NCBI RefSeq assembly: GCF_028737205.1
Contig: NZ_JAQZAL010000001.1
Location: forward strand, 310,001 to 374,000
Direction: 5' to 3'
Length of the DNA: 64,000 nucleotides
DNA from: Actinomycetospora lutea
GTDB lineage: Bacteria; Actinomycetota; Actinomycetes; Mycobacteriales; Pseudonocardiaceae
A program made the position numbers and the translations under genes. The notes below the pieces were generated by a model, which had not been told where the DNA came from, made no database searches, and worked only from the letters and a program-made list of their open reading frames with translations. Positions 1 to 64,000 of this stretch are shown piece by piece; positions within the stretch are counted from its first letter, which is position 1, and each line of letters opens with the position of its first letter.

Positions 1-341
1 GCCAGCGGCAGGCCCGGCACGAGCAGCCACGCCGCGATGCCGACGACCGCCGTCGTGAACACGACCAGCCCGACCGCGAGCTGGCTGATCCGCCGCAGGT
101 TCTCGCGCAGCCGCAGCGTCGAGCTCTCGAGGGCCGCGGAGTACAGCAGCGGCGGGAGCACGAGGAACAGGACGAGGTCGGGGTCCAGCGGCACCGTCGG
201 GACGCCGGGCACGAACGACATCGCCAGCCCGAGGACGACGAGCACCAGCGGCGCCGAGAACGAGAAGCGCCGCGCGAGGGCCGTCACGCCGAGGGCGACG
301 ACGAAGACGACGAGCAGGGTGGGCCCGGTGTGCTCGCTCAT
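1..341 (-). CDS. Na+/H+ antiporter, CPA1/NhaP type (N-terminal part, runs off the left edge)
   Basis: Only the first ~113 residues are present. The ATG at 341-339 overlaps the TGA of the upstream methyltransferase gene (ATGA), so the two are translationally coupled. The visible protein has a hydrophobic N-terminal helix, then a segment with PLVLVVLGLAMSF and PLDPDLVLFLVLPPLLYSAALE, which is the typical TM2-TM3 start of bacterial CPA1 proton antiporters (conserved L-x-P-P-L-L-Y), followed by ESSTLRLRENLRRI and a further helix. Family role: exchange of monovalent cations for protons at the plasma membrane. The ion-binding core (ND motif in TM5) lies outside the window, so the substrate cannot be judged. 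Confidence 0.8.
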   Translation of the reverse strand, partial: MSEHTGPTLLVVFVVALGVTALARRFSFSAPLVLVVLGLAMSFVPGVPTVPLDPDLVLFLVLPPLLYSAALESSTLRLRENLRRISQLAVGLVVFTTAVVGIAAWLLVPGLPL

Positions 342-973
342 GGCGCCGATCGCGTGTGCACGCTGACGGCGTAGCCACCGCCCTCGTAGGGCTCGATGCC
401 GTCCCAGTCGGCGGTGCGCGTCTGCAGGACCAGGCCGGCGGCGGCGCACGCGGCGTCGTACTCGTCGAGACCCGGGAAGGGCACGCCGTCGGGCAGCGTG
501 AAGGGCACGTGGTCGGCGTCGAGGCCGAACCCCGCGACGAGCAGGCCGCCCGGACGCAGCAGGCCGGCGAGCACGGCGACCACCCGGGCGTGGGTGCCGG
601 GCGTCAGCAGCGGCCACAGGTTGCCGGCGGCGACCACGGCCTCGACGCGGTGGTCGAGGTGCAGGGCGTCCGGGTCCGCGAGGTCGACGAGACGCCAGTC
701 GAGCTCGGGGGCCGCCGCGCGGGCCTCCGCGAGCATCGACTCGTCGAGGTCGACGCCGACGACCCGGTGCCCGAGCCGGGCGAGGTGGATCGCGACGCGC
801 CCGGTGCCGCACCCGGCGTCGACGATGTCGGCGCTGCGCCCGCCGAGCAGCGCGTGGACGCGGCGCGCCTCCCCGTGCAGGTCGACGCCCCGCTCCTCGA
901 GCGCCGCGAAGCGCGCGGCGTAGCCGGGACCGGCCGTCCCGCCGGTGACGGCGAGCCAGGGATTGACGCTCAC
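338..973 (-). CDS. class I SAM-dependent methyltransferase
   Basis: A ~211-residue Rossmann methyltransferase. Motif I (VDAGCGTGR) and the acidic end of strand 2 (VVGVDLDESML) are clear, giving S-adenosylmethionine binding; LRPGGLLVAGFG is the post-strand-4 motif. The C-terminal part carries no diagnostic acceptor domain, so the methyl acceptor is unknown. A longer reading frame begins at 979, but a TANNNT box (TAGAGT, 980-985) abuts that codon directly; starting at the GTG of 973 gives a 6-nt leaderless spacing seen at other genes here, so I prefer 973. Its stop overlaps the antiporter start by 4 nt, making a two-gene operon. Confidence 0.8.
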   Translation of the reverse strand: MSVNPWLAVTGGTAGPGYAARFAALEERGVDLHGEARRVHALLGGRSADIVDAGCGTGRVAIHLARLGHRVVGVDLDESMLAEARAAAPELDWRLVDLADPDALHLDHRVEAVVAAGNLWPLLTPGTHARVVAVLAGLLRPGGLLVAGFGLDADHVPFTLPDGVPFPGLDEYDAACAAAGLVLQTRTADWDGIEPYEGGGYAVSVHTRSAP

Positions 974-979
974 CGGCAC

Positions 980-985
980 ACTCTA
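980..985 (-). promoter_or_regulatory. -10 box (TAGAGT) of methyltransferase-antiporter operon
   Basis: TAGAGT on the minus strand lies 6 nt before the GTG at 973. The arrangement implies a leaderless transcript and helps decide the start codon. Inferred from motif and spacing only. Confidence 0.4.
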
Positions 986-1049
986 GGGCCGGTGTGAGTG
1001 CGCGATGAGGCCTGCGGCACGTCGCGTGTCCCATGCGAATCCGTGCATG

Positions 1050-1055
1050 TATCGT
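1050..1055 (+). promoter_or_regulatory. -10 box (TATCGT) of cation diffusion facilitator gene
   Basis: TATCGT lies exactly 7 nt before the GTG at 1063, the spacing expected for a leaderless mRNA. It supports 1063 over the in-frame ATG at 1033, which lies upstream of this box. Confidence 0.45.
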
Positions 1056-1062
1056 CGGCGCC

Positions 1063-2004
1063 GTGGGACACGGCCATGGTCACGGCAGCGGCGGCGACGA
1101 CCGCCGGCGCCTCGGCCTCGCGCTCGGCGTCACCTTCCTCGTCGCCGTCGTCGGCGCCGTCGGCGCGGTCGTCACCGGGTCGCTGGCGCTGCTCGCCGAC
1201 CTGGGCCACGTCGGCACCGACGTCGTCGCGCTGGCCACCGCCCTGATCGCCTCCGCGCTCGCCGTGCGCCCGCCGAGCCGCCGGCGGACCTTCGGGCTCG
1301 GCCGGGCCGAGGTGCTGGGCGCCGCGGTCAATGCCGTGCTGCTGCTGGGCGTCACGGTCTGGGTCGCGGTCGAGGCCGTCGAGCGGCTCGCGACGCCCAC
1401 CGAGGTGCCCGGCGGCGGCCTGCTCCTCTACGGCGTGGTCGGGCTCGTCGGCAACCTCGTGTCGCTGGCGGTCCTGCAGCGCGGCAGCGGCGGGATGAAC
1501 GTCCGCGGGGCGGCGCTGCACGTGCTCGGTGACGCGCTGGGCTCGCTGGCCGTGCTGGTCGCCGCCGTGGTCGTGCTGACCACGGGCTGGCCCTACGCCG
1601 ACACCGTCGCCTCGCTCGTGATCGTCGCGATCCTGCTGCCGCGCACCGTCTCCCTGCTGCGCGAGACCGGCCACGTCCTGCTCGAGGGCGCCCCGGCGGG
1701 CATCGACGTCGACGACGTGCACGGCGCGCTGCTGGGCGTCGAGGGCGTCGCCGAGGTGCACGACCTGCACGTCTGGGCCATCAACGACCGCAGCCCCGCC
1801 GTCTCGGCCCACCTCGTGATCTCCGACGAGGGCTGCGCGACCGCCGACTGCGGCGAGCACGGCGTCCTCGACCGCGCCAGCACCGTGCTCCGCGACCGCT
1901 TCGGCCTGCACCACAGCACGCTCCAGATCGAGGCCGTCGAGCACGCCGACCACGAGGACGCGTGCACGCCGATGCCGCCCGTGGAGGCGGTCCGGGAGCG
2001 CTGA
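1063..2004 (+). CDS. cation diffusion facilitator (zinc/divalent metal efflux)
   Basis: A 313-residue CDF transporter of the CzcD/ZitB type that exports Zn2+ or related divalent cations in exchange for protons. The N terminus is His-rich (GHGHGHG, residues 2-8), followed by six predicted membrane helices. The transport-site residues are visible as LADLGHVGTD (D46, H49, D53) in helix 2 and HVLGD (H153, D157) in helix 5. The C-terminal cytoplasmic domain (about 205-290) has the EVHDLHVWAIND segment typical of the regulatory ferredoxin-like fold, and the tail contains CxxxxC and His/Asp residues (CATADCGEH, HADHEDAC). The 17-nt gap to the following repair gene suggests cotranscription. Confidence 0.9.
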   Translation: MGHGHGHGSGGDDRRRLGLALGVTFLVAVVGAVGAVVTGSLALLADLGHVGTDVVALATALIASALAVRPPSRRRTFGLGRAEVLGAAVNAVLLLGVTVWVAVEAVERLATPTEVPGGGLLLYGVVGLVGNLVSLAVLQRGSGGMNVRGAALHVLGDALGSLAVLVAAVVVLTTGWPYADTVASLVIVAILLPRTVSLLRETGHVLLEGAPAGIDVDDVHGALLGVEGVAEVHDLHVWAINDRSPAVSAHLVISDEGCATADCGEHGVLDRASTVLRDRFGLHHSTLQIEAVEHADHEDACTPMPPVEAVRER

Positions 2005-2021
2005 GTGGTTGGGTGGGTGTC

Positions 2022-2516
2022 GTGACCGTCACCCACACGGTGCTCGACAGCCCGCTCGGCCCGCTGACGCTGCGCGCCCACGACGGCGTGCTGTCCGGGC
2101 TCTACATGACCGAGCACCGGCACGGGCCCGCCGCCGACACCCTCGGCGCCCGGGCCGACGACGGCCTGCCCGCCGCGCGCGAGCAGCTCGGTGCCTACTT
2201 CGCCGGCGACCTCACCGCCTTCGACCTCGCCACGACCGCGGGCGGCACCGCGTTCCAGCAGCGGGTCTGGGCGGCACTGCGGGAGATCCCGTACGGCGGG
2301 ACCGTGAGCTACGGCGAGCTGGCCGCCGCGATCGGGCAGCCCACGGCCGTGCGCGCGGTGGGCCTGGCCAACGGCCGCAACCCCCTCAGCATCGTCGTGC
2401 CCTGCCACCGCGTCGTCGGCGCGACGGGCTCGCTCACCGGCTACGGCGGCGGCGTCGAGCGCAAGCGCGCCCTGCTCGACCTCGAGTCGCGCGGGGCTCA
2501 GCGCCGCCCGGGCTGA
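2022..2516 (+). CDS. ogt: methylated-DNA--[protein]-cysteine S-methyltransferase (first of two)
   Basis: A 164-residue suicide DNA-repair protein that removes alkyl groups from O6 of guanine. The catalytic PCHRVVG motif is present with C128 as acceptor, preceded by GLANGRNPLSIVVPC and the winged-helix segment IPYGGTVSYGELA. The N-terminal domain (SPLGPLTLRAHDG) lacks the Ada zinc-finger, so this is the Ogt/MGMT form. I start at the GTG of 2022 because homologues begin just before the TV-SPLG strand; GTG codons at 2013 and 1962 are alternatives. Its 3' end overlaps the convergent gene by 19 bp. A divergent paralogue lies at 27132-27623. Confidence 0.88.
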   Translation: MTVTHTVLDSPLGPLTLRAHDGVLSGLYMTEHRHGPAADTLGARADDGLPAAREQLGAYFAGDLTAFDLATTAGGTAFQQRVWAALREIPYGGTVSYGELAAAIGQPTAVRAVGLANGRNPLSIVVPCHRVVGATGSLTGYGGGVERKRALLDLESRGAQRRPG

Positions 2517-3868
2517 GAGCGGGCCGCCTTGCCGTCCGGGTCGAACCACGGGTGGCCCCCCGCCGCGCCGTTGCCGGTGGTGGGCGGGGTCGGCGGGGCG
2601 GGCGTCTCCTGCTCGACCGCGGCGAGCTCCGGGTCCGCGTCGGCCACGGGCTCCTCGTCGACGTCCTCGCCCGGGGGCGTCTCCTGGTCGGCGGTCTCTC
2701 CCGGGGCCGGGTCGTCCGCCGGGCCGGCGCTCCCCTCGACGTGGCTCGCGTATTCGGTGGTCTCGGGGTCCGCGGACTCGTCGGGGTCCGCGGCATCGTC
2801 CGGGGCGTCGTGCGGGTCGCCCGGGTGCCGGGTGTCCTCGGGGATCTCGTCCTCGGGGATCTCGTCCTCGGGGGTGTCGACGGCCTCGGGCTCGCTCTCG
2901 TCCTCGACCGGGCCCTCGACCGTCGCCTCCACGGGGTCCTCGACCGGCTCGTCGGCGGTGTCCTCGACCGTGTCCTCGACCGTGTCCTCCGCCTGCTCCG
3001 GGGCCTCCTCGGCGCCCTCGACGTCCTCGACGTCCTCGACGTCCTCGGCGGGCGGCTCGGTCGCCGGGGGCGTGCCGTACGCGGCGAAGGTCTCGGTGTC
3101 GGCGTGGTCGTCGTGCTCGCCGTCGTGCTCGTCCGGGTGCGGGTCGTCCGGGGCCGGGTCGTCCGGGGCCGGGTCGCCCTGGACGGGCAGCGGGATCGAG
3201 GGCAGCGGCGAGCTCGCGGGTGAGGCGGGCCCGCTGCCGGGCGGCGGACCCGGGGGCATGCCCGGCGGGGGACCGGACGGCGGCCCGGTCATCGGACGCG
3301 GACCGGGGCCCGGGCCGGGTCCAGGGCCGGGACCAGGGCCGGGACCCGGGCCCGGGGCGGTCCGGGGACCGGCGCCGGGGGCCGTCGCGGCGGCGGCACC
3401 GAGGCCCACGCCGGCGCCCGCGGCGCCCGCCGCGGCCCCGACCGGCAGGAACACGGTGCCCGCCTCCGCCACGACCTGGTCGCCGCGGTCGTCGAGCAGG
3501 GCGTGGCGGCCGGTCGGGGTGCGGTCGTCGCGCTGCGGGGCGGCCGCGGCCGTGCCCGGCAGGCGCCGGAACAGGGCGAGCAGCAGCAGCGTCCAGGACA
3601 CCACCTGCAGCAGGATCACGACGAAGCCGAGCACGCTCGAGAGCGGCAGCAGGGTCTCGGGGGTGAGGCCGAACGCGTCGAAGGAGGTCGCGGCCACGAG
3701 GAAGGTCGAGATGAGGACGACCACGAGCTGCACGGCCAGCCCGGCGATCGCCGGCGTCGACACCGCGGGGAGCTCCCGCCGGCGCAGCACGGCCACCACG
3801 AGGCCCACGACGACGGGGACACCGACGGGGAGCGAGGCCGCGGCGAGACGAACGCCGGAGTCGAGCAT
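2498..3868 (-). CDS. membrane protein with Gly-Pro repeat linker and acidic repeat tail (function unknown)
   Basis: A 456-residue protein. The N-terminal ~100 residues hold three predicted membrane helices (about 13-28, 40-60 and 74-101). A linker follows with an Ala/Gly stretch and a pure Gly-Pro run of about ten GP units, then PPG-rich sequence, then a strongly acidic tail built from degenerate Glu-Asp-Val/Thr units (VEDVEDVE, EDTVEDTVED, EDEIPEDEIPED). The tail ends GGHPWFDPDGKAARSQPGRR. I do not recognise the family; the composition suggests an intrinsically disordered cytoplasmic or surface tail on a small membrane anchor. The ATG at 3868 is supported by TAGGTT 7 nt upstream. A longer open frame on this strand continues past 3868 only because of base composition. 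Confidence 0.6.
   Translation of the reverse strand: MLDSGVRLAAASLPVGVPVVVGLVVAVLRRRELPAVSTPAIAGLAVQLVVVLISTFLVAATSFDAFGLTPETLLPLSSVLGFVVILLQVVSWTLLLLALFRRLPGTAAAAPQRDDRTPTGRHALLDDRGDQVVAEAGTVFLPVGAAAGAAGAGVGLGAAAATAPGAGPRTAPGPGPGPGPGPGPGPGPGPRPMTGPPSGPPPGMPPGPPPGSGPASPASSPLPSIPLPVQGDPAPDDPAPDDPHPDEHDGEHDDHADTETFAAYGTPPATEPPAEDVEDVEDVEGAEEAPEQAEDTVEDTVEDTADEPVEDPVEATVEGPVEDESEPEAVDTPEDEIPEDEIPEDTRHPGDPHDAPDDAADPDESADPETTEYASHVEGSAGPADDPAPGETADQETPPGEDVDEEPVADADPELAAVEQETPAPPTPPTTGNGAAGGHPWFDPDGKAARSQPGRR
2844..3360. repeat. coding tandem repeats (acidic and Gly-Pro units)
   Basis: Several short in-frame tandem repeats lie inside the unknown membrane protein: a 15-bp unit twice near 2840-2875 (EIPED), a 9-bp unit GACGTCCTC three times at 3020-3046 (EDV), a 15-bp unit GGGTCGTCCGGGGCC near 3146-3175, and GGGCCCGGGCCGGG-type sequence at 3303-3358 encoding the GP run. 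They are probably length-variable by slippage. Confidence 0.7.
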
Positions 3869-3875
3869 GGCGACG

Positions 3876-3881
3876 AACCTA
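3876..3881 (-). promoter_or_regulatory. -10 box (TAGGTT), leaderless-type
   Basis: TAGGTT on the minus strand, separated by 7 nt from the ATG at 3868. Confidence 0.4.
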
Positions 3882-4015
3882 ACCGAACGACCCCGATCGG
3901 CGGAGGACCGACCTCCCGGTTCTCGACATACCGGACCCTCACCGCCCCGGTTCCGCCCACCTCGTGGCGCGGCCGCACGTGCTCCCGGAGGTCCCGTCCG
4001 CCAGCATGGAGGGCT

Positions 4016-4810
4016 GTGAGCAGCGAGACGGCCCGCCGCCGGGGCACCGCGACCGGGTCGGCCGCCGACCCCGACCGGGTCCGGACGGTCCTCGCCGAGT
4101 CGGACGCCGTCGACGGCTTCTTCGCGGTCTCCACCCGCGCGGCCGAGGGCGCCGACCCGTCGTGGCGCCCGGTGGCGTCGCTGCTGGCCGTCCCGGACGC
4201 GGGCCCGGACCCGATCGAGGAGCGGCTCGCGGCGGTGGCCGACGGGCTCGGCGCCGGCCGGCGGATCGCGGCGTCGCTGCTCGGCCAGTCCCTGGTCTCG
4301 CGCCCGGTGTCGGTGCTGCTCGCCTGCGCCGCGGCCGGCGTCCTGCCCGACCTGTCGCCCGCTGCGGTCCTGCACGCGCGCCCGTGGGCCGGCGGCCCGA
4401 TCCCGCTGTGGGCCGATCCCGAGCGGCTCACCGGCGTCGAGCTCGGCGCCCCCGACGGGCCGGACGCCGCCGCGCTCCTGGCCCGCGCGTTGGCCGACGA
4501 GCACGTGGCGCCGATCGTCGCCGGCCTGCGGGCGCGCGCCTCGGTGTCCCCGCGCGTGCTGTGGGGCAATGCGGCCGGCGCGCTCGGCGGGGCGGTCCGC
4601 GTCCTGGGCGCCGCGCGCCCCGACCGGCACGCCGCGGCGCTCGCCCTCGCCCGCGGCGTGCTCACCCACGAGCCGTTCGCGGGCCTCGGGCGCTTCGTCC
4701 CCGAGCCCGAGCACCCCAGCGGACTCGGGTTCCGCCGGACGACCTGCTGCCTGTACTACCGCGTGCCCGGCGGCGGGACCTGCGGCGACTGCGTGCTCCA
4801 GCGACGCTAG
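4016..4810 (+). CDS. FhuF-like 2Fe-2S protein (ferric-siderophore reductase family)
   Basis: A 264-residue soluble protein whose C terminus carries the FhuF signature C-C-x10-C-x2-C (C244, C245, C256, C259) in TCCLYYRVPGGGTCGDCVL. In FhuF this unusual arrangement binds a [2Fe-2S] cluster that reduces ferric iron in imported hydroxamate siderophores. The body (ARPWAGGPIPLW..., RVLWGNAAGALGG) resembles the helical FhuF core. No siderophore uptake genes are near, so the substrate is inferred from family only. The GTG start at 4016 is preceded by GGAGGG. The stop overlaps the convergent M50B gene stop by 4 nt. Confidence 0.75.
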   Translation: MSSETARRRGTATGSAADPDRVRTVLAESDAVDGFFAVSTRAAEGADPSWRPVASLLAVPDAGPDPIEERLAAVADGLGAGRRIAASLLGQSLVSRPVSVLLACAAAGVLPDLSPAAVLHARPWAGGPIPLWADPERLTGVELGAPDGPDAAALLARALADEHVAPIVAGLRARASVSPRVLWGNAAGALGGAVRVLGAARPDRHAAALALARGVLTHEPFAGLGRFVPEPEHPSGLGFRRTTCCLYYRVPGGGTCGDCVLQRR

Positions 4811-5541
4811 ACCGGCGGCCAGACCACGAGCAGCCGGCCCGCGCCGAGCAGCGAGAACACGCCGACCAGCAGGAACAGCGCCACCCAGATCCCGGCGGGC
4901 AGGCCGGTGAGGCGCTCGAGCTGGTCGGCGTCGGAGTCGGGCGCGCGGCGCCGGGAGCGCTTGCGCTGCACCTCGAGCACCGTGCGCAGCCCGCCGATGA
5001 TGAGGAACCACGTCACGAAGCACGCGAACCCGTACTGCACGTTCCCCGAGCCGTAGACCGCGACCAGCACGAACACCGCGCCGGTGAGCACCACCGACAA
5101 CACGCCGTAGGCGTTGCGGATGAGGATCAGGGTCGCGAGCAGCAGGATCACCGCGATCACGAGCATCGCCGAGATCGCGTCCGCCGCGACGAGCGCCGCC
5201 GCGCCGATCCCGAGCAGCGGCGGCGTCGCGTAGCCCGCGGCGGCCGTCGCCACCATGCCCGGGCCGTCGCGGCGGCCCTTGGAGACGGTGACGCCCGACG
5301 TGTCGGAGTGCAGCAGGATCTTCGTGAGCGTCCGGCCGGAGCAGATCGCGACCAGGGCGTGGCCGCCCTCGTGGGCGATGGTGACGACGTTGCGGGCGAG
5401 CCGCCAGGTGCCGTGCACGCCGACGACGAGCAGGGCGACGAGACCACCGAGGATCACCAGGGTGGCCTGCGTCTGCCCGGTGCTGAGCTGGTCGAGGCCG
5501 TCGAAGGGCAGCGGGAGGGAGGTCGGGAGGCCGGTCGTCAC
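4807..5541 (-). CDS. M50B-family intramembrane-type zinc metallopeptidase
   Basis: A 244-residue polytopic protein with the zinc-binding HExxH motif as HEGGH (H57-H61) inside a membrane helix (RNVVTIAHEGGHALVA), as in the site-2-protease-like M50B peptidases of actinobacteria. Six or so hydrophobic segments follow, then a basic loop and the conserved family tail DADQLERLTGLPAGIWVALF before a last helix. Substrate unknown; relatives cleave membrane-tethered regulators. Start is GTG at 5541, with TACCGT 9 nt upstream as a possible -10. No PDZ domain is present, so it is a minimal enzyme. Confidence 0.8.
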   Translation of the reverse strand: MTTGLPTSLPLPFDGLDQLSTGQTQATLVILGGLVALLVVGVHGTWRLARNVVTIAHEGGHALVAICSGRTLTKILLHSDTSGVTVSKGRRDGPGMVATAAAGYATPPLLGIGAAALVAADAISAMLVIAVILLLATLILIRNAYGVLSVVLTGAVFVLVAVYGSGNVQYGFACFVTWFLIIGGLRTVLEVQRKRSRRRAPDSDADQLERLTGLPAGIWVALFLLVGVFSLLGAGRLLVVWPPV

Positions 5542-5597
5542 GATGGGGGCACGGTAGCCCGGGATGCGAGGCGGCCCGGGTCCGCCATGCTGTCGGG

Positions 5598-7103
5598 GTG
5601 AGCGACACCGCCGCCGAGGACGTCCGCATGGGGACCGCCCGGGGCCGCTGGATCCTGCTGACGACGGTGCTGGGGTCGGGGCTCGCGATGCTCGATTCCA
5701 CGGTGGTCAACATCGCGCTCGAGCGCATCGGCGCCGAGTTCGACGCGAGCTTCGCCGCGCTGCAGTGGACGGTGAACGGCTACACGCTCACGCTCGCCGG
5801 GCTGATCCTGCTGGGCGGCTCGCTGGGCGACCGCTTCGGCCGCCGCAAGGTCTTCCTCATCGGTGTCGTGTGGTTCGCGGTGGCCTCGGCGCTGTGCGGG
5901 TTCGCGCCCTCGGTGGAGTTCCTCATCGCGGGCCGCGCGCTGCAGGGTGTCGGCGGCGCGCTGCTCACCCCGGGCAGCCTCGCGCTGATCTCGGCGTCGT
6001 TCCACGGCGGCGACCGGGCGGCCGCGATCGGCGCCTGGTCGGGTCTCGGTGGCGTGGCCGGCGCGGTGGGCCCGTTCCTCGGCGGCTTCCTCGTCGAGTG
6101 GACCTGGCGCGCGGTCTTCCTCATCAACCTGCCGCTGGCCGCGATCGTCGTGGTCGTCGCCCTGCGCCACGTGCCCGAGTCGCGCGACCCGGACGCCGCG
6201 CGCCAGCTCGACGTGCCCGGCACCGTGCTCGCGGTCGCCGGTCTCGGCGCCCTGACCTGGGCGCTCACCGCCGCCGGCGAGGACGGCGTGACCCCGACGG
6301 TGGTCGTCGCCGGCGCGGCCGGGGTGCTCGCCCTCGTCGCGTTCGTGCTCGCCGAGCGCCGGTCGCGGGCGCCGCTGGTGCCCGGCGAGCTGTTCGCCAA
6401 CTCCCGCTTCACCGGCGCCAACGTCGTCACCCTGCTGGTCTACGGGGCGCTCGGGGTGAACTTCGTGCTCGTCGTCCTGCAGCTGCAGGTCGTGGCCGGG
6501 TTCAGCCCGCTCGCCGCCGGCACGGCCATGCTGCCGATCACCGTGATCATGCTGCTGCTCTCGGCGCGCTCCGGGCGGCTCGCGCAGCGCATCGGACCGC
6601 GCTGGCCGATGACGATCGGACTCCTCCTCGCGGCCACCGGCATGCTCCTGCTCGGCCGCATCGGGCCGGACGCGTCCTACCTCGTCGACGTCCTGCCGGC
6701 CGTGGCGCTGTTCGGCTTCGGGCTCGCCGGCACCGTCGCCCCCCTCACCGCGACCGTGCTCGACGCCGCCGACGACCGTCACGTCGGCATCGCCTCCGGC
6801 GTCAACAACGCGATCGCCCGCGCCGCCGGGCTCCTCGCGGTCGCCCTGATCCCGGCCGTCGCCGGCATCTCCGGGCAGGTCTACACCGACCCGCCCGCGT
6901 TCTCCGCGGGCTACCGGACCGCGATGACGATCTCGGCGGGCCTGCTCGTGGCGGGCGCGCTGCTCTCGGCGGTCCTGCTGCGCCCCCGCCGCGGTCCGGC
7001 GACGGCGACCGACCCGGCCGCCCCGACGGCCCCGTCCCGCTTCCCGACCGAGTCGTGCACCCACTGCGGCGTCAGCGCGCCGCAGCAGTACCCGCGGGAC
7101 TGA
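5598..7103 (+). CDS. MFS multidrug exporter, DHA2 (EmrB/QacA) family
   Basis: A 501-residue transporter with about 14 predicted membrane helices, the DHA2 hallmark. Helix 1 carries LDSTVVNIALERI (residues 32-44), matching the DxTIVNVALP motif of the family, and loop 2-3 carries motif A GGSLGDRFGRRK (73-84). Motif C-like glycine/proline sequence GGVAGAVGPFLGGFLVE lies in helix 5. It should expel cationic or amphiphilic compounds using the proton gradient. The tail ends in a short THCGVSAPQ segment of unknown role. No adjacent TetR/MarR gene controls it, and the substrate cannot be inferred. Confidence 0.88.
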   Translation: MSDTAAEDVRMGTARGRWILLTTVLGSGLAMLDSTVVNIALERIGAEFDASFAALQWTVNGYTLTLAGLILLGGSLGDRFGRRKVFLIGVVWFAVASALCGFAPSVEFLIAGRALQGVGGALLTPGSLALISASFHGGDRAAAIGAWSGLGGVAGAVGPFLGGFLVEWTWRAVFLINLPLAAIVVVVALRHVPESRDPDAARQLDVPGTVLAVAGLGALTWALTAAGEDGVTPTVVVAGAAGVLALVAFVLAERRSRAPLVPGELFANSRFTGANVVTLLVYGALGVNFVLVVLQLQVVAGFSPLAAGTAMLPITVIMLLLSARSGRLAQRIGPRWPMTIGLLLAATGMLLLGRIGPDASYLVDVLPAVALFGFGLAGTVAPLTATVLDAADDRHVGIASGVNNAIARAAGLLAVALIPAVAGISGQVYTDPPAFSAGYRTAMTISAGLLVAGALLSAVLLRPRRGPATATDPAAPTAPSRFPTESCTHCGVSAPQQYPRD

Positions 7104-7150
7104 CCTGCGCGACCGGCTCGGCGGAGTCGCGGCGGCGGTGCTCGCCGTGT

Positions 7151-7205
7151 CGATCTCTCGGGAGTGCCGTCAGCGCGGTGCCCCGGTGACACTCTCGGGA
7201 GATCG
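7151..7205. terminator. large imperfect inverted repeat between convergent genes
   Basis: Sixteen-nt arms at 7151-7166 and 7190-7205 pair with two mismatches around a 23-nt loop. The arms share the core CTCTCGGGAG in direct orientation too, because the core is nearly self-complementary. Placed between the convergent ends of the DHA2 exporter and the aminotransferase, it probably ends both transcripts. Confidence 0.5.
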
Positions 7206-7219
7206 TTCTGGAGAGCACC

Positions 7220-8230
7220 TCAGGCCAGCGCCTCCAGCACCGTGTCGGCGTCGGCCTCGGTGTTGTGCAGATGGAAGCCCAGGCGGGCCCCGCCGCCGCG
7301 GACGGCGCAGCGCACGCCGGCCGCGGCGAGGCGGTCGGCCGCGCCGTGGTGGCGCACGGAGACGATCGCCGACTCGCCCGCGGGCAGGTGCAGGCCGCGG
7401 CGGACGCGGTTGGCGAGGCCCACCGCGTGGTCGCGGACCGCCTCGAGGTCGAGCGACGCGAGCCACGGCAGGGAGACCGCCGCGCCGACCTGGGCGAGCC
7501 AGACGGGGGAGAGGTCGAAGCGCCGGGCGTCGGGGTAGAGGCGCAGCGGGAGGCCGTAGATCGCGTCCCACCCGCCCGCGTACCAGCCGGACTGCCCGGG
7601 CACGACGCGCTCGGCGAGCCGGTCCGAGAGCGCCATCCAGGCCGCGCCGCGGGGCGCGAGGAGCCACTTGTAGCCGGCGCCGACGACGACGTCGGCCCAC
7701 CCGAGGTCGGCGGGCAGCCAGCCCAGCGACTGGGTCGCGTCGAGGACGACGAGGGTGTCGGGGCCGACCTCGGCGCGCAGGGCCTCGAGGTCGACCAGCG
7801 CGCCGTCGGCGGAGGCGACCACGCTGACCGCGACGACGTCCGCGGCGCCGGTGCGCTCGGGCAGCTCGTCGATGTCCATCTCCATCACCTCGTGCCCGGC
7901 CGACACGAAGGGGAAGGTCACGCTGGTGAACTCGCGGTCGGCCGTGAGGACGCGGGCCCCCGGCGGCAGCGACGCCGCGACGAGCCCGAGCAGCCCGGAC
8001 ACCGTGGTGCCCAGCGCGACCGAGGACACCGGGAAGCCCGTGAGCTGCCCGAACGCGGCGCGTGCGGCGGCGACGGCGCCGTCGAACTGCGGCGGGCTGG
8101 TCTCCGCCCGGCCCCACGCGGTCACCGCCGCCGACACCGCGTCGACGACGGGTCGCGGCGGGACGCCGATCGAGGGGGTGTTCAGGTAGACGCCGTCGAC
8201 GTCGAAGGTGGTGCCGAACGCGTGCCGCAC
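7220..8230 (-). CDS. class V PLP-dependent aminotransferase
   Basis: A 336-residue fold-type I PLP enzyme. The Schiff-base lysine is K188 in VGAGYKWLLAPRG; the cofactor aspartate lies in VVLDATQSLG (D164) and the phosphate-binding segment is ALGTTVSG. This is the class V (NifS/CsdA-like) superfamily, but the active-site cysteine loop of cysteine desulfurases is absent, so an aminotransferase or lyase is more likely than sulfur mobilisation. Substrate unknown. The GTG start at 8230 has TAGTCT exactly 7 nt upstream. It stands alone between convergent and divergent neighbours. Confidence 0.82.
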   Translation of the reverse strand: MRHAFGTTFDVDGVYLNTPSIGVPPRPVVDAVSAAVTAWGRAETSPPQFDGAVAAARAAFGQLTGFPVSSVALGTTVSGLLGLVAASLPPGARVLTADREFTSVTFPFVSAGHEVMEMDIDELPERTGAADVVAVSVVASADGALVDLEALRAEVGPDTLVVLDATQSLGWLPADLGWADVVVGAGYKWLLAPRGAAWMALSDRLAERVVPGQSGWYAGGWDAIYGLPLRLYPDARRFDLSPVWLAQVGAAVSLPWLASLDLEAVRDHAVGLANRVRRGLHLPAGESAIVSVRHHGAADRLAAAGVRCAVRGGGARLGFHLHNTEADADTVLEALA

Positions 8231-8237
8231 CCGGCCG

Positions 8238-8243
8238 AGACTA
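8238..8243 (-). promoter_or_regulatory. -10 box (TAGTCT), leaderless-type
   Basis: TAGTCT on the minus strand with a 7-nt spacer to the GTG at 8230 of the aminotransferase gene. Confidence 0.4.
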
Positions 8244-8258
8244 GATCACCGCGGGCGA

Positions 8259-10559
8259 TCAGTGGGACGGCGTGAAGCGGCGCAGACGCAGGCTGTTGGC
8301 GACCACGAACACGCTCGAGAACGCCATGGCGGCGCCGGCGATCATCGGGTTGAGCAGGCCGAGGGCGGCCAGCGGGATCGCGGCGACGTTGTAGGCGAAG
8401 GCCCAGAACAGGTTGCCCTCGATCGTGCGCAGGGTGCGGCGCGCGAGGCGCAGGGCGTCCGGGACGAGGCGCAGGTCGGCGCGCACCAGGGTCAGGTCGC
8501 CGGCCTCGATCGCCGCGTCCGACCCGCCGCCCATCGCGAGCCCGAGGTCGGCGCGGGCCAGCGCGGCGGCGTCGTTGACCCCGTCGCCGACCATCGCGAC
8601 CACGGCGCCCCCGGCCTGCAGGCGGGCGACCTCGTCGGCCTTGCCGTCGGGCAGCACGCCGGCGACGACGGTGTCGATGCCGACCTGCCCGGCCACGGTC
8701 CGGGCGACCGTCTCGTGGTCGCCGGTGAGCAGCACGGTGCGCAGACCGAGCGCGTGCAGCGACGCGATCGCGTCCGCCGAGGTCGGGCGCACGGTGTCGG
8801 CGACGGCGAGCACGCCGCGTGCGGCGAGGTGCCCGTGCGCGTCGGCCCAGGCCACGCACACCGGCGTCGACCCGCCCGCCTCGACCTCGGCGACCGCGTC
8901 GGCGAGGGGCCCGTCGGCCGGCACGCCCAGCTCGTCGAGCAGGCGCCCGCGCCCGACGACGACGAGGCGGCCGCCGACGGTCCCGGTGACCCCGAGGCCG
9001 TCGCGACTGGTGACGTCGACGGCCGCCGGCAGGTCGCCCAGCCGCGCGCGGGCGGCGTCGGCCACGGCCCGGGCGACCGGGTGCGCCGAGGCGTCCTCGA
9101 GGGCGCCGGCGCGCAGCAGCAGCTCGTCCTCGTCGACCCCGGGCAGGGCGACGGCCCCGGACAGGCTCATCTCGCCGGTGGTGACCGTGCCGGTCTTGTC
9201 GAGGACGACGGTGTCGACGCGGCGCGTGGACTCGAGCACCTCGGGGCCGCGCAGCAGGATGCCGAGCTGCGCGCCGCGGCCGGTGCCGACCATCAGGGCG
9301 GTCGGCGTGGCCAGGCCCAGGGCACACGGGCAGGCGATGATGAGGACGGCGACGGCCGCGGTGAACGCCGCCGATGACCCACCGCCGGCGAGCAGCCAGA
9401 CGGCGAGCGTGCCCAGCGAGATCGCGATGACGACGGGGACGAACACCGCGGAGACGCGGTCGGCGAGGCGCTGGGCGGCGGCCTTGCCGTTCTGGGCATC
9501 GGCGACGCGGCGGGCGATCCGGGCGAGCTTCGTGTCGGCGCCGACCGCGTCCGCCCGCACGACGAGGCGCCCGCCGACGGCGACCGTCGCGCCGCTGACC
9601 GCGTCGCCGGGGCCGACCTCGACGGGCACCGACTCGCCGGTCATCGCGCTCGCGTCCACCGCGGCGCGGCCCTCGACGACGACGCCGTCGGTGGCCACGG
9701 TCTCGCCGGGGCGCACGACGAACTCGTCGCCGACCTGGAGCCGCTCCACCGGGACGCGCTCCTCGCGGCCGTCGCGGCGCACCGCGACGTCCTTCGCGCC
9801 GAGGTCGAGCAGGGAGCGCAGGGCGTCCCCGGCGCGGCGCTTGGCCCGGGCCTCGAACCAGCGCCCGGCGAGGACGAACGTCGTGACCGCGGCGGCGACC
9901 TCGAGGTAGATCGTGTCCGGGCCCCCGGACGCGGTGAGCGAGAGGGGATGGGTCATGCCCGGCATCCCGGCGTCGCCGAGGAACAGGGCGTAGAACGACC
10001 ACGCGAGCGCGGCGAGCGTGCCGACCGAGACGAGCGTGTCCATGGTGGCCGCGCCGTGGCGCAGGTTGGTCCAGGCGGCCCGGTGCACGTCCTGCCCGCC
10101 CCACACGACGACGGGGGCGGCGAGGATCGCCGAGAGCCACTGCCAGGAGGTGAACTGCCAGGCCGGCACCATGGCGAGCACGACCACCGGCAGCGTCAGC
10201 GCGATGCTGACCAGCAGCCGCCCGCGCAGGACGTCGGCGTGGTCGGGGGCGGTGCCGTCGCCCTCGTCCGGGCGGGTGGTGGGCGGGGTGGCCCCGTAGC
10301 CGAGCTTCTCGACCGTGGCGACGAGGTCGTCGACACCGACGGTGTCGGGGTGCTCGACCGTGGCGGTGCCGGTGGCGAAGTTGACGCCGGCGCGCACGCC
10401 CTCCAGCTTGTTGAGGCGCCGCTCGATGCGGGCGGCACACGAGGCGCACGTCATGCCGGAGATCGCCAGCTCGACGCGCGCCGTCGCCGGCGACGAGCCG
10501 CCGGGGGCGGTGTCGCGGGACGGGGCGCTCGACGCCGCGGACGCCGACGGTGCGCTCAT
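8259..10559 (-). CDS. copA: copper-translocating P1B-type ATPase
   Basis: A 766-residue heavy-metal P-type ATPase. One N-terminal metal-binding domain has GMTCASC (35-41). The membrane ion site is CPC (410-412, IIACPCALGLATPT), typical for Cu+; phosphorylation occurs at D454 in DKTGTVTTG; TGES (307-310) is the phosphatase motif, and GDGVNDAAALARADLG the hinge. It should pump cytosolic Cu+ outward. An ATG at 10559 is preceded by a purine-rich GGAGGGG...GGGAGG stretch. Upstream lies a TTGACA promoter with a CsoR-type operator in its spacer, and csoR itself is 1.7 kb away, so induction by copper through CsoR release is very likely. Confidence 0.93.
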   Translation of the reverse strand: MSAPSASAASSAPSRDTAPGGSSPATARVELAISGMTCASCAARIERRLNKLEGVRAGVNFATGTATVEHPDTVGVDDLVATVEKLGYGATPPTTRPDEGDGTAPDHADVLRGRLLVSIALTLPVVVLAMVPAWQFTSWQWLSAILAAPVVVWGGQDVHRAAWTNLRHGAATMDTLVSVGTLAALAWSFYALFLGDAGMPGMTHPLSLTASGGPDTIYLEVAAAVTTFVLAGRWFEARAKRRAGDALRSLLDLGAKDVAVRRDGREERVPVERLQVGDEFVVRPGETVATDGVVVEGRAAVDASAMTGESVPVEVGPGDAVSGATVAVGGRLVVRADAVGADTKLARIARRVADAQNGKAAAQRLADRVSAVFVPVVIAISLGTLAVWLLAGGGSSAAFTAAVAVLIIACPCALGLATPTALMVGTGRGAQLGILLRGPEVLESTRRVDTVVLDKTGTVTTGEMSLSGAVALPGVDEDELLLRAGALEDASAHPVARAVADAARARLGDLPAAVDVTSRDGLGVTGTVGGRLVVVGRGRLLDELGVPADGPLADAVAEVEAGGSTPVCVAWADAHGHLAARGVLAVADTVRPTSADAIASLHALGLRTVLLTGDHETVARTVAGQVGIDTVVAGVLPDGKADEVARLQAGGAVVAMVGDGVNDAAALARADLGLAMGGGSDAAIEAGDLTLVRADLRLVPDALRLARRTLRTIEGNLFWAFAYNVAAIPLAALGLLNPMIAGAAMAFSSVFVVANSLRLRRFTPSH

Positions 10560-10582
10560 CGGACCTCCCTCTCTCCCCTCCG

Positions 10583-10611
10583 TTGGTACCCCTGGGGGGT
10601 ATTTCTGTCAA
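10583..10611 (-). promoter_or_regulatory. copA promoter (-35 TTGACA, 17-bp spacer, -10 TACCAA)
   Basis: On the minus strand TTGACA occupies 10611-10606 and TACCAA 10588-10583, with a 17-bp spacer. This is a sigma70-like arrangement and one of few perfect -35 boxes in the window. Confidence 0.65.
10587..10602. promoter_or_regulatory. CsoR-type copper operator
   Basis: TACCCC-N3-GGGGTA at 10587-10601 (minus strand reads ATACCCCCC then AGGGGTA) matches the known actinobacterial CsoR operator pattern of ATACCCC/GGGGTAT half sites. It covers the spacer and -10 of the copA promoter, so bound apo-CsoR would block RNA polymerase. Confidence 0.75.
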
Positions 10612-10674
10612 ACCGGGACACCGGATCGGGCGGGGGGTCGTCGATCACGGTGGGCGAGGTGGTGTGATGCAACC

Positions 10675-12213
10675 GTGACCTCCCACCGGCCGCCGCCGTG
10701 GCCGGGGCCGGACGCAGTACCGGGCCATCCCCGTCCGAGCGGCTCCGGCGGCCCCGCCGCCGCGCCGCCGCGCCACCGCGCCCCGGTCGGCGCGCCCGGC
10801 CCGGCGGGCGGAGTGGCCGTGCTCACCGCCCCGCCGCCGCGACGGTCGGCGGCGCCGCCCCCGTACCGCCCGGAGCCCTGGGCGCCCCCGGTCCCGCGCT
10901 CCCACGTGCCGGCGTCGCCATCCCCGCGGGTACCCACCGCGCCGCCCGCCGACCAGCCCCGACCCGCCGACCGGCCCCGACCCGGCGGCCGGCACGCGGG
11001 CGGACCGGGCAGCGCGCCGCCGCCCGGCGTCGACGCCCGCCCGTCCGGGCGCCACGTCCGCCCGGACGTCGTGCCCGCCGAGCCCCGGACCGCCCGTCCC
11101 GCCCCCGCCCCCACCCCGGCCGCCCCCCCGGTCGCGGACGCCGCCGCCCCGCCCCGGCGCCGCGCCTCCCGTGCCACCGGGACCGCGCCCGGCCTGCCCG
11201 TCCCGCTCCCGGCCGAGCACGCCGAGCCCGCGCCGCGCCCCCGCCGGGCGGCGAGCGGCACGCGACCCCGCACGGCGACGGCCCCGCCGCGGCGCGGCCG
11301 GGGGCTGTCGCTGGGGCTGGGCGCCGCGGTCGTCGGCGCGCTGGTCGCGGGCACGACGATCACCGTCGACACCCTGGACCGCGGCACGGCCGACCCCTTG
11401 GCCTCGGCGGACCGTCTGCTGCAGCAGATCCCGGGCGGGACCGAGCCGGTCGAGTCGGTCGGCCCCGCGGCCGCGCCCGAGGCCCCGCGGGTCGACCTCG
11501 CGTCGGCCGTCTCCGCCGCCGAGGAGGCGGGCGCGCGCCGCGGCGCCACGGTCGGGGTCGCCGCCGTCGACATCGCGACCGGCGAGCTCGCCCCGGGCTC
11601 GGGCGGCGAGGAGCGCTTCGACACCGCGTCGCTGGCCAAGCTCTTCGTCGTGGTCGACATGCTCCAGCGCCAGCGCGACGGCGAGATGACGCTCAACCAG
11701 CGCGACCTGCGCCTGGTGCACGCCGCCCTGACCGTGAGCTCCGACCCGGCGATGAACGCCCTGTGGACCCAGTACGACGGGCCCGGCGCGATCTCGCGGG
11801 TGGCGCAGGCGCTCGACCTCGAGGACACCAGCGCCCCCGAGGACTCCTCGCAGTGGGGCGAGGTGCAGACCTCGGCGCGGGACATGGTGAAGCTCCTGCG
11901 CCACGTCCAGGTCGACCTGCCCCCGCAGGACCGCGACCTGGTGCTGGGCGCGATGGGCCAGGCGCCGCGGACGGCGGGCGACGGGTTCGACCAGGGCTAC
12001 GGCTTCCTCGACGGCGGCACCCCGGTCAAGCAGGGCTGGATGTGCTGCATCGCCTCGCGGGCCGAGGTGCACTCGGTCGCGGTCATCGAGGGCCGCTACA
12101 TGGTCGCCGTGATGTCGAGCCAGCCTCCGGGCTACGACCAGGCCCGCCGGATCGTGTCCGCCGCCGCGGGCGCGGTCCGCGATCACCTCCGGCCGGTGTC
12201 GTCGGCCGGGTAG
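10675..12213 (+). CDS. proline-rich membrane-anchored serine hydrolase (beta-lactamase/transpeptidase-like)
   Basis: A 512-residue protein. Residues 1-205 are Pro/Ala/Arg-rich and likely disordered in the cytoplasm; one membrane helix follows (about 211-229), and the rest is extracytoplasmic. The catalytic S-x-x-K is TASLAK (S319, K322), with SSDPAMN as the second-motif region and PVKQG as the K-T/S-G counterpart, so the fold is that of serine beta-lactamases and penicillin-binding enzymes. Whether it acts on beta-lactams, peptidoglycan or neither is unknown. The GTG at 10675 is preferred because upstream sequence overlaps the divergent copA promoter. csoR follows after 32 nt and is probably cotranscribed. 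Confidence 0.75.
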   Translation: MTSHRPPPWPGPDAVPGHPRPSGSGGPAAAPPRHRAPVGAPGPAGGVAVLTAPPPRRSAAPPPYRPEPWAPPVPRSHVPASPSPRVPTAPPADQPRPADRPRPGGRHAGGPGSAPPPGVDARPSGRHVRPDVVPAEPRTARPAPAPTPAAPPVADAAAPPRRRASRATGTAPGLPVPLPAEHAEPAPRPRRAASGTRPRTATAPPRRGRGLSLGLGAAVVGALVAGTTITVDTLDRGTADPLASADRLLQQIPGGTEPVESVGPAAAPEAPRVDLASAVSAAEEAGARRGATVGVAAVDIATGELAPGSGGEERFDTASLAKLFVVVDMLQRQRDGEMTLNQRDLRLVHAALTVSSDPAMNALWTQYDGPGAISRVAQALDLEDTSAPEDSSQWGEVQTSARDMVKLLRHVQVDLPPQDRDLVLGAMGQAPRTAGDGFDQGYGFLDGGTPVKQGWMCCIASRAEVHSVAVIEGRYMVAVMSSQPPGYDQARRIVSAAAGAVRDHLRPVSSAG

Positions 12214-12245
12214 CCTCGATCAGGCACCCCGGCGCGAGGAGGGTC

Positions 12246-12527
12246 ATGCACGGCTACGCGGACAGCAAGGACGATCACCTGCGGCGGCTGCGCCGGATCG
12301 AGGGCCAGGTCCGCGGCATCGCGCGGATGATCGAGGACGACAAGTACTGCATCGACGTGCTCACCCAGGTCTCCGCGGCCACCCGCGCCCTGCAGAACGT
12401 CGCGCTCGGCCTGCTCGAGGAGCACATGGGCGGCTGCGTGGTCGACGCCGCCAAGGCCGGCGACGAGGAGGCGGCCGAGAAGGTCCAGGAGGCCTCCGCG
12501 GCGATCGCCCGCCTCGTCCGGTCCTGA
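12246..12527 (+). CDS. csoR: CsoR-family copper-sensing repressor
   Basis: A 93-residue all-helical DUF156-family repressor. The Cu(I) ligands are in the canonical C-H-C pattern: C35 (YCIDVLTQ), H60 and C64 (HMGGC), which separates it from formaldehyde- or nickel-sensing relatives. The RRIEGQVRGI helix is the family signature. Apo-CsoR binds G/C-rich palindromes and lets go when Cu(I) binds; the predicted target is at 10587-10602 ahead of copA. ATG at 12246 is preceded by GAGGAGGG. It sits 32 nt after the serine hydrolase gene, an unusual partner. Confidence 0.9.
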   Translation: MHGYADSKDDHLRRLRRIEGQVRGIARMIEDDKYCIDVLTQVSAATRALQNVALGLLEEHMGGCVVDAAKAGDEEAAEKVQEASAAIARLVRS

Positions 12528-12534
12528 CGAGCGC

Positions 12535-12906
12535 TCAGGTCCGGGCCGCCTCCACCCGGGCGCGCAGCTCGGCGGCGAGCGACTCCACGCCCCCGAAGCG
12601 GCGGTCGATGACGAGCTGGCTGAGCATGGCCAGCAGCACCGACGGCCACTCGATCAGCCCGATGACGCCGGCCCCGAGGTAGAGCCCGTAGAGCAGGAGG
12701 CTGGCCGGCTCCGGGGTGTGCGCCCGCACCCACGCGTGCACCGCCTCCTCGTCGCCCGCGTCGAGCGCGGCGAGCAGGTCCGGGGCCGCCCACGGCTCGG
12801 GAGCGGTCTCGGACGGCAGCGGCGGCGTGCGCGTCACCGTCTCGTCGGGCACGGCCGCGAGGTGCCCGCGGGCGGCGGTGGGGGTTCCGGCGGAGCCGTC
12901 GGCCAT
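12535..12906 (-). CDS. small hypothetical protein with C-terminal membrane segment
   Basis: A 123-residue protein of unknown family. The first half is Pro/Thr/Ala-rich and polar; residues about 55-75 (DLLAALDAGDEEAVHAWVRAHT) look helical, and one or two hydrophobic helices follow (SLLLYGLYLGAGVIGLIEWPSVLLAML) before a short amphipathic end. The start is set at the ATG of 12906, which has GGAGG 7 nt upstream; the frame is open to 12963. It converges on csoR with an 7-nt gap and lies downstream of the CoA-transferase on the same strand. Confidence 0.55.
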   Translation of the reverse strand: MADGSAGTPTAARGHLAAVPDETVTRTPPLPSETAPEPWAAPDLLAALDAGDEEAVHAWVRAHTPEPASLLLYGLYLGAGVIGLIEWPSVLLAMLSQLVIDRRFGGVESLAAELRARVEAART

Positions 12907-12964
12907 GGGGTGTCCTCCGGGGGTCGGCGGGGTGGACGTGAGCTGTGCTGCAGGCGTACCCACC

Positions 12965-14146
12965 CTAGGCCGGGAACAGCGGGTCCAGGGCGCGCCGACG
13001 TTCGTCGCGGTCGAGGCCCCGCAGGTCGGCGCAGCCGTGCTCGGTGACGACGACGTCGACGTCGTGGGACGCCGTGGTCACCGGGCGGGAGAGCCGCTCG
13101 ACGCGGGTGGGGTGCCCGCGGTGCTGCGACGCGAGCGCGATCACCGACAGGCTGCGCGCCGACCGGGCCGCGGCCGCGGCGTAGTCGGGGTGCCCGCCGA
13201 TGCCGCCGACCAGGGCGTTCGCGGTGCCCTCGACGTTGACCTGACCGTCGTGGTCGATCTCCACCGCCGTGTTCACCGCCACCAGCGGCGGGTCGGCGGC
13301 CAGGCGCCCGGGGTCGTGGGTGTGCTCGATGCGGTGCGCGACGGGGTGCCCGGCGCGCCCGCGGGCGTCGGCCCAGGCGTAGAGCTCGGGCGAGCCGACG
13401 AGGTAGGTGGCGACGGGATCGCCGACCAGGAGCCCCGCCTCCTCGAGCGCCACCACGCCGTCGCCGAGCAGCCCGGAGTCGGCGCGCACCCGCACGCCCG
13501 CCGCGCGCACCCCGCCGACCACGGCCGCCCCGAGCTGCCCGGGCGCCCACTGCAGGCGCACCCCGTCGGTGAGCAGGCCCGCGACGTGGCGCCCGATCGC
13601 CTCGTGCTCGGCGCTCGGCGCGGCCGAGGCCACGGCGTGCGGGCCCTCGGCGACCTCGCCGAGGACGAACACCTGCTCGTCGGGCAGCGGGGGACCGGAG
13701 GCGGCGCGGGGGAGCGCGCGGTCGAGGACGACGGCGACGGGCACGCCGAGATCGACCACCGCGCGGACCCAGGAGACCTCGCTGCCGAGCACCGGGCCGA
13801 ACGGTCCGGGCGCGGCGGCCAGGACGAGCAGGTCGGGGCGCAGCGGGCCCGCGACGAGGGCGGGCACGGCCGACAGGCGCGCCGGCACCGCCCGGATGTG
13901 TCCGGCGTCCGCCGCGCGCCGCAGGCCCCAGCCGGGCATGACCGTGCGGGCGTCGGCGAAGGCGTCGAGCTCGAGGCCGTCGGCGGGGCCGGGCAGCCAG
14001 CCGGTGACCAGGCGCAGGTCGCCGCGCTCGCGGGCCAGCGCCGAGAGCAGCGGGTACGCGGCGCGGGGGCTGCCGGTGCCGTCGGCCAGGGCGATCCGCG
14101 CACCGGGCCGGACGAGTGCCGCGAGGGCGCGGCCGTCGAGCGCCAT
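12965..14146 (-). CDS. acetyl-CoA hydrolase/transferase family protein
   Basis: A 393-residue member of the acetyl-CoA hydrolase / 4-hydroxybutyrate CoA-transferase family. The C-terminal half shows the family pattern: VNTAVEIDHDGQVNVE, GGIGGHPDYAAAAARS and VVTEHGCADLRGLD, the last being close to the conserved V-T-E-x-G-x-A-x-L-R-G block. The GxGG loop and catalytic glutamate region are visible (VNTAVEIDHDGQ). It moves CoA between short acyl groups and acetate or hydrolyses acyl-CoA. It lies 11 nt after the acyl-CoA dehydrogenase stop, so the pair is an operon for acyl-CoA catabolism. Confidence 0.75.
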   Translation of the reverse strand: MALDGRALAALVRPGARIALADGTGSPRAAYPLLSALARERGDLRLVTGWLPGPADGLELDAFADARTVMPGWGLRRAADAGHIRAVPARLSAVPALVAGPLRPDLLVLAAAPGPFGPVLGSEVSWVRAVVDLGVPVAVVLDRALPRAASGPPLPDEQVFVLGEVAEGPHAVASAAPSAEHEAIGRHVAGLLTDGVRLQWAPGQLGAAVVGGVRAAGVRVRADSGLLGDGVVALEEAGLLVGDPVATYLVGSPELYAWADARGRAGHPVAHRIEHTHDPGRLAADPPLVAVNTAVEIDHDGQVNVEGTANALVGGIGGHPDYAAAAARSARSLSVIALASQHRGHPTRVERLSRPVTTASHDVDVVVTEHGCADLRGLDRDERRRALDPLFPA

Positions 14147-14157
14147 GATCGCCGAGC

Positions 14158-15324
14158 CTACGTCCGCGCCGCGCCCCCCAGGACACCGCGGGCGATGATC
14201 ACCTGCTGGATCTGGCTCGTGCCCTCGTAGATCCGGAAGAGGCGGGCGTCGCGGTAGAAGCGCTCCACCGGCACGCCGCGCATGTAGCCCGAGCCGCCGT
14301 GGACCTGGACCGCGCGGTCGGCGACGCGCCCGACGGCCTCGGAGCAGAAGTACTTCGCCGTCGACGGGCCCAGCGTGGTGTCCGAGCCGTCGTCGTAGGC
14401 CCTCGCGGCCTCGCGGACCAGCGCGCGCCCGGCGTGCCAGTCGGTCACCGAGTCGGCCACGAGGCCCTGGACGAGCTGGTAGGCGGCGATCTTGTGCCCG
14501 CCCTGGTCGCGCTCGCGGGCGAACTCGGTCATCTCGTGCACCAGCCGCGCCGCCATCCCCGTGCAGAGCGCGGCGATGTGCAGGCGCCCGTGGGCGAGGC
14601 AGCGCATGGCGGTGACGAAGCCGCGGTGCAGGCCCTCCTCGCCGCCGACGAGGTGGGCCGCCGGCACCCGGACGTCGTCGAGGTAGACCTCGCAGGTCCA
14701 CGAGCCGCGCTGGCCCATCTTCGCGTCGTGCTCGGAGAACGAGACCCCGGCCGCCGACGTGGGCACGAGGAACGTGGAGATGCCCTTGGCCGGGGTGGCG
14801 TCCGGGTCGGTGCGCGCGAACACCATCAGCACGTCGGCGAGCGGGGCGTTGGTGATCCAGCGCTTCGCGCCGGTGATCACGAAGTCGTCCCCGTCGCGGA
14901 CGGCCTTCGTCGTCAGCGAGGACGGGTCGGAGCCGGCGTCGGGCTCGGTGAGCGCGAAGGACGCGACGACCTCGCCGGTCGCCAGCCGCGGCAGCCACTC
15001 CTGCTGCTGCTCGGGCGTCCCGCCGGTGAGCAGCACCTGGCCCGCGATGCCGTTGTTGGTGCCGAACAGCGAGCGCAGCGACGGGGTGGTCCAGCCGAGC
15101 TCCATGGCGAGCTCGACCTCCTCGGCCATCGACAGCCCGATCCCGCCGAACTCCTCGGGGATCGCGAAGCCGTAGAGGCCCATCGCCTTGCACTGCGCCC
15201 GCAGCTTCTCGGGGACCTCGTCGGCGGCCTCGATCTCGTCCTCGCGCGGCACCACCTCCTCGCGCACGAACTCGCGGACCGAGGACAGGACGTCGGCGAA
15301 GTCGGAGGCCTCCATGCGGGACAC
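14158..15324 (-). CDS. acyl-CoA dehydrogenase
   Basis: A 388-residue FAD-dependent acyl-CoA dehydrogenase. The N-terminal helical domain, the middle FAD signature FALTEPDAGSDPSSL and WITNAPLADVLMVFART, and the C-terminal helical domain with VQVHGGSGYMRGVPVERFYRDAR are all intact. The general base is E367 in IYEGTSQIQ, the position used by short/medium-chain enzymes. It oxidises acyl-CoA to 2-enoyl-CoA, passing electrons to ETF. It heads the operon with the CoA-transferase family gene. The start at 15324 lies next to the divergent ECF41-type promoter. Confidence 0.88.
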   Translation of the reverse strand: MSRMEASDFADVLSSVREFVREEVVPREDEIEAADEVPEKLRAQCKAMGLYGFAIPEEFGGIGLSMAEEVELAMELGWTTPSLRSLFGTNNGIAGQVLLTGGTPEQQQEWLPRLATGEVVASFALTEPDAGSDPSSLTTKAVRDGDDFVITGAKRWITNAPLADVLMVFARTDPDATPAKGISTFLVPTSAAGVSFSEHDAKMGQRGSWTCEVYLDDVRVPAAHLVGGEEGLHRGFVTAMRCLAHGRLHIAALCTGMAARLVHEMTEFARERDQGGHKIAAYQLVQGLVADSVTDWHAGRALVREAARAYDDGSDTTLGPSTAKYFCSEAVGRVADRAVQVHGGSGYMRGVPVERFYRDARLFRIYEGTSQIQQVIIARGVLGGAART

Positions 15325-15326
15325 GG

Positions 15327-15353
15327 TGTCACGTTCCGGGGGGCTGCGCCGTC
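15327..15353 (+). promoter_or_regulatory. ECF41-type promoter (TGTCACG-N16-CGTC)
   Basis: TGTCACG at 15327-15333 and CGTC at 15350-15353, with 16 nt between, agree with the published ECF41 consensus TGTCACA-n16-CGTC. It lies 33 nt before the ATG of the carboxymuconolactone-decarboxylase-like gene, whose other neighbour is the ECF41 sigma gene. Confidence 0.7.
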
Positions 15354-15386
15354 CTCACGGCAGCACCCCACGACCAAGGAGTCCCG

Positions 15387-15962
15387 ATGCCCCGCATCCC
15401 CCTCGTCGGCGACCGCGACGCCGGCGTCCTCGGCCGCCTCGCCTACGCGGTCGCGCGCCGCCGGTTCGGCGAGGTCCCCGAACCCTTCGCGGCGCTGCGC
15501 CACCACCCGCGGCTGTTCTGGACCGCGGCGGTGAGCGAGTCGCTGCTCGAGCGCTCGGCCACCGTCCTGCCCGGGCGGCTGCGCGAGCTCGCGGTGTACC
15601 GCACGGCGATCCGCGTCGGCTGCTCGTGGTGCGTCGACTTCGGCGAGATGCTCTGGATCCACGAGGGCCTCGACGTCGACCACCTGCGCCGCGCCACCGC
15701 CGACGGCGCCCCCGACGACCCGGCGTTCGACGACGACGAGCGCGCGGTCCTCGCCTACGCCGACGCCATGACCGCGCAGCCGATCGCGGTCACCGACGCC
15801 CAGGTCGCCGACCTCGACGCGCGGCTCGGGCACGCGGGGCTCGTCGAGCTCACGCAGTTCGTGGCCGTCGAGAACCAGCGCGCCCGCGCGAACGCCGCCC
15901 TCGGCCTGCACACCCAGGGGTTCGCGGACTCCTGCGAGGTGCCCGCCGCGCTCAGGACCTGA
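15387..15962 (+). CDS. carboxymuconolactone decarboxylase / AhpD-like protein (ECF41 target)
   Basis: A 191-residue all-helical CMD-family protein. The thiol pair C79-x-x-C82 (VGCSWCVDFGEM) is the AhpD-like redox motif, but the usual following histidine (C-x-x-C-x-x-x-H) is changed, giving CVDFG. ATG at 15387 has AAGGAG 6 nt upstream. Genes of the COE group (carboxymuconolactone decarboxylase, oxidoreductase, epimerase) are the classical targets and neighbours of ECF41 sigma factors, and a matching promoter lies just ahead. It likely acts in a thiol- or peroxide-related reaction; the substrate is unknown. The last 11 bp overlap the sigma gene tail to tail. Confidence 0.85.
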   Translation: MPRIPLVGDRDAGVLGRLAYAVARRRFGEVPEPFAALRHHPRLFWTAAVSESLLERSATVLPGRLRELAVYRTAIRVGCSWCVDFGEMLWIHEGLDVDHLRRATADGAPDDPAFDDDERAVLAYADAMTAQPIAVTDAQVADLDARLGHAGLVELTQFVAVENQRARANAALGLHTQGFADSCEVPAALRT

Positions 15963-16836
15963 GCTTCTCCGGGGTCATCACGACGTGCACGCCGACGGCC
16001 TTTCCGTCGACGACGGTCAGCACGCCGACCATCGGGGGCGACGACGGCACGAGCATCCCCACCTCGCCGTTCACGGTCACCGGGCGCACCGCCGCGAGGA
16101 TCTCCGGGCCGGCCTCCTCGACCAGGGCGACGAGCAGGCGCGCGATCTTCTCGGCGCCGCGGACGACCCGCCGGGCGGCCTTGACCACGCCGCCGCCGTC
16201 GGTGCGCAGCGCGGCGTCGGGGTGCAGGACCGCGACCAGGGTCGGCACGTCGGCGGCGGCGAGGGCGGCGAGGAAGGCGTCGAGGACCCGGCGCTGCTCG
16301 GGCTCGGCGGCGGGCACCGGCAGCTCGCCGTCGCGCGCCGCGGCGCGCACCCGCTGCCGTCCGCGGTGGGCGATCTGGCGGGCCGCGGGCGCGGTGGTGC
16401 CCAGCACCGCGCCGACCTCGTCGAACCCGAGCCCGACGGTGTCGTGCAGCACGAGCGCGACGCGCTGCTCGGGGGTCAGGTGCTCGAGCACGAGCATCGT
16501 CGCCATCCGCACGTCCGCCGCCGCGACGACCGCGTCGAGCACCGCGTCGGGCCCGGTGGTGACCAGGGGCTCGGGCAGCCAGGGGCCGACGTAGCTCTCC
16601 CGGCGCGCCGGCGCCGAGCGCACCTGGTCCAGGCACAGGCGCGCGACCGTGGTGGCGAGCCAAGCGCGGACGTCGCGCACCGCGTCCCGTCCCTCGGGGC
16701 CGAGCCGCTCCCACCGCAGCCACGCGTCCTGGACGGCGTCCTCGGCGTCGGCCCGCGACCCGGTCAGGCGGTACCCGACGGCCAGCAGGTGGGGCCGGTG
16801 CTCCTCAGTCGCATCCCGGGGGGCGTCCACGGGCAC
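15952..16836 (-). CDS. sigJ: ECF41-family sigma factor (SigJ-like) with C-terminal SnoaL-like domain
   Basis: A 294-residue group IV sigma factor. Region 2 (GYRLTGSRADAEDAVQDAWLRW) and region 4 (TPEQRVALVLHDTVGLGFDEVGAVLGTTAPAARQ) are clear. Between them YVGPWLPEPL matches the conserved motif of the ECF41 linker, and a ~110-residue SnoaL/NTF2-like tail (LDAFLAALAAADVPTLVAVLHPDA...) replaces an anti-sigma factor and tunes activity. The predicted target is the convergent CMD gene through the TGTCACG-N16-CGTC promoter. No anti-sigma gene is adjacent, as expected. GTG at 16830 is an alternative start. Confidence 0.9.
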   Translation of the reverse strand: MPVDAPRDATEEHRPHLLAVGYRLTGSRADAEDAVQDAWLRWERLGPEGRDAVRDVRAWLATTVARLCLDQVRSAPARRESYVGPWLPEPLVTTGPDAVLDAVVAAADVRMATMLVLEHLTPEQRVALVLHDTVGLGFDEVGAVLGTTAPAARQIAHRGRQRVRAAARDGELPVPAAEPEQRRVLDAFLAALAAADVPTLVAVLHPDAALRTDGGGVVKAARRVVRGAEKIARLLVALVEEAGPEILAAVRPVTVNGEVGMLVPSSPPMVGVLTVVDGKAVGVHVVMTPEKLRS

Positions 16837-17064
16837 GGGTCTACCGCACGCCGCGGCGATCGGTCGATCCGGTCGTCACGGTGGCCGCGGTCGTCACGCA
16901 GTGCAGGGTGCTCCTCGCGCAGCGCGACCGCCAGAGGACTCACCGGGACGTCACATCGCCGTCCTGCGGAAACCTTCACCGGTTCGTGTCGACAGACCGC
17001 GACGGAACGGGCACCCTGCGCCACCACGCGCGGCGGTGGAGCCGGGCGGACGGGAGGTGGGCAC

Positions 17065-18768
17065 GTGTACGTCCAGGACGACACCCCGCTCGGCGGGTCG
17101 CTCGTGTGGAGCTCGTTGGTCGCGGTGCTCCCGCTGCTCACGCTGTTCGTGCTGCTCGGGGGCCTGCGGGTGCGGGCCTGGCTGGCGTCGCTGATCGGGC
17201 TCGCGGTCGCGCTGCTCGTGGCGGTGCTGGCCTACCGGATGCCGATCGACCAGGCCCTCCTGGCGGGGACCGAGGGCGCGGTGTTCGGGTTCTTCCCGAT
17301 CCTCTGGATCGTCATCAACGCGCTCTGGATCTACCAGATGACGGTCGTGACGGGGCACTTCGACGTCCTGCGCCGCTCGTTCGGCTCGGTGTCGGACGAC
17401 CAGCGCGTGCAGGCCGTGATCATCGCCTTCGCGTTCGGTGCGCTGCTCGAGGCGCTGGCGGGCTTCGGGACCCCGGTCGCGATCTGCACCGTCATGCTCA
17501 TGGCCCTGCGGTTCAGCCCGATCAAGGCCGCCGTCGTCGCCCTCGTCGCCAACACCGCCCCCGTCGCCTTCGGGGCGATCGCGGTGCCGATCACCACGCT
17601 GGCGTCGGTGACCGGGCTGCCCGAGGACGCCCTCGGCGCCATGGTCGGGCGCCAGACCCCGATCCTCGCCCTGTTCGTGCCCTTCGTGCTGGTGGGGCTC
17701 GTCGACGGGTGGCGGGGCATCCGGGAGACCTGGCCGGTGGCGCTGGTCTCGGGCGTCGTGTTCGGGGTGGCCCAGTTCGCCACGTCGAACTACCTCTCGC
17801 TCCCGCTGACCGACATCATCGCGGCGCTGCTGTCCGCGGGTGCCGTGGTGCTGCTCGTGCGCATCCGTCCGCCGCGACGGGCCGCCGTCGCGACGGACGC
17901 CTCGTCCGACGTCCGGGAGTCCGTGACCGTCGGGTCCGGGGGCACCGGCGGCGGCGCGAGCGACGAGCCCGGGGCACCACAGGCGCCGGACGGTGCCGAC
18001 CACGACGACCACACCCGGGACAGCCGGCGCGACGTGGTCCTCGCCTACATGCCCTACCTGATCGTCATCGTGCTGTTCTCGATCCAGCAGATCCCGGCGG
18101 TGGACGACGCGCTCGGGGCGACGACGACGAAGTTCAACTGGCCGGGGCTCAACGTGATGACCGAGGCCGGGAAGCCGGTGTCGACCCAGGCCTTCACGCT
18201 GAACTGGCTGGAGTCCGCGGGCACGATCCTGCTCATCGCCGGCATCCTCACCGCGCTCGTGCTGCGGCTGCGGCCCGGCGCGGCGGTCGCCGCCTACGGG
18301 CGCACGCTGGTGCAGCTGCGCACCGCGATCGTCACCGTGATGGCGGTGCTCGCCCTGGCCTACGTCATGAACACCTCGGGGCAGACGCTCACGCTCGGCG
18401 GGCTGCTCGCGGGCACCGGCGGGTTCTTCGCGGTGCTCTCCCCGGTGCTGGGCTGGCTGGGCGTGGCGGTGACCGGATCCGACACGTCGGCGAACTCGCT
18501 GTTCGGTTCGCTGCAGGTCACCGCGGCCCGCGGCGCCGGGCTCGACCCGATCCTGCTCGCGGCGGCCAACAGCTCCGGGGGCGTCCTCGGCAAGATGATC
18601 TCCCCGCAGAACCTGGCGATCGCGGCGTCGGCCGTGGCCATGAGCGGGCGCGAGGGCGAGATCCTCCGCCGCGTCCTGCTCTGGAGCCTGGTGTTCCTCG
18701 CGGGGATGTGCGTGCTCGTGTACCTGCAGTCGACGCCGGTGCTGGGCTGGATGGTGGTTCCTGGCTGA
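17065..18768 (+). CDS. lldP: L-lactate permease
   Basis: A 567-residue LctP-family permease with about 13-14 membrane helices. Family blocks are clear: GAVFGFFPILWIVINALWIYQMTVVTGHFDVLRRS, FGALLEALAGFGTPVAI, and near the end TGSDTSANSLFGSLQ and SSGGVLGKMISPQNLAIA. It imports lactate (or glycolate) with protons. A hydrophilic loop of about 60 residues (residues ~275-330) interrupts the middle. GTG at 17065 is preceded by GGGAGG. No lactate dehydrogenase gene is adjacent, so the gene stands alone. Confidence 0.9.
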   Translation: MYVQDDTPLGGSLVWSSLVAVLPLLTLFVLLGGLRVRAWLASLIGLAVALLVAVLAYRMPIDQALLAGTEGAVFGFFPILWIVINALWIYQMTVVTGHFDVLRRSFGSVSDDQRVQAVIIAFAFGALLEALAGFGTPVAICTVMLMALRFSPIKAAVVALVANTAPVAFGAIAVPITTLASVTGLPEDALGAMVGRQTPILALFVPFVLVGLVDGWRGIRETWPVALVSGVVFGVAQFATSNYLSLPLTDIIAALLSAGAVVLLVRIRPPRRAAVATDASSDVRESVTVGSGGTGGGASDEPGAPQAPDGADHDDHTRDSRRDVVLAYMPYLIVIVLFSIQQIPAVDDALGATTTKFNWPGLNVMTEAGKPVSTQAFTLNWLESAGTILLIAGILTALVLRLRPGAAVAAYGRTLVQLRTAIVTVMAVLALAYVMNTSGQTLTLGGLLAGTGGFFAVLSPVLGWLGVAVTGSDTSANSLFGSLQVTAARGAGLDPILLAAANSSGGVLGKMISPQNLAIAASAVAMSGREGEILRRVLLWSLVFLAGMCVLVYLQSTPVLGWMVVPG

Positions 18769-18794
18769 GCATCGGGTCTAGCCATCGGCGTCGT

Positions 18795-18813
18795 TCGGGC
18801 GCTCTTCGCCCGA
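18795..18813. terminator. hairpin after lactate permease
   Basis: TCGGGCG-CTCTT-CGCCCGA, a perfect 7-bp stem, lies 27 nt after the permease stop. An outer pair TGAGCA (18766-18771) / TGCTCA (18818-18823) flanks it, so a longer interrupted stem is possible. No T tract, as usual for actinobacteria. Confidence 0.55.
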
Positions 18814-18888
18814 CGATTGCTCATGCCGCCGTGCGCGGGGTATGGAGCCGTAGCATGATCGCCTCAGCGCTCGGCCCCGGGAGGGCAC

Positions 18889-19452
18889 ATGGATCCGGTC
18901 GTCATCGTCGTCGTGGTGGCGGCGGTGGTCCTCGTCGTCGGTGTCGTGCTGGTCCTCGTCGCCCGGGCGCGGTCCCGGACCCGCCGGGCGGCGCTGCGCA
19001 GCCACTTCGGTGACGAGTACGACCGCGTGGTCGGCGAGTACGGGCAGCGCGACGGCGAGCGGGAGCTGCGGGCCCGCCTCAAGCGGCGCCGGGAGCTCGA
19101 GGTGCGCGAGCTCGACGGCGGCGAGCGCGACCGTTTCGGCAAGGCGTGGGAGTCGGCGCAGGCGACGTTCGTCGAGCACCCCTCGACCGGTCTGCGCGAC
19201 GCCGACCTGCTGGTCCAGCAGGTGATGCGCGAGCGCGGCTACCCCACCGAGCGCTTCGAGGAGCGCTCCAAGATGATCTCGGTGGACCACCCCGACCTGG
19301 TCGAGCGCTACCGGTCGGCGCACCGCACGTCGACCAGCGTCGAGGACGGGTCGGCCGACACCGAGGACATGCGCCAGGCCATGGTCGACCACCGCTACCT
19401 CTTCGACGCGCTGCTCACCGGCGGTGACGCGGACCGCACCCGCCGGTTGTGA
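18889..19452 (+). CDS. membrane-anchored hypothetical protein (actinobacterial, unknown function)
   Basis: A 187-residue protein with one N-terminal membrane helix (residues 3-26, VVIVVVVAAVVLVVGVVLVLVA) followed by a charged, mostly helical cytoplasmic or extracytoplasmic domain: EYDRVVGEYGQRDGERELRARLKRRREL, then FGKAWESAQATFVEHPSTGLRDADLLVQQVMRERGYP. This general layout is common in actinobacteria but has no assigned function known to me. The kinase gene starts inside its stop codon (GTGA), so expression is coupled and the protein may be its partner or substrate. RBS GGGAGG is 6 nt ahead of the ATG. Confidence 0.7.
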   Translation: MDPVVIVVVVAAVVLVVGVVLVLVARARSRTRRAALRSHFGDEYDRVVGEYGQRDGERELRARLKRRRELEVRELDGGERDRFGKAWESAQATFVEHPSTGLRDADLLVQQVMRERGYPTERFEERSKMISVDHPDLVERYRSAHRTSTSVEDGSADTEDMRQAMVDHRYLFDALLTGGDADRTRRL

Positions 19453-20531
19453 GCGCGCCGGGGCACGCGCGGGTCCTCCGCGGCCGCTACGAGCTCCACG
19501 GCCTCATCGGCCGCGGGGGGATGGCCGAGGTGCACCGGGCCGTCGACCTCGAGCTCGGGCGCACCGTGGCGGTGAAGCTCCTGCCCGCCGAGCACCGCGG
19601 CGACGCCGAGTACGGCGGGCGGCTGCGCGACGAGGCCCGCGCCGCGGCCTCCATCCACCACCCCAACGTCGTCGCCGTGCACGACGTCGGCTTCACCGAG
19701 GGCGGCGAGGTCTTCGTCGTCATGGAGTGCGTCGACGGGCGCACACTGCGCCAGGAGCTGGGCGACCGCCGGAGGTTCGCACCCGGGGACGCGGCCGCGG
19801 CGCTGGTCCCGGTGTGCGAGGCGCTCGCCGCGGCCCACGAGCGCGGGATCGTGCACCGCGACGTCAACCCGGGCAACGTCATGCGCTGCGACGACGGCAC
19901 CGTCAAGCTGATGGACTTCGGCATCGCGCGGGTGGCCGACGTCGAGGGCTTCACCGGCACCGGCGTGGTCATCGGCACCGCGGCCTACCTCTCGCCCGAG
20001 CAGGTCCGCTGCGAGCCCCTCGACGGGCGGTCCGACGTGTACGCCGTCGGGTGCACCCTCTACGAGATGCTCACCGGCGAGACCCCGTTCCGCGGGCCGA
20101 GCTCGGTGGAGGTGGCCTCGCAGCGGCTGCGCGAGTCGCCGCCGCCGCCGCGCGAGCTGGTCCGCGAGCTCTCGCCCGACCTGGAGTCCGTCGTCCTGCG
20201 CGCGCTGGCCCTCGAGCCCGCGATGCGCCACCACGACGCCCGTGAGCTCGCCGACGACCTGCGGCGCTTCGTCGACCCCGGGTCCACGGCGCGCACCGAG
20301 GTCATCCGCGACGCGCCGGGCCGGGCCGCGGGCGCCGGCCCCTCGCCCGTCGCGCGCGCGACGGGCGGCGGGACCGTCCCGGCCACCCGCCCCCAGGACT
20401 ACCCCGACGACGACGGCCCGGACCCGGGGGAGCGCAACCCGTGGTCGGGCGTCCGGCTGCTCGGGATCGTGCTCGTCGTGCTCGCGGTCCTCGTGCTCGC
20501 GGGCGCCGGCGCCCTGCTGCTGACCCGCTGA
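19449..20531 (+). CDS. membrane-bound Ser/Thr protein kinase with altered catalytic loop
   Basis: A 360-residue Hanks-type kinase. Gly-rich loop GRGGMAEVH (21-29), ATP lysine K43 (VAVKLL), HRD (136-138), DFG (156-158), GTAAYLSPEQV and DVYAVGCTLYEMLTG are present, and one membrane helix (about 335-357) ends the protein with only a few residues outside. The catalytic loop reads HRDVNPGN, so the lysine normally following HRD-x is Asn140 (codon aac). That lysine neutralises the gamma-phosphate, so activity may be reduced or unusual. There is no extracellular sensor domain (no PASTA). Translationally coupled to the preceding membrane protein gene. Confidence 0.88.
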   Translation: MSAPGHARVLRGRYELHGLIGRGGMAEVHRAVDLELGRTVAVKLLPAEHRGDAEYGGRLRDEARAAASIHHPNVVAVHDVGFTEGGEVFVVMECVDGRTLRQELGDRRRFAPGDAAAALVPVCEALAAAHERGIVHRDVNPGNVMRCDDGTVKLMDFGIARVADVEGFTGTGVVIGTAAYLSPEQVRCEPLDGRSDVYAVGCTLYEMLTGETPFRGPSSVEVASQRLRESPPPPRELVRELSPDLESVVLRALALEPAMRHHDARELADDLRRFVDPGSTARTEVIRDAPGRAAGAGPSPVARATGGGTVPATRPQDYPDDDGPDPGERNPWSGVRLLGIVLVVLAVLVLAGAGALLLTR

Positions 20532-20534
20532 CCG

Positions 20535-21377
20535 TCAGGGCTGGCCGAGGCGGCGCAGCGACAGCTGGCCATCGGCGGGCCCGGTCTGCTCCCAGGCCCC
20601 GGAGGCCACCGTCCACGTCCGCCCGTCGAAGGTGACGCTCTCGAGCGCGAGCCGCTGGGCGTGGGCGACGAGCCAGGTCGCGATCGCCCAGCCGGCCTCC
20701 GGCTCCTGGGCCCCCGACAGGCGCCGCGTGCCGAGCTCGGCCGCGGCGAGCTCGGCGACCGCGCCGCCGGAGGGGTCGGCGGCCGGCGTGGACCCGAGGT
20801 CGACGCAGGTCCAGGACGCCGGCGCCTGCCCGAGCAGGGCCACGGCCATGAGGCGCGCCTCGGGCTCGTGGTCGGCGTAGGCCTCGGGGAAGCCGCTGCG
20901 CTGGACGGTCTGCGCGGCCACGGTGATGTCCATCGTCGCCCAGTTCGGCACCTGCATCAGCGCCTCGTAGAACGCGGTGGCGGAGTAGACGGGGTCGAGG
21001 ATCTCCTCCTCGCTGCCCCAGCCCTGGCTCGGGCGCTGCTGGAACAGGCCGAGGGAGTCGCGGTCGCCGCCGCGGAGGTTCGCCAGGCCCGACTCCTGGA
21101 TCGCGGTCGCGACGGCCACGGTGACCGCGCGGTCGGGCACGCCGAGGCGACGGCCGACCCCGACGATCGTCGCCGCGCTGTCGGCCTGCTCGGGCGTGAG
21201 CGTCCAGGTGGCGGGCAGGCCGGGGGAATCCGGGGGCGCGGTGATCGTGCAGCGGGGGCGAGCGGTGACCCCGCTCTCGGCCAGCACGACGACGAGCGTG
21301 ACCACGAGGGCGAGCACGGCCAGCACGGCGACGACGGCCACCGCCAGCCGGGCCCGCGCGCCGATCGGGGAGCTCAT
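20535..21377 (-). CDS. membrane-anchored lysozyme-like (transglycosylase-like) protein
   Basis: A 280-residue protein with an N-terminal membrane helix (about 10-33). The middle shows AVATAIQESGLANL followed by DSLGLFQQRPSQGWG, the glutamate plus S-x-G-L-F-Q layout of the lysozyme/transglycosylase fold, so it may bind or cleave peptidoglycan glycan strands. The C-terminal region (residues ~200-280) is Ala-rich with no known domain. Its ATG overlaps the MarR gene stop (ATGA), so it is the second gene of that operon. Its end is 3 nt from the kinase gene stop on the other strand. Confidence 0.65.
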   Translation of the reverse strand: MSSPIGARARLAVAVVAVLAVLALVVTLVVVLAESGVTARPRCTITAPPDSPGLPATWTLTPEQADSAATIVGVGRRLGVPDRAVTVAVATAIQESGLANLRGGDRDSLGLFQQRPSQGWGSEEEILDPVYSATAFYEALMQVPNWATMDITVAAQTVQRSGFPEAYADHEPEARLMAVALLGQAPASWTCVDLGSTPAADPSGGAVAELAAAELGTRRLSGAQEPEAGWAIATWLVAHAQRLALESVTFDGRTWTVASGAWEQTGPADGQLSLRRLGQP

Positions 21378-21847
21378 CCGGGCGGGATCTCCTCCGTCAT
21401 CTCGGCGCGGTGCTCGGCGACCGACGCGACGACCTCGGTGAGGAAACGGTGGACGACGTCCAGTTCGGCGGGCGTGTAGTCGGCGAGCACGGCGTCGAGC
21501 CGCGCGGCGAGCGGGCCGAAGAAGGCGTGCCCGACGGCGGCGCCGGCCGGGTCGTGGTGCAGGGTCACGCGGCGCCGGTCGGCGCCGTCCCGGACCCGGT
21601 GGAGGTGTCCGAGCCGCTCGAGGCGGTCGACCGCGGCCGTCGTCGCCCCCGACGAGAGCCCGACCTCCTCGCCGAGCCGTCCCGGGGTGAGCGCGGCACC
21701 GGCGCGCTCGGCGCGCAGGACGGCGAGCAGGGCGGCCGCGTCCGTGCGGTGCAGGCCCTGGTCGGCGGCGAACGCGTGGCCGAGCCGCCCGGCCTCGTCG
21801 GCGTAGTCCTGCAGGAGCTGCACGAGACGCTCGCGCTCGTCGGTCAC
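21374..21847 (-). CDS. MarR-family transcriptional regulator
   Basis: A 157-residue winged-helix regulator. The HTH is LTPGRLGEEVGLSSGATTAAVDRLERLGHLHRV, with the wing at RDGADRRRVTLHHD; flanking helices form the dimer. GTG at 21847 is preceded by GGAGGTGAG. Divergent from a TspO-like membrane protein gene, with a short inverted repeat between them that it may bind, and coupled to a lysozyme-like gene downstream. Ligand unknown. Confidence 0.85.
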   Translation of the reverse strand: MTDERERLVQLLQDYADEAGRLGHAFAADQGLHRTDAAALLAVLRAERAGAALTPGRLGEEVGLSSGATTAAVDRLERLGHLHRVRDGADRRRVTLHHDPAGAAVGHAFFGPLAARLDAVLADYTPAELDVVHRFLTEVVASVAEHRAEMTEEIPPG

Positions 21848-21885
21848 GGCTCACCTCCGTGGTGCATGCTAGCGATCGAGCGGGT

Positions 21886-21906
21886 AATCTTCATCATCGA
21901 GAGATT
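21886..21906. promoter_or_regulatory. candidate MarR operator
   Basis: AATCT-N11-AGATT lies in the divergent region between the MarR gene and the TspO-like gene. Half-site spacing of one helical turn fits a MarR dimer. Assignment by position only. Confidence 0.4.
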
Positions 21907-21927
21907 CCACGATGGAGGGATGTAGTC

Positions 21928-22725
21928 GTGACTTCCGTGATCACCGGCGCCACGGTCGCCGACCGGGTCCGGTCCGGGGCGCTGCTCGCCGGGACGCTGC
22001 TGCAGGTCGTCGCCGGCGGGCTCGGGGGCTCCGGGGCGTTCGGGCTGTCGGTCGGGATGGTGGCGCGCGAGAACACCACGGTCGTCATGCCCGTCCCGGC
22101 GGCGTTCTCGATCTGGGGCCTGATCTACGCGGGGCTCCTGGTGCTGGCGGTGCGCCAGGTGCTGCCGGGGCAGCCGGCGCGGGACGTGCACCGGGCGACG
22201 GGCTGGTGGCTCGTGGCGTCGACGCTGTTCAACGCGGGCTGGATCCTCGCCTTCTCGGCGCAGGCGGTCGTCCTCGCCCAGGCGATCATCGTCGCGCTGC
22301 TCGTCGTGCTCGCGGTGGCGCTGGCCCGCCTCACGGCGCACCCGGCGGCGGGCGCCGCGGACCGGCTGATGCTCCACGGCCCCGTCGCCCTCTACGCGGG
22401 CTGGGTCAGCGTCGCGACCGTCGTCGGCGCGGCCACCACCGGCACGTTCCTCGGCCTGCCGGGTGCCGGTGGCGTGGCGACGGTGATGGGCGCGCTCGTG
22501 CTGCTCGTCACCGGGGCGATCGCCTCGGGTGTCGTGGCCCGGGGCGCCGGCGCCGTGCCCTACGCGGCGTCCGTGGTCTGGGCGCTCGGCGCGATCGTCG
22601 CCATGGCCCCGCCGATCGCCGTCATCGCCGCGGCGCTCGTGGCCCTGCTCGCGATCGTGGCCGTGGCGGCGCGCCGCGTGCTCACGGCCCCGCCCGGCAC
22701 CCGCGTCGCGGCCGCCTTCGGCTGA
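21928..22725 (+). CDS. TspO/MBR-like (tryptophan-rich sensory) membrane protein
   Basis: A 265-residue, eight-helix-like hydrophobic protein. PVPAAFSIWGLIYAGLLVLAVRQVLP and GWWLVASTLFNAGWILAFSAQ resemble the two best conserved blocks of TspO-like proteins (P-x-x-F-x-x-W-x-x-x-Y and W-x-x-x-N-x-x-W), although the protein is longer than the classical five-helix TspO of about 160 residues. Family members bind porphyrins or act in stress signalling; function here is unproven. GTG at 21928 has GGAGGG 8 nt upstream. Divergent from the MarR gene and probably controlled by it. Confidence 0.6.
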   Translation: MTSVITGATVADRVRSGALLAGTLLQVVAGGLGGSGAFGLSVGMVARENTTVVMPVPAAFSIWGLIYAGLLVLAVRQVLPGQPARDVHRATGWWLVASTLFNAGWILAFSAQAVVLAQAIIVALLVVLAVALARLTAHPAAGAADRLMLHGPVALYAGWVSVATVVGAATTGTFLGLPGAGGVATVMGALVLLVTGAIASGVVARGAGAVPYAASVVWALGAIVAMAPPIAVIAAALVALLAIVAVAARRVLTAPPGTRVAAAFG

Positions 22726-22742
22726 CCGGGCGTCGTCGTACG

Positions 22743-22774
22743 AGCGATGCGGCATCGCTGGCATGTGACGCCAG
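22743..22774 (+). terminator. double hairpin after TspO-like gene
   Basis: AGCGATG-cgg-CATCGCT (22743-22759) is a perfect 7-bp stem 18 nt after the stop; a second stem CTGGC-N7-GCCAG (22758-22774) overlaps its base. Confidence 0.55.
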
Positions 22775-22823
22775 GATCGCCACATCCTCGCTGCGCGACA
22801 CGCCGTGGTTCCCCCTGACCTGC

Positions 22824-22887
22824 GTGATCAGGAGAGCGATGTGCGCCTCGCGGACCCTGCCGGGACGCACCACGTGCTCCTGATCAC
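22824..22887. repeat. 11-bp inverted repeat in esterase upstream region
   Basis: GTGATCAGGAG (22824-22834) and CTCCTGATCAC (22877-22887) are perfect inverted copies 42 nt apart, ending 50 nt before the esterase start. TGATCA is itself palindromic. Could be a bipartite operator or an RNA stem. Confidence 0.45.
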
Positions 22888-22937
22888 CGGAGCCCGAACC
22901 GTCCGCGCGCGGCGCGCGGAGACCCTCGCGTGGTGAG

Positions 22938-24068
22938 GTGATCGCCGAGGACGCGGAGGGGCGCCGAGTGCTGGTGTGGATGGTGCGCGCGGTGGGGATC
23001 GTGTGGCTGCTCGGCGTGCTCGTGGTCGCCGTCGGCACGGCCGCGCCGCGCCTGCCGGTGATCGGGTTCCTCGGCTCGTTCGTCACCGGCCAGTACCCGC
23101 TGCACGCCGCCCTCGCCGCCGTCCTCGGGATCGGGCTCGGCGCCGCCGGCTGGGCCCTCGGCGCGCGGGACGGCGCCGTCGTCGCGGTGATCGCCCTGAT
23201 CGCCGCCGTCGCCCTCGTCGCCGTGTTCGGAGCGCAGACCCGCGGCGTGCGGATCGACTGGTGGGCGGCGCTGACCGTCGTCGGCCAGCCCGACGGGCAC
23301 CCCGACCGCACCGAGCAGTACGCCGTCGACGAGCTCGGACGGCCCCTGCACCTCGATCTCTACCGGCCCGCCGGCCCCGGCCCGCACCCCGTACTCGTCT
23401 GGGTGCACGGCGGCAGCTGGGTCCGCGGCGAGCGCGACGACCGCACCGCGCTCAACCGCTGGCTCGCCGACCGCGGGCACGCCGTCGTCGCCGTGGAGTA
23501 CCGCCTGCCCCCGCCCGCGCCGGTGGGGGAGGGCCAGCGCCGCGACGTCGCGGCCGCCGCCGCCTGGGCCGTCGCGCACGCCGCCGAGGAGGACCTGGAC
23601 CCGGGCCGGATCGTCCTCGCGGGCCAGTCGGCAGGCGCCACCCTCGCGCTGAGCACGACGGCCGGCCTCCTCGCCGGCGAGCTCCCCGGTCCGCGGCCGC
23701 GCGCCGTCGTCGCCTACTACCCGGTCACCGACCTGCGCCTCGTCGACCGCTCGCTGCAGGACGCCGTGCTCGGCGGACGCGCCGCGCAGCGCCCGGCGCA
23801 GACCCGCGCCGGCTCGCCCGTCGACCTCGTGCGCCCCGACCTCCCGCCGACCCTGCTCGTGCTCGGTGCCGCGGATCACTTCGTCCTCCCCGACCGCGTC
23901 CGCACCTACGACCGGGCCCTGCGCGCCGCCGGCGTGCCCGGCCGGCTGGTCGAGGTGCCGCACGCCGACCACGTCTTCGACTTCCCCTTCGGCAGCCCGG
24001 GCGCGCAGGCGACCCGCCCGCAGGTCGCCGCGTTCCTCGACGAGCACGTCGGGGTGCGCACCCCGTGA
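22938..24068 (+). CDS. membrane-anchored alpha/beta hydrolase (esterase, HSL-like)
   Basis: A 376-residue protein with three N-terminal membrane helices (about 14-34, 57-75, 79-98) and a C-terminal alpha/beta hydrolase domain from about 125. The oxyanion-hole motif HGGSW (157-161) and nucleophile elbow GQSAG (S231) are those of HSL-type carboxylesterases; the acid and histidine are likely in LGAADHFVLPD and PHADHVFDFP. It should hydrolyse short ester bonds, anchored at the membrane. GTG at 22938. Its stop overlaps the start of the MBL hydrolase gene (GTGA), so the two hydrolases are made together. Confidence 0.82.
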   Translation: MIAEDAEGRRVLVWMVRAVGIVWLLGVLVVAVGTAAPRLPVIGFLGSFVTGQYPLHAALAAVLGIGLGAAGWALGARDGAVVAVIALIAAVALVAVFGAQTRGVRIDWWAALTVVGQPDGHPDRTEQYAVDELGRPLHLDLYRPAGPGPHPVLVWVHGGSWVRGERDDRTALNRWLADRGHAVVAVEYRLPPPAPVGEGQRRDVAAAAAWAVAHAAEEDLDPGRIVLAGQSAGATLALSTTAGLLAGELPGPRPRAVVAYYPVTDLRLVDRSLQDAVLGGRAAQRPAQTRAGSPVDLVRPDLPPTLLVLGAADHFVLPDRVRTYDRALRAAGVPGRLVEVPHADHVFDFPFGSPGAQATRPQVAAFLDEHVGVRTP

Positions 24069-24805
24069 GGGTCGAGACGGTCGCCGACGGCGTCCACCTC
24101 GTGCGCGCCTCGGCGGTGAACTGGGTGATCGTCGACGACGGCGACGCCATCACCCTGATCGACGGCGGCTACCCGGCCGACGCCGGGGCGCTCGCGGCGT
24201 CGCTGGCGGCGGTCGGCCGGACGCCCCAGGACGTCGCCGCCGCCCTGCTCACCCACGCGCACGTCGACCACGTCGGCGGCCTCGCGGCCCTCACCCGGCA
24301 CCACGACATCCCCGTGCTGACCGGGGAGACCGAGGCCCGCCACGCGCGGCGCGAGTTCCTCGAGCAGGCCGGACCCGCCGACATCGTCCGGAACGCGTGG
24401 CGTCCCCGCGTCCTGCTCTGGGCCCTGCACGCCGCCCGCCTCGGCGCCCTCCGGTCGGTCACCCTCCCGGAGGCCCACGCGGCCGGGACCGGGCACCTCC
24501 CCGGGCGCCCCGTCCCCGTCGCCACCCCGGGCCACACCAGCGGCCACACCGCCTACCTGCTCCCCGACGCGGGCGTCCTGGTCAGCGGCGACGCCCTGGT
24601 CACCGGGCACCCGACGAGCCCGCGCACGGGACCCCAGCGGCTGCCGGCCTTCTTCGACCACGACCCCGAGCAGGCCGCCGGGGCCCTCGACACCCTGGGC
24701 ACGCTGGACGCCGGCATCCTGCTCCCCGGCCACGGCCCCGCCTGGCGCGGCACCCCGGCCGACGCGGTGCGCCGGGCCTCCCGGCGGGCGGGGGGTCCGT
24801 GGTGA
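24065..24805 (+). CDS. MBL-fold metallo-hydrolase
   Basis: A 246-residue metallo-beta-lactamase fold hydrolase. The metal motif H-x-H-x-D-H is LLTHAHVDHVGG (H64, H66, D68, H69), with further ligands in ATPGHTSGHTAY, SGDALV and LLPGHGPAW. The reading MRVETVADGVHLVRASAVNWVIVDDGD is a typical family N terminus. Substrate unknown; lactonase, thioesterase or glyoxalase-like roles are all possible. The GTG start overlaps the esterase stop by 4 nt, which suggests sequential action on an ester or lactone. Confidence 0.82.
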   Translation: MRVETVADGVHLVRASAVNWVIVDDGDAITLIDGGYPADAGALAASLAAVGRTPQDVAAALLTHAHVDHVGGLAALTRHHDIPVLTGETEARHARREFLEQAGPADIVRNAWRPRVLLWALHAARLGALRSVTLPEAHAAGTGHLPGRPVPVATPGHTSGHTAYLLPDAGVLVSGDALVTGHPTSPRTGPQRLPAFFDHDPEQAAGALDTLGTLDAGILLPGHGPAWRGTPADAVRRASRRAGGPW

Positions 24806-24815
24806 ACTGCTCCGT

Positions 24816-26108
24816 ATGACCGATCGTGGCACCCAGGACGCCATCGGCGGCCAGCAGACGCGCCGGCGCTGGAGCATCGTCGGCCCGGGCATCGTGGTCG
24901 CGGCGACCGGCGTGGGCGCCGGCGACCTCGTCGCGACGCTCGTCGCCGGCGCCGAGTACGGCTACACGCTGCTGTGGGCGGTGGTGCTCGGCGTGGTCGT
25001 CAAGATCGCGCTGGCCGAGGCCACGGGACGCTGGCACCTCGCGACCGGCTCGACGATCTTCGCGGGCTGGCGCTCGCTCGGCCCGTGGACGACGGTCTAC
25101 TTCGTCGTGTACGTGGTGATCTGGGGCTTCGTGTACGGCGCGACGGCGATGACGTCCTCGGCGCTGCCGCTCGCCGCGATGTTCGGCGGGTCGATCCCGG
25201 CGTGGGGCATCCCGTGCGGCCTGGTCGGGCTGGTGCTCGTGTGGTTCGGCTCCTACCCCGTCTTCGAGAAGATCATGACGGTGCTGGTCGGCGTCATGTT
25301 CGTCGTCGTGGTGGGGCTGGCGATCCTCGTGCTGCCCGACGTCCCGGCGATGCTCGCAGGCCTGCTGCCGACCCTGCCGCAGGGCTCGGGCATCTACACG
25401 CTCGGGCTGGTCGGGGGCGTCGGCGGCACGGTGACGATGGCGGCGTACGGCTACTGGGTGAACGCCAAGGGCTGGCGGGACAGCTCGTGGATCAAGGTGA
25501 TGCGCCTGGACAACCGCGTCGCCTACATCACCACCGGCATCTTCGTCGCGGCCATGCTCGTGGTCGGCGCGGAGCTGCTGTACACCGCGAACATCGCGCT
25601 GGTCGAGAGCGACCGCGGCCTGCTCGACCTCGACGCGATCCTCGAGCAGCGCTTCGGCCCGGTGATCGCGACGCTGTTCCTCATCGGGTTCTTCGCGACG
25701 TCGTTCTCGTCGCTGCTCGGGGTCTGGCAGGGCGTGAGCCTGCTGGTCACCGACTTCGTGCGGACCCGCCGCGAGGCCGTCGCCCGCACGCCCGACCAGC
25801 TCGCCGCCGCGGGCCAGCTCACCGACGACGCCGAGCGCAGCACCCCGTTCCGGCTGTACCTGCTGTGGCTGACGTTCCCGCCGATGGTGCTGCTGTTCCT
25901 CGGCCGGCCGTTCGCGCTGGTCGTGGCCTACGGCGCGCTCGGGGCGTTCTTCATGCCGTTCCTGGCGATCACGCTGCTCTGGCTGCTCAACAGCAGCCGC
26001 ACGCCGCGCGAGTGGCGCAACGGGTGGCTCTCGACGACCCTGCTGATCGGTGCCGGGGTCCTGTTCCTCGTCCTCTGCGCGACCGAGCTGATGGACACGT
26101 TCGGCTGA
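24816..26108 (+). CDS. NRAMP-related membrane transporter lacking canonical metal-site motifs
   Basis: A 430-residue protein with 11-12 membrane helices of the LeuT/NRAMP fold. In true NRAMP proteins helix 1 has DPGN and helix 6 has MPH; here the helix-1 loop reads TGVGAGDLVATL and helix 6 reads MAAYGYWVNAKGW, so the Asp/Asn and Met metal ligands are missing. It belongs to the divergent NRAMP-like branch seen in actinobacteria, whose substrate is not known to me. Gene starts 10 nt after the MBL gene and may be cotranscribed. It ends just before a 40-bp palindromic repeat. Confidence 0.78.
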   Translation: MTDRGTQDAIGGQQTRRRWSIVGPGIVVAATGVGAGDLVATLVAGAEYGYTLLWAVVLGVVVKIALAEATGRWHLATGSTIFAGWRSLGPWTTVYFVVYVVIWGFVYGATAMTSSALPLAAMFGGSIPAWGIPCGLVGLVLVWFGSYPVFEKIMTVLVGVMFVVVVGLAILVLPDVPAMLAGLLPTLPQGSGIYTLGLVGGVGGTVTMAAYGYWVNAKGWRDSSWIKVMRLDNRVAYITTGIFVAAMLVVGAELLYTANIALVESDRGLLDLDAILEQRFGPVIATLFLIGFFATSFSSLLGVWQGVSLLVTDFVRTRREAVARTPDQLAAAGQLTDDAERSTPFRLYLLWLTFPPMVLLFLGRPFALVVAYGALGAFFMPFLAITLLWLLNSSRTPREWRNGWLSTTLLIGAGVLFLVLCATELMDTFG

Positions 26109-26113
26109 GCACG

Positions 26114-26153
26114 TGAGCGAACTTCGGGGCCATAGCCCCGAACTTCGCTCACA
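26114..26153. repeat. 40-bp intergenic palindrome, copy 1 (bidirectional terminator-like)
   Basis: Arm GTGAGCGAACTTCGGGGC at 26114-26131 and its inverted copy at 26136-26153 around CATA; one mismatch at position 10 of the arm. Lies between convergent genes. Copy 2 at 31920-31959 has the same arms. Confidence 0.8.
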
Positions 26154-26157
26154 GGGG

Positions 26158-27096
26158 TCAGAAGGTGAGGACCAGGCGGCCGCGGACGCCGCCGGCCTCG
26201 AGGCGGCGGTGGGCCTCCGGGGCCTTCTCGGCCGGGATGGTGTCGGCGACGCGCGGGGTCAGCACGCCCTCCTCGGCCTGGCGGCGCAGCGTGTCGAGGG
26301 CGGCGTGGTCGGTCGCGACGTCGCGCACGAGCACCGGGTGCCAGGTGATCCCGCGCTCGTCGGCACCCCGGTGTCCCCGGACCGTCGCGATCCTCCCGCC
26401 GTCGCAGACGGCGTCGAGCAGCGCGTCGCCCTGCAGCGACCCGTCGACCAGGGCGTCGACGCCGCCGGGCTGGCTCTCGCGGATGCGGGCGGCGACGTCG
26501 TCACCCCGGCGCACGACGACGTCGGCCCCGAGCGATGCCACCAGCTCCTCGTCGGCCTCCGACGCGTCGGCGACGACGGTGAGCCGGTCGGCCTTCGCGA
26601 GCTGCACGACGTAGCCGCCGAGCGCTCCGGCCGCGCCCGTCACCGCCAGGGTCTGCCCGGGCCGCAGCGCCAGGGTGTCCAGGGCGAGGCGCGCGGTGAG
26701 CGCGTTCATCGGCAGCGTGGCGGCCTCGACCACCGAGGCCCCCGACGGCGCGCGCACGACCGACCCGGCCGGCACGACGACGTGCTCGGCGTAGGCGCCG
26801 TGGCTGCCGTCGGGGACGACGATCGCCATCGCGGCGTCGCCGACGTGCAGCTCGGTGTCGGTGCCCTCGCCGATCTCGTCGACCTCGCCCGCGGCGTCCA
26901 TGCCCGGCACGTAGGGCGGCGGGTCCTTGCGCTGGCGCTCGGCGCGGGAGCCGTCGCGGGCGAGGGTGTCGGTCGGGTTCACCGCCGCCGCCCGCACCCG
27001 GAGGCGGACCTCGCCGGGCCCGGCGTGGGGCTCGGGCAGCTCGACGACCTCGAGGGCGTCCGGCCCTCCGTACTGGTTCACTCCGATGGCGCGCAC
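26158..27096 (-). CDS. zinc-independent quinone oxidoreductase-like protein (MDR superfamily)
   Basis: A 312-residue NADP-dependent medium-chain dehydrogenase/reductase. The GroES-like N-terminal domain (AVNPTDTLARDG, PPYVPGMDAAGEV) has no zinc-ligand cysteines. The Rossmann domain shows TGAAGALGGYVVQLAKA, matching the A-x-x-G-x-x-G/A pattern of QOR-type enzymes that use NADPH. It probably reduces quinones or enones. The GTG start at 27096 faces the second alkylguanine repair gene across a 35-bp region that contains a CTACCC-N4-GGGTAG inverted repeat. Confidence 0.82.
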   Translation of the reverse strand: MRAIGVNQYGGPDALEVVELPEPHAGPGEVRLRVRAAAVNPTDTLARDGSRAERQRKDPPPYVPGMDAAGEVDEIGEGTDTELHVGDAAMAIVVPDGSHGAYAEHVVVPAGSVVRAPSGASVVEAATLPMNALTARLALDTLALRPGQTLAVTGAAGALGGYVVQLAKADRLTVVADASEADEELVASLGADVVVRRGDDVAARIRESQPGGVDALVDGSLQGDALLDAVCDGGRIATVRGHRGADERGITWHPVLVRDVATDHAALDTLRRQAEEGVLTPRVADTIPAEKAPEAHRRLEAGGVRGRLVLTF

Positions 27097-27105
27097 GTGT
27101 GCTGC

Positions 27106-27121
27106 CTACCCGGTGGGGTAG
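27106..27121. promoter_or_regulatory. small palindrome in divergent promoter region
   Basis: CTACCC-GGTG-GGGTAG, a perfect 6-bp inverted repeat in the 35 bp between the divergent quinone oxidoreductase-like and second repair genes. Possible operator; the binding protein is unknown. Confidence 0.35.
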
Positions 27122-27131
27122 ACCGGGACGC

Positions 27132-27623
27132 GTGCGCTGCTTCCGCGTCGTCGACAGCCCCATCGGCGCGCTCACCCTGACCTGGGACACCGGCCTCGAC
27201 GCCGTCGCCGGCCTGCACGTCCACGACCAGCGGGAGCGCGGCCCCGACTCCGCCTTCGGCGAGCCCGACGAGGGCAGGTGCGCCGGGCTCGCCGACCTCG
27301 CCGGCGAGCTCGACGAGTACTTCGCCGGCCGGCGGCGGCGTTTCGGGGTGCCCGTCGACCCGCCCGGCACGCCGTTCTCGCGGGCCGTCTGGGCGGCGCT
27401 GACCGAGGTGCCCTACGGCGAGGTGACGACGTACGGGGCGCTGGCGGCGGCGGTCGGGCGACCCCGCGCGGCCCAGGCCGTCGGGACCGCGAATGCACGC
27501 AATCCGGTCAGCCTGCTCGTTCCGTGTCACCGGGTGGTCAATGCCGCCGGACGTCCCTCGGGAGGGGGACCCGGCATCGCGCGCAAGCGATTGCTGTTGG
27601 CGCTGGAGCGGTCGAGCCCTTGA
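27132..27623 (+). CDS. methylated-DNA--[protein]-cysteine S-methyltransferase (second of two)
   Basis: A 163-residue paralogue of the 2022-2516 product. The acceptor is C132 in LLVPCHRVVN, preceded by VPYGEVTTYGALAAAVGRPRAAQAVGTANARNP. Only the catalytic domain and short N-terminal domain are present, without an Ada part. The GTG at 27132 gives the N terminus MRCFRVVDSPIGALTL, matching the family; an upstream GTG at 27099 would almost touch the divergent start. The two copies differ widely in their N-terminal domains, so this is not a recent duplication. Confidence 0.85.
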   Translation: MRCFRVVDSPIGALTLTWDTGLDAVAGLHVHDQRERGPDSAFGEPDEGRCAGLADLAGELDEYFAGRRRRFGVPVDPPGTPFSRAVWAALTEVPYGEVTTYGALAAAVGRPRAAQAVGTANARNPVSLLVPCHRVVNAAGRPSGGGPGIARKRLLLALERSSP

Positions 27624-27676
27624 CCCCGGGGGCCGCGAGAGTATGTTCAGGGGTGTCGCTGTGGTGCCGATCACAC

Positions 27677-27906
27677 GAGCTGAGGGCTGATCCGCACCGC
27701 GCACGCGCCCGAGCTGACCGACCGGATCGAGGTGATGGATTGGACGCAGGGAACACCCCGCACCGCATCACAAGGACCCGGTCGACCCGGCGCCGCACCG
27801 CGCACGGGAGCTGATCCACACCAGACTCCACGCCGCTGAGCGCAGACAAGCGGTCGGTGGGACGACCGGGACCGTGCGGGTCCCGAGCTGACACTTCCTC
27901 CCAGAT
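27677..27906 (+). ncRNA. structured gene-free region, candidate small RNA
   Basis: The 336 bp between 27623 and 27960 have no convincing ORF but have obvious order: GAGCTGA occurs at 27677, 27711, 27808 and 27885; GCACCGCGCAC occurs at 27694-27704 and 27795-27805, each shortly before a GAGCTGA. Nested stems pair 27719-27725 (CGACCGG) with 27778-27784 and 27732-27737 (GTGATG) with 27766-27771; a third stem GGGACC-gtgcg-GGTCCC is at 27868-27884. A very strong terminator hairpin follows. I match it to no known RNA family; strand is inferred from the hairpin at the 3' side. Confidence 0.35.
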
Positions 27907-27944
27907 CACGAACCGGCGTCCCGATCACGGGGCGCCGGTTCGTG
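27907..27944. terminator. strong hairpin terminator
   Basis: Perfect 12-bp stem CACGAACCGGCG / CGCCGGTTCGTG (27907-27918, 27933-27944), continued by an inner CCCG-atca-CGGG stem. It lies 16 nt beyond the stop of the leftward SDR gene and after the candidate small RNA, so it may serve both. Confidence 0.8.
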
Positions 27945-27959
27945 CATGTGAGGGGCTTG

Positions 27960-28763
27960 TCAGTAGTGCACGACCCCGCGCTCGCCGCCCGCGGCCGCGA
28001 CGGCGCCGCCGGTGACCGCGACCGCCCGGGGCGAGGCGAGGAACACGACGACGTCGGCCACCTCGTCCGCGGTCATGATCCGTCGCAGGCTGGTGCCCTG
28101 CGCGAGCTCCGCGCGGACCTCGGCCTCCGGGAGCCCGGTCGCGGCCATCCGGTCGGCGATCATCCCCGCCGTCCGCTCGGTCTCGGTGTAGCCCGGGTGC
28201 ACGACGACGACGCCGACGCCGTGCGGCCCGAGCTCGTCGGCGAGGTTGGCGGTCAGCGCCGCGACCCCCACGTTGCGGATCGTCCCCGCGATCGACCCCG
28301 TGCGGCGCGCGTTGAGCCCCGAGACGTTGACGATCCGGCCCCAGCCCTGCGCGGTCATGTGCGGTGCCACGGCCCGCGCGGTGCGCAGGTAGCCCAGCAC
28401 CTTGGTGTCGACCTCGGCGAGCACGGCGTCGTCGGTGAGCTCGGCCAGCGGTGGGATCGGCGCACCGCCGGCCGGCCGCGCGGCGGCGTTGACCAGCACG
28501 TCCACCCCATCGAGCTCGTCGACCACCCGCGCGACCATCGCGCGCACCGACGCGTCGTCGGTGGTGTCGGCGACGATCGGCACCACGCGCCACGCCGGGC
28601 CGGCCGCCCGCACCCGGCCCGCCGCGATCTCCAGCGCGTCGGCGTCGCGGGCCACCAGGACGACGTGCGCGCCCTCGGTCGCGAGCTCCCGCGCGCACGA
28701 CAGGCCGATCCCGCGCGAGGCGCCCGTGACGATCGCGACCCGGCCGCCGAGTCCCAGCTCCAC
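27960..28763 (-). CDS. SDR-family protein lacking the catalytic Tyr-x-x-x-Lys
   Basis: A 267-residue short-chain dehydrogenase/reductase. The cofactor motif TGASRGIG (13-20) is intact. The NNAG motif is changed to VNAAA, and the active site after S148 (IVNVSGLNARRTGSIAGTIRNVGVAALT) has no Tyr-x-x-x-Lys; the expected Tyr position is Thr161 and the Lys position Val165. The following TANLADELGPHGVGVVVVHPG is well conserved, so the gene is not decaying. It may bind nucleotide or use a different mechanism. GTG at 28763 starts 2 nt after the hydroxyacyl-CoA dehydrogenase stop. Confidence 0.8.
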   Translation of the reverse strand: MELGLGGRVAIVTGASRGIGLSCARELATEGAHVVLVARDADALEIAAGRVRAAGPAWRVVPIVADTTDDASVRAMVARVVDELDGVDVLVNAAARPAGGAPIPPLAELTDDAVLAEVDTKVLGYLRTARAVAPHMTAQGWGRIVNVSGLNARRTGSIAGTIRNVGVAALTANLADELGPHGVGVVVVHPGYTETERTAGMIADRMAATGLPEAEVRAELAQGTSLRRIMTADEVADVVVFLASPRAVAVTGGAVAAAGGERGVVHY

Positions 28764-28765
28764 GC

Positions 28766-29617
28766 TCAGCTCCAGTCGTAGAAGCCGCGCCCGGACTTCT
28801 GCCCGAGCTCGCCGCGCTCCACCTTGTCGCGCAGCAGCTGGGGCGGGGTGAAGCGCGGACCCAGCTCGCGGGTGAGGTGCTCGGCGATGGCGAGGCGCAC
28901 GTCCAGCCCGACCACGTCGGTGAGGCGCAGCGGGCCCATCGGCCAGCGGTAGCCCAGTTGCATGCCCGTGTCGATGTCCTCCGGGCTCGCCACGCCCTCC
29001 TCGACCATGCGGATGGCCTCGAGGCCGACGGTGAGGCCGAGCCGCGAGGTCGCGAAGCCGGGGGCGTCGTTGACGACGATCGCGGTCTTGCCCAGCGCCT
29101 CGACCCACTCGCGGGTCGCCGTCGTCGTGGCCTCCGAGGTGCCCGGGTGCACCACCAGCTCGACGAGCTTCTGCGCCGGCACCGGGTTGAAGAAGTGCAT
29201 CCCGATGACGCGGTCGCCGGGCAGGTCGGCGGCGATCGCCCCGATCGACAGCGACGACGTGTTCGACGCGAGCACCGCCTCCGGGCAGGCGCGCGCGGCC
29301 CCGCCGAGCACCGTCTGCTTGATGTCGACGCGCTCGGGCACGGCCTCCACGACCAGCGCGGTGTCGCCGGGCAGCTCGTCGACGGCGGTGGACATCGTCA
29401 GGCGTTCGAGCAGGTCGTCGCGGCCCACGCCCTCGGGGAGCTTGCCGCGCCGGGCGGCGCCGTCGAGGCTCGCCTCCACCGCCTGTCGCGACGCGTCCAC
29501 GCGGGCCGCGTCCGCCTCCACCAGCACCACGGGGGAGCCGGCGGCGAGCAGGACGTGGGCGATCCCGGCGCCCATCGTCCCGCCGCCGATGACGGCGGTC
29601 GTCGGGCGTGCATCCAT
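28766..29617 (-). CDS. 3-hydroxyacyl-CoA (3-hydroxybutyryl-CoA) dehydrogenase
   Basis: A 283-residue enzyme oxidising (3S)-hydroxyacyl-CoA with NAD+. The N-terminal Rossmann motif VIGGGTMGAGIA (9-20) and the active-site segments ASNTSSLSIGAIA, GMHFFNPVPAQKLVELV (catalytic His) and NDAPGFATSRLG are all present; the C-terminal domain carries GYRWPMGPLRLTDVVGLD. Length and layout are those of the short PaaH/HbdA type rather than the fused FadB. ATG at 29617 has AGGAGG upstream. The SDR follows almost without gap, implying a joint acyl-CoA pathway. Confidence 0.88.
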   Translation of the reverse strand: MDARPTTAVIGGGTMGAGIAHVLLAAGSPVVLVEADAARVDASRQAVEASLDGAARRGKLPEGVGRDDLLERLTMSTAVDELPGDTALVVEAVPERVDIKQTVLGGAARACPEAVLASNTSSLSIGAIAADLPGDRVIGMHFFNPVPAQKLVELVVHPGTSEATTTATREWVEALGKTAIVVNDAPGFATSRLGLTVGLEAIRMVEEGVASPEDIDTGMQLGYRWPMGPLRLTDVVGLDVRLAIAEHLTRELGPRFTPPQLLRDKVERGELGQKSGRGFYDWS

Positions 29618-29653
29618 GCGGGGTGACCTCCTGGTCGATCGGGGCAGCCCGTG

Positions 29654-30586
29654 TCATAGCACGGCGGGGCCCCGCAGCGCCGCCGTGACGTGGTCGGGCA
29701 CGAGGACCGCGTACCGGGCCACGTCGGCGGCGAAGCGGTTGGTCAGCGCGTCCGGCTCGGCGCCGGTGTAGGCCGCGAGCTCGCGCTCGACGCGGGGGAG
29801 CGGGCGCGCGATCGTCCCCGCGAACACCGGGGGGACGATCGCCGCCGGCACCAGCGACGGGCCGATCCCCGCGGCGGTGAGCAGCGGGGCGACCGCGGTC
29901 TGCTCGGTGCGCACGGCGACCTGGGGCCGGTAGCCCGCCTGCTCGCACGCGTCGAGCAGGACGTCGGCCAGCGCGTGGTCCGGGGCGTACTGCACCCAGG
30001 GGACGTGCTCGAGGCGGCGCAGCGCGATCTCCCCGCCGGCGGGCGCCATCACGTCGTCGGCGCCGAGGTTGGGCGGCAGCAGCACGACCATCTCCTCGTG
30101 GCCGAGGGAGCGCAGGCGTCCGCGCCACTGCGGCGGCACGGGGCCGACGCCGATGTCGGCCTGACCCTCCCGGACCGCGGCGGCGAGGGTGTCGCCGTGC
30201 CGGTGCTCGAAGAGGCGCACGGTGACGTCGGGGTTCTCCGCGCGCCACCGCCGCAGCACGCCCGGCAGCAGGCCCAGGCTCACGGAGTAGACGCAGGCGA
30301 TGCGCAGCTCGCCGCCCTCGGAGCCGGTGACCTGGCGGGCGGCGGCGCTGCCGCGCTCCGCGGCCGTCACGGCGGCGCGGGCGTGGGGGAGCAGGGCCCG
30401 CCCGGTCGGGGTGAGAGCCACCGCACGCGGCAGGCGGCTGAACAGTGAGCCGCCCAACTCCTTCTCGAGCGCCGCGATCTGCTGCGACAGGCCGGGCTGG
30501 CTGACGAACAGCCGGTCAGCGGCCCGCGTGAACGAGCCCTCGTCGACGACGGCGACGAAGGACTCGAGCTGGCGCAGGGTCGGCAT
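29654..30586 (-). CDS. LysR-family transcriptional regulator
   Basis: A 310-residue LTTR. The N-terminal winged helix is LRQLESFVAVVDEGSFTRAADRLFVSQPGLSQQIAALEKELGG; the effector domain starts near 90 (GELRIACVYSVSLGLLPGVLRRW). Divergent from an MFS exporter gene with 65 bp between, the classical LTTR arrangement, so the exporter is the likely target. It also precedes the hydroxyacyl-CoA dehydrogenase/SDR genes on the same strand. Confidence 0.88.
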   Translation of the reverse strand: MPTLRQLESFVAVVDEGSFTRAADRLFVSQPGLSQQIAALEKELGGSLFSRLPRAVALTPTGRALLPHARAAVTAAERGSAAARQVTGSEGGELRIACVYSVSLGLLPGVLRRWRAENPDVTVRLFEHRHGDTLAAAVREGQADIGVGPVPPQWRGRLRSLGHEEMVVLLPPNLGADDVMAPAGGEIALRRLEHVPWVQYAPDHALADVLLDACEQAGYRPQVAVRTEQTAVAPLLTAAGIGPSLVPAAIVPPVFAGTIARPLPRVERELAAYTGAEPDALTNRFAADVARYAVLVPDHVTAALRGPAVL

Positions 30587-30590
30587 CAGA

Positions 30591-30630
30591 TCAGCTTATG
30601 CGATCTGTGGCTGAGCTTCTTCGACTTATG
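30591..30630. promoter_or_regulatory. candidate LysR binding region
   Basis: TCAGC (30591-30595) and GCTGA (30610-30614) form an inverted repeat with 14 nt between, and CTTATG is repeated at 30595-30600 and 30625-30630, in the divergent region of the LysR and MFS genes. This A/T-richer patch stands out from its surroundings. Confidence 0.4.
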
Positions 30631-30651
30631 ACGGCAGGTCGCTGACGGTGG

Positions 30652-31911
30652 ATGACGTCGGATGAAGACCAGTCGTCCACCCCCGAGGAGCTCCCCGTGC
30701 CTCTGGCCCTGCTCGCCCTCGCCCTGGGCACCTTCGGTATCGGCACCACCGAGTTCGTGATCATGGGCCTGCTGCCCGACGTCGCGGCCGCTCTCGGCGT
30801 GCCCGTGTCCGAAGCCGGCCACCTCGTGTCCGCCTACGCCGCCGGCGTCGTGGTCGGCGCGCCGCTGCTCGCCGGTGCCATGGTGAAACTGCCCCGCCGC
30901 ACCGTGCTCATGGCGCTGATGGCCGTCTTCGCGGTCGGCAACCTGCTCTCCGCGGTCGCGCCCGGGATCGGGTCGCTGATGGCCGTCCGCTTCCTGACCG
31001 GCCTGCCGCACGGCGCGTTCTTCGGCGCCGCGTCGGTGGCCGCCGCCGCCATGGTCGGCCGGGACCGCCGCGCCACCGCCGTCTCGCGCGTCTTCCTGGG
31101 CCTGACCATCGCCAACGTGGTCGGCGTCCCGCTCGGCACCCTGCTCGGCCAGGCGGCCGGGTGGCGCGCGACCTTCGCGGTGGTCGGCGTGATCGGCCTG
31201 GTGGCCGTGGCCGGCGTCGCCGCGTTCGTCCCCGCCGCCGCGCCCGCCGCCACCGGGAAGGGCGTGCTGCGCACCGAGGTCGCGACCCTGCGCCACCCGC
31301 AGGTCGTGCTCTCGCTGGCCGCCGTCGTGTTCGGCTTCGGCGCCATGTTCGCCTGCTACAGCTACGTGACGCCGATGCTCACCGAGGTGGGCGGCTTCTC
31401 CGCCACGACGGTCACCGTGCTGCTCGCCGTGGTCGGGCTCGGCATGACCGCGGGCTCGGTGCTCGGCGGGCGCGCCGCCGACCGGGCGCCGATGGCCACC
31501 CTCTACGTGTGCCTGCTGGCGCTGGCCGGCGTGCTGGTGAGCTTCGTGGTCACCGTGCACCACCCGGTGCTCGCGATCCTGTCGCTGTTCGGGGCGGGCA
31601 TGTTCTCGCTGGCCCTCGGCCCGGCGATCCAGACCCGCATCCTCGACCTCGTCGGCGACGCGCCCACGATGGCCTCGGCGGCGATCCAGTCGGCGTCGAA
31701 CATCGCCAACTCGCTGGGTGCCTGGCTCGGCGGGATGGTCATCGCCGCGGGCCTGGGCTACCTGGCCCCGACGATCGTCGGCGCGACCCTCGCCGTCGCC
31801 GGCCTCGCGGTGCTGATGCTCTCGGGCGGCCTCGAGGTCCGCGGCCGCCGCCGGACCGCCGCCGAAGCCCCGGAGCCCGCTGCGCCGGAACGCGCCCTGG
31901 CGGCGGCCTGA
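30652..31911 (+). CDS. MFS transporter, DHA1 family (AraJ/YdhP-like)
   Basis: A 419-residue, 12-helix transporter. The N-terminal ALALGTFGIGTTEFVIMGLLPDVAAALGVPVSEAGHLVSAYAAGVVVGAP is diagnostic for the arabinose-efflux/YdhP/ChrA-like DHA1 group, as is GLPHGAFFGAASVAAAAMV. It should export sugars, drugs or metabolites with proton antiport. Divergent LysR gene is the likely regulator. Ends 8 nt before a 40-bp palindromic repeat. Confidence 0.87.
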   Translation: MTSDEDQSSTPEELPVPLALLALALGTFGIGTTEFVIMGLLPDVAAALGVPVSEAGHLVSAYAAGVVVGAPLLAGAMVKLPRRTVLMALMAVFAVGNLLSAVAPGIGSLMAVRFLTGLPHGAFFGAASVAAAAMVGRDRRATAVSRVFLGLTIANVVGVPLGTLLGQAAGWRATFAVVGVIGLVAVAGVAAFVPAAAPAATGKGVLRTEVATLRHPQVVLSLAAVVFGFGAMFACYSYVTPMLTEVGGFSATTVTVLLAVVGLGMTAGSVLGGRAADRAPMATLYVCLLALAGVLVSFVVTVHHPVLAILSLFGAGMFSLALGPAIQTRILDLVGDAPTMASAAIQSASNIANSLGAWLGGMVIAAGLGYLAPTIVGATLAVAGLAVLMLSGGLEVRGRRRTAAEAPEPAAPERALAAA

Positions 31912-31919
31912 CGGCCTAC

Positions 31920-31959
31920 GTGAGCGAACTTCGGGGCTATAGCCCCGAAGTTCGCTCAC
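31920..31959. repeat. 40-bp intergenic palindrome, copy 2 (bidirectional terminator-like)
   Basis: Perfect palindrome: arm GTGAGCGAACTTCGGGGC at 31920-31937, centre TATA, inverted arm at 31942-31959. Same arms as the copy at 26114-26153; again between convergent genes (MFS and AEC). Confidence 0.85.
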
Positions 31960-31963
31960 ATGG

Positions 31964-32884
31964 CTAGAGCGCCACCAGCAGGAGCACGGGCACGCTCACG
32001 ATCGTCGTGAGGAGCGCGGCGTCGCGGGCCAGCGGCACCCCGGTCGCGAAGCGCACCGCGTAGCCGAAGACGTTCTGCGCCGTGGGCAGGGCCGCGCTCA
32101 CCACGACCGCGAGCAGCGCCGGGCCCGTGAGCCCGAACGCCGACCCGATCAGCCAGGCCAGGAACGGGTGCACGAGGTTCTTGAGCACGATCACCGCGCC
32201 CAGGCACACCGGGTCGTCGCGCCCGGGGCGCTGGGCGTGGGCCAGCGAGAGCCCGAACGCCAGCAGCATCGCCGGCACTGCGAGGTCGGCGAGCAGTTCG
32301 ACGGGCTCGAGCAGGCCCTCGGGCACGTGCACCCCGGCCACGTTGAGCAGCAGGCCCGCGAGCGTCGCGAGCAGCAGCGGGTTGCGCAGCGGCGCCAGCA
32401 GCGCCCCGCCCACCCCGGGGTCCTCGCCCCGGCGCCGGGCCGCGACGACGTCGAGCAGGGTCGTGTAGGCGGGCGTGAGCACCGCCAGCTGGAAGATCAG
32501 CGAGGGCGCGATCTCCGCGGCGCTGCCCAGCGCGTACGTGGCGATCGGGATGCCGAGGTTGCCGGCGTTGAGGTAGCCGCTGGCCATCGAGCCGACCACG
32601 GTCTCGCCGCGCGGGCGCCGCCGCACCATGCCGACCGGGATGTAGAGCAGGCACACGGCGATCGCCGCGAGCGCGGTGACGACGAGCCCGGTCGAGAGCA
32701 CCCGGGCCACGTCGGCGCGCAGGAGCGTGACGAACAGCAGCGCCGGGCTGGCCACGAAGAACGCGGTGCGCGAGAGCGTCTCGGTCGCCCCGTCGGGCAG
32801 CACGCCCAGGCGCCCCACGAGCACCCCGACGGCGACGACGACGCCGATCACGAGGAACCCCGTCAGCACGCCGCTCACCCGCAC
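31964..32884 (-). CDS. AEC-family (auxin efflux carrier-like) permease
   Basis: A 306-residue membrane protein with about ten helices. The family hallmark is a broken helix with Asn-Pro or Asn-Ala-Gly-Asn; here SGYLNAGNLGIPIATYALG and the symmetric second half VVVSAALPTAQNVFGYAVRF match bacterial AEC permeases such as malonate or malate carriers. Substrate unknown. GTG start at 32884 (another in-frame GTG at 32878). Divergent from an SDR gene with 49 bp between. Confidence 0.85.
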   Translation of the reverse strand: MRVSGVLTGFLVIGVVVAVGVLVGRLGVLPDGATETLSRTAFFVASPALLFVTLLRADVARVLSTGLVVTALAAIAVCLLYIPVGMVRRRPRGETVVGSMASGYLNAGNLGIPIATYALGSAAEIAPSLIFQLAVLTPAYTTLLDVVAARRRGEDPGVGGALLAPLRNPLLLATLAGLLLNVAGVHVPEGLLEPVELLADLAVPAMLLAFGLSLAHAQRPGRDDPVCLGAVIVLKNLVHPFLAWLIGSAFGLTGPALLAVVVSAALPTAQNVFGYAVRFATGVPLARDAALLTTIVSVPVLLLVAL

Positions 32885-32918
32885 ATCACCGCCCGAGCCT
32901 AGGGAGCCGACCGTGCCC

Positions 32919-32924
32919 TACGGT
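32919..32924 (+). promoter_or_regulatory. -10 box (TACGGT)
   Basis: TACGGT lies 9 nt before the ATG at 32934 of the SDR gene. Suggests a very short or absent leader. Confidence 0.35.
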
Positions 32925-32933
32925 CCTGTGACC

Positions 32934-33695
32934 ATGGGCATCCTCGACCGCTTCCGACTCGACGACCGCGTCGCCGTGATCACCGGCGCCTCCTCCGGGC
33001 TGGGCGTGGTGTTCGCCACCGCCCTGGCCGAGGCGGGCGCCGACGTCGTCCTCGGGGCGCGGCGTACCGAGAAGCTCGAGGACACGCGCCGCGCGGTGGA
33101 GGAGCGCGGCCGCCGGTGCGTCACCGTGCGCACCGACGTCTCGTCGCCCGAGGACTGCCGCGCGCTGGCCGACGCCGCGATGAGCGAGCTCGGCCGCCTC
33201 GACGTCCTGGTCAACAACGCCGGCATCGGCACCGCCTACCCGGCCACCAAGGAGACCCCGGAGCAGTTCCGCGAGGTCATCGACATCAACCTCAACGGCA
33301 GCTACTGGATGGCCCAGGCCGCGGCGCGCCACATGCAGCCCGGCAGCTCGATCATCAACGTCTCCAGCATCCTCGCGCTGACCACCGCCGGCCTGCCGCA
33401 GGCCGCGTACGCGTCGTCGAAGGCCGGGGTGATCGGGCTCTCCCGCGACCTCGCCCAGCAGTGGACGCCCCGCAAGGGCATCCGGGTGAACGCGCTGGCG
33501 CCCGGCTTCTTCACCTCGGAGATGACCGACAGCTACCAGGAGGGCTACCTCGAGACGATGATGCCGCGGATGCTCAGCGGGCGGATCGGCGATCCCGAGG
33601 AGCTCGCGGCGGCCGTGGTGTTCCTCGCCTCGGACGCCGGGTCCTACGTCACCGGGACCACGCTCACGGTCGACGGGGGCGTCACGACGACCTGA
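32934..33695 (+). CDS. SDR-family NAD(P)-dependent oxidoreductase
   Basis: A 253-residue classical short-chain dehydrogenase. TGASSGLG (17-24), NNAGIG (95-100), active-site Ser in INVSSILALT (S144/S145) and Y159-A-S-S-K163 are complete, as is VNALAPGFFTSEMTD. The tail GTTLTVDGGVTT is typical of FabG/gluconate dehydrogenase-like enzymes. The basic residues after strand 2 (GARRTEKL) favour NADPH. Substrate unknown. Followed after 20 nt by an unrelated HhH-like gene. Confidence 0.88.
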   Translation: MGILDRFRLDDRVAVITGASSGLGVVFATALAEAGADVVLGARRTEKLEDTRRAVEERGRRCVTVRTDVSSPEDCRALADAAMSELGRLDVLVNNAGIGTAYPATKETPEQFREVIDINLNGSYWMAQAAARHMQPGSSIINVSSILALTTAGLPQAAYASSKAGVIGLSRDLAQQWTPRKGIRVNALAPGFFTSEMTDSYQEGYLETMMPRMLSGRIGDPEELAAAVVFLASDAGSYVTGTTLTVDGGVTTT

Positions 33696-33715
33696 GGACG
33701 GGTAGCCCCGCGCCC

Positions 33716-34402
33716 ATGGACGACACGCTGGCCGAGGAGCAGAAGCTGACCGCCCGCGCCGTGCTCGCGCGCGAGGGCCGGGGGTTCGCCGAGGAGATCG
33801 GGCTGGGGCGCACCAACAACCCGGCGAGCCTCTTCGGGCTGCTCGTCGCGGCGGTCCTCGTGGCCCCGCGCGGCGAGAGCAGCGGCGCGGCGAAGGCGGC
33901 GCACGAGGTGACCAACCGCTGGCACACGGCCACCGACCTGGCCGCCGCGAGCGAGCAGGACGTCGCCAAGGAGCTCGGCGCCGCGGTGGAGGGCATCGAC
34001 CGCGGCGACGGCGACGACACGGCCTCGGACGCCGCCGCGACGCTGGTCGCCCTCGCGGGCGCGCTCGCGCAGGACCGGGGCGGCGACCTGCGCACGCTGC
34101 GCGAGGAGGCGGGGCAGGACCCGGCCCGGGAGCGCCGGCTGCTCACCGCCCTGCCCGGGGTGGACGACGGCGTCGCCGACGTGTTCCTGCGCGAGGTGCA
34201 GGTGCTCTGGAACGAGGTCGCCCCGTTCGCCGACACCCGCGCGCTGCGCGCCGCCTCCGCCCTCGGGCTGGGCGAGAGCGCCGAGGACCTCGCGCGCTAC
34301 GGCGAGCAGCCCGAGAAGATCGGTCGCCTCGCCGGCGCGCTCGCCCGCATCGACCTCGAGGGCTCCCACGACGAGGTGCGCCGGGCCGCCGCGTCGTCGT
34401 AG
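33716..34402 (+). CDS. endonuclease III-like HhH protein without iron-sulfur cluster
   Basis: A 228-residue all-helical protein. NPASLFGLLVAAVLVAPRGESSGAAKAAHEV resembles the substrate-side helices of HhH-GPD DNA glycosylases (P-F-x-L-L-V-A-x-x-L-x-x-Q in endonuclease III), and LLTALPGVDDGVADVFLREVQ resembles the helix-hairpin-helix. The catalytic Lys/Asp context is not convincing and the C-terminal four-cysteine cluster motif is absent, so enzymatic activity is doubtful. I infer a DNA-binding or degenerate repair protein; family assignment is tentative. Confidence 0.6.
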   Translation: MDDTLAEEQKLTARAVLAREGRGFAEEIGLGRTNNPASLFGLLVAAVLVAPRGESSGAAKAAHEVTNRWHTATDLAAASEQDVAKELGAAVEGIDRGDGDDTASDAAATLVALAGALAQDRGGDLRTLREEAGQDPARERRLLTALPGVDDGVADVFLREVQVLWNEVAPFADTRALRAASALGLGESAEDLARYGEQPEKIGRLAGALARIDLEGSHDEVRRAAASS

Positions 34403-34406
34403 CGGG

Positions 34407-35228
34407 TCAGCGGGCCGCCGCGGTGTCCCCGGCGGCGGCCAGCTGCGCGGGCAGCACGCGCGCGGCCTCCAGCAGGCTGGGGCCGTACCAGGTCAGCAGC
34501 CGGCCGCTGACCAGCACCGACGGGGCGTCGAAGGCCTCCGGTCCGTCGTCGGCGGTGAACCGGTAGGGCTCGTCGGGGAGCACGACGAGGTCGTGCTCGG
34601 GGAGCTCGGCCGGGTCGAAGCGCGGGTAGCGCTCGTCGCCCGCGTCGTTCGCCGTGGTCGAGCTCCGCCGCGCCGCGTCTCCCCCCAGCACGTTGTCCAC
34701 CCCGAGGCGCGCCAGCACCGCGCCGGTGAAGGTGTCGGGGCCGACCGCCATCCAGGGCTTGCGCCAGATCGGCACCACGGCGCGGCGCGGGGCGTCGGGC
34801 AGGGGTAGCGAGTCCCAGGCCGCGCGGGCCCCGTCGATCCACGCCGGGCGCTCCAGGCCGCAGGCGGCGAGCATCCGCTCCAGCGAGCGCAGGGCGCCGT
34901 CGACCGTGCGGATGTCGGTGACGTACACCGCGAGCCCGGCCTCGCGCAGCTTCTCGAGCTCGGCGGGCTTGTTCTCCTCCGCGTTGGCCAGCACGAGGTC
35001 CGGCCGCAGCGCGACGATCGCCTCGATGTCGGGGTTCTTGGTGCCCCGCACCCGCGTGATCCCGTGCTCGTCGAGGTCGTCGGGGTGCGTGCACCAGTCG
35101 GTCGCGCCCACCAGCAGACCCGGCTCGGTGACCCCCACCGCCTCGGTGAGCGACGGGACGAGGCTGACCACCCGGCCGACGGTGGCGGGCAGGGGGATGC
35201 GGCGGCCCTCGTCGTCGATCACGTTCAT
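34407..35228 (-). CDS. cytosolic helical-backbone metal receptor (BtuF-like) protein
   Basis: A 273-residue protein of the ABC-type periplasmic binding fold used for cobalamin and siderophores: RVVSLVPSLTEAV, VGATDWCTHPDD, TKNPDIEAIVALRPDLVLANAEENKPAELEKLREAGL, and RKPWMAVGPDTFTGAVLARLG. Unlike exported receptors it has no signal peptide or lipobox and no permease or ATPase nearby, so it is probably a cytoplasmic corrinoid or metal-complex binder. ATG at 35228 has GGAGG only 1 nt ahead; the GTG at 35222 gives better spacing and may be the true start. Confidence 0.75.
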   Translation of the reverse strand: MNVIDDEGRRIPLPATVGRVVSLVPSLTEAVGVTEPGLLVGATDWCTHPDDLDEHGITRVRGTKNPDIEAIVALRPDLVLANAEENKPAELEKLREAGLAVYVTDIRTVDGALRSLERMLAACGLERPAWIDGARAAWDSLPLPDAPRRAVVPIWRKPWMAVGPDTFTGAVLARLGVDNVLGGDAARRSSTTANDAGDERYPRFDPAELPEHDLVVLPDEPYRFTADDGPEAFDAPSVLVSGRLLTWYGPSLLEAARVLPAQLAAAGDTAAAR

Positions 35229-35313
35229 GCCTCCAGGGTGCCGCAGGAAGCGCTCGAATGGTGTCCGATACCGTCGGTACCGCCATCACACCGTGAGCGG
35301 AGGCACACGAACC

Positions 35314-36684
35314 GTGGATCGTTGGGCGTCGGGCATCGACACCGCGTGGCTGCAGCTCGAGCAGCCCACCAACCGGATGGTGGTGCACGGGATCCTCTTC
35401 TGTGCGGGTCCGGTCGACGTCGAGGTGCTGCGCGAGCGGGTCCGGGAGCGGTGGGTCGCGGTCTACCCGGGGCTGCGGCAGCGCCCGGTGTGGCCGGCCG
35501 GCGGCCTCGGCCCGGTGCGCTGGACCGACCACGACCCCGATCTCACCGCCCACGTCGACACCGTCGCGCTCGAGGCGCCCGGGGACGACGCCGCGCTGGC
35601 CCGGCACGTCGGCGCGCTCATGTCGCGCCCGCTGCCCGAGGACCGGCCGTGGTGGGCGATGCACGTGCTCACGGGCCGGGCGGGGGACGGCAGCGCCGTC
35701 GTCGTCAGCATCCACCACGGGCTCGCCGACGGGGTGGCGCTCAACCACCTGTTCCACGCCCTCGCCGACGAGGCGCCGGGCACGGAGGAGGGCACCCCCG
35801 TCGCCTACGCCGCCCCGCCGAAGCGCCGGCACGGCGTCCGCGACGTCCGCCTCGTGCGCCGCGAGATCCCCGCGCGCCTGCGCCGGTTGACCCGCACGGT
35901 CGCGGGGTCGTCACGTCCCGGCGGTGCGCGGGAGCTCGCCGCCACCGGCCGGGCGATCGGACGGTCGACGGCGCTCATCGCCCGCCCGCCCGCCGACGCC
36001 CGGACCGCGCTGCAGGGCGAGCTGGGCGAGGCGAAGGCCGCGCGCTGGACCCGCGGCGTGGACCTCGAGGCCGTCAAATGGGCCGGCAAGGAGCACGGGG
36101 CGAGCGTCAACGACGTGTTGTGCGCGGCCATCGCCGGCGCGCTGCGGGCGTACCTGGGGGAGGACACCCCGCGTCTGCGGGCGGTGATGCCGACCAACCT
36201 GCGCCGCCTCGACCGGCCGGTGTCGCACTGGCTGGGCAACGAGTTCGGCCTCGTGCTCCCGACCATCCCGACCGACGAGCCCGACCTCGCCCGTCGGGTC
36301 GAGCGCATGCACCGGACGATGGCGCAGATCAAGCGCACCAACCAGGCGCTGGCGACGTTCATCGGCATCGCCGGCGCCGGTCACGGCCGCGCCGCCTGGA
36401 CCCGGGCGCTCGTGGGCCGCTACGCCGAGGCCGCGACGTTGATCATCACCAACGTCCCCGGCCCGGCGCGCGAGCTCACCCTCGCCGGGACACCGGTCCG
36501 CGACCTCCTGTTCTGGGTGCCCTGCTCCGGTCGGCTCGCCCTCGGCGTGAGCATCCTGAGCTACGCGGGCCGCGTGCGCCTCGGCGTGGCCGCGGACACG
36601 GGGGTGCTGGGCGGCGAGGAGGGCGTCGACCGGTTCGTGGCGGCGCTCGACGACCAGGTCGCGGCGCTGTCCGCAGACACCTAG
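35314..36684 (+). CDS. wax ester synthase / diacylglycerol acyltransferase (WS/DGAT) family protein
   Basis: A 456-residue acyltransferase. The catalytic H-H-x-x-x-D-G is HHGLADG (134-140); LRAVMPTNLRR, GNEFGLVLPTIPTDEPD and NVPGPARELTLAGTPV match conserved blocks of the C-terminal domain. Such enzymes join acyl-CoA to alcohols or diacylglycerol at the membrane face to make storage lipids, typical for actinobacteria. GTG at 35314 has GGAGG about 10 nt upstream; the in-frame GTG at 35293 is less likely. No lipase or other TAG genes are adjacent. Confidence 0.83.
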   Translation: MDRWASGIDTAWLQLEQPTNRMVVHGILFCAGPVDVEVLRERVRERWVAVYPGLRQRPVWPAGGLGPVRWTDHDPDLTAHVDTVALEAPGDDAALARHVGALMSRPLPEDRPWWAMHVLTGRAGDGSAVVVSIHHGLADGVALNHLFHALADEAPGTEEGTPVAYAAPPKRRHGVRDVRLVRREIPARLRRLTRTVAGSSRPGGARELAATGRAIGRSTALIARPPADARTALQGELGEAKAARWTRGVDLEAVKWAGKEHGASVNDVLCAAIAGALRAYLGEDTPRLRAVMPTNLRRLDRPVSHWLGNEFGLVLPTIPTDEPDLARRVERMHRTMAQIKRTNQALATFIGIAGAGHGRAAWTRALVGRYAEAATLIITNVPGPARELTLAGTPVRDLLFWVPCSGRLALGVSILSYAGRVRLGVAADTGVLGGEEGVDRFVAALDDQVAALSADT

Positions 36685-36874
36685 CTACGCCGCGTGAGCT
36701 ACCGGGCGCGTCTCGTGATGACAGGTGCTGAGCGCGTTGACCGTCCTCGCGCTGTTCCCCGTGCTCCCCGAGCGGTGACGCGACGACGACCGTCCCGACG
36801 GTCCTGTCCACCGCGCCGACGCCGGGCCCTGGTTCGAGCGTCGGTGACAGCTCACGAGCCCGGGGCGCGTCGTT

Positions 36875-39800
36875 CTACATCGAGCGGCGGTACTGCCCGC
36901 CGACCTCGAAGAACGCGTCGGTGAGCTGGCCCAGGGTGCACACGCGGGCCGCCGACATGAGCTCGTCGAAGACGTTCGCGCCCGAGGTCGCCGCGTCCTG
37001 CAGCCGGCGCAGGGCCTCGGGCGCGGTGTCGGCGTGGCGCGACTGGAAGTCTGCGACCCGCTGGAGCTGGCCCTTCTTCTCCTCCTCGGTGCCGCGGGCG
37101 AGCTCGAGCTCGTGGCCCTCCTCCTCGCCGTCCTCCGGCGGCAGGAACGTGTTGACGCCGACGATGGGCAGCGAGCCGTCGTGCTTGCGCGACTCGTACA
37201 GCATCGACTCGTCCTGGATCTTGCCGCGCTGGTAGCCCGTCTCCATGGCGCCGAGCACGCCGCCGCGCTCGGCGATGGAGTCGAACTCCTGGAGCACGGC
37301 CTCCTCGACGAGGTCGGTGAGCTCGTCGATGACGAACGACCCCTGCAGCGGGTTCTCGTTCATCGACAGGCCCCACTCGCGGTTGATGATCAGCTGGATC
37401 GCCAGCGCGCGCCGCACAGACTCCTGCGACGGGGTGGTGACGGCCTCGTCGTAGGCGTTGGTGTGCAGGGAGTTCGCGTTGTCGTAGAGCGCGCAGAGCG
37501 CCTGCAGCGTCGTGCGGATGTCGTTGAAGTTCATCTCCTGCGCGTGCAGGGACCGGCCCGAGGTCTGCACGTGGTACTTCAGCTTCTGGCTGCGCTCGTT
37601 GGCCCCGTAGCGCTCCCGCATCGCGACCGACCAGATGCGCCGCGCGACCCGGCCGATCACCGAGTACTCGGCGTCCATGCCGTTGGAGAAGAAGAACGAC
37701 AGGTTGGGCGCGAAGTCGTCGATGTCCATGCCGCGCGCGAGGTAGGACTCGACGTAGGTGAACCCGTTGGCCAGCGTGAACGCGAGCTGGCTGATGGGGT
37801 TCGCCCCGGCCTCGGCGATGTGGTAGCCGGAGATCGACACCGAGTAGAAGTTGCGCACCTGGTGGCGGATGAACCACTCCTGGATGTCGGCCATCATCCG
37901 CAGCGAGAACTCGGTGGAGAAGATGCAGGTGTTCTGGCCCTGGTCCTCCTTGAGGATGTCGGCCTGCACCGTGCCGCGCACGTTGCGATACGCGTGCTCG
38001 GCGAGCTCGGCGCGCTTCTCGTCCGACGGCTGCTCGCCGTGCTCCTCGACGTAGGCGTCCACCTGCTGGTCGACGGCGGTGTTGAGGAAGTACGCGAGGA
38101 TCGCCGGCGCCGGGCCGTTGATCGTCATCGACACCGAGGTCGTCGGCGAGGTGAGGTCGAAGCCCGAGTAGAGGACCTTCATGTCGTCCAGCGAGGCGAT
38201 GGACACCCCGGACGTGCCGACCTTGCCGTAGACGTCGGGCGGGGTCGCCGGGTCGTGGCCGTAGAGGGTCACCGAGTCGAACGCGGTCGAGAGGCGCTTG
38301 GCCGGCGAGTCCTGCGAGAGGTAGTGGAAGCGCCGGTTGGTGCGGAACGCGTCGCCCTCGCCGGCGAACATGCGTGCCGGGTCCTCGCCCTCGCGCTTGA
38401 ACGAGAACACCCCGGCGGTGAACGGGAAGTGCCCGGGCAGGTTCTCCTTGCGCAGGAAGCGCAGGACCTCCTCGTCGGCGGTGAACGGGGGCAGCGAGAC
38501 CCTGTTGACCTTGTTGCCCGAGAGCGTCTCGCGCGTCAGCTGCGTGCGCAGCTCCTTGTCGCGCACGTGCACGACCATCTCGTCGCCGGCGTAGGCCTCG
38601 ACGGTCTCCGGCCAGGCGTCGAGCAGGCTCGCGGCCTCGCCGGGCAGGTCGCGCTCGGCCTCGGCGAGCACGGCGGGCAGCTCGCCCGCCTCGCGGTCGC
38701 CGAGGGCCTCGGCGGCGGTGCGCAGCGCCGCGCGTCGCCGGGCCGCGGCGACCATCGCGGCCGTCTCCTCGTGGTAGCCGCGCACCGTGCCGGCGATGTC
38801 GGCGAGGTAGCGGGCGCGCTCCGGCGGGATCGAGGCCGCGAAGTCGGTGGAGACCTTCGAGTCCGGGATCGTGAGCCGGCCCTCGCCGATCGTCAGCCCG
38901 TGCTCGCCGAGCATCGTGCGCAGGTAGCCGTAGAGCGCGGTGACCCCGTCGTCGTGGAAGGTCGCGGCGCTGGTGCCGAAGACCGGCATGTCCTCCCACG
39001 ACGCGGAGAACGCGTCGCGGTTGCGGACGAGCTGGCGCGACACGTCGCGGCGGGCGTCGTCGGCCCCGCGCCGCTCGAACTTGTTGATCGCGACCGCGTC
39101 CGCGAAGTCCAGCATGTCGATCTTCTCGAGCTGGGACGCGGCGCCGAACTCCGGCGTCATGACGTAGAGGGACGCGTCGACGAAGTCGACGATGCCGGCG
39201 TCGCCCTGGCCGATCCCGGGGGTCTCGACGATGACGAGGTCGGCGCCCGAGGCGCGCAGCAGCAGGATCGCGTCCGCGAGGTTCTCGGGCAGCGTCCCCC
39301 CGCCGCCGCGGCTGGCCATCGAGCGGAAGTAGACCTGCGCCCCGCCGAGCGAGTTCATGCGGATGCGGTCGCCGAGCAGCGCCCCGCCGCCCTTGCGCCG
39401 GGTCGGGTCGACGGCGAGCACCGCGATCCGGAGCTTGTCCTCCTGGTCGAGGCGGAAGCGGCGCACCAGCTCGTCGGTGAGCGACGACTTGCCCGAGCCG
39501 CCGGTGCCCGTGATGCCCAGGACCGGCACGCTCCTGCCCTCGATCGCCGTCCGCGCGCGGTCGCGGACCTCGTCGGGCAGGGCGCCCGCCTCGGCGACCG
39601 ACAGGGCGCGGGCGAGCGTGGCGGGCTCGCCGGTGAAGACGCCGTCCCAGCTCGAGGGCGGCTGGGCGCCGAGGTCGACGTCGCACGCCTCGATCATCGT
39701 GTTGATCATCCCCGGCAGGCCCATGCGCTGGCCGTCGCTCGGGGAGAAGATGTGCGCCACGCCGTGGGCGTGCAGCTGGTCGATCTCGTCCTGGACGATG

Positions 39801-40108
39801 ACGCCCCCGCCGCCGCCGTAGACCTTCACGTGCCCGGCGCCGCGCTCGCGCAGCAGGTCGACGAGGTACGAGAAGTACTCGACGTGCCCGCCCTGGTAGG
39901 AGCTGATCGCCACGCCCTGGGCGTCCTCCTGGATCGCCGCGGTGACCACCTCGTCCACCGAGCGGTTGTGCCCCAGGTGCACGACCTCCGCGCCCTGGCG
40001 CTGGAGGATCCGCCGCATGATGTTGATCGCCGCGTCGTGCCCGTCGAACAGGCTCGCCGCGGTGACGAAGCGGATCGGGTGGGTCGGGACGTACAGCTCG
40101 TCCGTCAT
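36875..40108 (-). CDS. icmF: fused isobutyryl-CoA mutase (IcmF)
   Basis: A 1077-residue adenosylcobalamin-dependent acyl-CoA mutase. Order of domains: B12-binding domain (DGHDAA at 22-27, GHNRSVDEVVTAA, SSYQGGHVEYF), a MeaB-like G-protein chaperone (Walker A GTGGSGKSS near 200-209, VETPGIGQGD, NKFERRG), a linker, and the mutase TIM-barrel (from about 530; FTAGVFSFKREGEDPARMFAGEGD, TSVSMTINGPAPAILAYFLN, MDIDDFAPNLSFFFSNGMD). This order defines IcmF, which interconverts isobutyryl- and n-butyryl-CoA (or pivalyl/isovaleryl-CoA in some). Short GAGGAAGC RBS before the ATG. Stands alone; it may serve valine or branched acid breakdown. Confidence 0.93.
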   Translation of the reverse strand: MTDELYVPTHPIRFVTAASLFDGHDAAINIMRRILQRQGAEVVHLGHNRSVDEVVTAAIQEDAQGVAISSYQGGHVEYFSYLVDLLRERGAGHVKVYGGGGGVIVQDEIDQLHAHGVAHIFSPSDGQRMGLPGMINTMIEACDVDLGAQPPSSWDGVFTGEPATLARALSVAEAGALPDEVRDRARTAIEGRSVPVLGITGTGGSGKSSLTDELVRRFRLDQEDKLRIAVLAVDPTRRKGGGALLGDRIRMNSLGGAQVYFRSMASRGGGGTLPENLADAILLLRASGADLVIVETPGIGQGDAGIVDFVDASLYVMTPEFGAASQLEKIDMLDFADAVAINKFERRGADDARRDVSRQLVRNRDAFSASWEDMPVFGTSAATFHDDGVTALYGYLRTMLGEHGLTIGEGRLTIPDSKVSTDFAASIPPERARYLADIAGTVRGYHEETAAMVAAARRRAALRTAAEALGDREAGELPAVLAEAERDLPGEAASLLDAWPETVEAYAGDEMVVHVRDKELRTQLTRETLSGNKVNRVSLPPFTADEEVLRFLRKENLPGHFPFTAGVFSFKREGEDPARMFAGEGDAFRTNRRFHYLSQDSPAKRLSTAFDSVTLYGHDPATPPDVYGKVGTSGVSIASLDDMKVLYSGFDLTSPTTSVSMTINGPAPAILAYFLNTAVDQQVDAYVEEHGEQPSDEKRAELAEHAYRNVRGTVQADILKEDQGQNTCIFSTEFSLRMMADIQEWFIRHQVRNFYSVSISGYHIAEAGANPISQLAFTLANGFTYVESYLARGMDIDDFAPNLSFFFSNGMDAEYSVIGRVARRIWSVAMRERYGANERSQKLKYHVQTSGRSLHAQEMNFNDIRTTLQALCALYDNANSLHTNAYDEAVTTPSQESVRRALAIQLIINREWGLSMNENPLQGSFVIDELTDLVEEAVLQEFDSIAERGGVLGAMETGYQRGKIQDESMLYESRKHDGSLPIVGVNTFLPPEDGEEEGHELELARGTEEEKKGQLQRVADFQSRHADTAPEALRRLQDAATSGANVFDELMSAARVCTLGQLTDAFFEVGGQYRRSM

Positions 40109-40295
40109 GCTTCCTCGCAGTCCAGGTCGGCGCTCCGGGCAAATAGTAGGACGTCAAAGCTTTTCCGGCCAGCGACGCGCGTCACTCACCGAACGAAGTC
40201 GTCACTGAGCTGAACGAGTGAAGAATGCGCGGTGGGGTCCGGGATTTGATTACCGTGCGTCGAGACACTCGCCCGCTCATCCCCCGGAGCGCCCC

Positions 40296-41057
40296 ATGAG
40301 CACCGTCCTCCCGCCGTCGTGGTCCCCCGGCGACGGGGAGCCGTCGTCGCAGCCGACCTCCGCCGTCGGCCAGGGCCCCGCGGCGGCTCGGCCCACGACG
40401 GTGGTCGGTCACACCCCACCGGGGCACGGCGGAGCTCCGCCCGCATTCGGGCAGGCGCCGTCCGGGCCGGTGGGCCGCGCGGCGCCGGCCCCGGGCGCCT
40501 ACCCGCCGCCCCCGTACATCCCGCCCCCCACCGGCACCCTCCCCGGCGTCGGCTCCGCCCCGGCGGGACCGCCGCCGCCGCGGCGGCGCGGCTGGATCGG
40601 CTGGCTGGTCGGCGGCGTGGCCCTGGTCCTCGTCGCCGGCATCGTCGCCATGGTGGTGCTGCTCTCGGGCGGCGGCACCCTGATCGGGGTGTCGACGGCC
40701 GCCGTCCCGATCCCCGACGCCGATCCGGCGGGGGTCACCGACGTGATCGCGCTCGACGGCTCCGGGCAGGTGCAGAGCATCCACGTCGAGGCCTCGCTGA
40801 CCCATCCGTTCACGTGCGACGTGACCGTCACGCTGATCTCGCCGCAGGGCACCCCCGCCACGCTCGCCGACCCGCAGGACTGCAGCCGGGCGAACCCGGG
40901 TCTGCAGATCGGTCTGGACAGCGCCACCCCGGGCAGCCCGCTCGCCCCGTTCGTCGGCGAGCAGGCCGGCGGACAGTGGCGCCTGCAGGTCGTCGACGGC
41001 GTCGGCATCGACCAGGGCCAGCTGACCGGTTGGGGTCTCACGGTCCGGACGGACTAG
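40296..41057 (+). CDS. membrane-anchored P-domain protein (Pro-rich N terminus)
   Basis: A 253-residue protein: Pro/Gly/Ala-rich cytoplasmic N terminus (1-98), basic stop-transfer RRRGW, one membrane helix (about 101-123), and an extracytoplasmic domain from 136 with VPIPDADPAGVTDVIALDGSGQVQSIHVEASLTHPFTCDVTVTLISPQGT ... LAPFVGEQAGGQWRLQVVDGVGIDQGQLTGWGLTV. This is the beta-sandwich P/Homo B domain usually found after subtilisin-like proteases, here without any protease. It has a paralogue at 56273-57118 with the same layout but a different N-terminal tail. Function unknown. Confidence 0.75.
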   Translation: MSTVLPPSWSPGDGEPSSQPTSAVGQGPAAARPTTVVGHTPPGHGGAPPAFGQAPSGPVGRAAPAPGAYPPPPYIPPPTGTLPGVGSAPAGPPPPRRRGWIGWLVGGVALVLVAGIVAMVVLLSGGGTLIGVSTAAVPIPDADPAGVTDVIALDGSGQVQSIHVEASLTHPFTCDVTVTLISPQGTPATLADPQDCSRANPGLQIGLDSATPGSPLAPFVGEQAGGQWRLQVVDGVGIDQGQLTGWGLTVRTD

Positions 41058-41280
41058 CGGACGTCGGGCGGCCGGCGGCGCGGCGAGCGTCACGCCGTCG
41101 GCTCTCGACGATCACCGATCGAGTCGGCGCGTCCCGCGATTCTCACGAAGGAGCGGTTTCGCCGCCGACAACGTCCACCGGACGCGTGAGCGAGAATGCT
41201 CCGAATGCCGAGGTTCCTCCCCGATCCGGCCGGGTATCAGGCTGGCCCCACCCCGAGGGACTTCGTACCAAGGAGAAGCA

Positions 41281-41436
41281 GTGATCATTCTCGGCGTCAT
41301 TCTCATCATCATCGGAGCCGTCACCGGCATCTCGATCCTCTACACGATCGGCGCCATCCTCGCGGTCGTCGGCCTCATCCTGACGATCCTGGGCGCCGTC
41401 GGCCGTGGTGTGGGTGGCCGCAAGACCTACTTCTAG
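41281..41436 (+). CDS. 51-residue membrane protein (DUF6131-like)
   Basis: A short gene: GTG at 41281 with AAGGAG 6 nt upstream and stop at 41434-41436. The product has two hydrophobic helices (IILGVILIIIGAVTGISILYTIGAILAVVGLILTILGAVG) and a Gly/Arg-rich basic tail ending GRGVGGRKTYF. This matches the small DUF6131 membrane peptides common in actinobacteria. Function unknown. A strong terminator begins 31 nt later, so it is a complete single-gene unit. Confidence 0.75.
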   Translation: MIILGVILIIIGAVTGISILYTIGAILAVVGLILTILGAVGRGVGGRKTYF

Positions 41437-41467
41437 GCGGCCTGTGCCGGAGGCATCTGAACGACCC

Positions 41468-41499
41468 ACGGCCCGTCCCCGGCGAGGGGGACGGGCCGT
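41468..41499 (+). terminator. intrinsic terminator hairpin
   Basis: Perfect 13-bp stem ACGGCCCGTCCCC / GGGGACGGGCCGT with a 6-nt loop, followed by TTCTGT. Placed after the 51-residue membrane protein gene and before the convergent 2H phosphoesterase stop. Confidence 0.85.
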
Positions 41500-41512
41500 T
41501 CTGTCCCCGGGG

Positions 41513-42016
41513 TCAGCCCCGGAACGCGTACTCGCCGGCGGCCTCCCACGGCCCGCCGCGGTAGTGCCACAGCCCGAGCCCGGTGATCGTCGCCGTCCAG
41601 GGCCGGTGCTGCGCCGCGAGCTCGGCGAGCGTGGCCCGCGCCGTCTGCGGGTCGACCTTGTTCTGCACGGTGACGTGGGCCCGCAGCCGGGCCGCGTCCT
41701 GGCGCGTGAGGTCGTCGGCGAAGGCCCGCTGGATGCGCCCGTGCACCTCCGCGAGGCCCGGCGCGTCGACCGGGTGCGCGACGCCGCGCCCCAGCGAGAT
41801 CGGCCCCCCGATCCCGGCGGCCAGCGGTGCCCGCCCGGTGACCTCGTCGAGGACCGCGGACACCGCGTCGAACCGCTCGCCGGGCAGGGCGTGGAAGAGC
41901 GTCAGGTGCGCGCCGACGACCCGCCGCCCGGACGGGAACCAGCGGCGCCGGCGCGCGTCGAGCTCGTCCTGGCTCGCGGCGTCGAACAGGGCGGTGACGA
42001 CGAGCGGATCGGTCAC
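41513..42016 (-). CDS. 2'-5' RNA ligase / 2H phosphoesterase family protein
   Basis: A 167-residue protein with the two H-x-T-x motifs of 2H phosphoesterases: HLTL (H37) and HVTV (H114). Family members hydrolyse or form 2',5' or cyclic phosphodiester bonds in RNA or nucleotides. Its GTG overlaps the stop of the pseudouridine synthase gene by 4 nt, so an RNA-related role next to an RNA-modifying enzyme is plausible. Exact substrate unknown. Confidence 0.82.
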   Translation of the reverse strand: MTDPLVVTALFDAASQDELDARRRRWFPSGRRVVGAHLTLFHALPGERFDAVSAVLDEVTGRAPLAAGIGGPISLGRGVAHPVDAPGLAEVHGRIQRAFADDLTRQDAARLRAHVTVQNKVDPQTARATLAELAAQHRPWTATITGLGLWHYRGGPWEAAGEYAFRG

Positions 42017-42942
42017 GGTCCCGCCTCCCAGCCCGCGGGATCGTCCCAGGCCTGCAGCGTGCGGCGGCTCGTGAACACCCGCTCCTGCCCGGTGCGCGGG
42101 TCCGGGAACGCCAGCTCGCGGGCCAGCAGCTGGAGCGGCGCGCGGAAGTCGTCGAGCGGGACGTCGCGCACCGCGGGGTAGAACGGGTCGCCGAGCAGCG
42201 GCAGGCCGAGCGAGGCCATGTGCACGCGCAGCTGGTGGGTGCGTCCCGTGCGCGGCGTCAGCCGGTAGCGGGTCCGCCCCTCCCGCGCCTCGACCAGCTC
42301 CACCAGCGTCTCCGCGTTCGGCTCGCCGGGCACCTCGGCGGCGGTGACCACCCCGCGCTCCTTGACGATGCGGCTGCGCACCACGCGCGGCAGGTCCAGC
42401 GCGGGGTCGTGCGGGGCGATCGCCTCGTAGGCCTTGCCGACCCGCCGGTCGCGGAAGAGGTTCTGGTAGGTCCCGCGCCGCGCCGGTTCGACGACGAACA
42501 GCACGAGGCCCGCGGTGACCCGGTCCAGGCGGTGCGCGGGGCTCAGCATCGGGAGCCCGAGGCGGTGGCGCAGCCGGACCAGCGCGGTCTCCCGCACGTG
42601 GCGCCCGCGGGGGATCGTGGCGAGGAAGTGCGGCTTGTCGACGACGACGATCTCGTCGTCGCGGTGCAGGACGTGGAGCTCGAAGGGCACCGGCGCCTCG
42701 TCGGGCAGGTCGCGGTGGAACCAGATCACCGAGCGGGGCACGAACGGCGCGTCCGGCCCGAGCGGCCCGTCGTGGTCGACGACCCGGCCCTCGGCGAGCA
42801 TCGCGTCGACGCGGGCGGGCGGGACGGGCAGCCGGTCGACGAGGTGCTCGCGCAGCGTCGCCCACGGGCCGTCGTCGGGCATCCGCACCCGCGCCGGGTC
42901 GAGCCCGTCGCGCGGCGGGAGCGGCGGGCTGCGGCGGGGCAC
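42013..42942 (-). CDS. RluA-family pseudouridine synthase
   Basis: A 309-residue enzyme. Catalytic aspartate D140 lies in the family motif AHRLDRVTAGLVLF; VVDKPHFLATIP and LTPRTGRTHQLRVHMASLGLPLLGDPFYP are further RluA signatures. The N-terminal part (TLREHLVDRLPVPPARVDAMLAEGRVV) resembles an S4-like RNA-binding segment. It isomerises uridine in rRNA or tRNA; the site cannot be deduced. Start GTG at 42942 with TAGTCT 6 nt upstream. First gene of the operon with the 2H phosphoesterase. Confidence 0.85.
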   Translation of the reverse strand: MPRRSPPLPPRDGLDPARVRMPDDGPWATLREHLVDRLPVPPARVDAMLAEGRVVDHDGPLGPDAPFVPRSVIWFHRDLPDEAPVPFELHVLHRDDEIVVVDKPHFLATIPRGRHVRETALVRLRHRLGLPMLSPAHRLDRVTAGLVLFVVEPARRGTYQNLFRDRRVGKAYEAIAPHDPALDLPRVVRSRIVKERGVVTAAEVPGEPNAETLVELVEAREGRTRYRLTPRTGRTHQLRVHMASLGLPLLGDPFYPAVRDVPLDDFRAPLQLLARELAFPDPRTGQERVFTSRRTLQAWDDPAGWEAGP

Positions 42943-42948
42943 GGACCG

Positions 42949-42954
42949 AGACTA
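42949..42954 (-). promoter_or_regulatory. -10 box (TAGTCT), leaderless-type
   Basis: TAGTCT on the minus strand, 6 nt before the GTG at 42942. Confidence 0.4.
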
Positions 42955-42961
42955 CGGATCC

Positions 42962-43729
42962 CTAGAGGAACAGCTCGGCGACGCCGGTGGCCAGGGAGTC
43001 GAGCGCCGCGGTCGGCGCCACGCGGTAGTGGTGGGGATCGGCGTGGCGCCGCGCCCACATGAGCTCGGCGAAGGTCCACGCGACGTCACGCGTGCCCGAG
43101 ACCAGGATGTTGCCGACGAAGTTCCCGAGCCCGTCGACGATGCCGCCGTCGGGTCCCCACTTCGTCCACGGCACCTCGTTCTCCTCGCACAGGGCGTCCA
43201 TGTTGTTGCGGAAGATCGTGTTGATGGCCTCGTAGTCGGCGTACTGGGCGCTGGTCGTCGCCAGCGGGGTCGGGTTGTCCTCCCAGACGTCGAGCAGGGC
43301 GAACGCGAGGTCGAAGTTGACGTGCGCGTTGACCCCGACGACCGAGAACTGCCACTCCTCGTGGTCGTCCTGTCGCCTGTCGAACAGCACGTCCCAGCAG
43401 CCCGGCGCCGTCGGCCGGGCGTGCAGGTGGTCGTCGAGGGCGACGAGGTAGCGCCGTGCGAACGCGACGTCGAGCTGCAGGATGAACTCCCCGCAGTGGA
43501 ACAGCGCGCCGCGCTCGTACTCGGCGAGCACGTCCTGCGTGATCGTCAGGTACAGGTCGGAGAAGCAGGCGATCCCGTCGCGGTGCCGGTCGCCGGTGCC
43601 CGCGAGGCCGTCGGCGACGTCGCGGAGCTCGCGGAGGGCCGTCACGACGCCGGGGACGTCGGTGGGCCGCCGGGCGGCCAGCGGCTTCAGCAGGGTCTGG
43701 TTGCCGACCAGGGTCTGGCGTTCAGGCAC
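42962..43729 (-). CDS. DUF5995-family protein
   Basis: A 255-residue soluble protein. DGIACFSDLYLTITQDV, FILQLDVAFARRYLVALDDH, WDVLFDRRQDDHEEWQFSVVGVNAHVNFDLAFALLDVWED and QYADYEAINTIF match the DUF5995 pattern, with a conserved GxNAHIN/D-like block. Function unknown; conserved His and Asp suggest a metal or ligand site. GTG at 43729 overlaps the end of the LAL regulator gene by 8 bp, so it is expressed from the same transcript. Confidence 0.72.
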   Translation of the reverse strand: MPERQTLVGNQTLLKPLAARRPTDVPGVVTALRELRDVADGLAGTGDRHRDGIACFSDLYLTITQDVLAEYERGALFHCGEFILQLDVAFARRYLVALDDHLHARPTAPGCWDVLFDRRQDDHEEWQFSVVGVNAHVNFDLAFALLDVWEDNPTPLATTSAQYADYEAINTIFRNNMDALCEENEVPWTKWGPDGGIVDGLGNFVGNILVSGTRDVAWTFAELMWARRHADPHHYRVAPTAALDSLATGVAELFL

Positions 43730-46700
43730 GGGGACCTCGTTCCGGGCCGGTGGGACGCGCGCGGACGCGCTGGAGCAGGGCGGCCGCCTGGGTGCGCGAG
43801 CGGGTGCCGGTCTTGGCGAGCACCCGGGACACGTGGACGGCGACGGTGCGCTCGCTGATGTAGAGGCGGTGGGCGATCTCGCGGTTGGACAGCCCGTCGG
43901 CGAGGACGGCGAGGACCTCGTGCTCGCGGGTCGTGAGCGCGGCGAGCTCGGGGGCGCGGCGAGCGGCGGCCGTGTCCCCGGCCGCCGTGGTCGCGACCGG
44001 GGCGTCACCCGCGTGGGCGATGTCCAGGCGGGCCCGGCGGGCGAGCCCGGCGATCTCGTCGAGGAACGGCCCGGCGCCCATGGCCGTCGCGGTCCCGGCC
44101 GCCGAGCGCAGGGCGCGCGCCGCCTCGCCGCGCCGGGTGCCCGTGGCGAGCAGGGCCTCGGCGCGGCGCAGCATCGCGTAGGCGGCGGGGTAGGGGTTGA
44201 GCTGCGCGCTCCACATCTCGGCGACCTGCGCCCACGCGTCGGGGTCGGAGGCCCCGGCGGCGCGCCCGGCCTCGGCGCGGCACATCCGCACGTAGGCGAG
44301 CACCGTGCGGCGCAGCGCCGGCACGGTGTGGGGAACCCGCCGCTCGAGGTGCACGACGTGGCCGGCGAGGCGCTCGAGTGCGGCGCGGTCGCCCGCCATG
44401 CCGCGGGCGGCGGCCTCGGCCTCGGCGCGCAGCCCGTGCCAGACGAGCGGGGCGACGAGGAACACGTCGTCGGGGGTGTGCTCGGCGACGTCGAGGCCGC
44501 GCGCGACGAGCCCGCGCGCGAGGTCCGGGCGCCCGCGCCACATCTCCACGCCCGAGCGCAGGGTCAGCAGCGGCACGCGGTAGCGCGAGGCGACGGTGCC
44601 GCGGCGGGGCGGGGCCGGGGATCGGCCGGGCTCCTCGGGGTGCTCGTCGGCGTCGTCGGGAGCACCGTCCTCGCCCGTGCCGTCGAGGGCGAGCAGGTCG
44701 ACCGCGCGGAGGTCCTCGTCCGCCTCGACGAACTCGCCGCGCCCCACCTGGAGGCGGCAGCGCGCCAGCCGGACCTCGAGCGCGTCGGCCCCGGTGGGCG
44801 AGAGCGCCCAGGCCTCGTCGACGGCGTCCGAGGCCTCCGACCAGCGCCCGAGGCGGAACAGGCCGTTCGCCGCGGTCGCGAGCAGGCGCACGCCGGCCGA
44901 GCGGGCGAGCCCGAGGTCGCGCATCCGGGCCACACCCTGCCGCGCGATCTCGACGCCCTCGTGCAGCTCGCCCAGCGGGCCGGACAGGAGGTCCGCCCAG
45001 GCCTGGTAGGCGCGCCCGACCGCGGCGGCGTCGCCCGTGCGCTCGGCGATCATCAGGCCGTCCGCGACGGCGGCGAGCCCGGCGTCCGGGTTCTCCAGGT
45101 ACGCGAGCGCCGACCCGAGCGTGGCGAGCATCGGCGCCTGCTCGGCCTGCTCGCCCCGGCGACGCGACACCGCGAGCGCCCGCTCGGACTCGTGCTGGGC
45201 GCCGCGCACGTCGCCGGTGATCAGCAGCGCCTCGGCGTGCGCGGCGTGCACCGCGGCCAGGGCCGGGTCGTCGCCGACCCGATCGGCGGCGCGCCCGGCG
45301 TCGTGCAGCACGGCCACCGCGTCGCCGGTCCGGCCCGCGTCGAGCAGCGAGCGTCCGAGTCGCACGACGGTCGGCAGCTCGGCGCGCCCGGCGGTGGCGG
45401 GGTCCGGGACGAGGCGGCGCAGCAGGTCGACCGCCGCGTCGTACTCGCCGGCGAGCCGCGCGGTGTCGGCGGCGCGGGCGAGCAGGGCGCCCGCCTCCGG
45501 GTCGTCCCCGCCCGCCGGGGGCAGGGCCGGCGGGCGGTGGCCGGGCAGCACCCGCGCCGACCGCGGCGTGGCGCGCGCCGCGGCGAGGGCGAGCGCCGCC
45601 ATCCACTGCCGGTGCGCGGTGCCGAACTCGTGGATCTGCTCGGCGACGTGCGCGGCGTGCACCACCGCGGGCAGCGCGCGCTCGGGGTCGTCGGCGCGGG
45701 CCCAGTGGTGCGCCCGGCGCAGCGACGCCGCGGGCGCGAGGTCCCCGACGTCGCCGAGGACGGTGTCGTAGGCCAGGGCATACCGGCGGTGCAGTCCCCG
45801 GCGCTCCCCGGGCATCAGCTCGCCGGCGACCACGTCGCGCATGAGGCCGTGGCGCAGCGCGTACCCCTCGACGTCCGGGTCGACGACGACCATCGCGGCC
45901 TCGGCCGCCTCGCGCAGGGCCGCGAGGAGGTCGTCCTCCTCGCCGCGCACGACGTCGGCGAGCAGGCGGTGCGGCACGGGTTCCTCGCCCAGCGCGAGGG
46001 CGGCGACGACGGTCTGCGCGAGCGGGCGCAGGCCCGCGAGCCGGCCGAGCACGAGCCCGCGCAGTCCGGGGGAGAGGCCGTCGACGGCGCCGTCGGCGAC
46101 CGCGGCGAGGGTCTCGGCGACGATGAACGGGTTGCCCGCCGAGCGCCGCCACACCAGCTCGCTCAGCGCGGGGTCGCCGCCGGCGTCGCGCACGATGCCC
46201 TCGACCCGCGGGCGGGGCAGCGGGGCGAGCTCGATCGCGCGCACGGCCCGGTCGCGGGCGAGCTCGGGCAGCATGCGGCGCAGCGGGTGTGTGGCGTCGA
46301 GCGCCTCCGAGCGGGCGGTGGCCACCAGCAGGACCCGCTCGTCGGTGAGGTGCGCGACGAGGGAGACGACGAGCTCGCGGGTGGTGCGGTCGGCCCAGTG
46401 CAGGTCGTCGACGACGAGCAGGACGGGGGCCTCGGCGGCCAGGGTGGCCAGCACCCGGCGCACCAGCTCGAGCAGGTGCCCGCCCGACGGCGGCGTCGCG
46501 CCGGGCCCCGGGTCCAGCAGCGGCGCGAGCTCGTCGCGCCAGGGCTCGAGCGCGGCCCGCGCGGTCAGCACGGCCGGCGCGACCCCGTCGGGGGTGCCGT
46601 CGGCGGCGCTGCCGGGACCGCGCAGCAGGCGGCGCAGCCCGGTGGCGACCGGCCAGAGCGGCAGCTGCTCGCCCACGTCGACCGCGGCACCGGAGATCAC

Positions 46701-46916
46701 GACCCCGCCGTCGGCCTCCGCGCGCTGCGCCAGCCCCTGGACCAGCCGCGTCTTGCCGGCCCCGGCGTCGCCGGTCAGGAGCACGGTCAGCGCGCCGGTC
46801 GTCGTGGCCCGCTCCCAGCACCGCGCCAGGACGGCGGCGTCGGCCGCCCGCCACGGCGGAGGGTCGGTGACGGCGGTGCCGTCGCCACCCCCGTCCGACA
46901 CCCCCTGACCTGGCAC
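43722..46916 (-). CDS. large LuxR-family (LAL) ATP-binding transcriptional regulator
   Basis: A 1064-residue regulator. N-terminal AAA/STAND ATPase with Walker A GDAGAGKT (49-56) and Walker B-like VLLVVDDLHWAD (~165-176); a long helical TPR-like middle (about 340-940); and a C-terminal LuxR HTH, LTTREHEVLAVLADGLSNREIAHRLYISERTVAVHVSRVLAKTGTRSRTQA. LAL proteins such as MalT or actinobacterial pathway activators respond to a ligand and ATP. The target is not evident; the DUF5995 gene is coupled to it. GTG start at 46916 has TAGCGT 7 nt upstream. Confidence 0.9.
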   Translation of the reverse strand: MPGQGVSDGGGDGTAVTDPPPWRAADAAVLARCWERATTTGALTVLLTGDAGAGKTRLVQGLAQRAEADGGVVISGAAVDVGEQLPLWPVATGLRRLLRGPGSAADGTPDGVAPAVLTARAALEPWRDELAPLLDPGPGATPPSGGHLLELVRRVLATLAAEAPVLLVVDDLHWADRTTRELVVSLVAHLTDERVLLVATARSEALDATHPLRRMLPELARDRAVRAIELAPLPRPRVEGIVRDAGGDPALSELVWRRSAGNPFIVAETLAAVADGAVDGLSPGLRGLVLGRLAGLRPLAQTVVAALALGEEPVPHRLLADVVRGEEDDLLAALREAAEAAMVVVDPDVEGYALRHGLMRDVVAGELMPGERRGLHRRYALAYDTVLGDVGDLAPAASLRRAHHWARADDPERALPAVVHAAHVAEQIHEFGTAHRQWMAALALAAARATPRSARVLPGHRPPALPPAGGDDPEAGALLARAADTARLAGEYDAAVDLLRRLVPDPATAGRAELPTVVRLGRSLLDAGRTGDAVAVLHDAGRAADRVGDDPALAAVHAAHAEALLITGDVRGAQHESERALAVSRRRGEQAEQAPMLATLGSALAYLENPDAGLAAVADGLMIAERTGDAAAVGRAYQAWADLLSGPLGELHEGVEIARQGVARMRDLGLARSAGVRLLATAANGLFRLGRWSEASDAVDEAWALSPTGADALEVRLARCRLQVGRGEFVEADEDLRAVDLLALDGTGEDGAPDDADEHPEEPGRSPAPPRRGTVASRYRVPLLTLRSGVEMWRGRPDLARGLVARGLDVAEHTPDDVFLVAPLVWHGLRAEAEAAARGMAGDRAALERLAGHVVHLERRVPHTVPALRRTVLAYVRMCRAEAGRAAGASDPDAWAQVAEMWSAQLNPYPAAYAMLRRAEALLATGTRRGEAARALRSAAGTATAMGAGPFLDEIAGLARRARLDIAHAGDAPVATTAAGDTAAARRAPELAALTTREHEVLAVLADGLSNREIAHRLYISERTVAVHVSRVLAKTGTRSRTQAAALLQRVRARPTGPERGPRA

Positions 46917-46923
46917 GGAGACG

Positions 46924-46929
46924 ACGCTA
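46924..46929 (-). promoter_or_regulatory. -10 box (TAGCGT), leaderless-type
   Basis: TAGCGT on the minus strand, 7 nt before the GTG at 46916 of the LAL regulator gene. Confidence 0.4.
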
Positions 46930-47124
46930 GGCGCGCGCGAACGGCGGCGTCCAGCGGCGTACGCAGGCGACCCGCCGGGCTAGTCAATTCTTCTGATGTG
47001 CCGCTCGGCGCGATCCGCGAGGCTTCCCCTCGAGGGCGGGACGACGGTCGTCGGGGGACCGGAGTGGTCGCTCGGACGTCCTCGCGCTCGCCCGGGATCC
47101 CGTTGTCCGGGCGCGCGACGGGAG

Positions 47125-47180
47125 GGGGAGGCGGGGGCTTCCGGCGCCCGGGGGGACGCCGGCGGCGCCCCCGCCTCCCC
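47125..47180 (-). terminator. strong stem-loop after MetE-like gene
   Basis: Perfect 14-bp arms GGGGAGGCGGGGGC (47125-47138) and GCCCCCGCCTCCCC (47167-47180); the 28-nt loop contains a further CCGGCG/CGCCGG stem. Lies 10 nt beyond the MetE-like stop. The rest of the 274-bp gap to the LAL gene holds nothing else I can name. Confidence 0.8.
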
Positions 47181-47190
47181 TCTCCGCGCG

Positions 47191-48348
47191 TCAGCTCCAG
47201 AGACGTCGGGTGGCGATCTCCGCGCCCGCCGACAGCGCCCGGAACTTCTCCCACACCACCGTCGGGTGCACCTCGGGGGCGTAGCTCGCGCGCGAGGAGA
47301 AGCCGCAGTCGGCGCCGGCGACGACGTTCTCCTTCCCGACCACCGAGGCGTACCAGCCGATCATGTCGGCGATCAGCTCCGGGTGCTCCACGTAGTTCTG
47401 CGCGTGGCCGAGCAGCCCCGGGATGAGCACCGCGCCGTCGGGCAGCGGGAGGTCCTGCCAGACCTTCCACTCGTGCATGTGGCGGGGGTTGGCGACCTCG
47501 AAGGAGTAGCCCCCGGCGCGGATCCCGAGCATGTAGGGGGCGACCTCGCCCATGCCGATGTCGTGGATCCGGGGCCCGTGGTTGAGGCCGTAGCAGGTGT
47601 GCAGGCGGATCTTCTCGGTCGGGATGCCGCGCAGGCTGTGGTTGACGATCTCGGCGTGCTCGCGGGCGGTGCGGTCGCGCTCGGCGGGCGCGAGACCCGG
47701 GTCGGAGAGGATCTCGATGAGCCACGGGTCGTCGATCTGCAGCAGGAAGCCGGCGTCGACGATCGCCAGGTACTCCTCGCGCAGCGCCTCGCCGACGGCC
47801 TCGTAGTACTCGCGGTCGCTGGCGTAGTACTCGTTGCGCCCGAAGCCGCGCGGCGAGGTCGACGGCATGAACGCCTCGACGACGCCGGACACCCCGGCCA
47901 GGGCCTTGTGCAGGTTGGCGAGGTCGGTCTGCAGCTCGTCGTGGCCGGTGTAGCTCACCGGCCCGACGCACGCGACGCTCTGCATCGGCGCCACCGTCTT
48001 CGCGTACTTGCCGAGGTAGCCCTCGTAGTACTCGGGGAACGCGTCGATCTCGACCTGCCAGGACGGCGGGAGGAGCCGCTCGCCGGAGTCGGGGGAGAAG
48101 CCGTCGAGCCGGCGCTGGACGTAGGTCGCGAAGCTGACCTTGCCCATCTCGCCGTCGGTGACCACGTCGAGCCCGACCTCCCGCTGCCGGGCGACGACGT
48201 CGGCGACGGCCTCGGTCACCTGCCGGGCGAAGAGGTCGGCGTCGTAGGGACGCCCGTGCTCCTTCTCCCGCATCGTGTCGAGCAGGGCCTCGGGGCGGGC
48301 GAGGCTGCCGACGTGGGTCGTCAGGACGCGGTCGGTGCTGCGCTGCAT
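47191..48348 (-). CDS. cobalamin-independent methionine synthase C-terminal-like protein
   Basis: A 385-residue TIM-barrel protein of the MetE C-terminal family. The zinc ligands of MetE are in place: H250 and C252 (LHTCYG), E284 (FEVANPRHMHE) and C348 (AGADCGFSS). The N-terminal half of full MetE is missing, as in archaeal MetE and in stand-alone methyltransferases. THVGSLARPEAL starts the barrel. It probably moves a methyl group to a thiol, but its own methyl donor is unclear. It sits beyond the aromatic meta-cleavage genes on the same strand, so a role in disposing of methyl groups is possible. TAGCGT lies 7 nt before the ATG. Confidence 0.8.
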   Translation of the reverse strand: MQRSTDRVLTTHVGSLARPEALLDTMREKEHGRPYDADLFARQVTEAVADVVARQREVGLDVVTDGEMGKVSFATYVQRRLDGFSPDSGERLLPPSWQVEIDAFPEYYEGYLGKYAKTVAPMQSVACVGPVSYTGHDELQTDLANLHKALAGVSGVVEAFMPSTSPRGFGRNEYYASDREYYEAVGEALREEYLAIVDAGFLLQIDDPWLIEILSDPGLAPAERDRTAREHAEIVNHSLRGIPTEKIRLHTCYGLNHGPRIHDIGMGEVAPYMLGIRAGGYSFEVANPRHMHEWKVWQDLPLPDGAVLIPGLLGHAQNYVEHPELIADMIGWYASVVGKENVVAGADCGFSSRASYAPEVHPTVVWEKFRALSAGAEIATRRLWS

Positions 48349-48355
48349 GGACCCG

Positions 48356-48361
48356 ACGCTA
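48356..48361 (-). promoter_or_regulatory. -10 box (TAGCGT), leaderless-type
   Basis: TAGCGT on the minus strand, 7 nt before the ATG at 48348; it gives the MetE-like gene its own promoter apart from the dioxygenase operon. Confidence 0.4.
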
Positions 48362-48384
48362 GGAGCGCGGCGGGGAGGCGGGCA

Positions 48385-48546
48385 TCACCTCGTTCCGGTG
48401 CGGCGAACGGTCGTCACGATGCCGGCGAGCACCACGTCGACGCCCTCGAGGAACCGCTCGCGGTCGTCGTGCCCGCGCATCTGGTCGGCGACGGTCCGCG
48501 TGAATGAGTACGCCTCGGGGTCGAGCTCCTCCCAGGTCGTCGACAC
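48385..48546 (-). pseudogene. TetR-type regulator C-terminal remnant
   Basis: A 53-codon frame whose translation (TWEELDPEAYSFTRTVADQM, then RGHDDRERFLEGVDVVLAGI) resembles the last ~50 residues of TetR regulators with a TetR_C-type ligand domain. No N-terminal HTH is present upstream in any frame, and the apparent GTG at 48546 has no ribosome binding site. I read it as a decayed regulator fragment; a real small protein cannot be excluded. Confidence 0.4.
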
Positions 48547-48618
48547 GGCACCGAGGCCTGGCGCTCGTCGCGCACCCGGGCGACGTCGAGGCCGCGGCGT
48601 TCACCTCCTGAGGCTCGC

Positions 48619-49434
48619 TCAGCCCCGGGCCCGCTCCAGGTCCGCCGAGATCCGCGCCGCGGCCCGGCGCACGCCCTGGACGACCGCCGGCTTGCGGGGT
48701 CCGAGGACGCGCGAGGTCGGCCCGACCACCGACAGCGCGGCGACCGGGTGCGGGCGCCCCTCGCGGGTGAGCGTGATCGGCGCGGCGATCGACGACCAGC
48801 CGGGCTCGAACTCCTCGCGGGAGGTCGCGTAGCCCTGATCGCGGGTGATCGCGAGGATCTGCCGGTAGCGCAGCGGGTCGACCACCGTGAACGGCGTGTA
48901 CCGCCGCAGCCCGCGCTCGAGGATCGCCGTGATGAGCGCCGGGTCCGCGGCGGCCAGCACCCGGCCCGCGCTCGACGAGTGCGCCGGGTTGCGGCGGTGC
49001 TCGCTGCGGAAGCGGACGTTCATGCCGGCCGCCTCGGCGCGCTCGACGTAGAGCACGTCGGTGCCGACGCTGACCCCGAGCTGGATCGTCTCGCGCAGCA
49101 GCTCGCGCAGGTCGCCCATCGCCGGCAGGGCGACGTCGCGCAGCATGAGACGGTCGACGGCGAGCTGGCCGTACTCGAACAGCCGCAGGCCCAGGCGGTA
49201 GCGCCCCGAGCCGGTGCGCTCGAGCAGCCCGCCGGTGGCCAGGGCGGCCAGCATCCGGCAGGCGGTGCTCTTGGCGATCCCGAGCCGGGCGGCGACCCGC
49301 GTCGCCCCGAGCTCGGCCTCGTCGGCGAAGCAGTCGAGCACCGAGACCGCCGTCGAGACCGACCGCAGCGGGGAGTCGTCGTCGCCGGGTCCGCCGGCGT
49401 CGAGGTCGAGCGGGGGGAGGGACAGGACGGTCAT
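48619..49434 (-). CDS. IclR-family transcriptional regulator (leftward arm)
   Basis: A 271-residue IclR regulator. HTH: LRSVSTAVSVLDCFADEAELGATRVAARLGIAKSTACRMLAALATGGLLER; effector domain from about 95 with VSVGTDVLYVERAEAAGMNVRF, AHSSSAGRVLAAADP and EFEPGWSSIAAPI. ATG at 49434 overlaps the histidine phosphatase stop (ATGA), so it is the last gene of the coupled dioxygenase operon. It probably senses an aromatic intermediate and acts on the operator at 52468-52507 or on its own operon. Confidence 0.87.
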   Translation of the reverse strand: MTVLSLPPLDLDAGGPGDDDSPLRSVSTAVSVLDCFADEAELGATRVAARLGIAKSTACRMLAALATGGLLERTGSGRYRLGLRLFEYGQLAVDRLMLRDVALPAMGDLRELLRETIQLGVSVGTDVLYVERAEAAGMNVRFRSEHRRNPAHSSSAGRVLAAADPALITAILERGLRRYTPFTVVDPLRYRQILAITRDQGYATSREEFEPGWSSIAAPITLTREGRPHPVAALSVVGPTSRVLGPRKPAVVQGVRRAAARISADLERARG

Positions 49435-50543
49435 CGACTCGGGCCTCCCGCATCCTCTTCCCATTGTGGGAACTCGTCCGGCGGCGGCACGTTCACCTCG
49501 GTCACGCGGTTGCGGTAGGAGACGAACGCGCTCCGGGCGCCCTCACGGACCTTGATCCGGATCTCCTCGGTGTTCAGCGGCTCGCCCGGGTCGTAGCCGT
49601 GGGCCCAGGTGGCGAAGGCGCGCATCGGCCCGGAGTGGGTCGCGGCGAGGATGCGGCGGTGGGTCAGCGAGCCGTCGGGCCGCGTCGACTCGGTGATCAG
49701 CCGGTGGAACCCGCGCCAGAACCGGCGCACGCACATCGCCGGCGGCTCGAAGTACATCATCGGGATCGTCAGCCACTCCTGGATCGGGTCCGCCCCGCCC
49801 AGCTGGGTCCGGTAGAAGCGGTCGATCTCCACGAGCCAGCGCGGGCGGTCGCCGACGGCGAGCCGCTCGAGGGTCTCGTTGGTGGCCTGGTACTGCCGGA
49901 ACGCCGAGGTGACGTCGCGCAGGCCGTCGGGGGTCCAGACCCCGAAGTTGCGCAGCTCCGGGATGGGCTCCTTCTCGGTGATCTCCGCGTCGATGCCCCA
50001 CATCTGCAGGCCGTCGGTGACCCCGTTGTAGAGCTGGTCGGCGGTCTGGCGCGCGCGGTTGGTGTCGGCGCAGACCAGGCGGACCCGGTCGCCGTGGTCG
50101 AAGCGGCGCGCGAGCTCGTGGCCGCGCCGGTGGGCCTGCCAGCCGCCCATCGGCGTGAGGCCGGCGTCGGTGGAGTAGCCCTGGGTGATGCCGTGCCGGA
50201 TGATCGAGATCTCGCAGACGATCTTCTCGGACGCGCGGCGCTCGACGGGTGCGGCGACCTCCTTGCCGCGGCTCGCCTCGGCGAGCGCGGGGGTGAACTC
50301 CTGGCCCTCCCAGGAGACGGTCCCCGTGTCGGCGGGCGCGGACCCGCGCTCGCGGAAGCGGCGCAGGTAGAGCGGCGTGCTTGCCTGGTCGGGGTTCTGG
50401 CTGGGCTCCGGCGGGGCGACGGGGGCGGCGGCCTCGGGAGCGGACTTCTCGGCTCCGCGGCGCGAGCGGTAGCGCGACAGGTAGTCCGGGGCCTCGTAGC
50501 GGTGCACCGAGCGGGCGTCGGGCCGCTGTTCGGTGCCTGTCAC
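49431..50543 (-). CDS. histidine phosphatase superfamily protein with duplicated N-terminal motif
   Basis: A 370-residue protein. Residues 1-105 are Pro/Ala/Glu-rich and carry two copies of a short basic aromatic motif, YLSRYRSRRG (21-30) and YLRRFRERG (59-67). The histidine phosphatase domain follows: R116-H117-G118 (IIRHGITQG), CADTNRARQTADQL, and the second histidine in LAATHSGPMRAFA. This branch-2-like domain removes phosphate from small molecules or proteins. It is coupled to an extradiol dioxygenase upstream (GTGA) and an IclR regulator downstream (ATGA), a context for which I know no role. Confidence 0.8.
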   Translation of the reverse strand: MTGTEQRPDARSVHRYEAPDYLSRYRSRRGAEKSAPEAAAPVAPPEPSQNPDQASTPLYLRRFRERGSAPADTGTVSWEGQEFTPALAEASRGKEVAAPVERRASEKIVCEISIIRHGITQGYSTDAGLTPMGGWQAHRRGHELARRFDHGDRVRLVCADTNRARQTADQLYNGVTDGLQMWGIDAEITEKEPIPELRNFGVWTPDGLRDVTSAFRQYQATNETLERLAVGDRPRWLVEIDRFYRTQLGGADPIQEWLTIPMMYFEPPAMCVRRFWRGFHRLITESTRPDGSLTHRRILAATHSGPMRAFATWAHGYDPGEPLNTEEIRIKVREGARSAFVSYRNRVTEVNVPPPDEFPQWEEDAGGPSR

Positions 50544-51478
50544 GAGTGCACCGTGAAGAAGCGCTCGTTGACCTGGCGGTGGTAGTAGAAGATGGCCCGC
50601 CCCATCTCCTCCTCGGTCCAGGTGATCGGCTCGAAGTCGGGGTCGACCCAGTAGCCGCCGGTGAAGAGCTCGTTGCGGTTGCCGGCCGGGTCGAAGAAGT
50701 AGGTCGTGTACCCGCGGGTGACGCCGTGGCGCGTAGGGGCCACGTCGATCGTCACGCCGTGGTAGGCGAGCGCGTCGGCGGCCTCGCGGATGCCGTTCCA
50801 GTCGTCCAGCCAGAACGCGAAGTGGTGCAGCGCCCCGTTCGGTCCGGTGATCACCGCGATGTCGTGCGGGGTGTGGGAGTGCTCGAGGAACGTCGCGAGC
50901 TGGTGCCCGTCGTTGGCGAGGATCTGCTCGGTGAGCCGGAACTCGAGCAGCTCGGTGAAGAACGCGGTGAACGCCTCGACGTCCTCGGCCATCACGAAGA
51001 CGTGGTCGAGGCGCGGCGGCGCGATCCCGATGAGGTCCTGCGGACGGGGCGGCGGGTTCGTCCTCGGCAGCATGTTGCCGATCCGCTCGGTGCCGTGGGT
51101 CAGCTCGACGAGGTGGCCCGACGGGGCGTCGAAGCGGATCGCCTCGCCCCAGCCCGGGCCCAGCTCGCGGGCGGCGAAGCGCTTCACCGGCACGCCGGCG
51201 GCCTCGAGCCTGCTCGTGAAGTGGTCGAGGTCCGAGGCCTCGTTGAGCTTGAACGACATGTGGTCGAGGCCGTAGGTGGGGGCCTCGCGCAGGATCACCG
51301 AGTGGTGCTCGCGCTCGTCCCAGCACTTGAGGAACACCCGCGGGGCACCGTCGCGCTCGTCGCGCGCGGTCTCCAGGAGGCCGAGGACCTCGGTGTAGTA
51401 GGCGGTGGCGAGCTCCAGGTCGGGGACCCGGACCTCGACGTGCTGCAACCGGATGATCCGGTCGGAGGTGGTGGCCAT
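50540..51478 (-). CDS. catechol 2,3-dioxygenase-like extradiol dioxygenase (second in operon)
   Basis: A 312-residue two-domain VOC-fold extradiol dioxygenase. Fe(II) ligands are H159 (RLDHVFV), H218/H219 (GALHHFAFW) and E270 (NRNELFTGGY); the second-shell H251 and Y260 match the acid/base residues of XylE-type enzymes. It cleaves a catechol ring next to the two hydroxyls. It lies 14 nt after a 304-residue paralogue, and its stop overlaps the histidine phosphatase start. The exact catechol is unknown. Confidence 0.9.
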   Translation of the reverse strand: MATTSDRIIRLQHVEVRVPDLELATAYYTEVLGLLETARDERDGAPRVFLKCWDEREHHSVILREAPTYGLDHMSFKLNEASDLDHFTSRLEAAGVPVKRFAARELGPGWGEAIRFDAPSGHLVELTHGTERIGNMLPRTNPPPRPQDLIGIAPPRLDHVFVMAEDVEAFTAFFTELLEFRLTEQILANDGHQLATFLEHSHTPHDIAVITGPNGALHHFAFWLDDWNGIREAADALAYHGVTIDVAPTRHGVTRGYTTYFFDPAGNRNELFTGGYWVDPDFEPITWTEEEMGRAIFYYHRQVNERFFTVHS

Positions 51479-51492
51479 GGTCGACGAGTCCT

Positions 51493-52407
51493 TCACGTGT
51501 GCATCCGCAGGAACCGCTGGCTGATGACGTTCTCGTAGTAGAAGAGGCCCTTGCCGAAGTTGTCCTCGGTCCAGGTGAGGATCTCGGTGTCGGGGTCGAC
51601 CCAGTAGCCGCCGGTGAAGACCTCGTTGCGGATCCCGAGCGGGTCGAAGAAGTAGATGGTGTTGCCGCGGGTGACGCCGTGGCGCGTCGGGCCCTGGTCG
51701 ATCTGCACCCCGTTGAAGGCGAGCGTATCGGCCGCCTTGCGGATGTGGTCCCAGTCGTCGAGCCAGTACGCCCAGTGGTGCAGGGCGCCGTTGGGGCCGT
51801 TGACGATGGCGATGTCGTGCGGCGAACGGGTGTTGCCCGCGAGCCACACGCCGAGCTGGTGGCCGTTGCCGTCGAGCACCTGCTCGGTCATGCGCATCCC
51901 GAGCACGTCGATGAAGAACGCCGCCGACTCGGCCACCTCCTCGGCGTTGACCAGCATGTGGTCCATCCGCGGCGGCGCGATGCCGGGCAGGTCGGGCGGC
52001 GGCACCGGCGACGGGTTGTGCTTGCCGAGCAGGTTGCCGGTCTTCTCGATGTCCCAGACCAGCTCCATGATCTGGCCGGAGGGAACCTCGAACCGGATCG
52101 ACTCGCCCTGGCCCACCGCGCCGCCGCGGCTGACGCGCGAGGTCGGGCAGCCGTAGGCCTCGACCTTCTTCTCCAGCTCGTGGAGGTCGTCCTCCTCCTC
52201 GACGCGGAAGGTGAAGGAGTCCAAGCCGGTGCGCGGGTTGTAGCGCATCCGCAGCGAGTGGTGGTCCTCCTCGTCCCAGCACTTGAGGTATACGCAGTCG
52301 TCGGTGCGCTGCACCTGCTGGAGGCCCATCACCTCGGTGTAGTACGCCGCCGAGAGATCGAGATCGGGCGTGCGGACGTCGACGTGGGCCAGGCGGAGGA
52401 TTCCCAT
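51493..52407 (-). CDS. catechol 2,3-dioxygenase-like extradiol dioxygenase (first in operon)
   Basis: A 304-residue extradiol dioxygenase with Fe(II) ligands H150 (RMDHMLV), H210/H211 (GALHHWAYW) and E262 (IRNEVFTGGY). The overall plan equals the next gene, but the two proteins differ across most of the N-terminal domain, so they probably prefer different catechols or act in turn. ATG at 52407 has a GGAAAGGGC purine-rich segment upstream. First gene of the leftward operon, divergent from the hydratase operon, with the IclR-type operator between. Confidence 0.9.
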   Translation of the reverse strand: MGILRLAHVDVRTPDLDLSAAYYTEVMGLQQVQRTDDCVYLKCWDEEDHHSLRMRYNPRTGLDSFTFRVEEEDDLHELEKKVEAYGCPTSRVSRGGAVGQGESIRFEVPSGQIMELVWDIEKTGNLLGKHNPSPVPPPDLPGIAPPRMDHMLVNAEEVAESAAFFIDVLGMRMTEQVLDGNGHQLGVWLAGNTRSPHDIAIVNGPNGALHHWAYWLDDWDHIRKAADTLAFNGVQIDQGPTRHGVTRGNTIYFFDPLGIRNEVFTGGYWVDPDTEILTWTEDNFGKGLFYYENVISQRFLRMHT

Positions 52408-52467
52408 GCGAGATGCCCTTTCCGGGCGGGGCCGGCTTCCTTGACGCCGCGACGCTAACCGCCCTAG

Positions 52468-52507
52468 CGTTCCGGAAGGAAGACAGCGTGTTCCGACTTC
52501 CGGAACG
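52468..52507. promoter_or_regulatory. candidate IclR operator (perfect 11-bp inverted repeat)
   Basis: CGTTCCGGAAG (52468-52478) and CTTCCGGAACG (52497-52507) are exact inverted copies with 18 nt between. Each contains the 8-bp palindrome TTCCGGAA, so two operator-like sites lie about three helical turns apart, in the divergent region of the meta-cleavage locus, which holds two IclR genes. Confidence 0.7.
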
Positions 52508-52532
52508 CCGGGGCTTGACGGGAGGGGTCGTC

Positions 52533-53276
52533 GTGGCGGACCCGATGGCCATGCGCCGCGCGGTCGCCGGCTACGTCGAGGGCATCCACCGCGCCTACCT
52601 CCAGCAGGCCGGGACGTTCCCGCCCGCGGTGCAGGGGCGGTTGCCGCTGATCGCGGCCGGGCGGGTGACCGTCGCCGCGGTCGGCGCGCGCAACCTGCAC
52701 ATCCTCGCCACCACCGAGGGGCTCGGCCCGACGCGCGGCCAGGAGGTGGAGCTCCCGGGCTCCGCCGAGGGGCTCGAGTGGGTCGTGCGCTTCTACGACC
52801 CCGTGGTCGTGCCCGCGCTCGGGCTCATCGACGAGTCGGACGGTCCGGCGTCGGACGCGGTCCGCGGCGCGCTGGGCATCTCGACCGTCGTCTACCACGT
52901 GGTGACCCAGCCCGGCTCCGGTCTCTCGCCCCACCACGCGGGCCATGTCGGCTCGGGGCTGGCGAGCGCCCACTCCGCGGCCGCCCGCGACTTCGAGCGC
53001 CTGCGCGACCGGGCCCGGGGCCGCGAGGCGCTGGTCGACGAGATGGAGGGCGCCGCCGTGGCCGGGCTCGCCCGGGCCCAGATCCTGCTGGCGCGCGCCA
53101 TCCGCCCGTACGACTCGGCGGTCGGCGAGGCCGTCGACGCCGCCCTGCGCCCGGGCGCGACGCCCGACCCGGACGCGGTGCGCAAGGTGCTGCTCGAGCG
53201 CTTCACCGGGACACGGAGCACTGAGGAGAGCACGCCGATGGGGGAGCTGGACCCGTCGGGGCAGGAGCCGGCGTGA
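52533..53276 (+). CDS. hypothetical protein coupled to IclR regulator in aromatic operon
   Basis: A 247-residue soluble protein. The start is GTG at 52533, 6 nt after GGGAGGGG; the ATG at 52545 is possible. I recognise no domain. N-terminal AVAGYVEGIHRAYLQQ is helical, LPLIAAGRVTVAAVGARNLHILATTEGLG looks like beta strands, and the middle GISTVVYHVVTQPGSGLSPHHAGHVGSGLASAHSAAARDF contains several His that might bind metal; a long helix follows. Its stop overlaps the IclR gene start (GTGA), so it is a fixed part of the meta-cleavage operon. Confidence 0.65.
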   Translation: MADPMAMRRAVAGYVEGIHRAYLQQAGTFPPAVQGRLPLIAAGRVTVAAVGARNLHILATTEGLGPTRGQEVELPGSAEGLEWVVRFYDPVVVPALGLIDESDGPASDAVRGALGISTVVYHVVTQPGSGLSPHHAGHVGSGLASAHSAAARDFERLRDRARGREALVDEMEGAAVAGLARAQILLARAIRPYDSAVGEAVDAALRPGATPDPDAVRKVLLERFTGTRSTEESTPMGELDPSGQEPA

Positions 53277-54064
53277 CCGACGCGCCGCTGCAGACGGTCA
53301 CGAACGCCGCCCGGCTGCTCAAGGCGTTCCTGACGCGCGAGGAGTCGCTCGGCGTCTCCGAGCTCGCCCGCCGCCTCGACCTGGGCAAGAGCGCGGTGCA
53401 CCGGCTGCTCAGCACGCTCGCCGCCGAGGGGCTCGTCGAGCAGGACCCGCGCACGGGCGGCTACCGCCTCGGGCTCGTCGTCTTCGAGCTGGGCGAGGCC
53501 GTGCGCGTGCACATGGATCTGCACGCCGCCGCCGGCTCGGTGCTGGCCCACCTGCGCGAGGAGACCGGCGAGTCCGCGCAGGTCGGGATGCTCGACGGCC
53601 ACGACGTCGTGTACGTCGACCGGCTGGAGTCCAGCCACGCGCTGCGGCTGTTCACCGAGACCGGGCGCCGCGTGCCGGTGCACTGCACCAGCTCGGGCAA
53701 GGTGCTGCTCGCCTTCGCGCCCGAGCCGGTGCGCGAGCGCTACCTGGCCACGGCCCCGCTGACCCGCCACACGCCCCACACGCTGACCGACCCCGACGAC
53801 CTGCGCCGCGCGCTCGCCACCGTCCGGGCCCGAGGGTGGGCCGACGCCGTCGACGAGCGCGAGGTCGGCGTCGCGTCGCTGGCCGCCCCGATCCGCGACG
53901 CGCGGGGTGCGGTCGTCGCCGCCATCGGCATCGGCGCGCCGGTCAGCCGGTTCCGCGCCATGCCCCGCAAGCGCCTGGCCCGCACGGTGGTCGAGGCCGG
54001 CGAAGCCGTGTCCCGGCGCCTCGGGTGGTCCGAGCAGGCCCCCGTACTCGAGAAGGAGAGCTGA
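53273..54064 (+). CDS. IclR-family transcriptional regulator (rightward arm)
   Basis: A 263-residue IclR regulator. HTH: LQTVTNAARLLKAFLTREESLGVSELARRLDLGKSAVHRLLSTLAAEGLVEQD; effector domain with SAQVGMLDGHDVVYVDRLES, VPVHCTSSGKVLLAF and EREVGVASLAAPIRD. It lies in the hydratase operon, coupled at both ends (GTGA overlap upstream; the hydratase GTG is adjacent to its TGA). Likely controls the divergent region at 52468-52507. A different protein from the IclR at 48619-49434. Confidence 0.88.
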   Translation: MTDAPLQTVTNAARLLKAFLTREESLGVSELARRLDLGKSAVHRLLSTLAAEGLVEQDPRTGGYRLGLVVFELGEAVRVHMDLHAAAGSVLAHLREETGESAQVGMLDGHDVVYVDRLESSHALRLFTETGRRVPVHCTSSGKVLLAFAPEPVRERYLATAPLTRHTPHTLTDPDDLRRALATVRARGWADAVDEREVGVASLAAPIRDARGAVVAAIGIGAPVSRFRAMPRKRLARTVVEAGEAVSRRLGWSEQAPVLEKES

Positions 54065-54865
54065 GTGGCCGTCACCGACCCCCCGGGAGATCCAGTGAAG
54101 GCGAAGGCGCGGGCGCTGTACGAGGCGCGGCGCACGCGTGTGCCGATCGCGCCGTTCACCGACACCGAGCCCGACCTCGACATGGCCGACGGCTACGCGA
54201 TCCAGCAGGAGCTCGTGCCGCTGCTGCTCGCCGACGGCGACCGGGTCGTCGGGCACAAGGTCGGCGTCACCTCCGCCGCGATGCAGAAGATGATCGGCAT
54301 CGACACCCCGGACTACGGCCCGGTGCTCGCGTCGACGGTCTACCGTGACGGCGACGCGATCCCGCTGAGCCGCTTCATCCAGCCCAAGGTCGAGGCGGAG
54401 ATCGTCTTCGTGCTCGGGCAGCGGCTGCAGGGCCCGGGCATCGGCCCGACCGACGTCGCGCCCGCGATCGCCGGGGTGGCCGCGGCGATGGAGATCGTCG
54501 ACTCGCGCATCGCCGACTGGCGCATCAAGCTCGCCGACACCGTCGCCGACCTGGCGTCCAACGGCGCGGTGGCCGTGTCCTCGCGGCTCGTGCCGCTCGC
54601 GGGGCTCGACACCCGGCTGATCGGGATGACGTTCACGCGCAACGGCGAGCTCGTCGACACGGGCGCCGGCGCCGCGGCCCTCGGCGACCCGCTGGCCGTC
54701 GTGGCCTGGCTGGCGAACGTGCTGGGCGAGGCCGGGGTGGCGCTCGAGCCCGGGCACATGATCATGACGGGCGCGCTGCACGCGGCGGTCCCGCTGGCCG
54801 CGGGCGACGTGTTCCGCGCCGAGTTCGACCGGCTGGGGCCGGTGACGATCAGGGTGGAGGGCTGA
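54065..54865 (+). CDS. 2-oxopent-4-enoate (2-keto-4-pentenoate) hydratase
   Basis: A 266-residue member of the hydratase/decarboxylase family. VGHKVGVTSAAMQKMIGIDTPDYGPVLAS and QPKVEAEIVFVLGQRL are the shared family blocks with the metal-binding E-x-E (VEAEIVF). It adds water to 2-oxopent-4-enoate, giving 4-hydroxy-2-oxovalerate in meta-cleavage pathways. The GTG at 54065 touches the IclR stop; a GTG at 54095 with GGGAG ahead would give MKAKARALYEARRT and is a good alternative. The next gene is the paralogous decarboxylase; the two are known to form a complex in other organisms. Confidence 0.85.
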   Translation: MAVTDPPGDPVKAKARALYEARRTRVPIAPFTDTEPDLDMADGYAIQQELVPLLLADGDRVVGHKVGVTSAAMQKMIGIDTPDYGPVLASTVYRDGDAIPLSRFIQPKVEAEIVFVLGQRLQGPGIGPTDVAPAIAGVAAAMEIVDSRIADWRIKLADTVADLASNGAVAVSSRLVPLAGLDTRLIGMTFTRNGELVDTGAGAAALGDPLAVVAWLANVLGEAGVALEPGHMIMTGALHAAVPLAAGDVFRAEFDRLGPVTIRVEG

Positions 54866-55632
54866 TGGCTGCCGACGTGCACGAGCTGGCGTCCCGGCTG
54901 ACGAAGGCGGTCACCGAGCGCACGGCGATCGACCCGCTCACCGACGACGTCCCGGACCTCGACCTCGAGACCGGCTACGCCGTGCAGCGCGTGCTGCGCG
55001 AGCAGGCCGGTCCGCGGGTGGGCTGGAAGCTCGGGGTGACCTCGCGGGCCAAGCAGGCGCAGGTCGGGGTGTCCGACCCGGTCTTCGGGTTCCTGCCCGG
55101 CGCCGGTGCCCTCGACCTCGGCGAGCCGCTGCGCACCGGCGAGCTGATCCAGCCGCGTGCCGAACCGGAGATCGTGTTCGTGCTCGGGCGGGACCTCGCC
55201 GGCGAGCACGTCACGGCCGCCGACGTGCTGTCCGCGACGTCGGGGCTCGCCGCCGGCATCGAGATCCTCGACTCCCGGTTCCGCGACTACCGGTTCACCA
55301 TGGCCGACGTCGTCGCCGACAACACCTCGGCGGCCCGCTTCGTCGTCGGCACGCCGGTGCCCGCCGCGGGCATCGACGTCCGGCTCGTCGGGGTGCTGCT
55401 GGAGAAGAACGGGGAGCTCGTGGCGACCGCCTCCGGGGCCGCGTCGCTCGGGCACCCCGCCGCCGCCGTGGCCTGGCTCGTGCGCCGGCTCGCCGCGCAG
55501 GGCGAGGGCCTGGCGGCCGGCGAGGTGGTCCTCTCGGGCGGCCTCACCGCCGCCACGCCAGTCGCTCCCGGCGACGTCGTCACCGTGACCATCGACCGCC
55601 TCGGGACGATCGAGCTGGCCTGCTCGTCCTGA
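54865..55632 (+). CDS. 2-oxo-3-hexenedioate (4-oxalocrotonate) decarboxylase
   Basis: A 255-residue paralogue of the preceding hydratase. VGWKLGVTSRAKQAQVGVSDPVFGFL and QPRAEPEIVFVLGRDL correspond to the metal-site blocks; W-K-L-G-V-T-S-x-A-K is typical of the decarboxylase branch. It removes CO2 from 2-oxo-3-hexenedioate to give 2-oxopent-4-enoate. ATG at 54865 overlaps the hydratase stop by 1 nt (TGATG). Confidence 0.83.
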   Translation: MAADVHELASRLTKAVTERTAIDPLTDDVPDLDLETGYAVQRVLREQAGPRVGWKLGVTSRAKQAQVGVSDPVFGFLPGAGALDLGEPLRTGELIQPRAEPEIVFVLGRDLAGEHVTAADVLSATSGLAAGIEILDSRFRDYRFTMADVVADNTSAARFVVGTPVPAAGIDVRLVGVLLEKNGELVATASGAASLGHPAAAVAWLVRRLAAQGEGLAAGEVVLSGGLTAATPVAPGDVVTVTIDRLGTIELACSS

Positions 55633-55649
55633 CCGCTCTGGAGGCTTCC

Positions 55650-55853
55650 ATGCCGCTCGTGCAGATCACCCTCGCCCGGGGCCGCAGCCCCGAGCAGCTT
55701 GCCGCGCTGGGGGAGGAGGTCACGGCGGCCGTGACGCGCGCGGTCGGTGCGCCCGCCGAGAACGTGCGCGTCGTCGTCACCGAGTGCGAGCCGGAGCACT
55801 GGTTCGTCGGCGGGGAGTCGCTCGCGGCGCTGCGGGCCTCCGGTCGGCGGTGA
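55650..55853 (+). CDS. 4-oxalocrotonate tautomerase
   Basis: A 67-residue tautomerase subunit. After Met removal Pro1 (PLVQITLARGRSPEQL) is the catalytic base, and the ARG segment carries Arg11-like residue. NVRVVVTECEPEHWFVGGES is the usual second half. It converts the enol and keto forms of 2-hydroxymuconate. Its presence shows the dehydrogenative branch of meta-cleavage is intended, though the semialdehyde dehydrogenase is not in the window. A GGAGGC RBS precedes the ATG. Confidence 0.88.
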   Translation: MPLVQITLARGRSPEQLAALGEEVTAAVTRAVGAPAENVRVVVTECEPEHWFVGGESLAALRASGRR

Positions 55854-56191
55854 CGCTGGTCCGCGTCGAGGGGCCGGGGGTCGTCACCAGCGACGACGGC
55901 CGGCGCTTCGTCGTGCTCGCGGTGCCCGACGGCCTGCGCGTCGTCGACGCCGTGTGCCCGCACAACCGGGGTCCGCTCGAGCAGGGCTGGGTGCGGGACG
56001 GGGCCACGCTCGTCTGCCCCTGGCACTGGTACCGCTTCGACCTCGACACGGGGGAGTGCGCGACCTCGCCGCAGCACGTGCTCGGCGTCCACCCCGTGCG
56101 CGAGATCTCTGGCGTCACCTACGCCGACGTCGGCGAGCCGCCCCGGGAACTGTCGTGGTCGGAGCGCCTGCGGGCCCACGCGCGGGAGTGA
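55850..56191 (+). CDS. Rieske-type [2Fe-2S] ferredoxin
   Basis: A 113-residue Rieske protein with C36-P-H38 (VCPHNRGPLEQG) and C56-P-W-H59 (LVCPWHWYRFDL), the C-x-H ... C-x-x-H ligand set. Such ferredoxins pass electrons to ring-hydroxylating oxygenases. The oxygenase at 57424-58773 is 1.2 kb away on the other strand and is the natural partner. GTG at 55850 overlaps the tautomerase stop (GTGA). Last gene of the rightward operon. Confidence 0.85.
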   Translation: MTLVRVEGPGVVTSDDGRRFVVLAVPDGLRVVDAVCPHNRGPLEQGWVRDGATLVCPWHWYRFDLDTGECATSPQHVLGVHPVREISGVTYADVGEPPRELSWSERLRAHARE

Positions 56192-56272
56192 TCCGCCCGG
56201 CTCGTCCGGGTCCCCGGAACGGTGTCGCCGGGGGCGGCCTGACGACGGGTCGTGGAAGGTATGTTGCCGCGC

Positions 56273-57118
56273 GTGTCCTCCCCCTTCGGCGGTGGCTCCG
56301 GATCCGGTGACCCCGACCGGTCCGAGTCGTTCGGCTCCCAGCCCACCCAGTACGGGCCCACGGCTGAGCCGTCCGGGCCCCAGCCCTACTACGGGGATCC
56401 GCAGGGCGCCCCGTACCAGCAGGGGTACGGGCAGCAGCCGTACGGACAGCCGGGGTACGGGCAACAGGGCTACGGCCAGCAGGGCTACGGGCAGCCCGGC
56501 TACGGCCAGCCGGGGTACGGGCAGCAGCAGCCCTACGGTCAGCAGCCCTACGGCCAGCCCGGATACGGGCAGCCGTACGGCCAGCAGCCCTACGGCCAGC
56601 CCGGCTACGGGCCCTACGGCGGCTGGCAGCAGCAGCCGCCCCGGAAGAAGAACAAGGCGCTGCCCTGGATCCTGGGCGGCGCGGCCGTGCTCGTCGTCGC
56701 GGTGGTCGCGGTCGTCGTCCTGGTGCTGACCCTCGGCGGCGGCGCGGTCGAGGGCGCGTCCCAGCGGTCGGTGCCGATCCCCGACTCGGACCCCGTCGGC
56801 GTCACCGACACGATCACGCTCGACGGCTCGGGCACGGTCTCGGCGATCCAGGTCAACGCCACGATCAGCCACCCGTACGTCTGCGACCTCGTCGTCACCC
56901 TGCGCTCGCCACAGGGGCAGACGGTGGTGCTGTCCGACCTCGACCAGTGCGACCGCAACCGCCCGGGCCTGGCGCTCGCGCTCGACGGCAACCAGGGCGG
57001 CCCGCTGGCCCCGCTCGTCGGGCAGTCGGTCGGGGGCGCGTGGACGCTCACGGTGGCTGACCGCGTCGCCATCGACCGCGGCACGCTCGACAGCTGGAAC
57101 ATCACGATCGAGCGCTAG
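56273..57118 (+). CDS. membrane-anchored P-domain protein (YGQ-repeat N terminus)
   Basis: A 281-residue paralogue of the 40296-41057 product. Residues ~45-120 are a low-complexity repeat of [10 protein letters not shown] and PYGQQ units; a basic KKNK stop-transfer and one membrane helix (about 131-154) follow; then a P/Homo B beta-sandwich (168-281): [28 protein letters not shown] ... [35 protein letters not shown]. The Tyr/Gln/Gly tail resembles phase-separating or scaffold tails, which is inference only. Start uncertain: GTG 56273 is chosen because MSSPFGGG is a natural start; GTG 56252 and ATG 56261 are in frame. Confidence 0.75.
56406..56630 (+). repeat. coding repeat (YGQP/YGQQ units)
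   Basis: About a dozen degenerate 12-15-bp units of the type TACGGGCAGCCG / TACGGCCAGCAG inside the second P-domain gene. They encode Tyr-Gly-Gln-Pro/Gln. Coding repeat, not a CRISPR. Confidence 0.8.
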
Positions 57119-57157
57119 CTCGACGCCGGCGGCGCTCCGGCGAAGGGTGCCCGTCGC

Positions 57158-57427
57158 TCAGTGCTCCGGCTCGTGACCGATCGCCCGATCGCCGGTGGTC
57201 GTGACCTCGCCGGTCCAGTCGCAGCTCGCGCACCAGCAGTAGAACCGGCGCGCGTCGCCCTCCCAGAACTCGTTCGCGAGGCCCAGGTCGCGGGCGCAGG
57301 ACGGGCAGAAACGCGGCGCGTCGCGGCGGTGGGCCTCGACGTCCGCGGCGAAGCGGCGGTCGATCCTGGCGCCGGGCGAGCCGTCGGGAACCGTCACGGC
57401 TGCCACCATCCCCTCCGGCTGCGTCAC
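57158..57427 (-). CDS. 89-residue zinc-ribbon protein coupled to ring-hydroxylating oxygenase
   Basis: A small protein with C41-P-S-C44 (FCPSCARDLG) and C64-W-C-A-S-C69 (FYCWCASCDW), a probable zinc-ribbon or treble-clef metal site. The rest is polar. Its GTG at 57427 overlaps the oxygenase stop by 4 nt. Possible roles are a stability or assembly factor for the oxygenase or an electron carrier with a rubredoxin-like Fe site; the spacing C-x2-C ... C-x-C-x2-C does not fit rubredoxin well. Not recognised as a named family. Confidence 0.7.
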   Translation of the reverse strand: MTQPEGMVAAVTVPDGSPGARIDRRFAADVEAHRRDAPRFCPSCARDLGLANEFWEGDARRFYCWCASCDWTGEVTTTGDRAIGHEPEH

Positions 57428-58773
57428 CGCGGGATCGTCCCCGAGTCCACCTGGGCGGAGGTGTCGGGTGCGAGCGTGGCGGTGCCGATGCCGCCGGCGG
57501 GCGTGAACGACGGGCGCGCGGCGGCCTTGTCGGTCTCGACGCGCGCCGCCGCCGTGAGGTGCACCTGCTTGATCGCCTCGAGGTCGGGGGAGTGGCGGGT
57601 CGACCCCATGTTGCAGAAGTCGATCGCGAACTCCGCGCCGCCCGCGTGGAACTTGTCCTTCTCGCAGGGCAGGTCGATGCGCTCGTGGGGCTCGCGGATG
57701 GTGCCCAGCGGGTCCTCGCCCTTGGCGACCGCCTGCATCGACTGGCGGAACATCTTGCGCAGCAGCGAGACGCCGATGTCGGACCGGCCGAGGTGCTCGG
57801 TGGTGCGGTCGGTGATCGGGCCCTGCGTCACCCAGGCCATGATGTCCTGGCCCTCGACGTAGTTGACGACGTGGTTCCCGCGGTCGTCGAACACCGGGAT
57901 CTCGTAGTCGGGCACGGTCTCCTGCGCCACGGGCTCGTAGCCCTCGGGCGCGTGCACCGTGTAGAGCATGAAGCGCGTCGTCGTGCGGTTGATCGGGACG
58001 CGGATCTGCATCTGGTGGATGCCGCCGCCGCCGACGCGCATGTTGTAGGGGAAGACGAGCGGGTGGCCGACCTTCCAGTCGTCGTTGTCCTCGCTCGCCC
58101 CCGAGAGCACGCGGCGCTTGATGATGCCCCACTCGAAGGCGTCGAAGCCGATGCGCTGGTGCTTCTTGCCGAACGACGCCGGCGCCTCGAAGCCCTCGTG
58201 GCGGCCGATGAACTCGAAGTAGCGGCCGTGCAGGTGCTCGACGTGGTGCGGGTCGACCGCGTTCTCCATGACCTGCACGTAGTTGCAGGGGATGTCGGCC
58301 CAGCCGATGTCGCGGTAGCCGTCCATCACGTAGACGTCGAAACGGGGCAGCAGCGGCGCGGGGTCCGGACCGATGTACGCCCAGACGAGCCCGCCGAGCT
58401 CCTCGACCTTCCCGGCGGTCGCGCGCACCCGCTCCTGGAAGTTGGTGTTGGCCTTCTCGGCCGGCTGGTCGGTGCACGCGCCGTCGGTGTCGAACTTCCA
58501 CCCGTGGTACGGGCAGCGCAGCCCGTCGCCCTCGACGACGCCGTAGGCCATCGACGCCTTCCGGTGCGGACACGGCTCGGGGATGATCCCGTACTTCCCG
58601 GACGGCGTGCGCCACAGCGCGAAGAACTCGCCCAGCAGCTCGACGCGCTTGACGGGGAACTCGGTGAGCTCGCGGGTGAACGCGACGGGGTACCAGTAGC
58701 GGCGCAGCACCTCGCCCATCGGCGTGCCGGCCTCGACGGCGGTGAGTTCCTCGTTCTGCTCGGCGGTCAGCAC
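57424..58773 (-). CDS. Rieske non-heme iron ring-hydroxylating oxygenase
   Basis: A 449-residue oxygenase alpha subunit of the phthalate 4,5-dioxygenase-like type. Rieske ligands C68-P-H70 (EPCPHRKASM) and C87-P-Y-H90 (LRCPYHGWKFD); mononuclear Fe site in NAVDPHHVEHLH (D174 bridge, H177, H182). Single-component alpha3 enzymes of this class hydroxylate or O-demethylate aromatic acids. RBS GGGAGG before a GTG start at 58773. Followed by the coupled zinc-ribbon gene. No reductase gene is in the window, but a Rieske ferredoxin is at 55850. It may supply the catechol cleaved by the nearby dioxygenases. Confidence 0.88.
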   Translation of the reverse strand: MLTAEQNEELTAVEAGTPMGEVLRRYWYPVAFTRELTEFPVKRVELLGEFFALWRTPSGKYGIIPEPCPHRKASMAYGVVEGDGLRCPYHGWKFDTDGACTDQPAEKANTNFQERVRATAGKVEELGGLVWAYIGPDPAPLLPRFDVYVMDGYRDIGWADIPCNYVQVMENAVDPHHVEHLHGRYFEFIGRHEGFEAPASFGKKHQRIGFDAFEWGIIKRRVLSGASEDNDDWKVGHPLVFPYNMRVGGGGIHQMQIRVPINRTTTRFMLYTVHAPEGYEPVAQETVPDYEIPVFDDRGNHVVNYVEGQDIMAWVTQGPITDRTTEHLGRSDIGVSLLRKMFRQSMQAVAKGEDPLGTIREPHERIDLPCEKDKFHAGGAEFAIDFCNMGSTRHSPDLEAIKQVHLTAAARVETDKAAARPSFTPAGGIGTATLAPDTSAQVDSGTIPR

Positions 58774-58860
58774 GTGCGTCCTCCCGGGGTGTGGCGGTGA
58801 GCTCGACGCTAGGGAGCCGCCACGCGACGGAGAAGAGCCGTGTCCCTCTCCGCGGGATGG

Positions 58861-59667
58861 TCAGCGCATCGCGTCCCGGGCCGCGCGCAGCAGGCCGGGG
58901 GTGACGCGGCGGTGCACCGCCGACGCCGGACCCCAGACGGCCCGCCCGGCGGGCGAGTCGTAGGAGATCGCGGTGGTCAGCGACACGTGCCCGCGGTCGC
59001 GGTGCACGACGAGCTCGCCGCGGCCCCAGTCCGCCCCCGCGTGCAGGCGGACCCAGTCGTCGCCCCGCCCGTCGATCCGCCACCCGGCGACGTGGTCGGG
59101 CGAGGGCCGCGGGTCGAGCTGGAGCCCGAGGCCCCGCCAGGTGCGCTGCGCGCCCTCGCCGCCGACCCGCTCGAACATCACCCGCGCCCACTCCTCGGCA
59201 CCCCACGCGCCGGCGTCGGTGGCGAGGCTGACGTGGTCGAGGTAGTCGGGGCCGGGGAGCGCGCTGCGGGCCCGCACCGCGGCGGGCACGTCCTCCACGC
59301 CGACGAGGGTGGTGACGTCGCTCGTCGCCGACCCGAGCGTGCTCCAGGCCCCGATCGCGGCCACCGCGGGCCAGCCGCCCGCCGGCATGAGGACGCTGCC
59401 GGCGACGCCGGTGGCGGCGAGGACGCCGCCGGCGACCCGGTCGCCCGGCGTGAGCGAGCGCCCGAGCGTCCACAGCGCGGGCGCCGCGACCAGGAACCAG
59501 AACGCCGTCGCCCGGTCGCCGCGGTCCGGCACGACGCCGACGAGCGCCCGGGGCCCACCGACGCGCACGTCGCGCGCGACCCCGGCGACGACGTCGCGGT
59601 AGATCCACGCGCCGATCGCCGCGTGCCCGAGGGCGACGACCTGCAGCAGCCGCCCGGCCCGGCTCAC
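58861..59667 (-). CDS. fusion of DUF6463-like membrane domain and DUF2867-like domain
   Basis: A 268-residue protein. Residues ~1-115 form a small four-helix membrane domain (RLLQVVALGHAAIGAWIYRDVVAGVARD, then ATAFWFLVAAPALWTLGRSL) resembling DUF6463. Residues ~138-268 (DYLDHVSLATDAGAWGAEEWARVMFERVGG ... AVWGPASAVHRRVTPGLLRAARDAM) resemble DUF2867, usually a soluble stand-alone or SDR-linked domain. The join is in-frame with no sign of error. GTG at 59667 overlaps the TetR gene stop (GTGA), so TetR controls it. Family names are given from memory and are tentative. Confidence 0.6.
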   Translation of the reverse strand: MSRAGRLLQVVALGHAAIGAWIYRDVVAGVARDVRVGGPRALVGVVPDRGDRATAFWFLVAAPALWTLGRSLTPGDRVAGGVLAATGVAGSVLMPAGGWPAVAAIGAWSTLGSATSDVTTLVGVEDVPAAVRARSALPGPDYLDHVSLATDAGAWGAEEWARVMFERVGGEGAQRTWRGLGLQLDPRPSPDHVAGWRIDGRGDDWVRLHAGADWGRGELVVHRDRGHVSLTTAISYDSPAGRAVWGPASAVHRRVTPGLLRAARDAMR

Positions 59668-60251
59668 CGGGCACCCTCCACGACGGGCGCCGGCTCGGTG
59701 AGCAGCGCAATCCAGCGGTCGGCGTACCCGGCGAGCGCGTCGCCGCCCGGAGCCAGCGCCGGCGTCGCGTGCACGAGCTGGGCGTGGCCGAGGAAGGCGC
59801 TGTAGGCCATGGTCGCGCGCTCGCGAGCGGCGGCGTCGTCGAGGCCGAGGGCGGCGAACTGCCCCGCGAGGTAGTCGAGCCGCCGCGCCGTGACCCGGGC
59901 CAGGGCCTCGGCGACGTCCGGGTCGTCCACGCTCGCCTGCAGGGCGAGCTCGACGTCGGCCCCGCCGGCGTCGGTGCTGCTGCGCAGGGCGCTGAGCAGC
60001 AGCGCCCGCAGCCGTTCGCGCGGCCCGTCGATCGCCTCGACCCACGCGATGACGTCCTCGGTCTCGCGGCGCTCCCACAGGGCGAGCGCGGCGCGGACGA
60101 GGTCGCCGCGGGAGGAGAAGTGCCAGTAGAAGCTGCCGCGGGTCGCGCCCAGGCGCTTGGCGAGGGGCTCGACGGCGACCGCGGCCGCGCCGCCGCGCAG
60201 CGCCTCGAGGGCCGCCGCGGCCCAGTCGTGGGCGGTGAGCTGCTGTTTCAC
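59664..60251 (-). CDS. TetR-family transcriptional regulator
   Basis: A 195-residue repressor. HTH: VAVEPLAKRLGATRGSFYWHFSSRGDLVRAALALWERRE; the ligand-binding domain follows. GTG at 60251 lies just after two palindromic operator sequences (60256-60273 and 60281-60300), so autoregulation is nearly certain. The downstream fusion protein gene is coupled to it. Ligand unknown. Confidence 0.88.
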   Translation of the reverse strand: MKQQLTAHDWAAAALEALRGGAAAVAVEPLAKRLGATRGSFYWHFSSRGDLVRAALALWERRETEDVIAWVEAIDGPRERLRALLLSALRSSTDAGGADVELALQASVDDPDVAEALARVTARRLDYLAGQFAALGLDDAAARERATMAYSAFLGHAQLVHATPALAPGGDALAGYADRWIALLTEPAPVVEGAR

Positions 60252-60255
60252 GCGA

Positions 60256-60273
60256 CCGTACAGTACTGTACGG
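60256..60273. promoter_or_regulatory. TetR operator 1 (perfect 18-bp palindrome)
   Basis: CCGTACAGTACTGTACGG is a perfect palindrome 4 nt before the TetR start. Minus-strand TACTGT within it, 8 nt ahead of the GTG, could be the -10, so a bound repressor would block its own promoter. Confidence 0.75.
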
Positions 60274-60280
60274 AGGCTCG

Positions 60281-60300
60281 ACCGTACAGGGGTGTACGGT
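60281..60300. promoter_or_regulatory. TetR operator 2
   Basis: ACCGTACAGGGGTGTACGGT: 8-bp inverted arms with a 4-nt centre, sharing the CCGTACA half-site with operator 1. Its last base is the first base of the AraC/GlxA gene stop codon. Confidence 0.7.
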
Positions 60301-61298
60301 CACGCGCCCCGGCGCCGGAACCGCCGCCGGTAGGCGAGCGGCGAGAGGCCGACCTCGTCGGCGAGGTGGGCGCGCAGCGACGCCGCCGTGCCCAGCCCGG
60401 AGTCGGCGGCGACCCGGTCGACCGGCAGGTCGCTGCCCTCGAGCAGGCGCCGCGCGCGGGCCACCCGCTGCGCCACCAGCCACGCGTGCGCGGAGGTCCC
60501 GGTCTCGGCGCGGAAGCGGCGGGTGAACGTGCGGACGCTCATCGACGCGCGCGCCGCCAGGCCGGCGATGTCGATGTCCTCGTCGAGGTGCTCCACCGCC
60601 CACGCCCGGACCGCGCCGGTCGCGCCCGCGCCCGCCGGCGGCAGCGGGTGGTCGATGAACTGCGCCTGCCCGCCGTCGCGCCACGGGGCCACGACGAGGT
60701 GGCGGGCGACGGCGTTGGCGACCTCGGCGCCGTGATCGCCGCGCAGCACGTGCAGGCAGAGGTCCAGGCCCGCGGCCAGCCCCGCCGAGGTCGCCACGTC
60801 GCCGTCGTCGACGAAGAGCACCGACTCGTCGACCTCGAGGTGGGGGTGCAGGCGGCGCAGGTCGGCGGCGCGGGCCCAGTGGGTCGCGACCCGGCGCCCG
60901 TCGAGGCGGCCGGCCGCGGCCAGCACGAACGCGCCGGTGCAGATCGAGAGCCACCGGGCGTGCGCGGGCACCGTGTCGAGGGCGGCGCGCAGGTCGTCGG
61001 GCAGCACCCCGTCGCGGCGCGCGGGCACGTAGTGGGTGCCGGGCACGATCACCGTGTCGGCCGCCGCGAGCGTCTCGGGCCCGTGCTCGAGGAGCAGGGA
61101 GAAGCCGGCGGTCGACGGCACCCGCTCGGTCATCCCGCAGACGCGCACGTCGTAGAGCGGGCCGTCGGGACCCTCGGCGGTCCCGAAGACCTGCGGCGGG
61201 ATCTGCAGGTCGAAGCCGACGACCTCGGGCAGGGCGAGGACGGCGATCACGTGACGGAGCGCGGAGCCTGCCGGAGCCGGACCATCGAGAGCGGCCAT
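60300..61298 (-). CDS. GlxA-family transcriptional regulator (DJ-1/PfpI + AraC HTH)
   Basis: A 332-residue regulator. The N-terminal DJ-1/PfpI amidotransferase-like domain (about 15-185) has its nucleophile-elbow cysteine at C120 (WLSICTGAFVLAAAG). The C-terminal AraC HTH pair spans about 230-330 (DIDIAGLAARASMSVRTFTRRFRAETGTSAHAWLVAQRVARARRLLE ... GLGTAASLRAHLADEVGLSPLAYRRRFRR). Such proteins control amine, arginine or C1 catabolism genes. I prefer the ATG at 61298; the frame also has ATG at 61319. Divergent from an MFS carrier gene, the probable target. Confidence 0.87.
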   Translation of the reverse strand: MAALDGPAPAGSALRHVIAVLALPEVVGFDLQIPPQVFGTAEGPDGPLYDVRVCGMTERVPSTAGFSLLLEHGPETLAAADTVIVPGTHYVPARRDGVLPDDLRAALDTVPAHARWLSICTGAFVLAAAGRLDGRRVATHWARAADLRRLHPHLEVDESVLFVDDGDVATSAGLAAGLDLCLHVLRGDHGAEVANAVARHLVVAPWRDGGQAQFIDHPLPPAGAGATGAVRAWAVEHLDEDIDIAGLAARASMSVRTFTRRFRAETGTSAHAWLVAQRVARARRLLEGSDLPVDRVAADSGLGTAASLRAHLADEVGLSPLAYRRRFRRRGA

Positions 61299-61370
61299 GG
61301 CCGGATTCTTGCACGACATGGCGTTCCGGCCACTGGCCCGGCGCCGAGCGGTGGGTCAGGCTGTCCCCTC

Positions 61371-62696
61371 GTGACCGAGACGCGGCCCGACCCCCCGGCC
61401 CCGAGCCCGCCCCGCACCCGCTCCCCGGCCCGCCGGAACGCCTGGCCCTGGGCCGTGGCCGCGACCGCGTTCGTGACGCTGCTCGGCGCCTCGGGGTTCC
61501 GGTCGGCGCCCGGGGTGTTCGTCGAGCCGCTGCACGCCGAGTTCGGCTGGTCGACCGCGACCATCTCGTCGGCGGTGTCGCTGAACCTGCTGCTCTACGG
61601 CGTGATGTCGCCGTTCGCGGCGGCGCTGATGGAGCGCTTCGGGATGCGGCGCGTCGTCGCGATCGCCCTGCTGCTCGTCGCGGCGGGCAGCGGCCTCACG
61701 GTGTTCATGTCCGAGGCCTGGCAGCTGGTCCTGCTCTGGGGCGTGCTCGTCGGGGTCGGCACCGGGTCGATGGCGCTGGCGTTCGTCGCGACGGTGACCG
61801 GGCGCTGGTTCGTGGCCCGCCGCGGGCTCGTCTCGGGTGTGCTCACCGCCGCGCAGGCGGCCGGTGGGCTGGTGTTCCTGCCGCTCATGGCCTCGCTGGC
61901 GGGGTCGGTGGGCTGGCGGTTCGCGTCGCTGGTGGTCGCGGCCGGGGCACTCGTCGTCGTCCCGCTGGTCCTGCTCCTGCTGCGCGACCGGCCGTCGGAC
62001 GTCGGCACGCTCGCCTACGGGGCCGCGCCGGGGGAGGCCGAGCCCGAGGAGGTCGTCTCGGGCGGCGCGGCCCGCCGCACCGTCACCGTGCTGCTCGACG
62101 CCGCCCGCACGCGCACGTTCTGGCTGCTCGCGGGCGGGTTCGCGATCTGCGGCGCGACCACCGTCGGCCTGCTCAACACCCACTTCGTGCCCGCCGCGCA
62201 CGACCACGGCATGCCCGCCACCACCGCCGCGGGGCTGCTCGCGGTGGTCGGGGTGTTCGACGTCGCGGGCACGATCGCCTCCGGCTACCTCACCGACCGC
62301 GTCGACCCGCGCAAGCTGCTCGCCGTCTACTACGTGCTGCGCGGCGCGTCGCTGCTGGTGCTGCCGTTCCTGCTCGCGCCGACCGCCGCGCCGCCGCTGT
62401 GGGCGTTCGTCATCTTCTACGGCCTCGACTGGGTCGCCACCGTGCCGCCGACCGTCGCCCTGTGCCGGGAGCACTTCGGGTCCCGCGCGCCGATCGTCTT
62501 CGGCTGGGTCTTCGCGGCGCACCAGGTGGGCTCCGCGATCGCGGCCGTCGGGGCCGGCCTCATCCGCGACCTCACGGGTGCCTACGACGGCGCCTGGTGG
62601 TCGGCCGGCGCGCTGTGCGTGATCGCCGCCGGGCTCTCGCTGGGGCTCCGGCGCGCCGCGGCGACCCGGCCTGCTGCCGAGCCCGCCCGGAGCTAG
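61371..62696 (+). CDS. MFS transporter, monocarboxylate/oxalate-formate-like
   Basis: A 441-residue, 12-helix transporter. N-terminal FRSAPGVFVEPLHAEFGWSTATISSAVSLNLLLYGVMSPFAAALMERFGMRRV is typical of MCT/OFA-type MFS proteins that carry small organic anions. The second half has LNTHFVPAAHDHGMPATTAAGLLAVVGVFDVAGTIASGYLTDRVDPR. GTG at 61371. The divergent GlxA-type gene is the likely regulator. The stop codon TAG is also part of the promoter of the next gene. Confidence 0.85.
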   Translation: MTETRPDPPAPSPPRTRSPARRNAWPWAVAATAFVTLLGASGFRSAPGVFVEPLHAEFGWSTATISSAVSLNLLLYGVMSPFAAALMERFGMRRVVAIALLLVAAGSGLTVFMSEAWQLVLLWGVLVGVGTGSMALAFVATVTGRWFVARRGLVSGVLTAAQAAGGLVFLPLMASLAGSVGWRFASLVVAAGALVVVPLVLLLLRDRPSDVGTLAYGAAPGEAEPEEVVSGGAARRTVTVLLDAARTRTFWLLAGGFAICGATTVGLLNTHFVPAAHDHGMPATTAAGLLAVVGVFDVAGTIASGYLTDRVDPRKLLAVYYVLRGASLLVLPFLLAPTAAPPLWAFVIFYGLDWVATVPPTVALCREHFGSRAPIVFGWVFAAHQVGSAIAAVGAGLIRDLTGAYDGAWWSAGALCVIAAGLSLGLRRAAATRPAAEPARS

Positions 62697-62699
62697 CGT
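62694..62699 (+). promoter_or_regulatory. -10 box (TAGCGT) overlapping a stop codon, leaderless-type
   Basis: TAGCGT begins with the TAG stop of the MFS gene and stands 7 nt before the GTG at 62707. Confidence 0.4.
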
Positions 62700-62706
62700 C
62701 GGGCGT

Positions 62707-63330
62707 GTGACGATCACCGAGCACCCCGGCGCCGACGACCGCGACTGGGGCGGGCGCCTCCCGCGCAACGAGTCGCTCGACCTCGACGACGACCAGCGCG
62801 CCGTCCGGGACCGGATCGTGGAGCGCGGCGCGGTGTGGGCCGAGCGCTCCGGGTTCGCCGCGACCGACGACCGGGGCGGGCTGCTCGGTCCGTTCAACGC
62901 CTTCGTGCTGCGCCCCGGGCCCGGCCGGGCGTTCAACCGCTGGATCGCCGCCGACCAGCAGCAGTCGTCGCTGGCCGCGCCGATCCGCGAGGTCGTCATC
63001 CTCACCGTCGGCGTCGCGTGGCAGGCCGACTACGAGGTCTACGCGCACGTCGCCGCGGCACGGTCCGTCGGGCTGTCCGAGACGGTCATCGCCGGCCTGC
63101 GGGCGGGCTCCACCGAGGGCTTCGCGCCCGACGAGCTCGCCGCGCACCGCTTCGCCGACGAGCTCGTGCGCACCCACCGCGTCACCCCGGAGACCTACGC
63201 CGCCGCGGAGGAGACGTTCGGCCGCGACGGCGTGCTCGACCTGGTGCACCTCGTCGGCATGTACCTCGCGACCTCGGCCCTGCTCAACGCCTTCGAGATC
63301 CCGGCGCCGCCGATCCCGGACCCCTCCTGA
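62707..63330 (+). CDS. carboxymuconolactone decarboxylase-like protein without the CxxC pair
   Basis: A 207-residue all-helical CMD-family protein. LLGPFNAFVLRPGPGRAFNRWIAADQQQSSLAAPIREVVILTVGVAWQADYEVYAHVAAARSVGLSETVIAGLRAG matches the family core, but the position of the AhpD-type C-x-x-C reads VAWQADYE, so redox activity is unlikely. The histidine of EVYAHVAAA is kept, as in true carboxymuconolactone decarboxylases. It may act as a decarboxylase or isomerase. Starts 10 nt after the MFS gene. Confidence 0.8.
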   Translation: MTITEHPGADDRDWGGRLPRNESLDLDDDQRAVRDRIVERGAVWAERSGFAATDDRGGLLGPFNAFVLRPGPGRAFNRWIAADQQQSSLAAPIREVVILTVGVAWQADYEVYAHVAAARSVGLSETVIAGLRAGSTEGFAPDELAAHRFADELVRTHRVTPETYAAAEETFGRDGVLDLVHLVGMYLATSALLNAFEIPAPPIPDPS

Positions 63331-63347
63331 CGCCGCCGACGACGTAG

Positions 63348-63375
63348 GCCGCCTCCGTCCGATGCCGGAGGCGGC
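63348..63375 (+). terminator. hairpin terminator
   Basis: GCCGCCTCCG (63348-63357) and CGGAGGCGGC (63366-63375) form a perfect 10-bp stem with an 8-nt loop, 17 nt after the carboxymuconolactone-decarboxylase-like gene. Confidence 0.8.
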
Positions 63376-63439
63376 GGCCCGCGGACGCGCCTAGCGTCCC
63401 CGCCCGGGCAGGTGCGGACGGGCTCGGTCGGAGCGGACC

Positions 63440-64000
63440 ATGGGGACACCAGGACGGCGACGTCGGCTCGCCGGTGTGCTCGGCCTGGTCGCGATCGTGG
63501 TCGGCGCCCTCGTCGCGGGCCCGACCTCCGCCACGGCGGCACCGACGACAACGGTCAGCCTGACGTTCGACGACGGCCAGGCCACCCACTACACCGCGAT
63601 GCAGGCGATGCGCGCGCGGGGCATGGTCGGCACCTTCTACATCAACTCGGCGCTCGTCGCGACGAGCACCTACTACCTGCCGTGGGACCGCATCCACGAG
63701 ATCGCCGACGCCGGCAACGAGATCGGCGGGCACACCGCGCACCACGTGAACCTGACGACCGTGAGCGCCGCGACCGTCCGCGCGGAGGTCTGCGACGACC
63801 GCACCACCCTGGCCGCGCAGGGGTTCTCGCCGGTGTCGTTCGCCTACCCCGAAGCGGGCGTCAACGCGACCGCCGAGCAGGCCGTGCGCGACTGCGGGTA
63901 CCAGAGCGGCCGCGACGTGGGCAGTCTCTTCGGACCACAGTGCCCGTGCCCCTACGTGGAGTCGGTGCCCCCACCGGACCCGTACCGCCTGCGCACGATC
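63440..64000 (+). CDS. secreted polysaccharide deacetylase (NodB domain), N-terminal part
   Basis: The first 187 codons are present and the gene runs off the right edge. A signal peptide is clear: basic GRRRR, hydrophobic core AGVLGLVAIVVGALVAG, and a probable cleavage after SATA (about residue 33). The NodB catalytic motif 1 is TFDDG (42-46, catalytic base D44 and metal D45), and the metal histidines are H98 and H102 in GGHTAHH. It removes N- or O-acetyl groups from extracellular polysaccharide. Cysteines in CPCPYV may form a disulfide. Confidence 0.85.
   Translation, partial: MGTPGRRRRLAGVLGLVAIVVGALVAGPTSATAAPTTTVSLTFDDGQATHYTAMQAMRARGMVGTFYINSALVATSTYYLPWDRIHEIADAGNEIGGHTAHHVNLTTVSAATVRAEVCDDRTTLAAQGFSPVSFAYPEAGVNATAEQAVRDCGYQSGRDVGSLFGPQCPCPYVESVPPPDPYRLRTI

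What the first reader, a model, noticed from the sequence alone, without database searches (positions are those of the whole stretch)
47191..58773. Divergent aromatic meta-cleavage locus with two IclR regulators, two extradiol dioxygenases and unassigned coupled partners
Seen: two tandem extradiol dioxygenases, a histidine phosphatase and an IclR gene are joined by 4-bp overlaps or short gaps leftward; rightward an unknown protein, a second IclR, hydratase, decarboxylase, tautomerase and Rieske ferredoxin. Known: hydratase, decarboxylase and tautomerase belong to the oxalocrotonate branch. Inference: the phosphatase, the 247-residue unknown and perhaps the MetE-like protein take part in a catabolic route not fully described. 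Aldolase, semialdehyde dehydrogenase and acylating acetaldehyde dehydrogenase are absent here.
Basis: partly seen in the sequence, partly recalled or inferred. Interest (0 to 1): 0.78.

Follow-up and report, generated by a model that had tools for sequence, protein, structure and literature searches.

The report
Proposed phosphate-handle route to catechol
These soil bacteria appear to break down simple phenols by first attaching a phosphate, oxidising the tagged ring with a Rieske enzyme, and cutting the phosphate off again with the odd phosphatase in this cluster, giving catechol that two ring-splitting enzymes then open; if right, it is a way of degrading phenols that we did not find described.

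Summary
Layout confirmed, and not accidental. Among 57 named actinobacterial loci found through the histidine phosphatase (HPase), the two catechol 2,3-dioxygenase genes lie directly upstream in 56 and the 247-residue gene lies on the opposite strand in 55. The window ends before the key partner: a two-gene dikinase of the phenylphosphate synthase/CreHI/HpeHI type, 2.4-5.3 kb beyond it. In 14 of the 57 loci (many Nocardioides, Micromonospora, others) it is one operon: EDO2-EDO1-HPase-kinaseATP-kinaseHis-Rieske oxygenase. HPase and kinase share 30 of 297 family genomes (32 have each). In one genome the kinase-HPase-oxygenase set precedes catechol ortho-cleavage genes instead, so its product is probably catechol. 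Best reading: a phenol is phosphorylated, oxidised as aryl phosphate by the Rieske oxygenase, dephosphorylated by HPase to catechol, then meta-cleaved. No step has been assayed and the substrate is unknown. The 247-residue protein follows the cleavage genes; its role is unknown. A further kinase pair lies in the nearby aromatics microcompartment (ARO) locus, whose published study reports no upper pathway. New variant of phosphorylation-initiated aromatic catabolism.

The parts
47191..48348 (-). MetE-like (PF01717) protein, 385 aa; loosely associated
   Evidence: (19 of 57 loci)
48619..49434 (-). IclR1 regulator, 271 aa from ATG 49434
   Evidence: 37 of 57 loci
49431..50543 (-). Histidine phosphatase (branch 1), 370 aa; proposed to release catechol from its aryl phosphate
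   Evidence: PF00300; R116, H117 and R163 in 81 of 82 and H303 in 82 of 82 homologues, the one gap being a copy cut by the start of its contig; R165 in 73 of 82; fold match to PGAM/acid phosphatases
50540..51478 (-). EDO1, catechol 2,3-dioxygenase
   Evidence: TIGR03211 363.4 bits over cut-off; ligands H159, H218, E270 in 77 of 77
51493..52407 (-). EDO2, catechol 2,3-dioxygenase, 53% identical to EDO1
   Evidence: TIGR03211 354.8 bits over cut-off; ligands H150, H210, E262 in 77 of 77
52408..52532 (.). 125-bp divergent intergenic region between the two operons (promoter/operator region, inferred)
   Evidence: gene coordinates
52533..53276 (+). U247, conserved protein without a known family; predicted alpha+beta fold
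   Evidence: pLDDT 88.8; best PDB match E 1.3; 55 of 57 loci
53273..54064 (+). IclR2 regulator, 263 aa
   Evidence: 53 of 57 loci
54065..54865 (+). 2-oxopent-4-enoate hydratase-like
   Evidence: TIGR03220 best, 260.4 bits, below its cut-off 408.8
54865..55632 (+). 2-oxo-3-hexenedioate decarboxylase-like
   Evidence: TIGR03218 best, 245.2 bits, below its cut-off 350.55
55650..55853 (+). 2-hydroxymuconate (4-oxalocrotonate) tautomerase, 67 aa
   Evidence: NF002571 70.2 bits over cut-off 55
55850..56191 (+). Rieske ferredoxin, 113 aa
   Evidence: PF00355 45.5 bits over cut-off 20.3; 49 of 57 loci
57158..57409 (-). Small CxxC...CxxC (zinc-ribbon-like) protein behind the oxygenase; similar small proteins behind the oxygenase in other lineages
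   Evidence: no Pfam family for the two homologues scanned
57424..58773 (-). Rieske oxygenase, phthalate-dioxygenase/LigXa/DdmC-like; proposed to oxidise the aryl phosphate
   Evidence: PF00355 and PF19301 LigXa_C over cut-off; no substitution of the checked Rieske and iron ligands in 69 homologues, 1-4 alignments not reaching each position

Best explanation
The cluster is the in-window part of a phosphorylation-dependent route from a simple phenol to catechol and on through meta cleavage. (1) A two-component dikinase (ATP-grasp subunit plus phospho-His swivel/substrate subunit), just outside the window at window coordinates 66369-67517 and 67514-69334, phosphorylates the phenolic OH. (2) The phthalate-type Rieske oxygenase, fed by the Rieske ferredoxin and a reductase, oxidises the aryl phosphate, by ortho hydroxylation or possibly O-demethylation, to 2-hydroxyaryl phosphate. 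(3) The histidine phosphatase removes the phosphate and releases catechol. (4) EDO1/EDO2 cleave catechol; tautomerase, decarboxylase and hydratase here, and aldolase and acylating acetaldehyde dehydrogenase 13-15 kb beyond the window end, finish the path. IclR1 and IclR2 control the two divergent arms. Shown by sequence: the genes, their conserved active-site residues, the conserved order and the co-occurrence. Inferred: every reaction of steps 1-3, the substrate, and the regulation.
For: Operon EDO2-EDO1-HPase-kinaseATP-kinaseHis-RO, all in one direction, in 14 of 57 HPase-selected loci (Nocardioides and relatives, Nostocoides, Micromonospora globispora, a deep MAG). Searches from the other genes agree. 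Kinase-selected in 396 phylum genomes: 9 of the 11 places with >=60% identity were examined and all 9 have EDO2-EDO1-HPase-kinaseATP-kinaseHis-RO in one direction, RO being cut by the contig end in L132 and L135. Oxygenase-selected in 394 class genomes: kinase pair in 14 and HPase in 12 of the 18 loci examined. HPase and kinase share 30 of 297 family genomes (32 each; 12 shared of 14 and 14 outside the own genus); 29 of the 30 have them on one contig, start coordinates 1.0-23.4 kb apart. In G039 and G234 an HPase only 38-40% identical sits directly beside kinase and RO, and in G234 the set is followed by intradiol catechol dioxygenase, MLE-type and muconolactone isomerase genes, so catechol is the likely product. 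Kinase subunits match PPDK_N and PEP-utilizers; relatives HpeHI, CreHI and PpsAB phosphorylate phenols (PMC12167813). Kinase homologues at 43-46% identity sit beside biotin-carboxylase-type and HAD genes, as in the Hpe pathway (Pfam-confirmed in L142), an internal control. The L112 operon adds HAD, reductase, hydratase-like, acetaldehyde dehydrogenase and aldolase genes.
Against: No activity is known for any member. In the window's own genus the kinase starts 14.0-23.4 kb from HPase (17 genomes with both on one contig), not in its operon; in four other Nocardioides loci (L092, L095-L097) it is not next to HPase either. Some homologues lack the others: HPase homologues without a kinase nearby (L120, L121, L125, L126), RO homologues without kinase or HPase (L162, L163, L178), kinase without HPase or RO but with a diiron phenol hydroxylase (L119), other kinases with neither (L123, L124, L136, L137, L140-L145). 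The window-type swivel subunit has Cys, not Thr/Ser, in the T/SxxGGxxxH motif (6 of 6) and only 27-28% identity to the operon type (ATP subunit 38%). In the 11.7-kb contig L161 a HAD gene and no HPase accompanies kinase and RO. No dedicated semialdehyde dehydrogenase was identified in the own genome.
Confidence: 0.6

Rival explanations
1. HPase is a SixA-like phosphohistidine phosphatase: it resets the phospho-His swivel domain of the kinase and so regulates the route, rather than acting on a pathway intermediate.
For: SixA, a histidine phosphatase, removes phosphate from phospho-His carriers (PMC6282199, PMC7948535; listing and start of abstract seen). The relatives of the kinase work through a phospho-His. 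HPase tracks the kinase in 30 of 297 genomes.
Against: HPase is 370 aa with a conserved N-terminal extension and is next to the EDO genes in 56 of 57 loci, with the kinase next to it in only 14. In L161 a HAD gene lies between kinase and oxygenase and no HPase is found on that contig, which suggests that a small-molecule phosphatase step is what is needed.
Confidence: 0.12
2. Same phosphate-handle route, but the substrate is a methoxyphenol (guaiacol type) and the Rieske oxygenase is an O-demethylase acting on the aryl phosphate; the MetE-like protein would help with one-carbon disposal.
For: The PDB relatives include DdmC, dicamba O-demethylase, and the window oxygenase and its L112 and L118 homologues match LigXa_C over cut-off, with VanA_C below its cut-off; LigXa and VanA are O-demethylases (LigXa recalled). 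The MetE-like gene recurs beside the module (19 of 57 loci; L117, L122, L161).
Against: The two best PDB matches are a Rieske domain protein (7fjl) and a putative phthalate 4,5-dioxygenase (7fhr), not O-demethylases. No MetE match appears in the loci outside Actinomycetospora, Pseudonocardia and the Pseudonocardiaceae MAG L090. L119 pairs the kinase with a phenol hydroxylase, which points to plain phenols.
Confidence: 0.25
3. The kinase only traps phenols inside the cell (uptake and detoxification), HPase releases them, and the oxygenase then acts on the free phenol.
For: Trapping is the rationale offered for HpeHI by its authors (PMC12167813 Discussion). L119 has kinase plus a diiron phenol hydroxylase.
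Against: Phthalate-type Rieske enzymes act on anionic substrates (recalled), and where the kinase has an oxygenase beside it in the loci examined it is nearly always this one (exception L119). In the Hpe pathway the next enzyme accepts only the phosphorylated form (PMC9618137, passages).
Confidence: 0.13
4. An ordinary catechol meta-cleavage operon; the phosphatase and the kinase are unrelated neighbours.
For: EDOs, tautomerase, decarboxylase- and hydratase-like enzymes are of the usual dmp/xyl type.
Against: Conserved order across many families from three independent starting genes, and the ortho-cleavage variant in L118.
Confidence: 0.04

Closest known systems
Hpe pathway (HpeHI kinase, HpeCBA carboxylase, HpeD phosphatase), Rhodococcus rhodochrous GD02
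   Same: Two-component aryl dikinase starts the path; a phosphatase removes the handle later (PMC9618137 passages; PMC12167813 abstract, passages and Discussion).
   Different: Next step there is a biotin-dependent carboxylase and the phosphatase is NagD-like; here a Rieske oxygenase and a histidine phosphatase, leading to catechol.
CreHI-initiated 4-cresol catabolism, Corynebacterium glutamicum
   Same: Aerobic, kinase first (PMC12167813 passages and Discussion). A P450 then acts on the phosphorylated compound and a phosphatase follows (recalled).
   Different: Arene or methoxy oxidation by a Rieske oxygenase is proposed here instead of side-chain oxidation; coupled to extradiol cleavage.
Phenylphosphate synthase PpsAB, anaerobic phenol catabolism (Thauera, Aromatoleum)
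   Same: Phosphorylation of phenol by a homologous two-component dikinase (PMC12167813 passages).
   Different: There anaerobic, with carboxylation of phenyl phosphate (recalled); here oxygenases and a phosphatase.
Catechol meta-cleavage (dmp/xyl) lower pathway
   Same: Catechol 2,3-dioxygenases over TIGR03211 cut-off, tautomerase over cut-off, decarboxylase- and hydratase-like enzymes.
   Different: Two tandem EDOs, a phosphatase and an unknown 247-aa protein; no phenol hydroxylase or dedicated semialdehyde dehydrogenase seen in the cluster.
ARO bacterial microcompartment locus
   Same: Meta-cleavage, IclR-type regulator, actinobacterial (PMC10470539 section 5); in the loci examined it contains its own kinase pair and HAD, often an HPase.
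   Different: LigB-type AmnAB dioxygenase and shell genes; a separate locus about 20 kb away in this genome.

Membership tests
Catechol meta-cleavage pathway | Catechol 2,3-dioxygenase with intact iron ligands | tested here: met
   TIGR03211 over cut-off for both; H, H, E in 77 of 77 homologues of each
Catechol meta-cleavage pathway | Tautomerase, decarboxylase and hydratase of the oxalocrotonate branch | tested here: inconclusive
   Tautomerase over the NF002571 cut-off; the other two match best to TIGR03218 and TIGR03220 but below cut-off
Catechol meta-cleavage pathway | 2-hydroxymuconic semialdehyde dehydrogenase | tested here: not met
   No own-genome match over the TIGR03216 cut-off; other aldehyde dehydrogenases could serve
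Phosphorylation-initiated aromatic catabolism (Pps/Cre/Hpe type) | Two-component dikinase: ~360-aa ATP-grasp subunit plus ~600-aa swivel subunit | tested here: met
   PF01326 and PF00391 in separate adjacent genes of 382 and 606 aa (own genome) and 370 and 603 aa (L112); outside the window
Phosphorylation-initiated aromatic catabolism (Pps/Cre/Hpe type) | Swivel motif T/SxxGGxxxH with catalytic His | tested here: inconclusive
   Operon-type kinases 23 of 23; window-type keep GG and His in 6 of 6 but have Cys at the T/S place (motif from PMC12167813)
Phosphorylation-initiated aromatic catabolism (Pps/Cre/Hpe type) | Kinase phosphorylates a phenol in vitro | not testable with these tools
   needs enzyme assay
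Hpe pathway proper | Biotin-dependent phosphophenylethanone carboxylase beside the kinase | tested here: not met
   None noticed among the genes called beside the window-type and operon-type kinases (read by eye, not searched by model); present in control locus L142 by Pfam
Histidine phosphatase superfamily, branch 1 | RHG motif, second Arg, second His; PGAM-like fold | tested here: met
   PF00300 33.8 bits over 21.7; residues; Foldseek matches E 6e-8 to 5e-6 in the rows listed, model of mean pLDDT 62
ARO microcompartment locus | BMC shell genes and AmnAB dioxygenase in the cluster | tested here: not met
   The two PF00936 matches of the genome are at C18:392 kb, outside the window

The most novel reading that the evidence does not exclude
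An unrecognised aerobic route of actinobacteria turns phenols into catechol while they carry a temporary phosphate: dikinase, phthalate-type Rieske oxygenase working on the aryl phosphate, histidine phosphatase, then meta or ortho cleavage as interchangeable lower paths. The same phosphate-handle logic (kinase pair plus HAD/HPase) is built into the ARO microcompartment operon and is the upper pathway that its discoverers could not find.
Probability: 0.45. Interest if true: 0.82.

Novelty: new variant of a known kind. Interest (0 to 1): 0.68.

Why it matters
Catechol is normally made from phenols by flavin or diiron hydroxylases (recalled). A path that spends ATP to tag the ring, uses a Rieske oxygenase on the tagged ring and then removes the tag would add a fourth branch to the small set of known phosphorylation-initiated aromatic pathways. 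It would give a role to a phosphatase found beside extradiol dioxygenases in many actinobacteria. It makes two questions left open in print directly testable: why such pathways begin with a costly phosphorylation (PMC12167813, Discussion), and what upper pathway feeds the ARO microcompartment (PMC10470539, passages).

Tried and rejected
U247 function: Pfam, NCBIfam and PDB sequence searches and Foldseek on a good model gave nothing; no role is assigned beyond its link to the cleavage genes. HPase in plasmids: no match. The idea that the window cluster itself is part of a microcompartment was rejected: shell genes are 18 kb beyond the window end. The idea that HPase and kinase always travel with the ARO locus was rejected: 14 of 297 family genomes have AmnA, 10 of these have HPase, but outside the own genus only 1 of 5. 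An inactive second EDO was considered and rejected: both keep all six checked residues in 77 of 77. L050 first looked like a natural deletion of EDO/HPase; its genome (G037) carries them on another contig. Paper searches for a description of this combination: searches listed no paper whose title or abstract start describes it (open-licence PMC library only; most subscription papers are not held, supplements were not seen).

Selection and misses: the 57 loci were selected by HPase, and kinase and RO counts there are limited by flanks of 10 kb or less. Of 29 kinase places, 5 were not looked at (G682, G423, G309:C21, G405, G613:C20; the first and last are >=60% identical, the last partial). Of 19 RO places, the own one was not re-fetched. 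Gene neighbours come from a simple GC3-based caller of mine that misses or mis-strands genes (for example RO in L135, low-GC L167 and L174); repeat the key presence and strand tests by tblastn. In the scripts the labels pepsATP_aro and pepsHis_aro stand for the L052 operon-type kinase, not the ARO one. Hypergeometric p-values ignore relatedness and are not used as evidence.
Full report
WHAT IS THERE. Left arm: EDO2, EDO1, histidine phosphatase (HPase), IclR1. Right arm: 247-residue protein (U247), IclR2, hydratase-like, decarboxylase-like, tautomerase, Rieske ferredoxin. The arms diverge from a 125-bp gap.

IS IT MORE THAN CHANCE. The HPase was used to scan named genomes: 57 distinct loci in Actinomycetospora, Pseudonocardia, Nocardioides, Kineosporia, Nostocoides, Micromonospora and several MAGs. 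EDO1 is directly upstream in 56 of 57 and EDO2 next in 56 of 57; in the exception, L091, the HPase itself is cut by the start of the stretch. U247 is on the opposite strand in 55 of 57, IclR2 is present in 53, RO in 40, IclR1 in 37, MetE-like in 19 (flanks of 10 kb or less). U247-selected loci in the own family give the same picture: 30 of 297 genomes have a match, one of them weak and interrupted by stops (G247).

THE MISSING PARTNER. Just past the window end lie an IclR2 paralogue (match 65620-66351), an ATP-grasp protein (66369-67517, PF01326) and a swivel-domain protein (67514-69334, PF00391) in window numbering. Sizes and domains fit the two-component aryl dikinases HpeHI, CreHI and PpsAB (PMC12167813: abstract, passages and Discussion read). 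In 14 of the 57 loci a homologous pair follows HPase directly and RO follows the pair: EDO2-EDO1-HPase-kinaseATP-kinaseHis-RO. [quoted passage not shown] In four Nocardioides loci (L092, L095-L097) the kinase is not next to HPase.

TESTS FROM OTHER STARTING POINTS. (a) Phyletic: in the same 297 family genomes HPase (E <= 1e-30) and kinase (E <= 1e-100) occur in 32 each and share 30; outside the own genus they share 12 of 14 and 14. Of the 30, 29 have both on one contig with start coordinates 1.0-23.4 kb apart; the thirtieth (G250) is a fragmented assembly. (b) Kinase-selected, 396 phylum genomes: 23 have a match in 29 places. Of 11 places of >=60% identity, 9 were examined (L127-L135; families f16, f17, f21, f32, f36, f40); all 9 carry EDO2-EDO1-HPase-kinaseATP-kinaseHis-RO in one direction, RO being cut by the contig end in L132 and L135; U247 is found divergent in 8 of 9, not in L134. 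Lower-identity kinases sit in other contexts; five loci (L141-L145) have biotin-carboxylase-type and HAD-like genes (by eye; Pfam-confirmed in L142), as expected for the Hpe pathway. (c) RO-selected, 394 class genomes: 16 have a match; of 18 loci examined the kinase pair is in 14 and HPase in 12. L162, L163 and L178 have neither; L169 ends at the RO; L161 has a HAD gene but no HPase.

WHY CATECHOL. In G039 and G234 a diverged HPase (38-40% identity) lies next to kinase and RO without EDO or U247 in the stretch examined. In G234 the set is followed by intradiol catechol dioxygenase (PF00775, PF04444), a muconate-cycloisomerase-type enzyme and muconolactone isomerase (PF02426). The same set thus precedes either meta or ortho cleavage of catechol. 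In G226 the kinase stands with a diiron phenol hydroxylase (PF02332) and an EDO, without RO or HPase in the stretch. Both point to a simple phenol as substrate and catechol as product.

MECHANISM. Proposed: ATP-dependent phosphorylation of the phenol; oxidation of the aryl phosphate by the phthalate-type RO (closest PDB chains 7fjl and 7fhr; DdmC is fourth); phosphate removal by HPase (catalytic residues kept wherever the alignment reaches in 82 homologues, except the third Arg, R165, kept in 73; fold matched by Foldseek on a model of mean pLDDT 62); cleavage by EDO1 and EDO2 (all six checked residues in 77 of 77 each). None of the reactions is shown. Whether RO hydroxylates or O-demethylates is open.

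THE UNKNOWN PROTEIN. U247 has no family, no PDB relative and no fold match (best E 1.3 for a model of pLDDT 88.8). It has no match in G039 and G234, whose module lacks EDOs in the stretch examined, so it goes with the cleavage side and its regulator IclR2.

THE ARO COMPARTMENT. This genome has an ARO microcompartment locus at C18:390-402 kb: AmnA, AmnB, shell genes, then a kinase pair, HAD, a RutC-like protein (by eye; no NCBIfam match), and an HPase about 6 kb on. Of 14 family genomes with AmnA, 9 loci were examined, the own one included; all 9 have both kinase subunits and the HAD behind the shell genes, and 7 of 9 have an HPase homologue in the same stretch. Two loci found through the kinase (L127, L138) agree, except that L127 lacks a called ATP subunit. 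In L127 the EDO-HPase-kinase-RO operon lies next to the ARO operon, and in G543 both lie within 40 kb. The main text of the ARO paper (PMC10470539: section 5 and passages read) holds no word with 'phosphatase' or 'kinase' and says that no upper-pathway enzymes could be identified; its supplements were not seen. Against a general link: outside the own genus only 1 of 5 ARO genomes of the family has the HPase cluster, and 22 of the 32 family genomes with HPase lack AmnA.

NOVELTY. Kinase-initiated aromatic pathways are known. I found none in print (open-licence library) that joins the dikinase to a Rieske oxygenase, a histidine phosphatase and extradiol dioxygenases. I rate it a new variant of a known kind.

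Noticed in passing
G000:C18:390262-395910 and 402209-402967 (L057, L058), beyond the window: The ARO microcompartment operon carries a two-component aryl-dikinase pair and a HAD hydrolase right behind its shell genes, and an HPase nearby; the main text of the ARO paper has no word with 'kinase' or 'phosphatase'.
   Followed up: partly
window 49431-50543 (-): The HPase has a conserved N-terminal extension with two similar motifs (AP.YL.RY..R and PLYLRRFR.R) joined by a variable linker, of unknown purpose.
   Followed up: no
L123 and L124: More distant kinase genes sit with an inositol-monophosphatase-family gene and MetE-like genes, another possible phosphate-handle pathway (PF00459 and PF01717 confirmed in L123).
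   Followed up: partly
L136 and L137: Kinase homologues (about 50%) beside molybdenum hydroxylase-type genes (MoCoBD domains confirmed in L136).
   Followed up: partly
L122 (G037): One locus holds both kinase lineages, back to back, with RO on one side and MetE, EDO2, EDO1, HPase on the other.
   Followed up: partly
window 56252-57118 (+): A repeat-rich protein with a hydrophobic segment (called Pdom in the scripts, no family scan) sits between ferredoxin and RO; matches in 9 of 57 loci, so probably an intruder.
   Followed up: no
L043-L045, L047-L049, L051: In the related genus g5 a ~1140-aa protein adjoins IclR1 in 7 loci; the L043 copy matches a ferredoxin oxidoreductase domain, TPP_enzyme_C and DUF6537.
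   Followed up: partly
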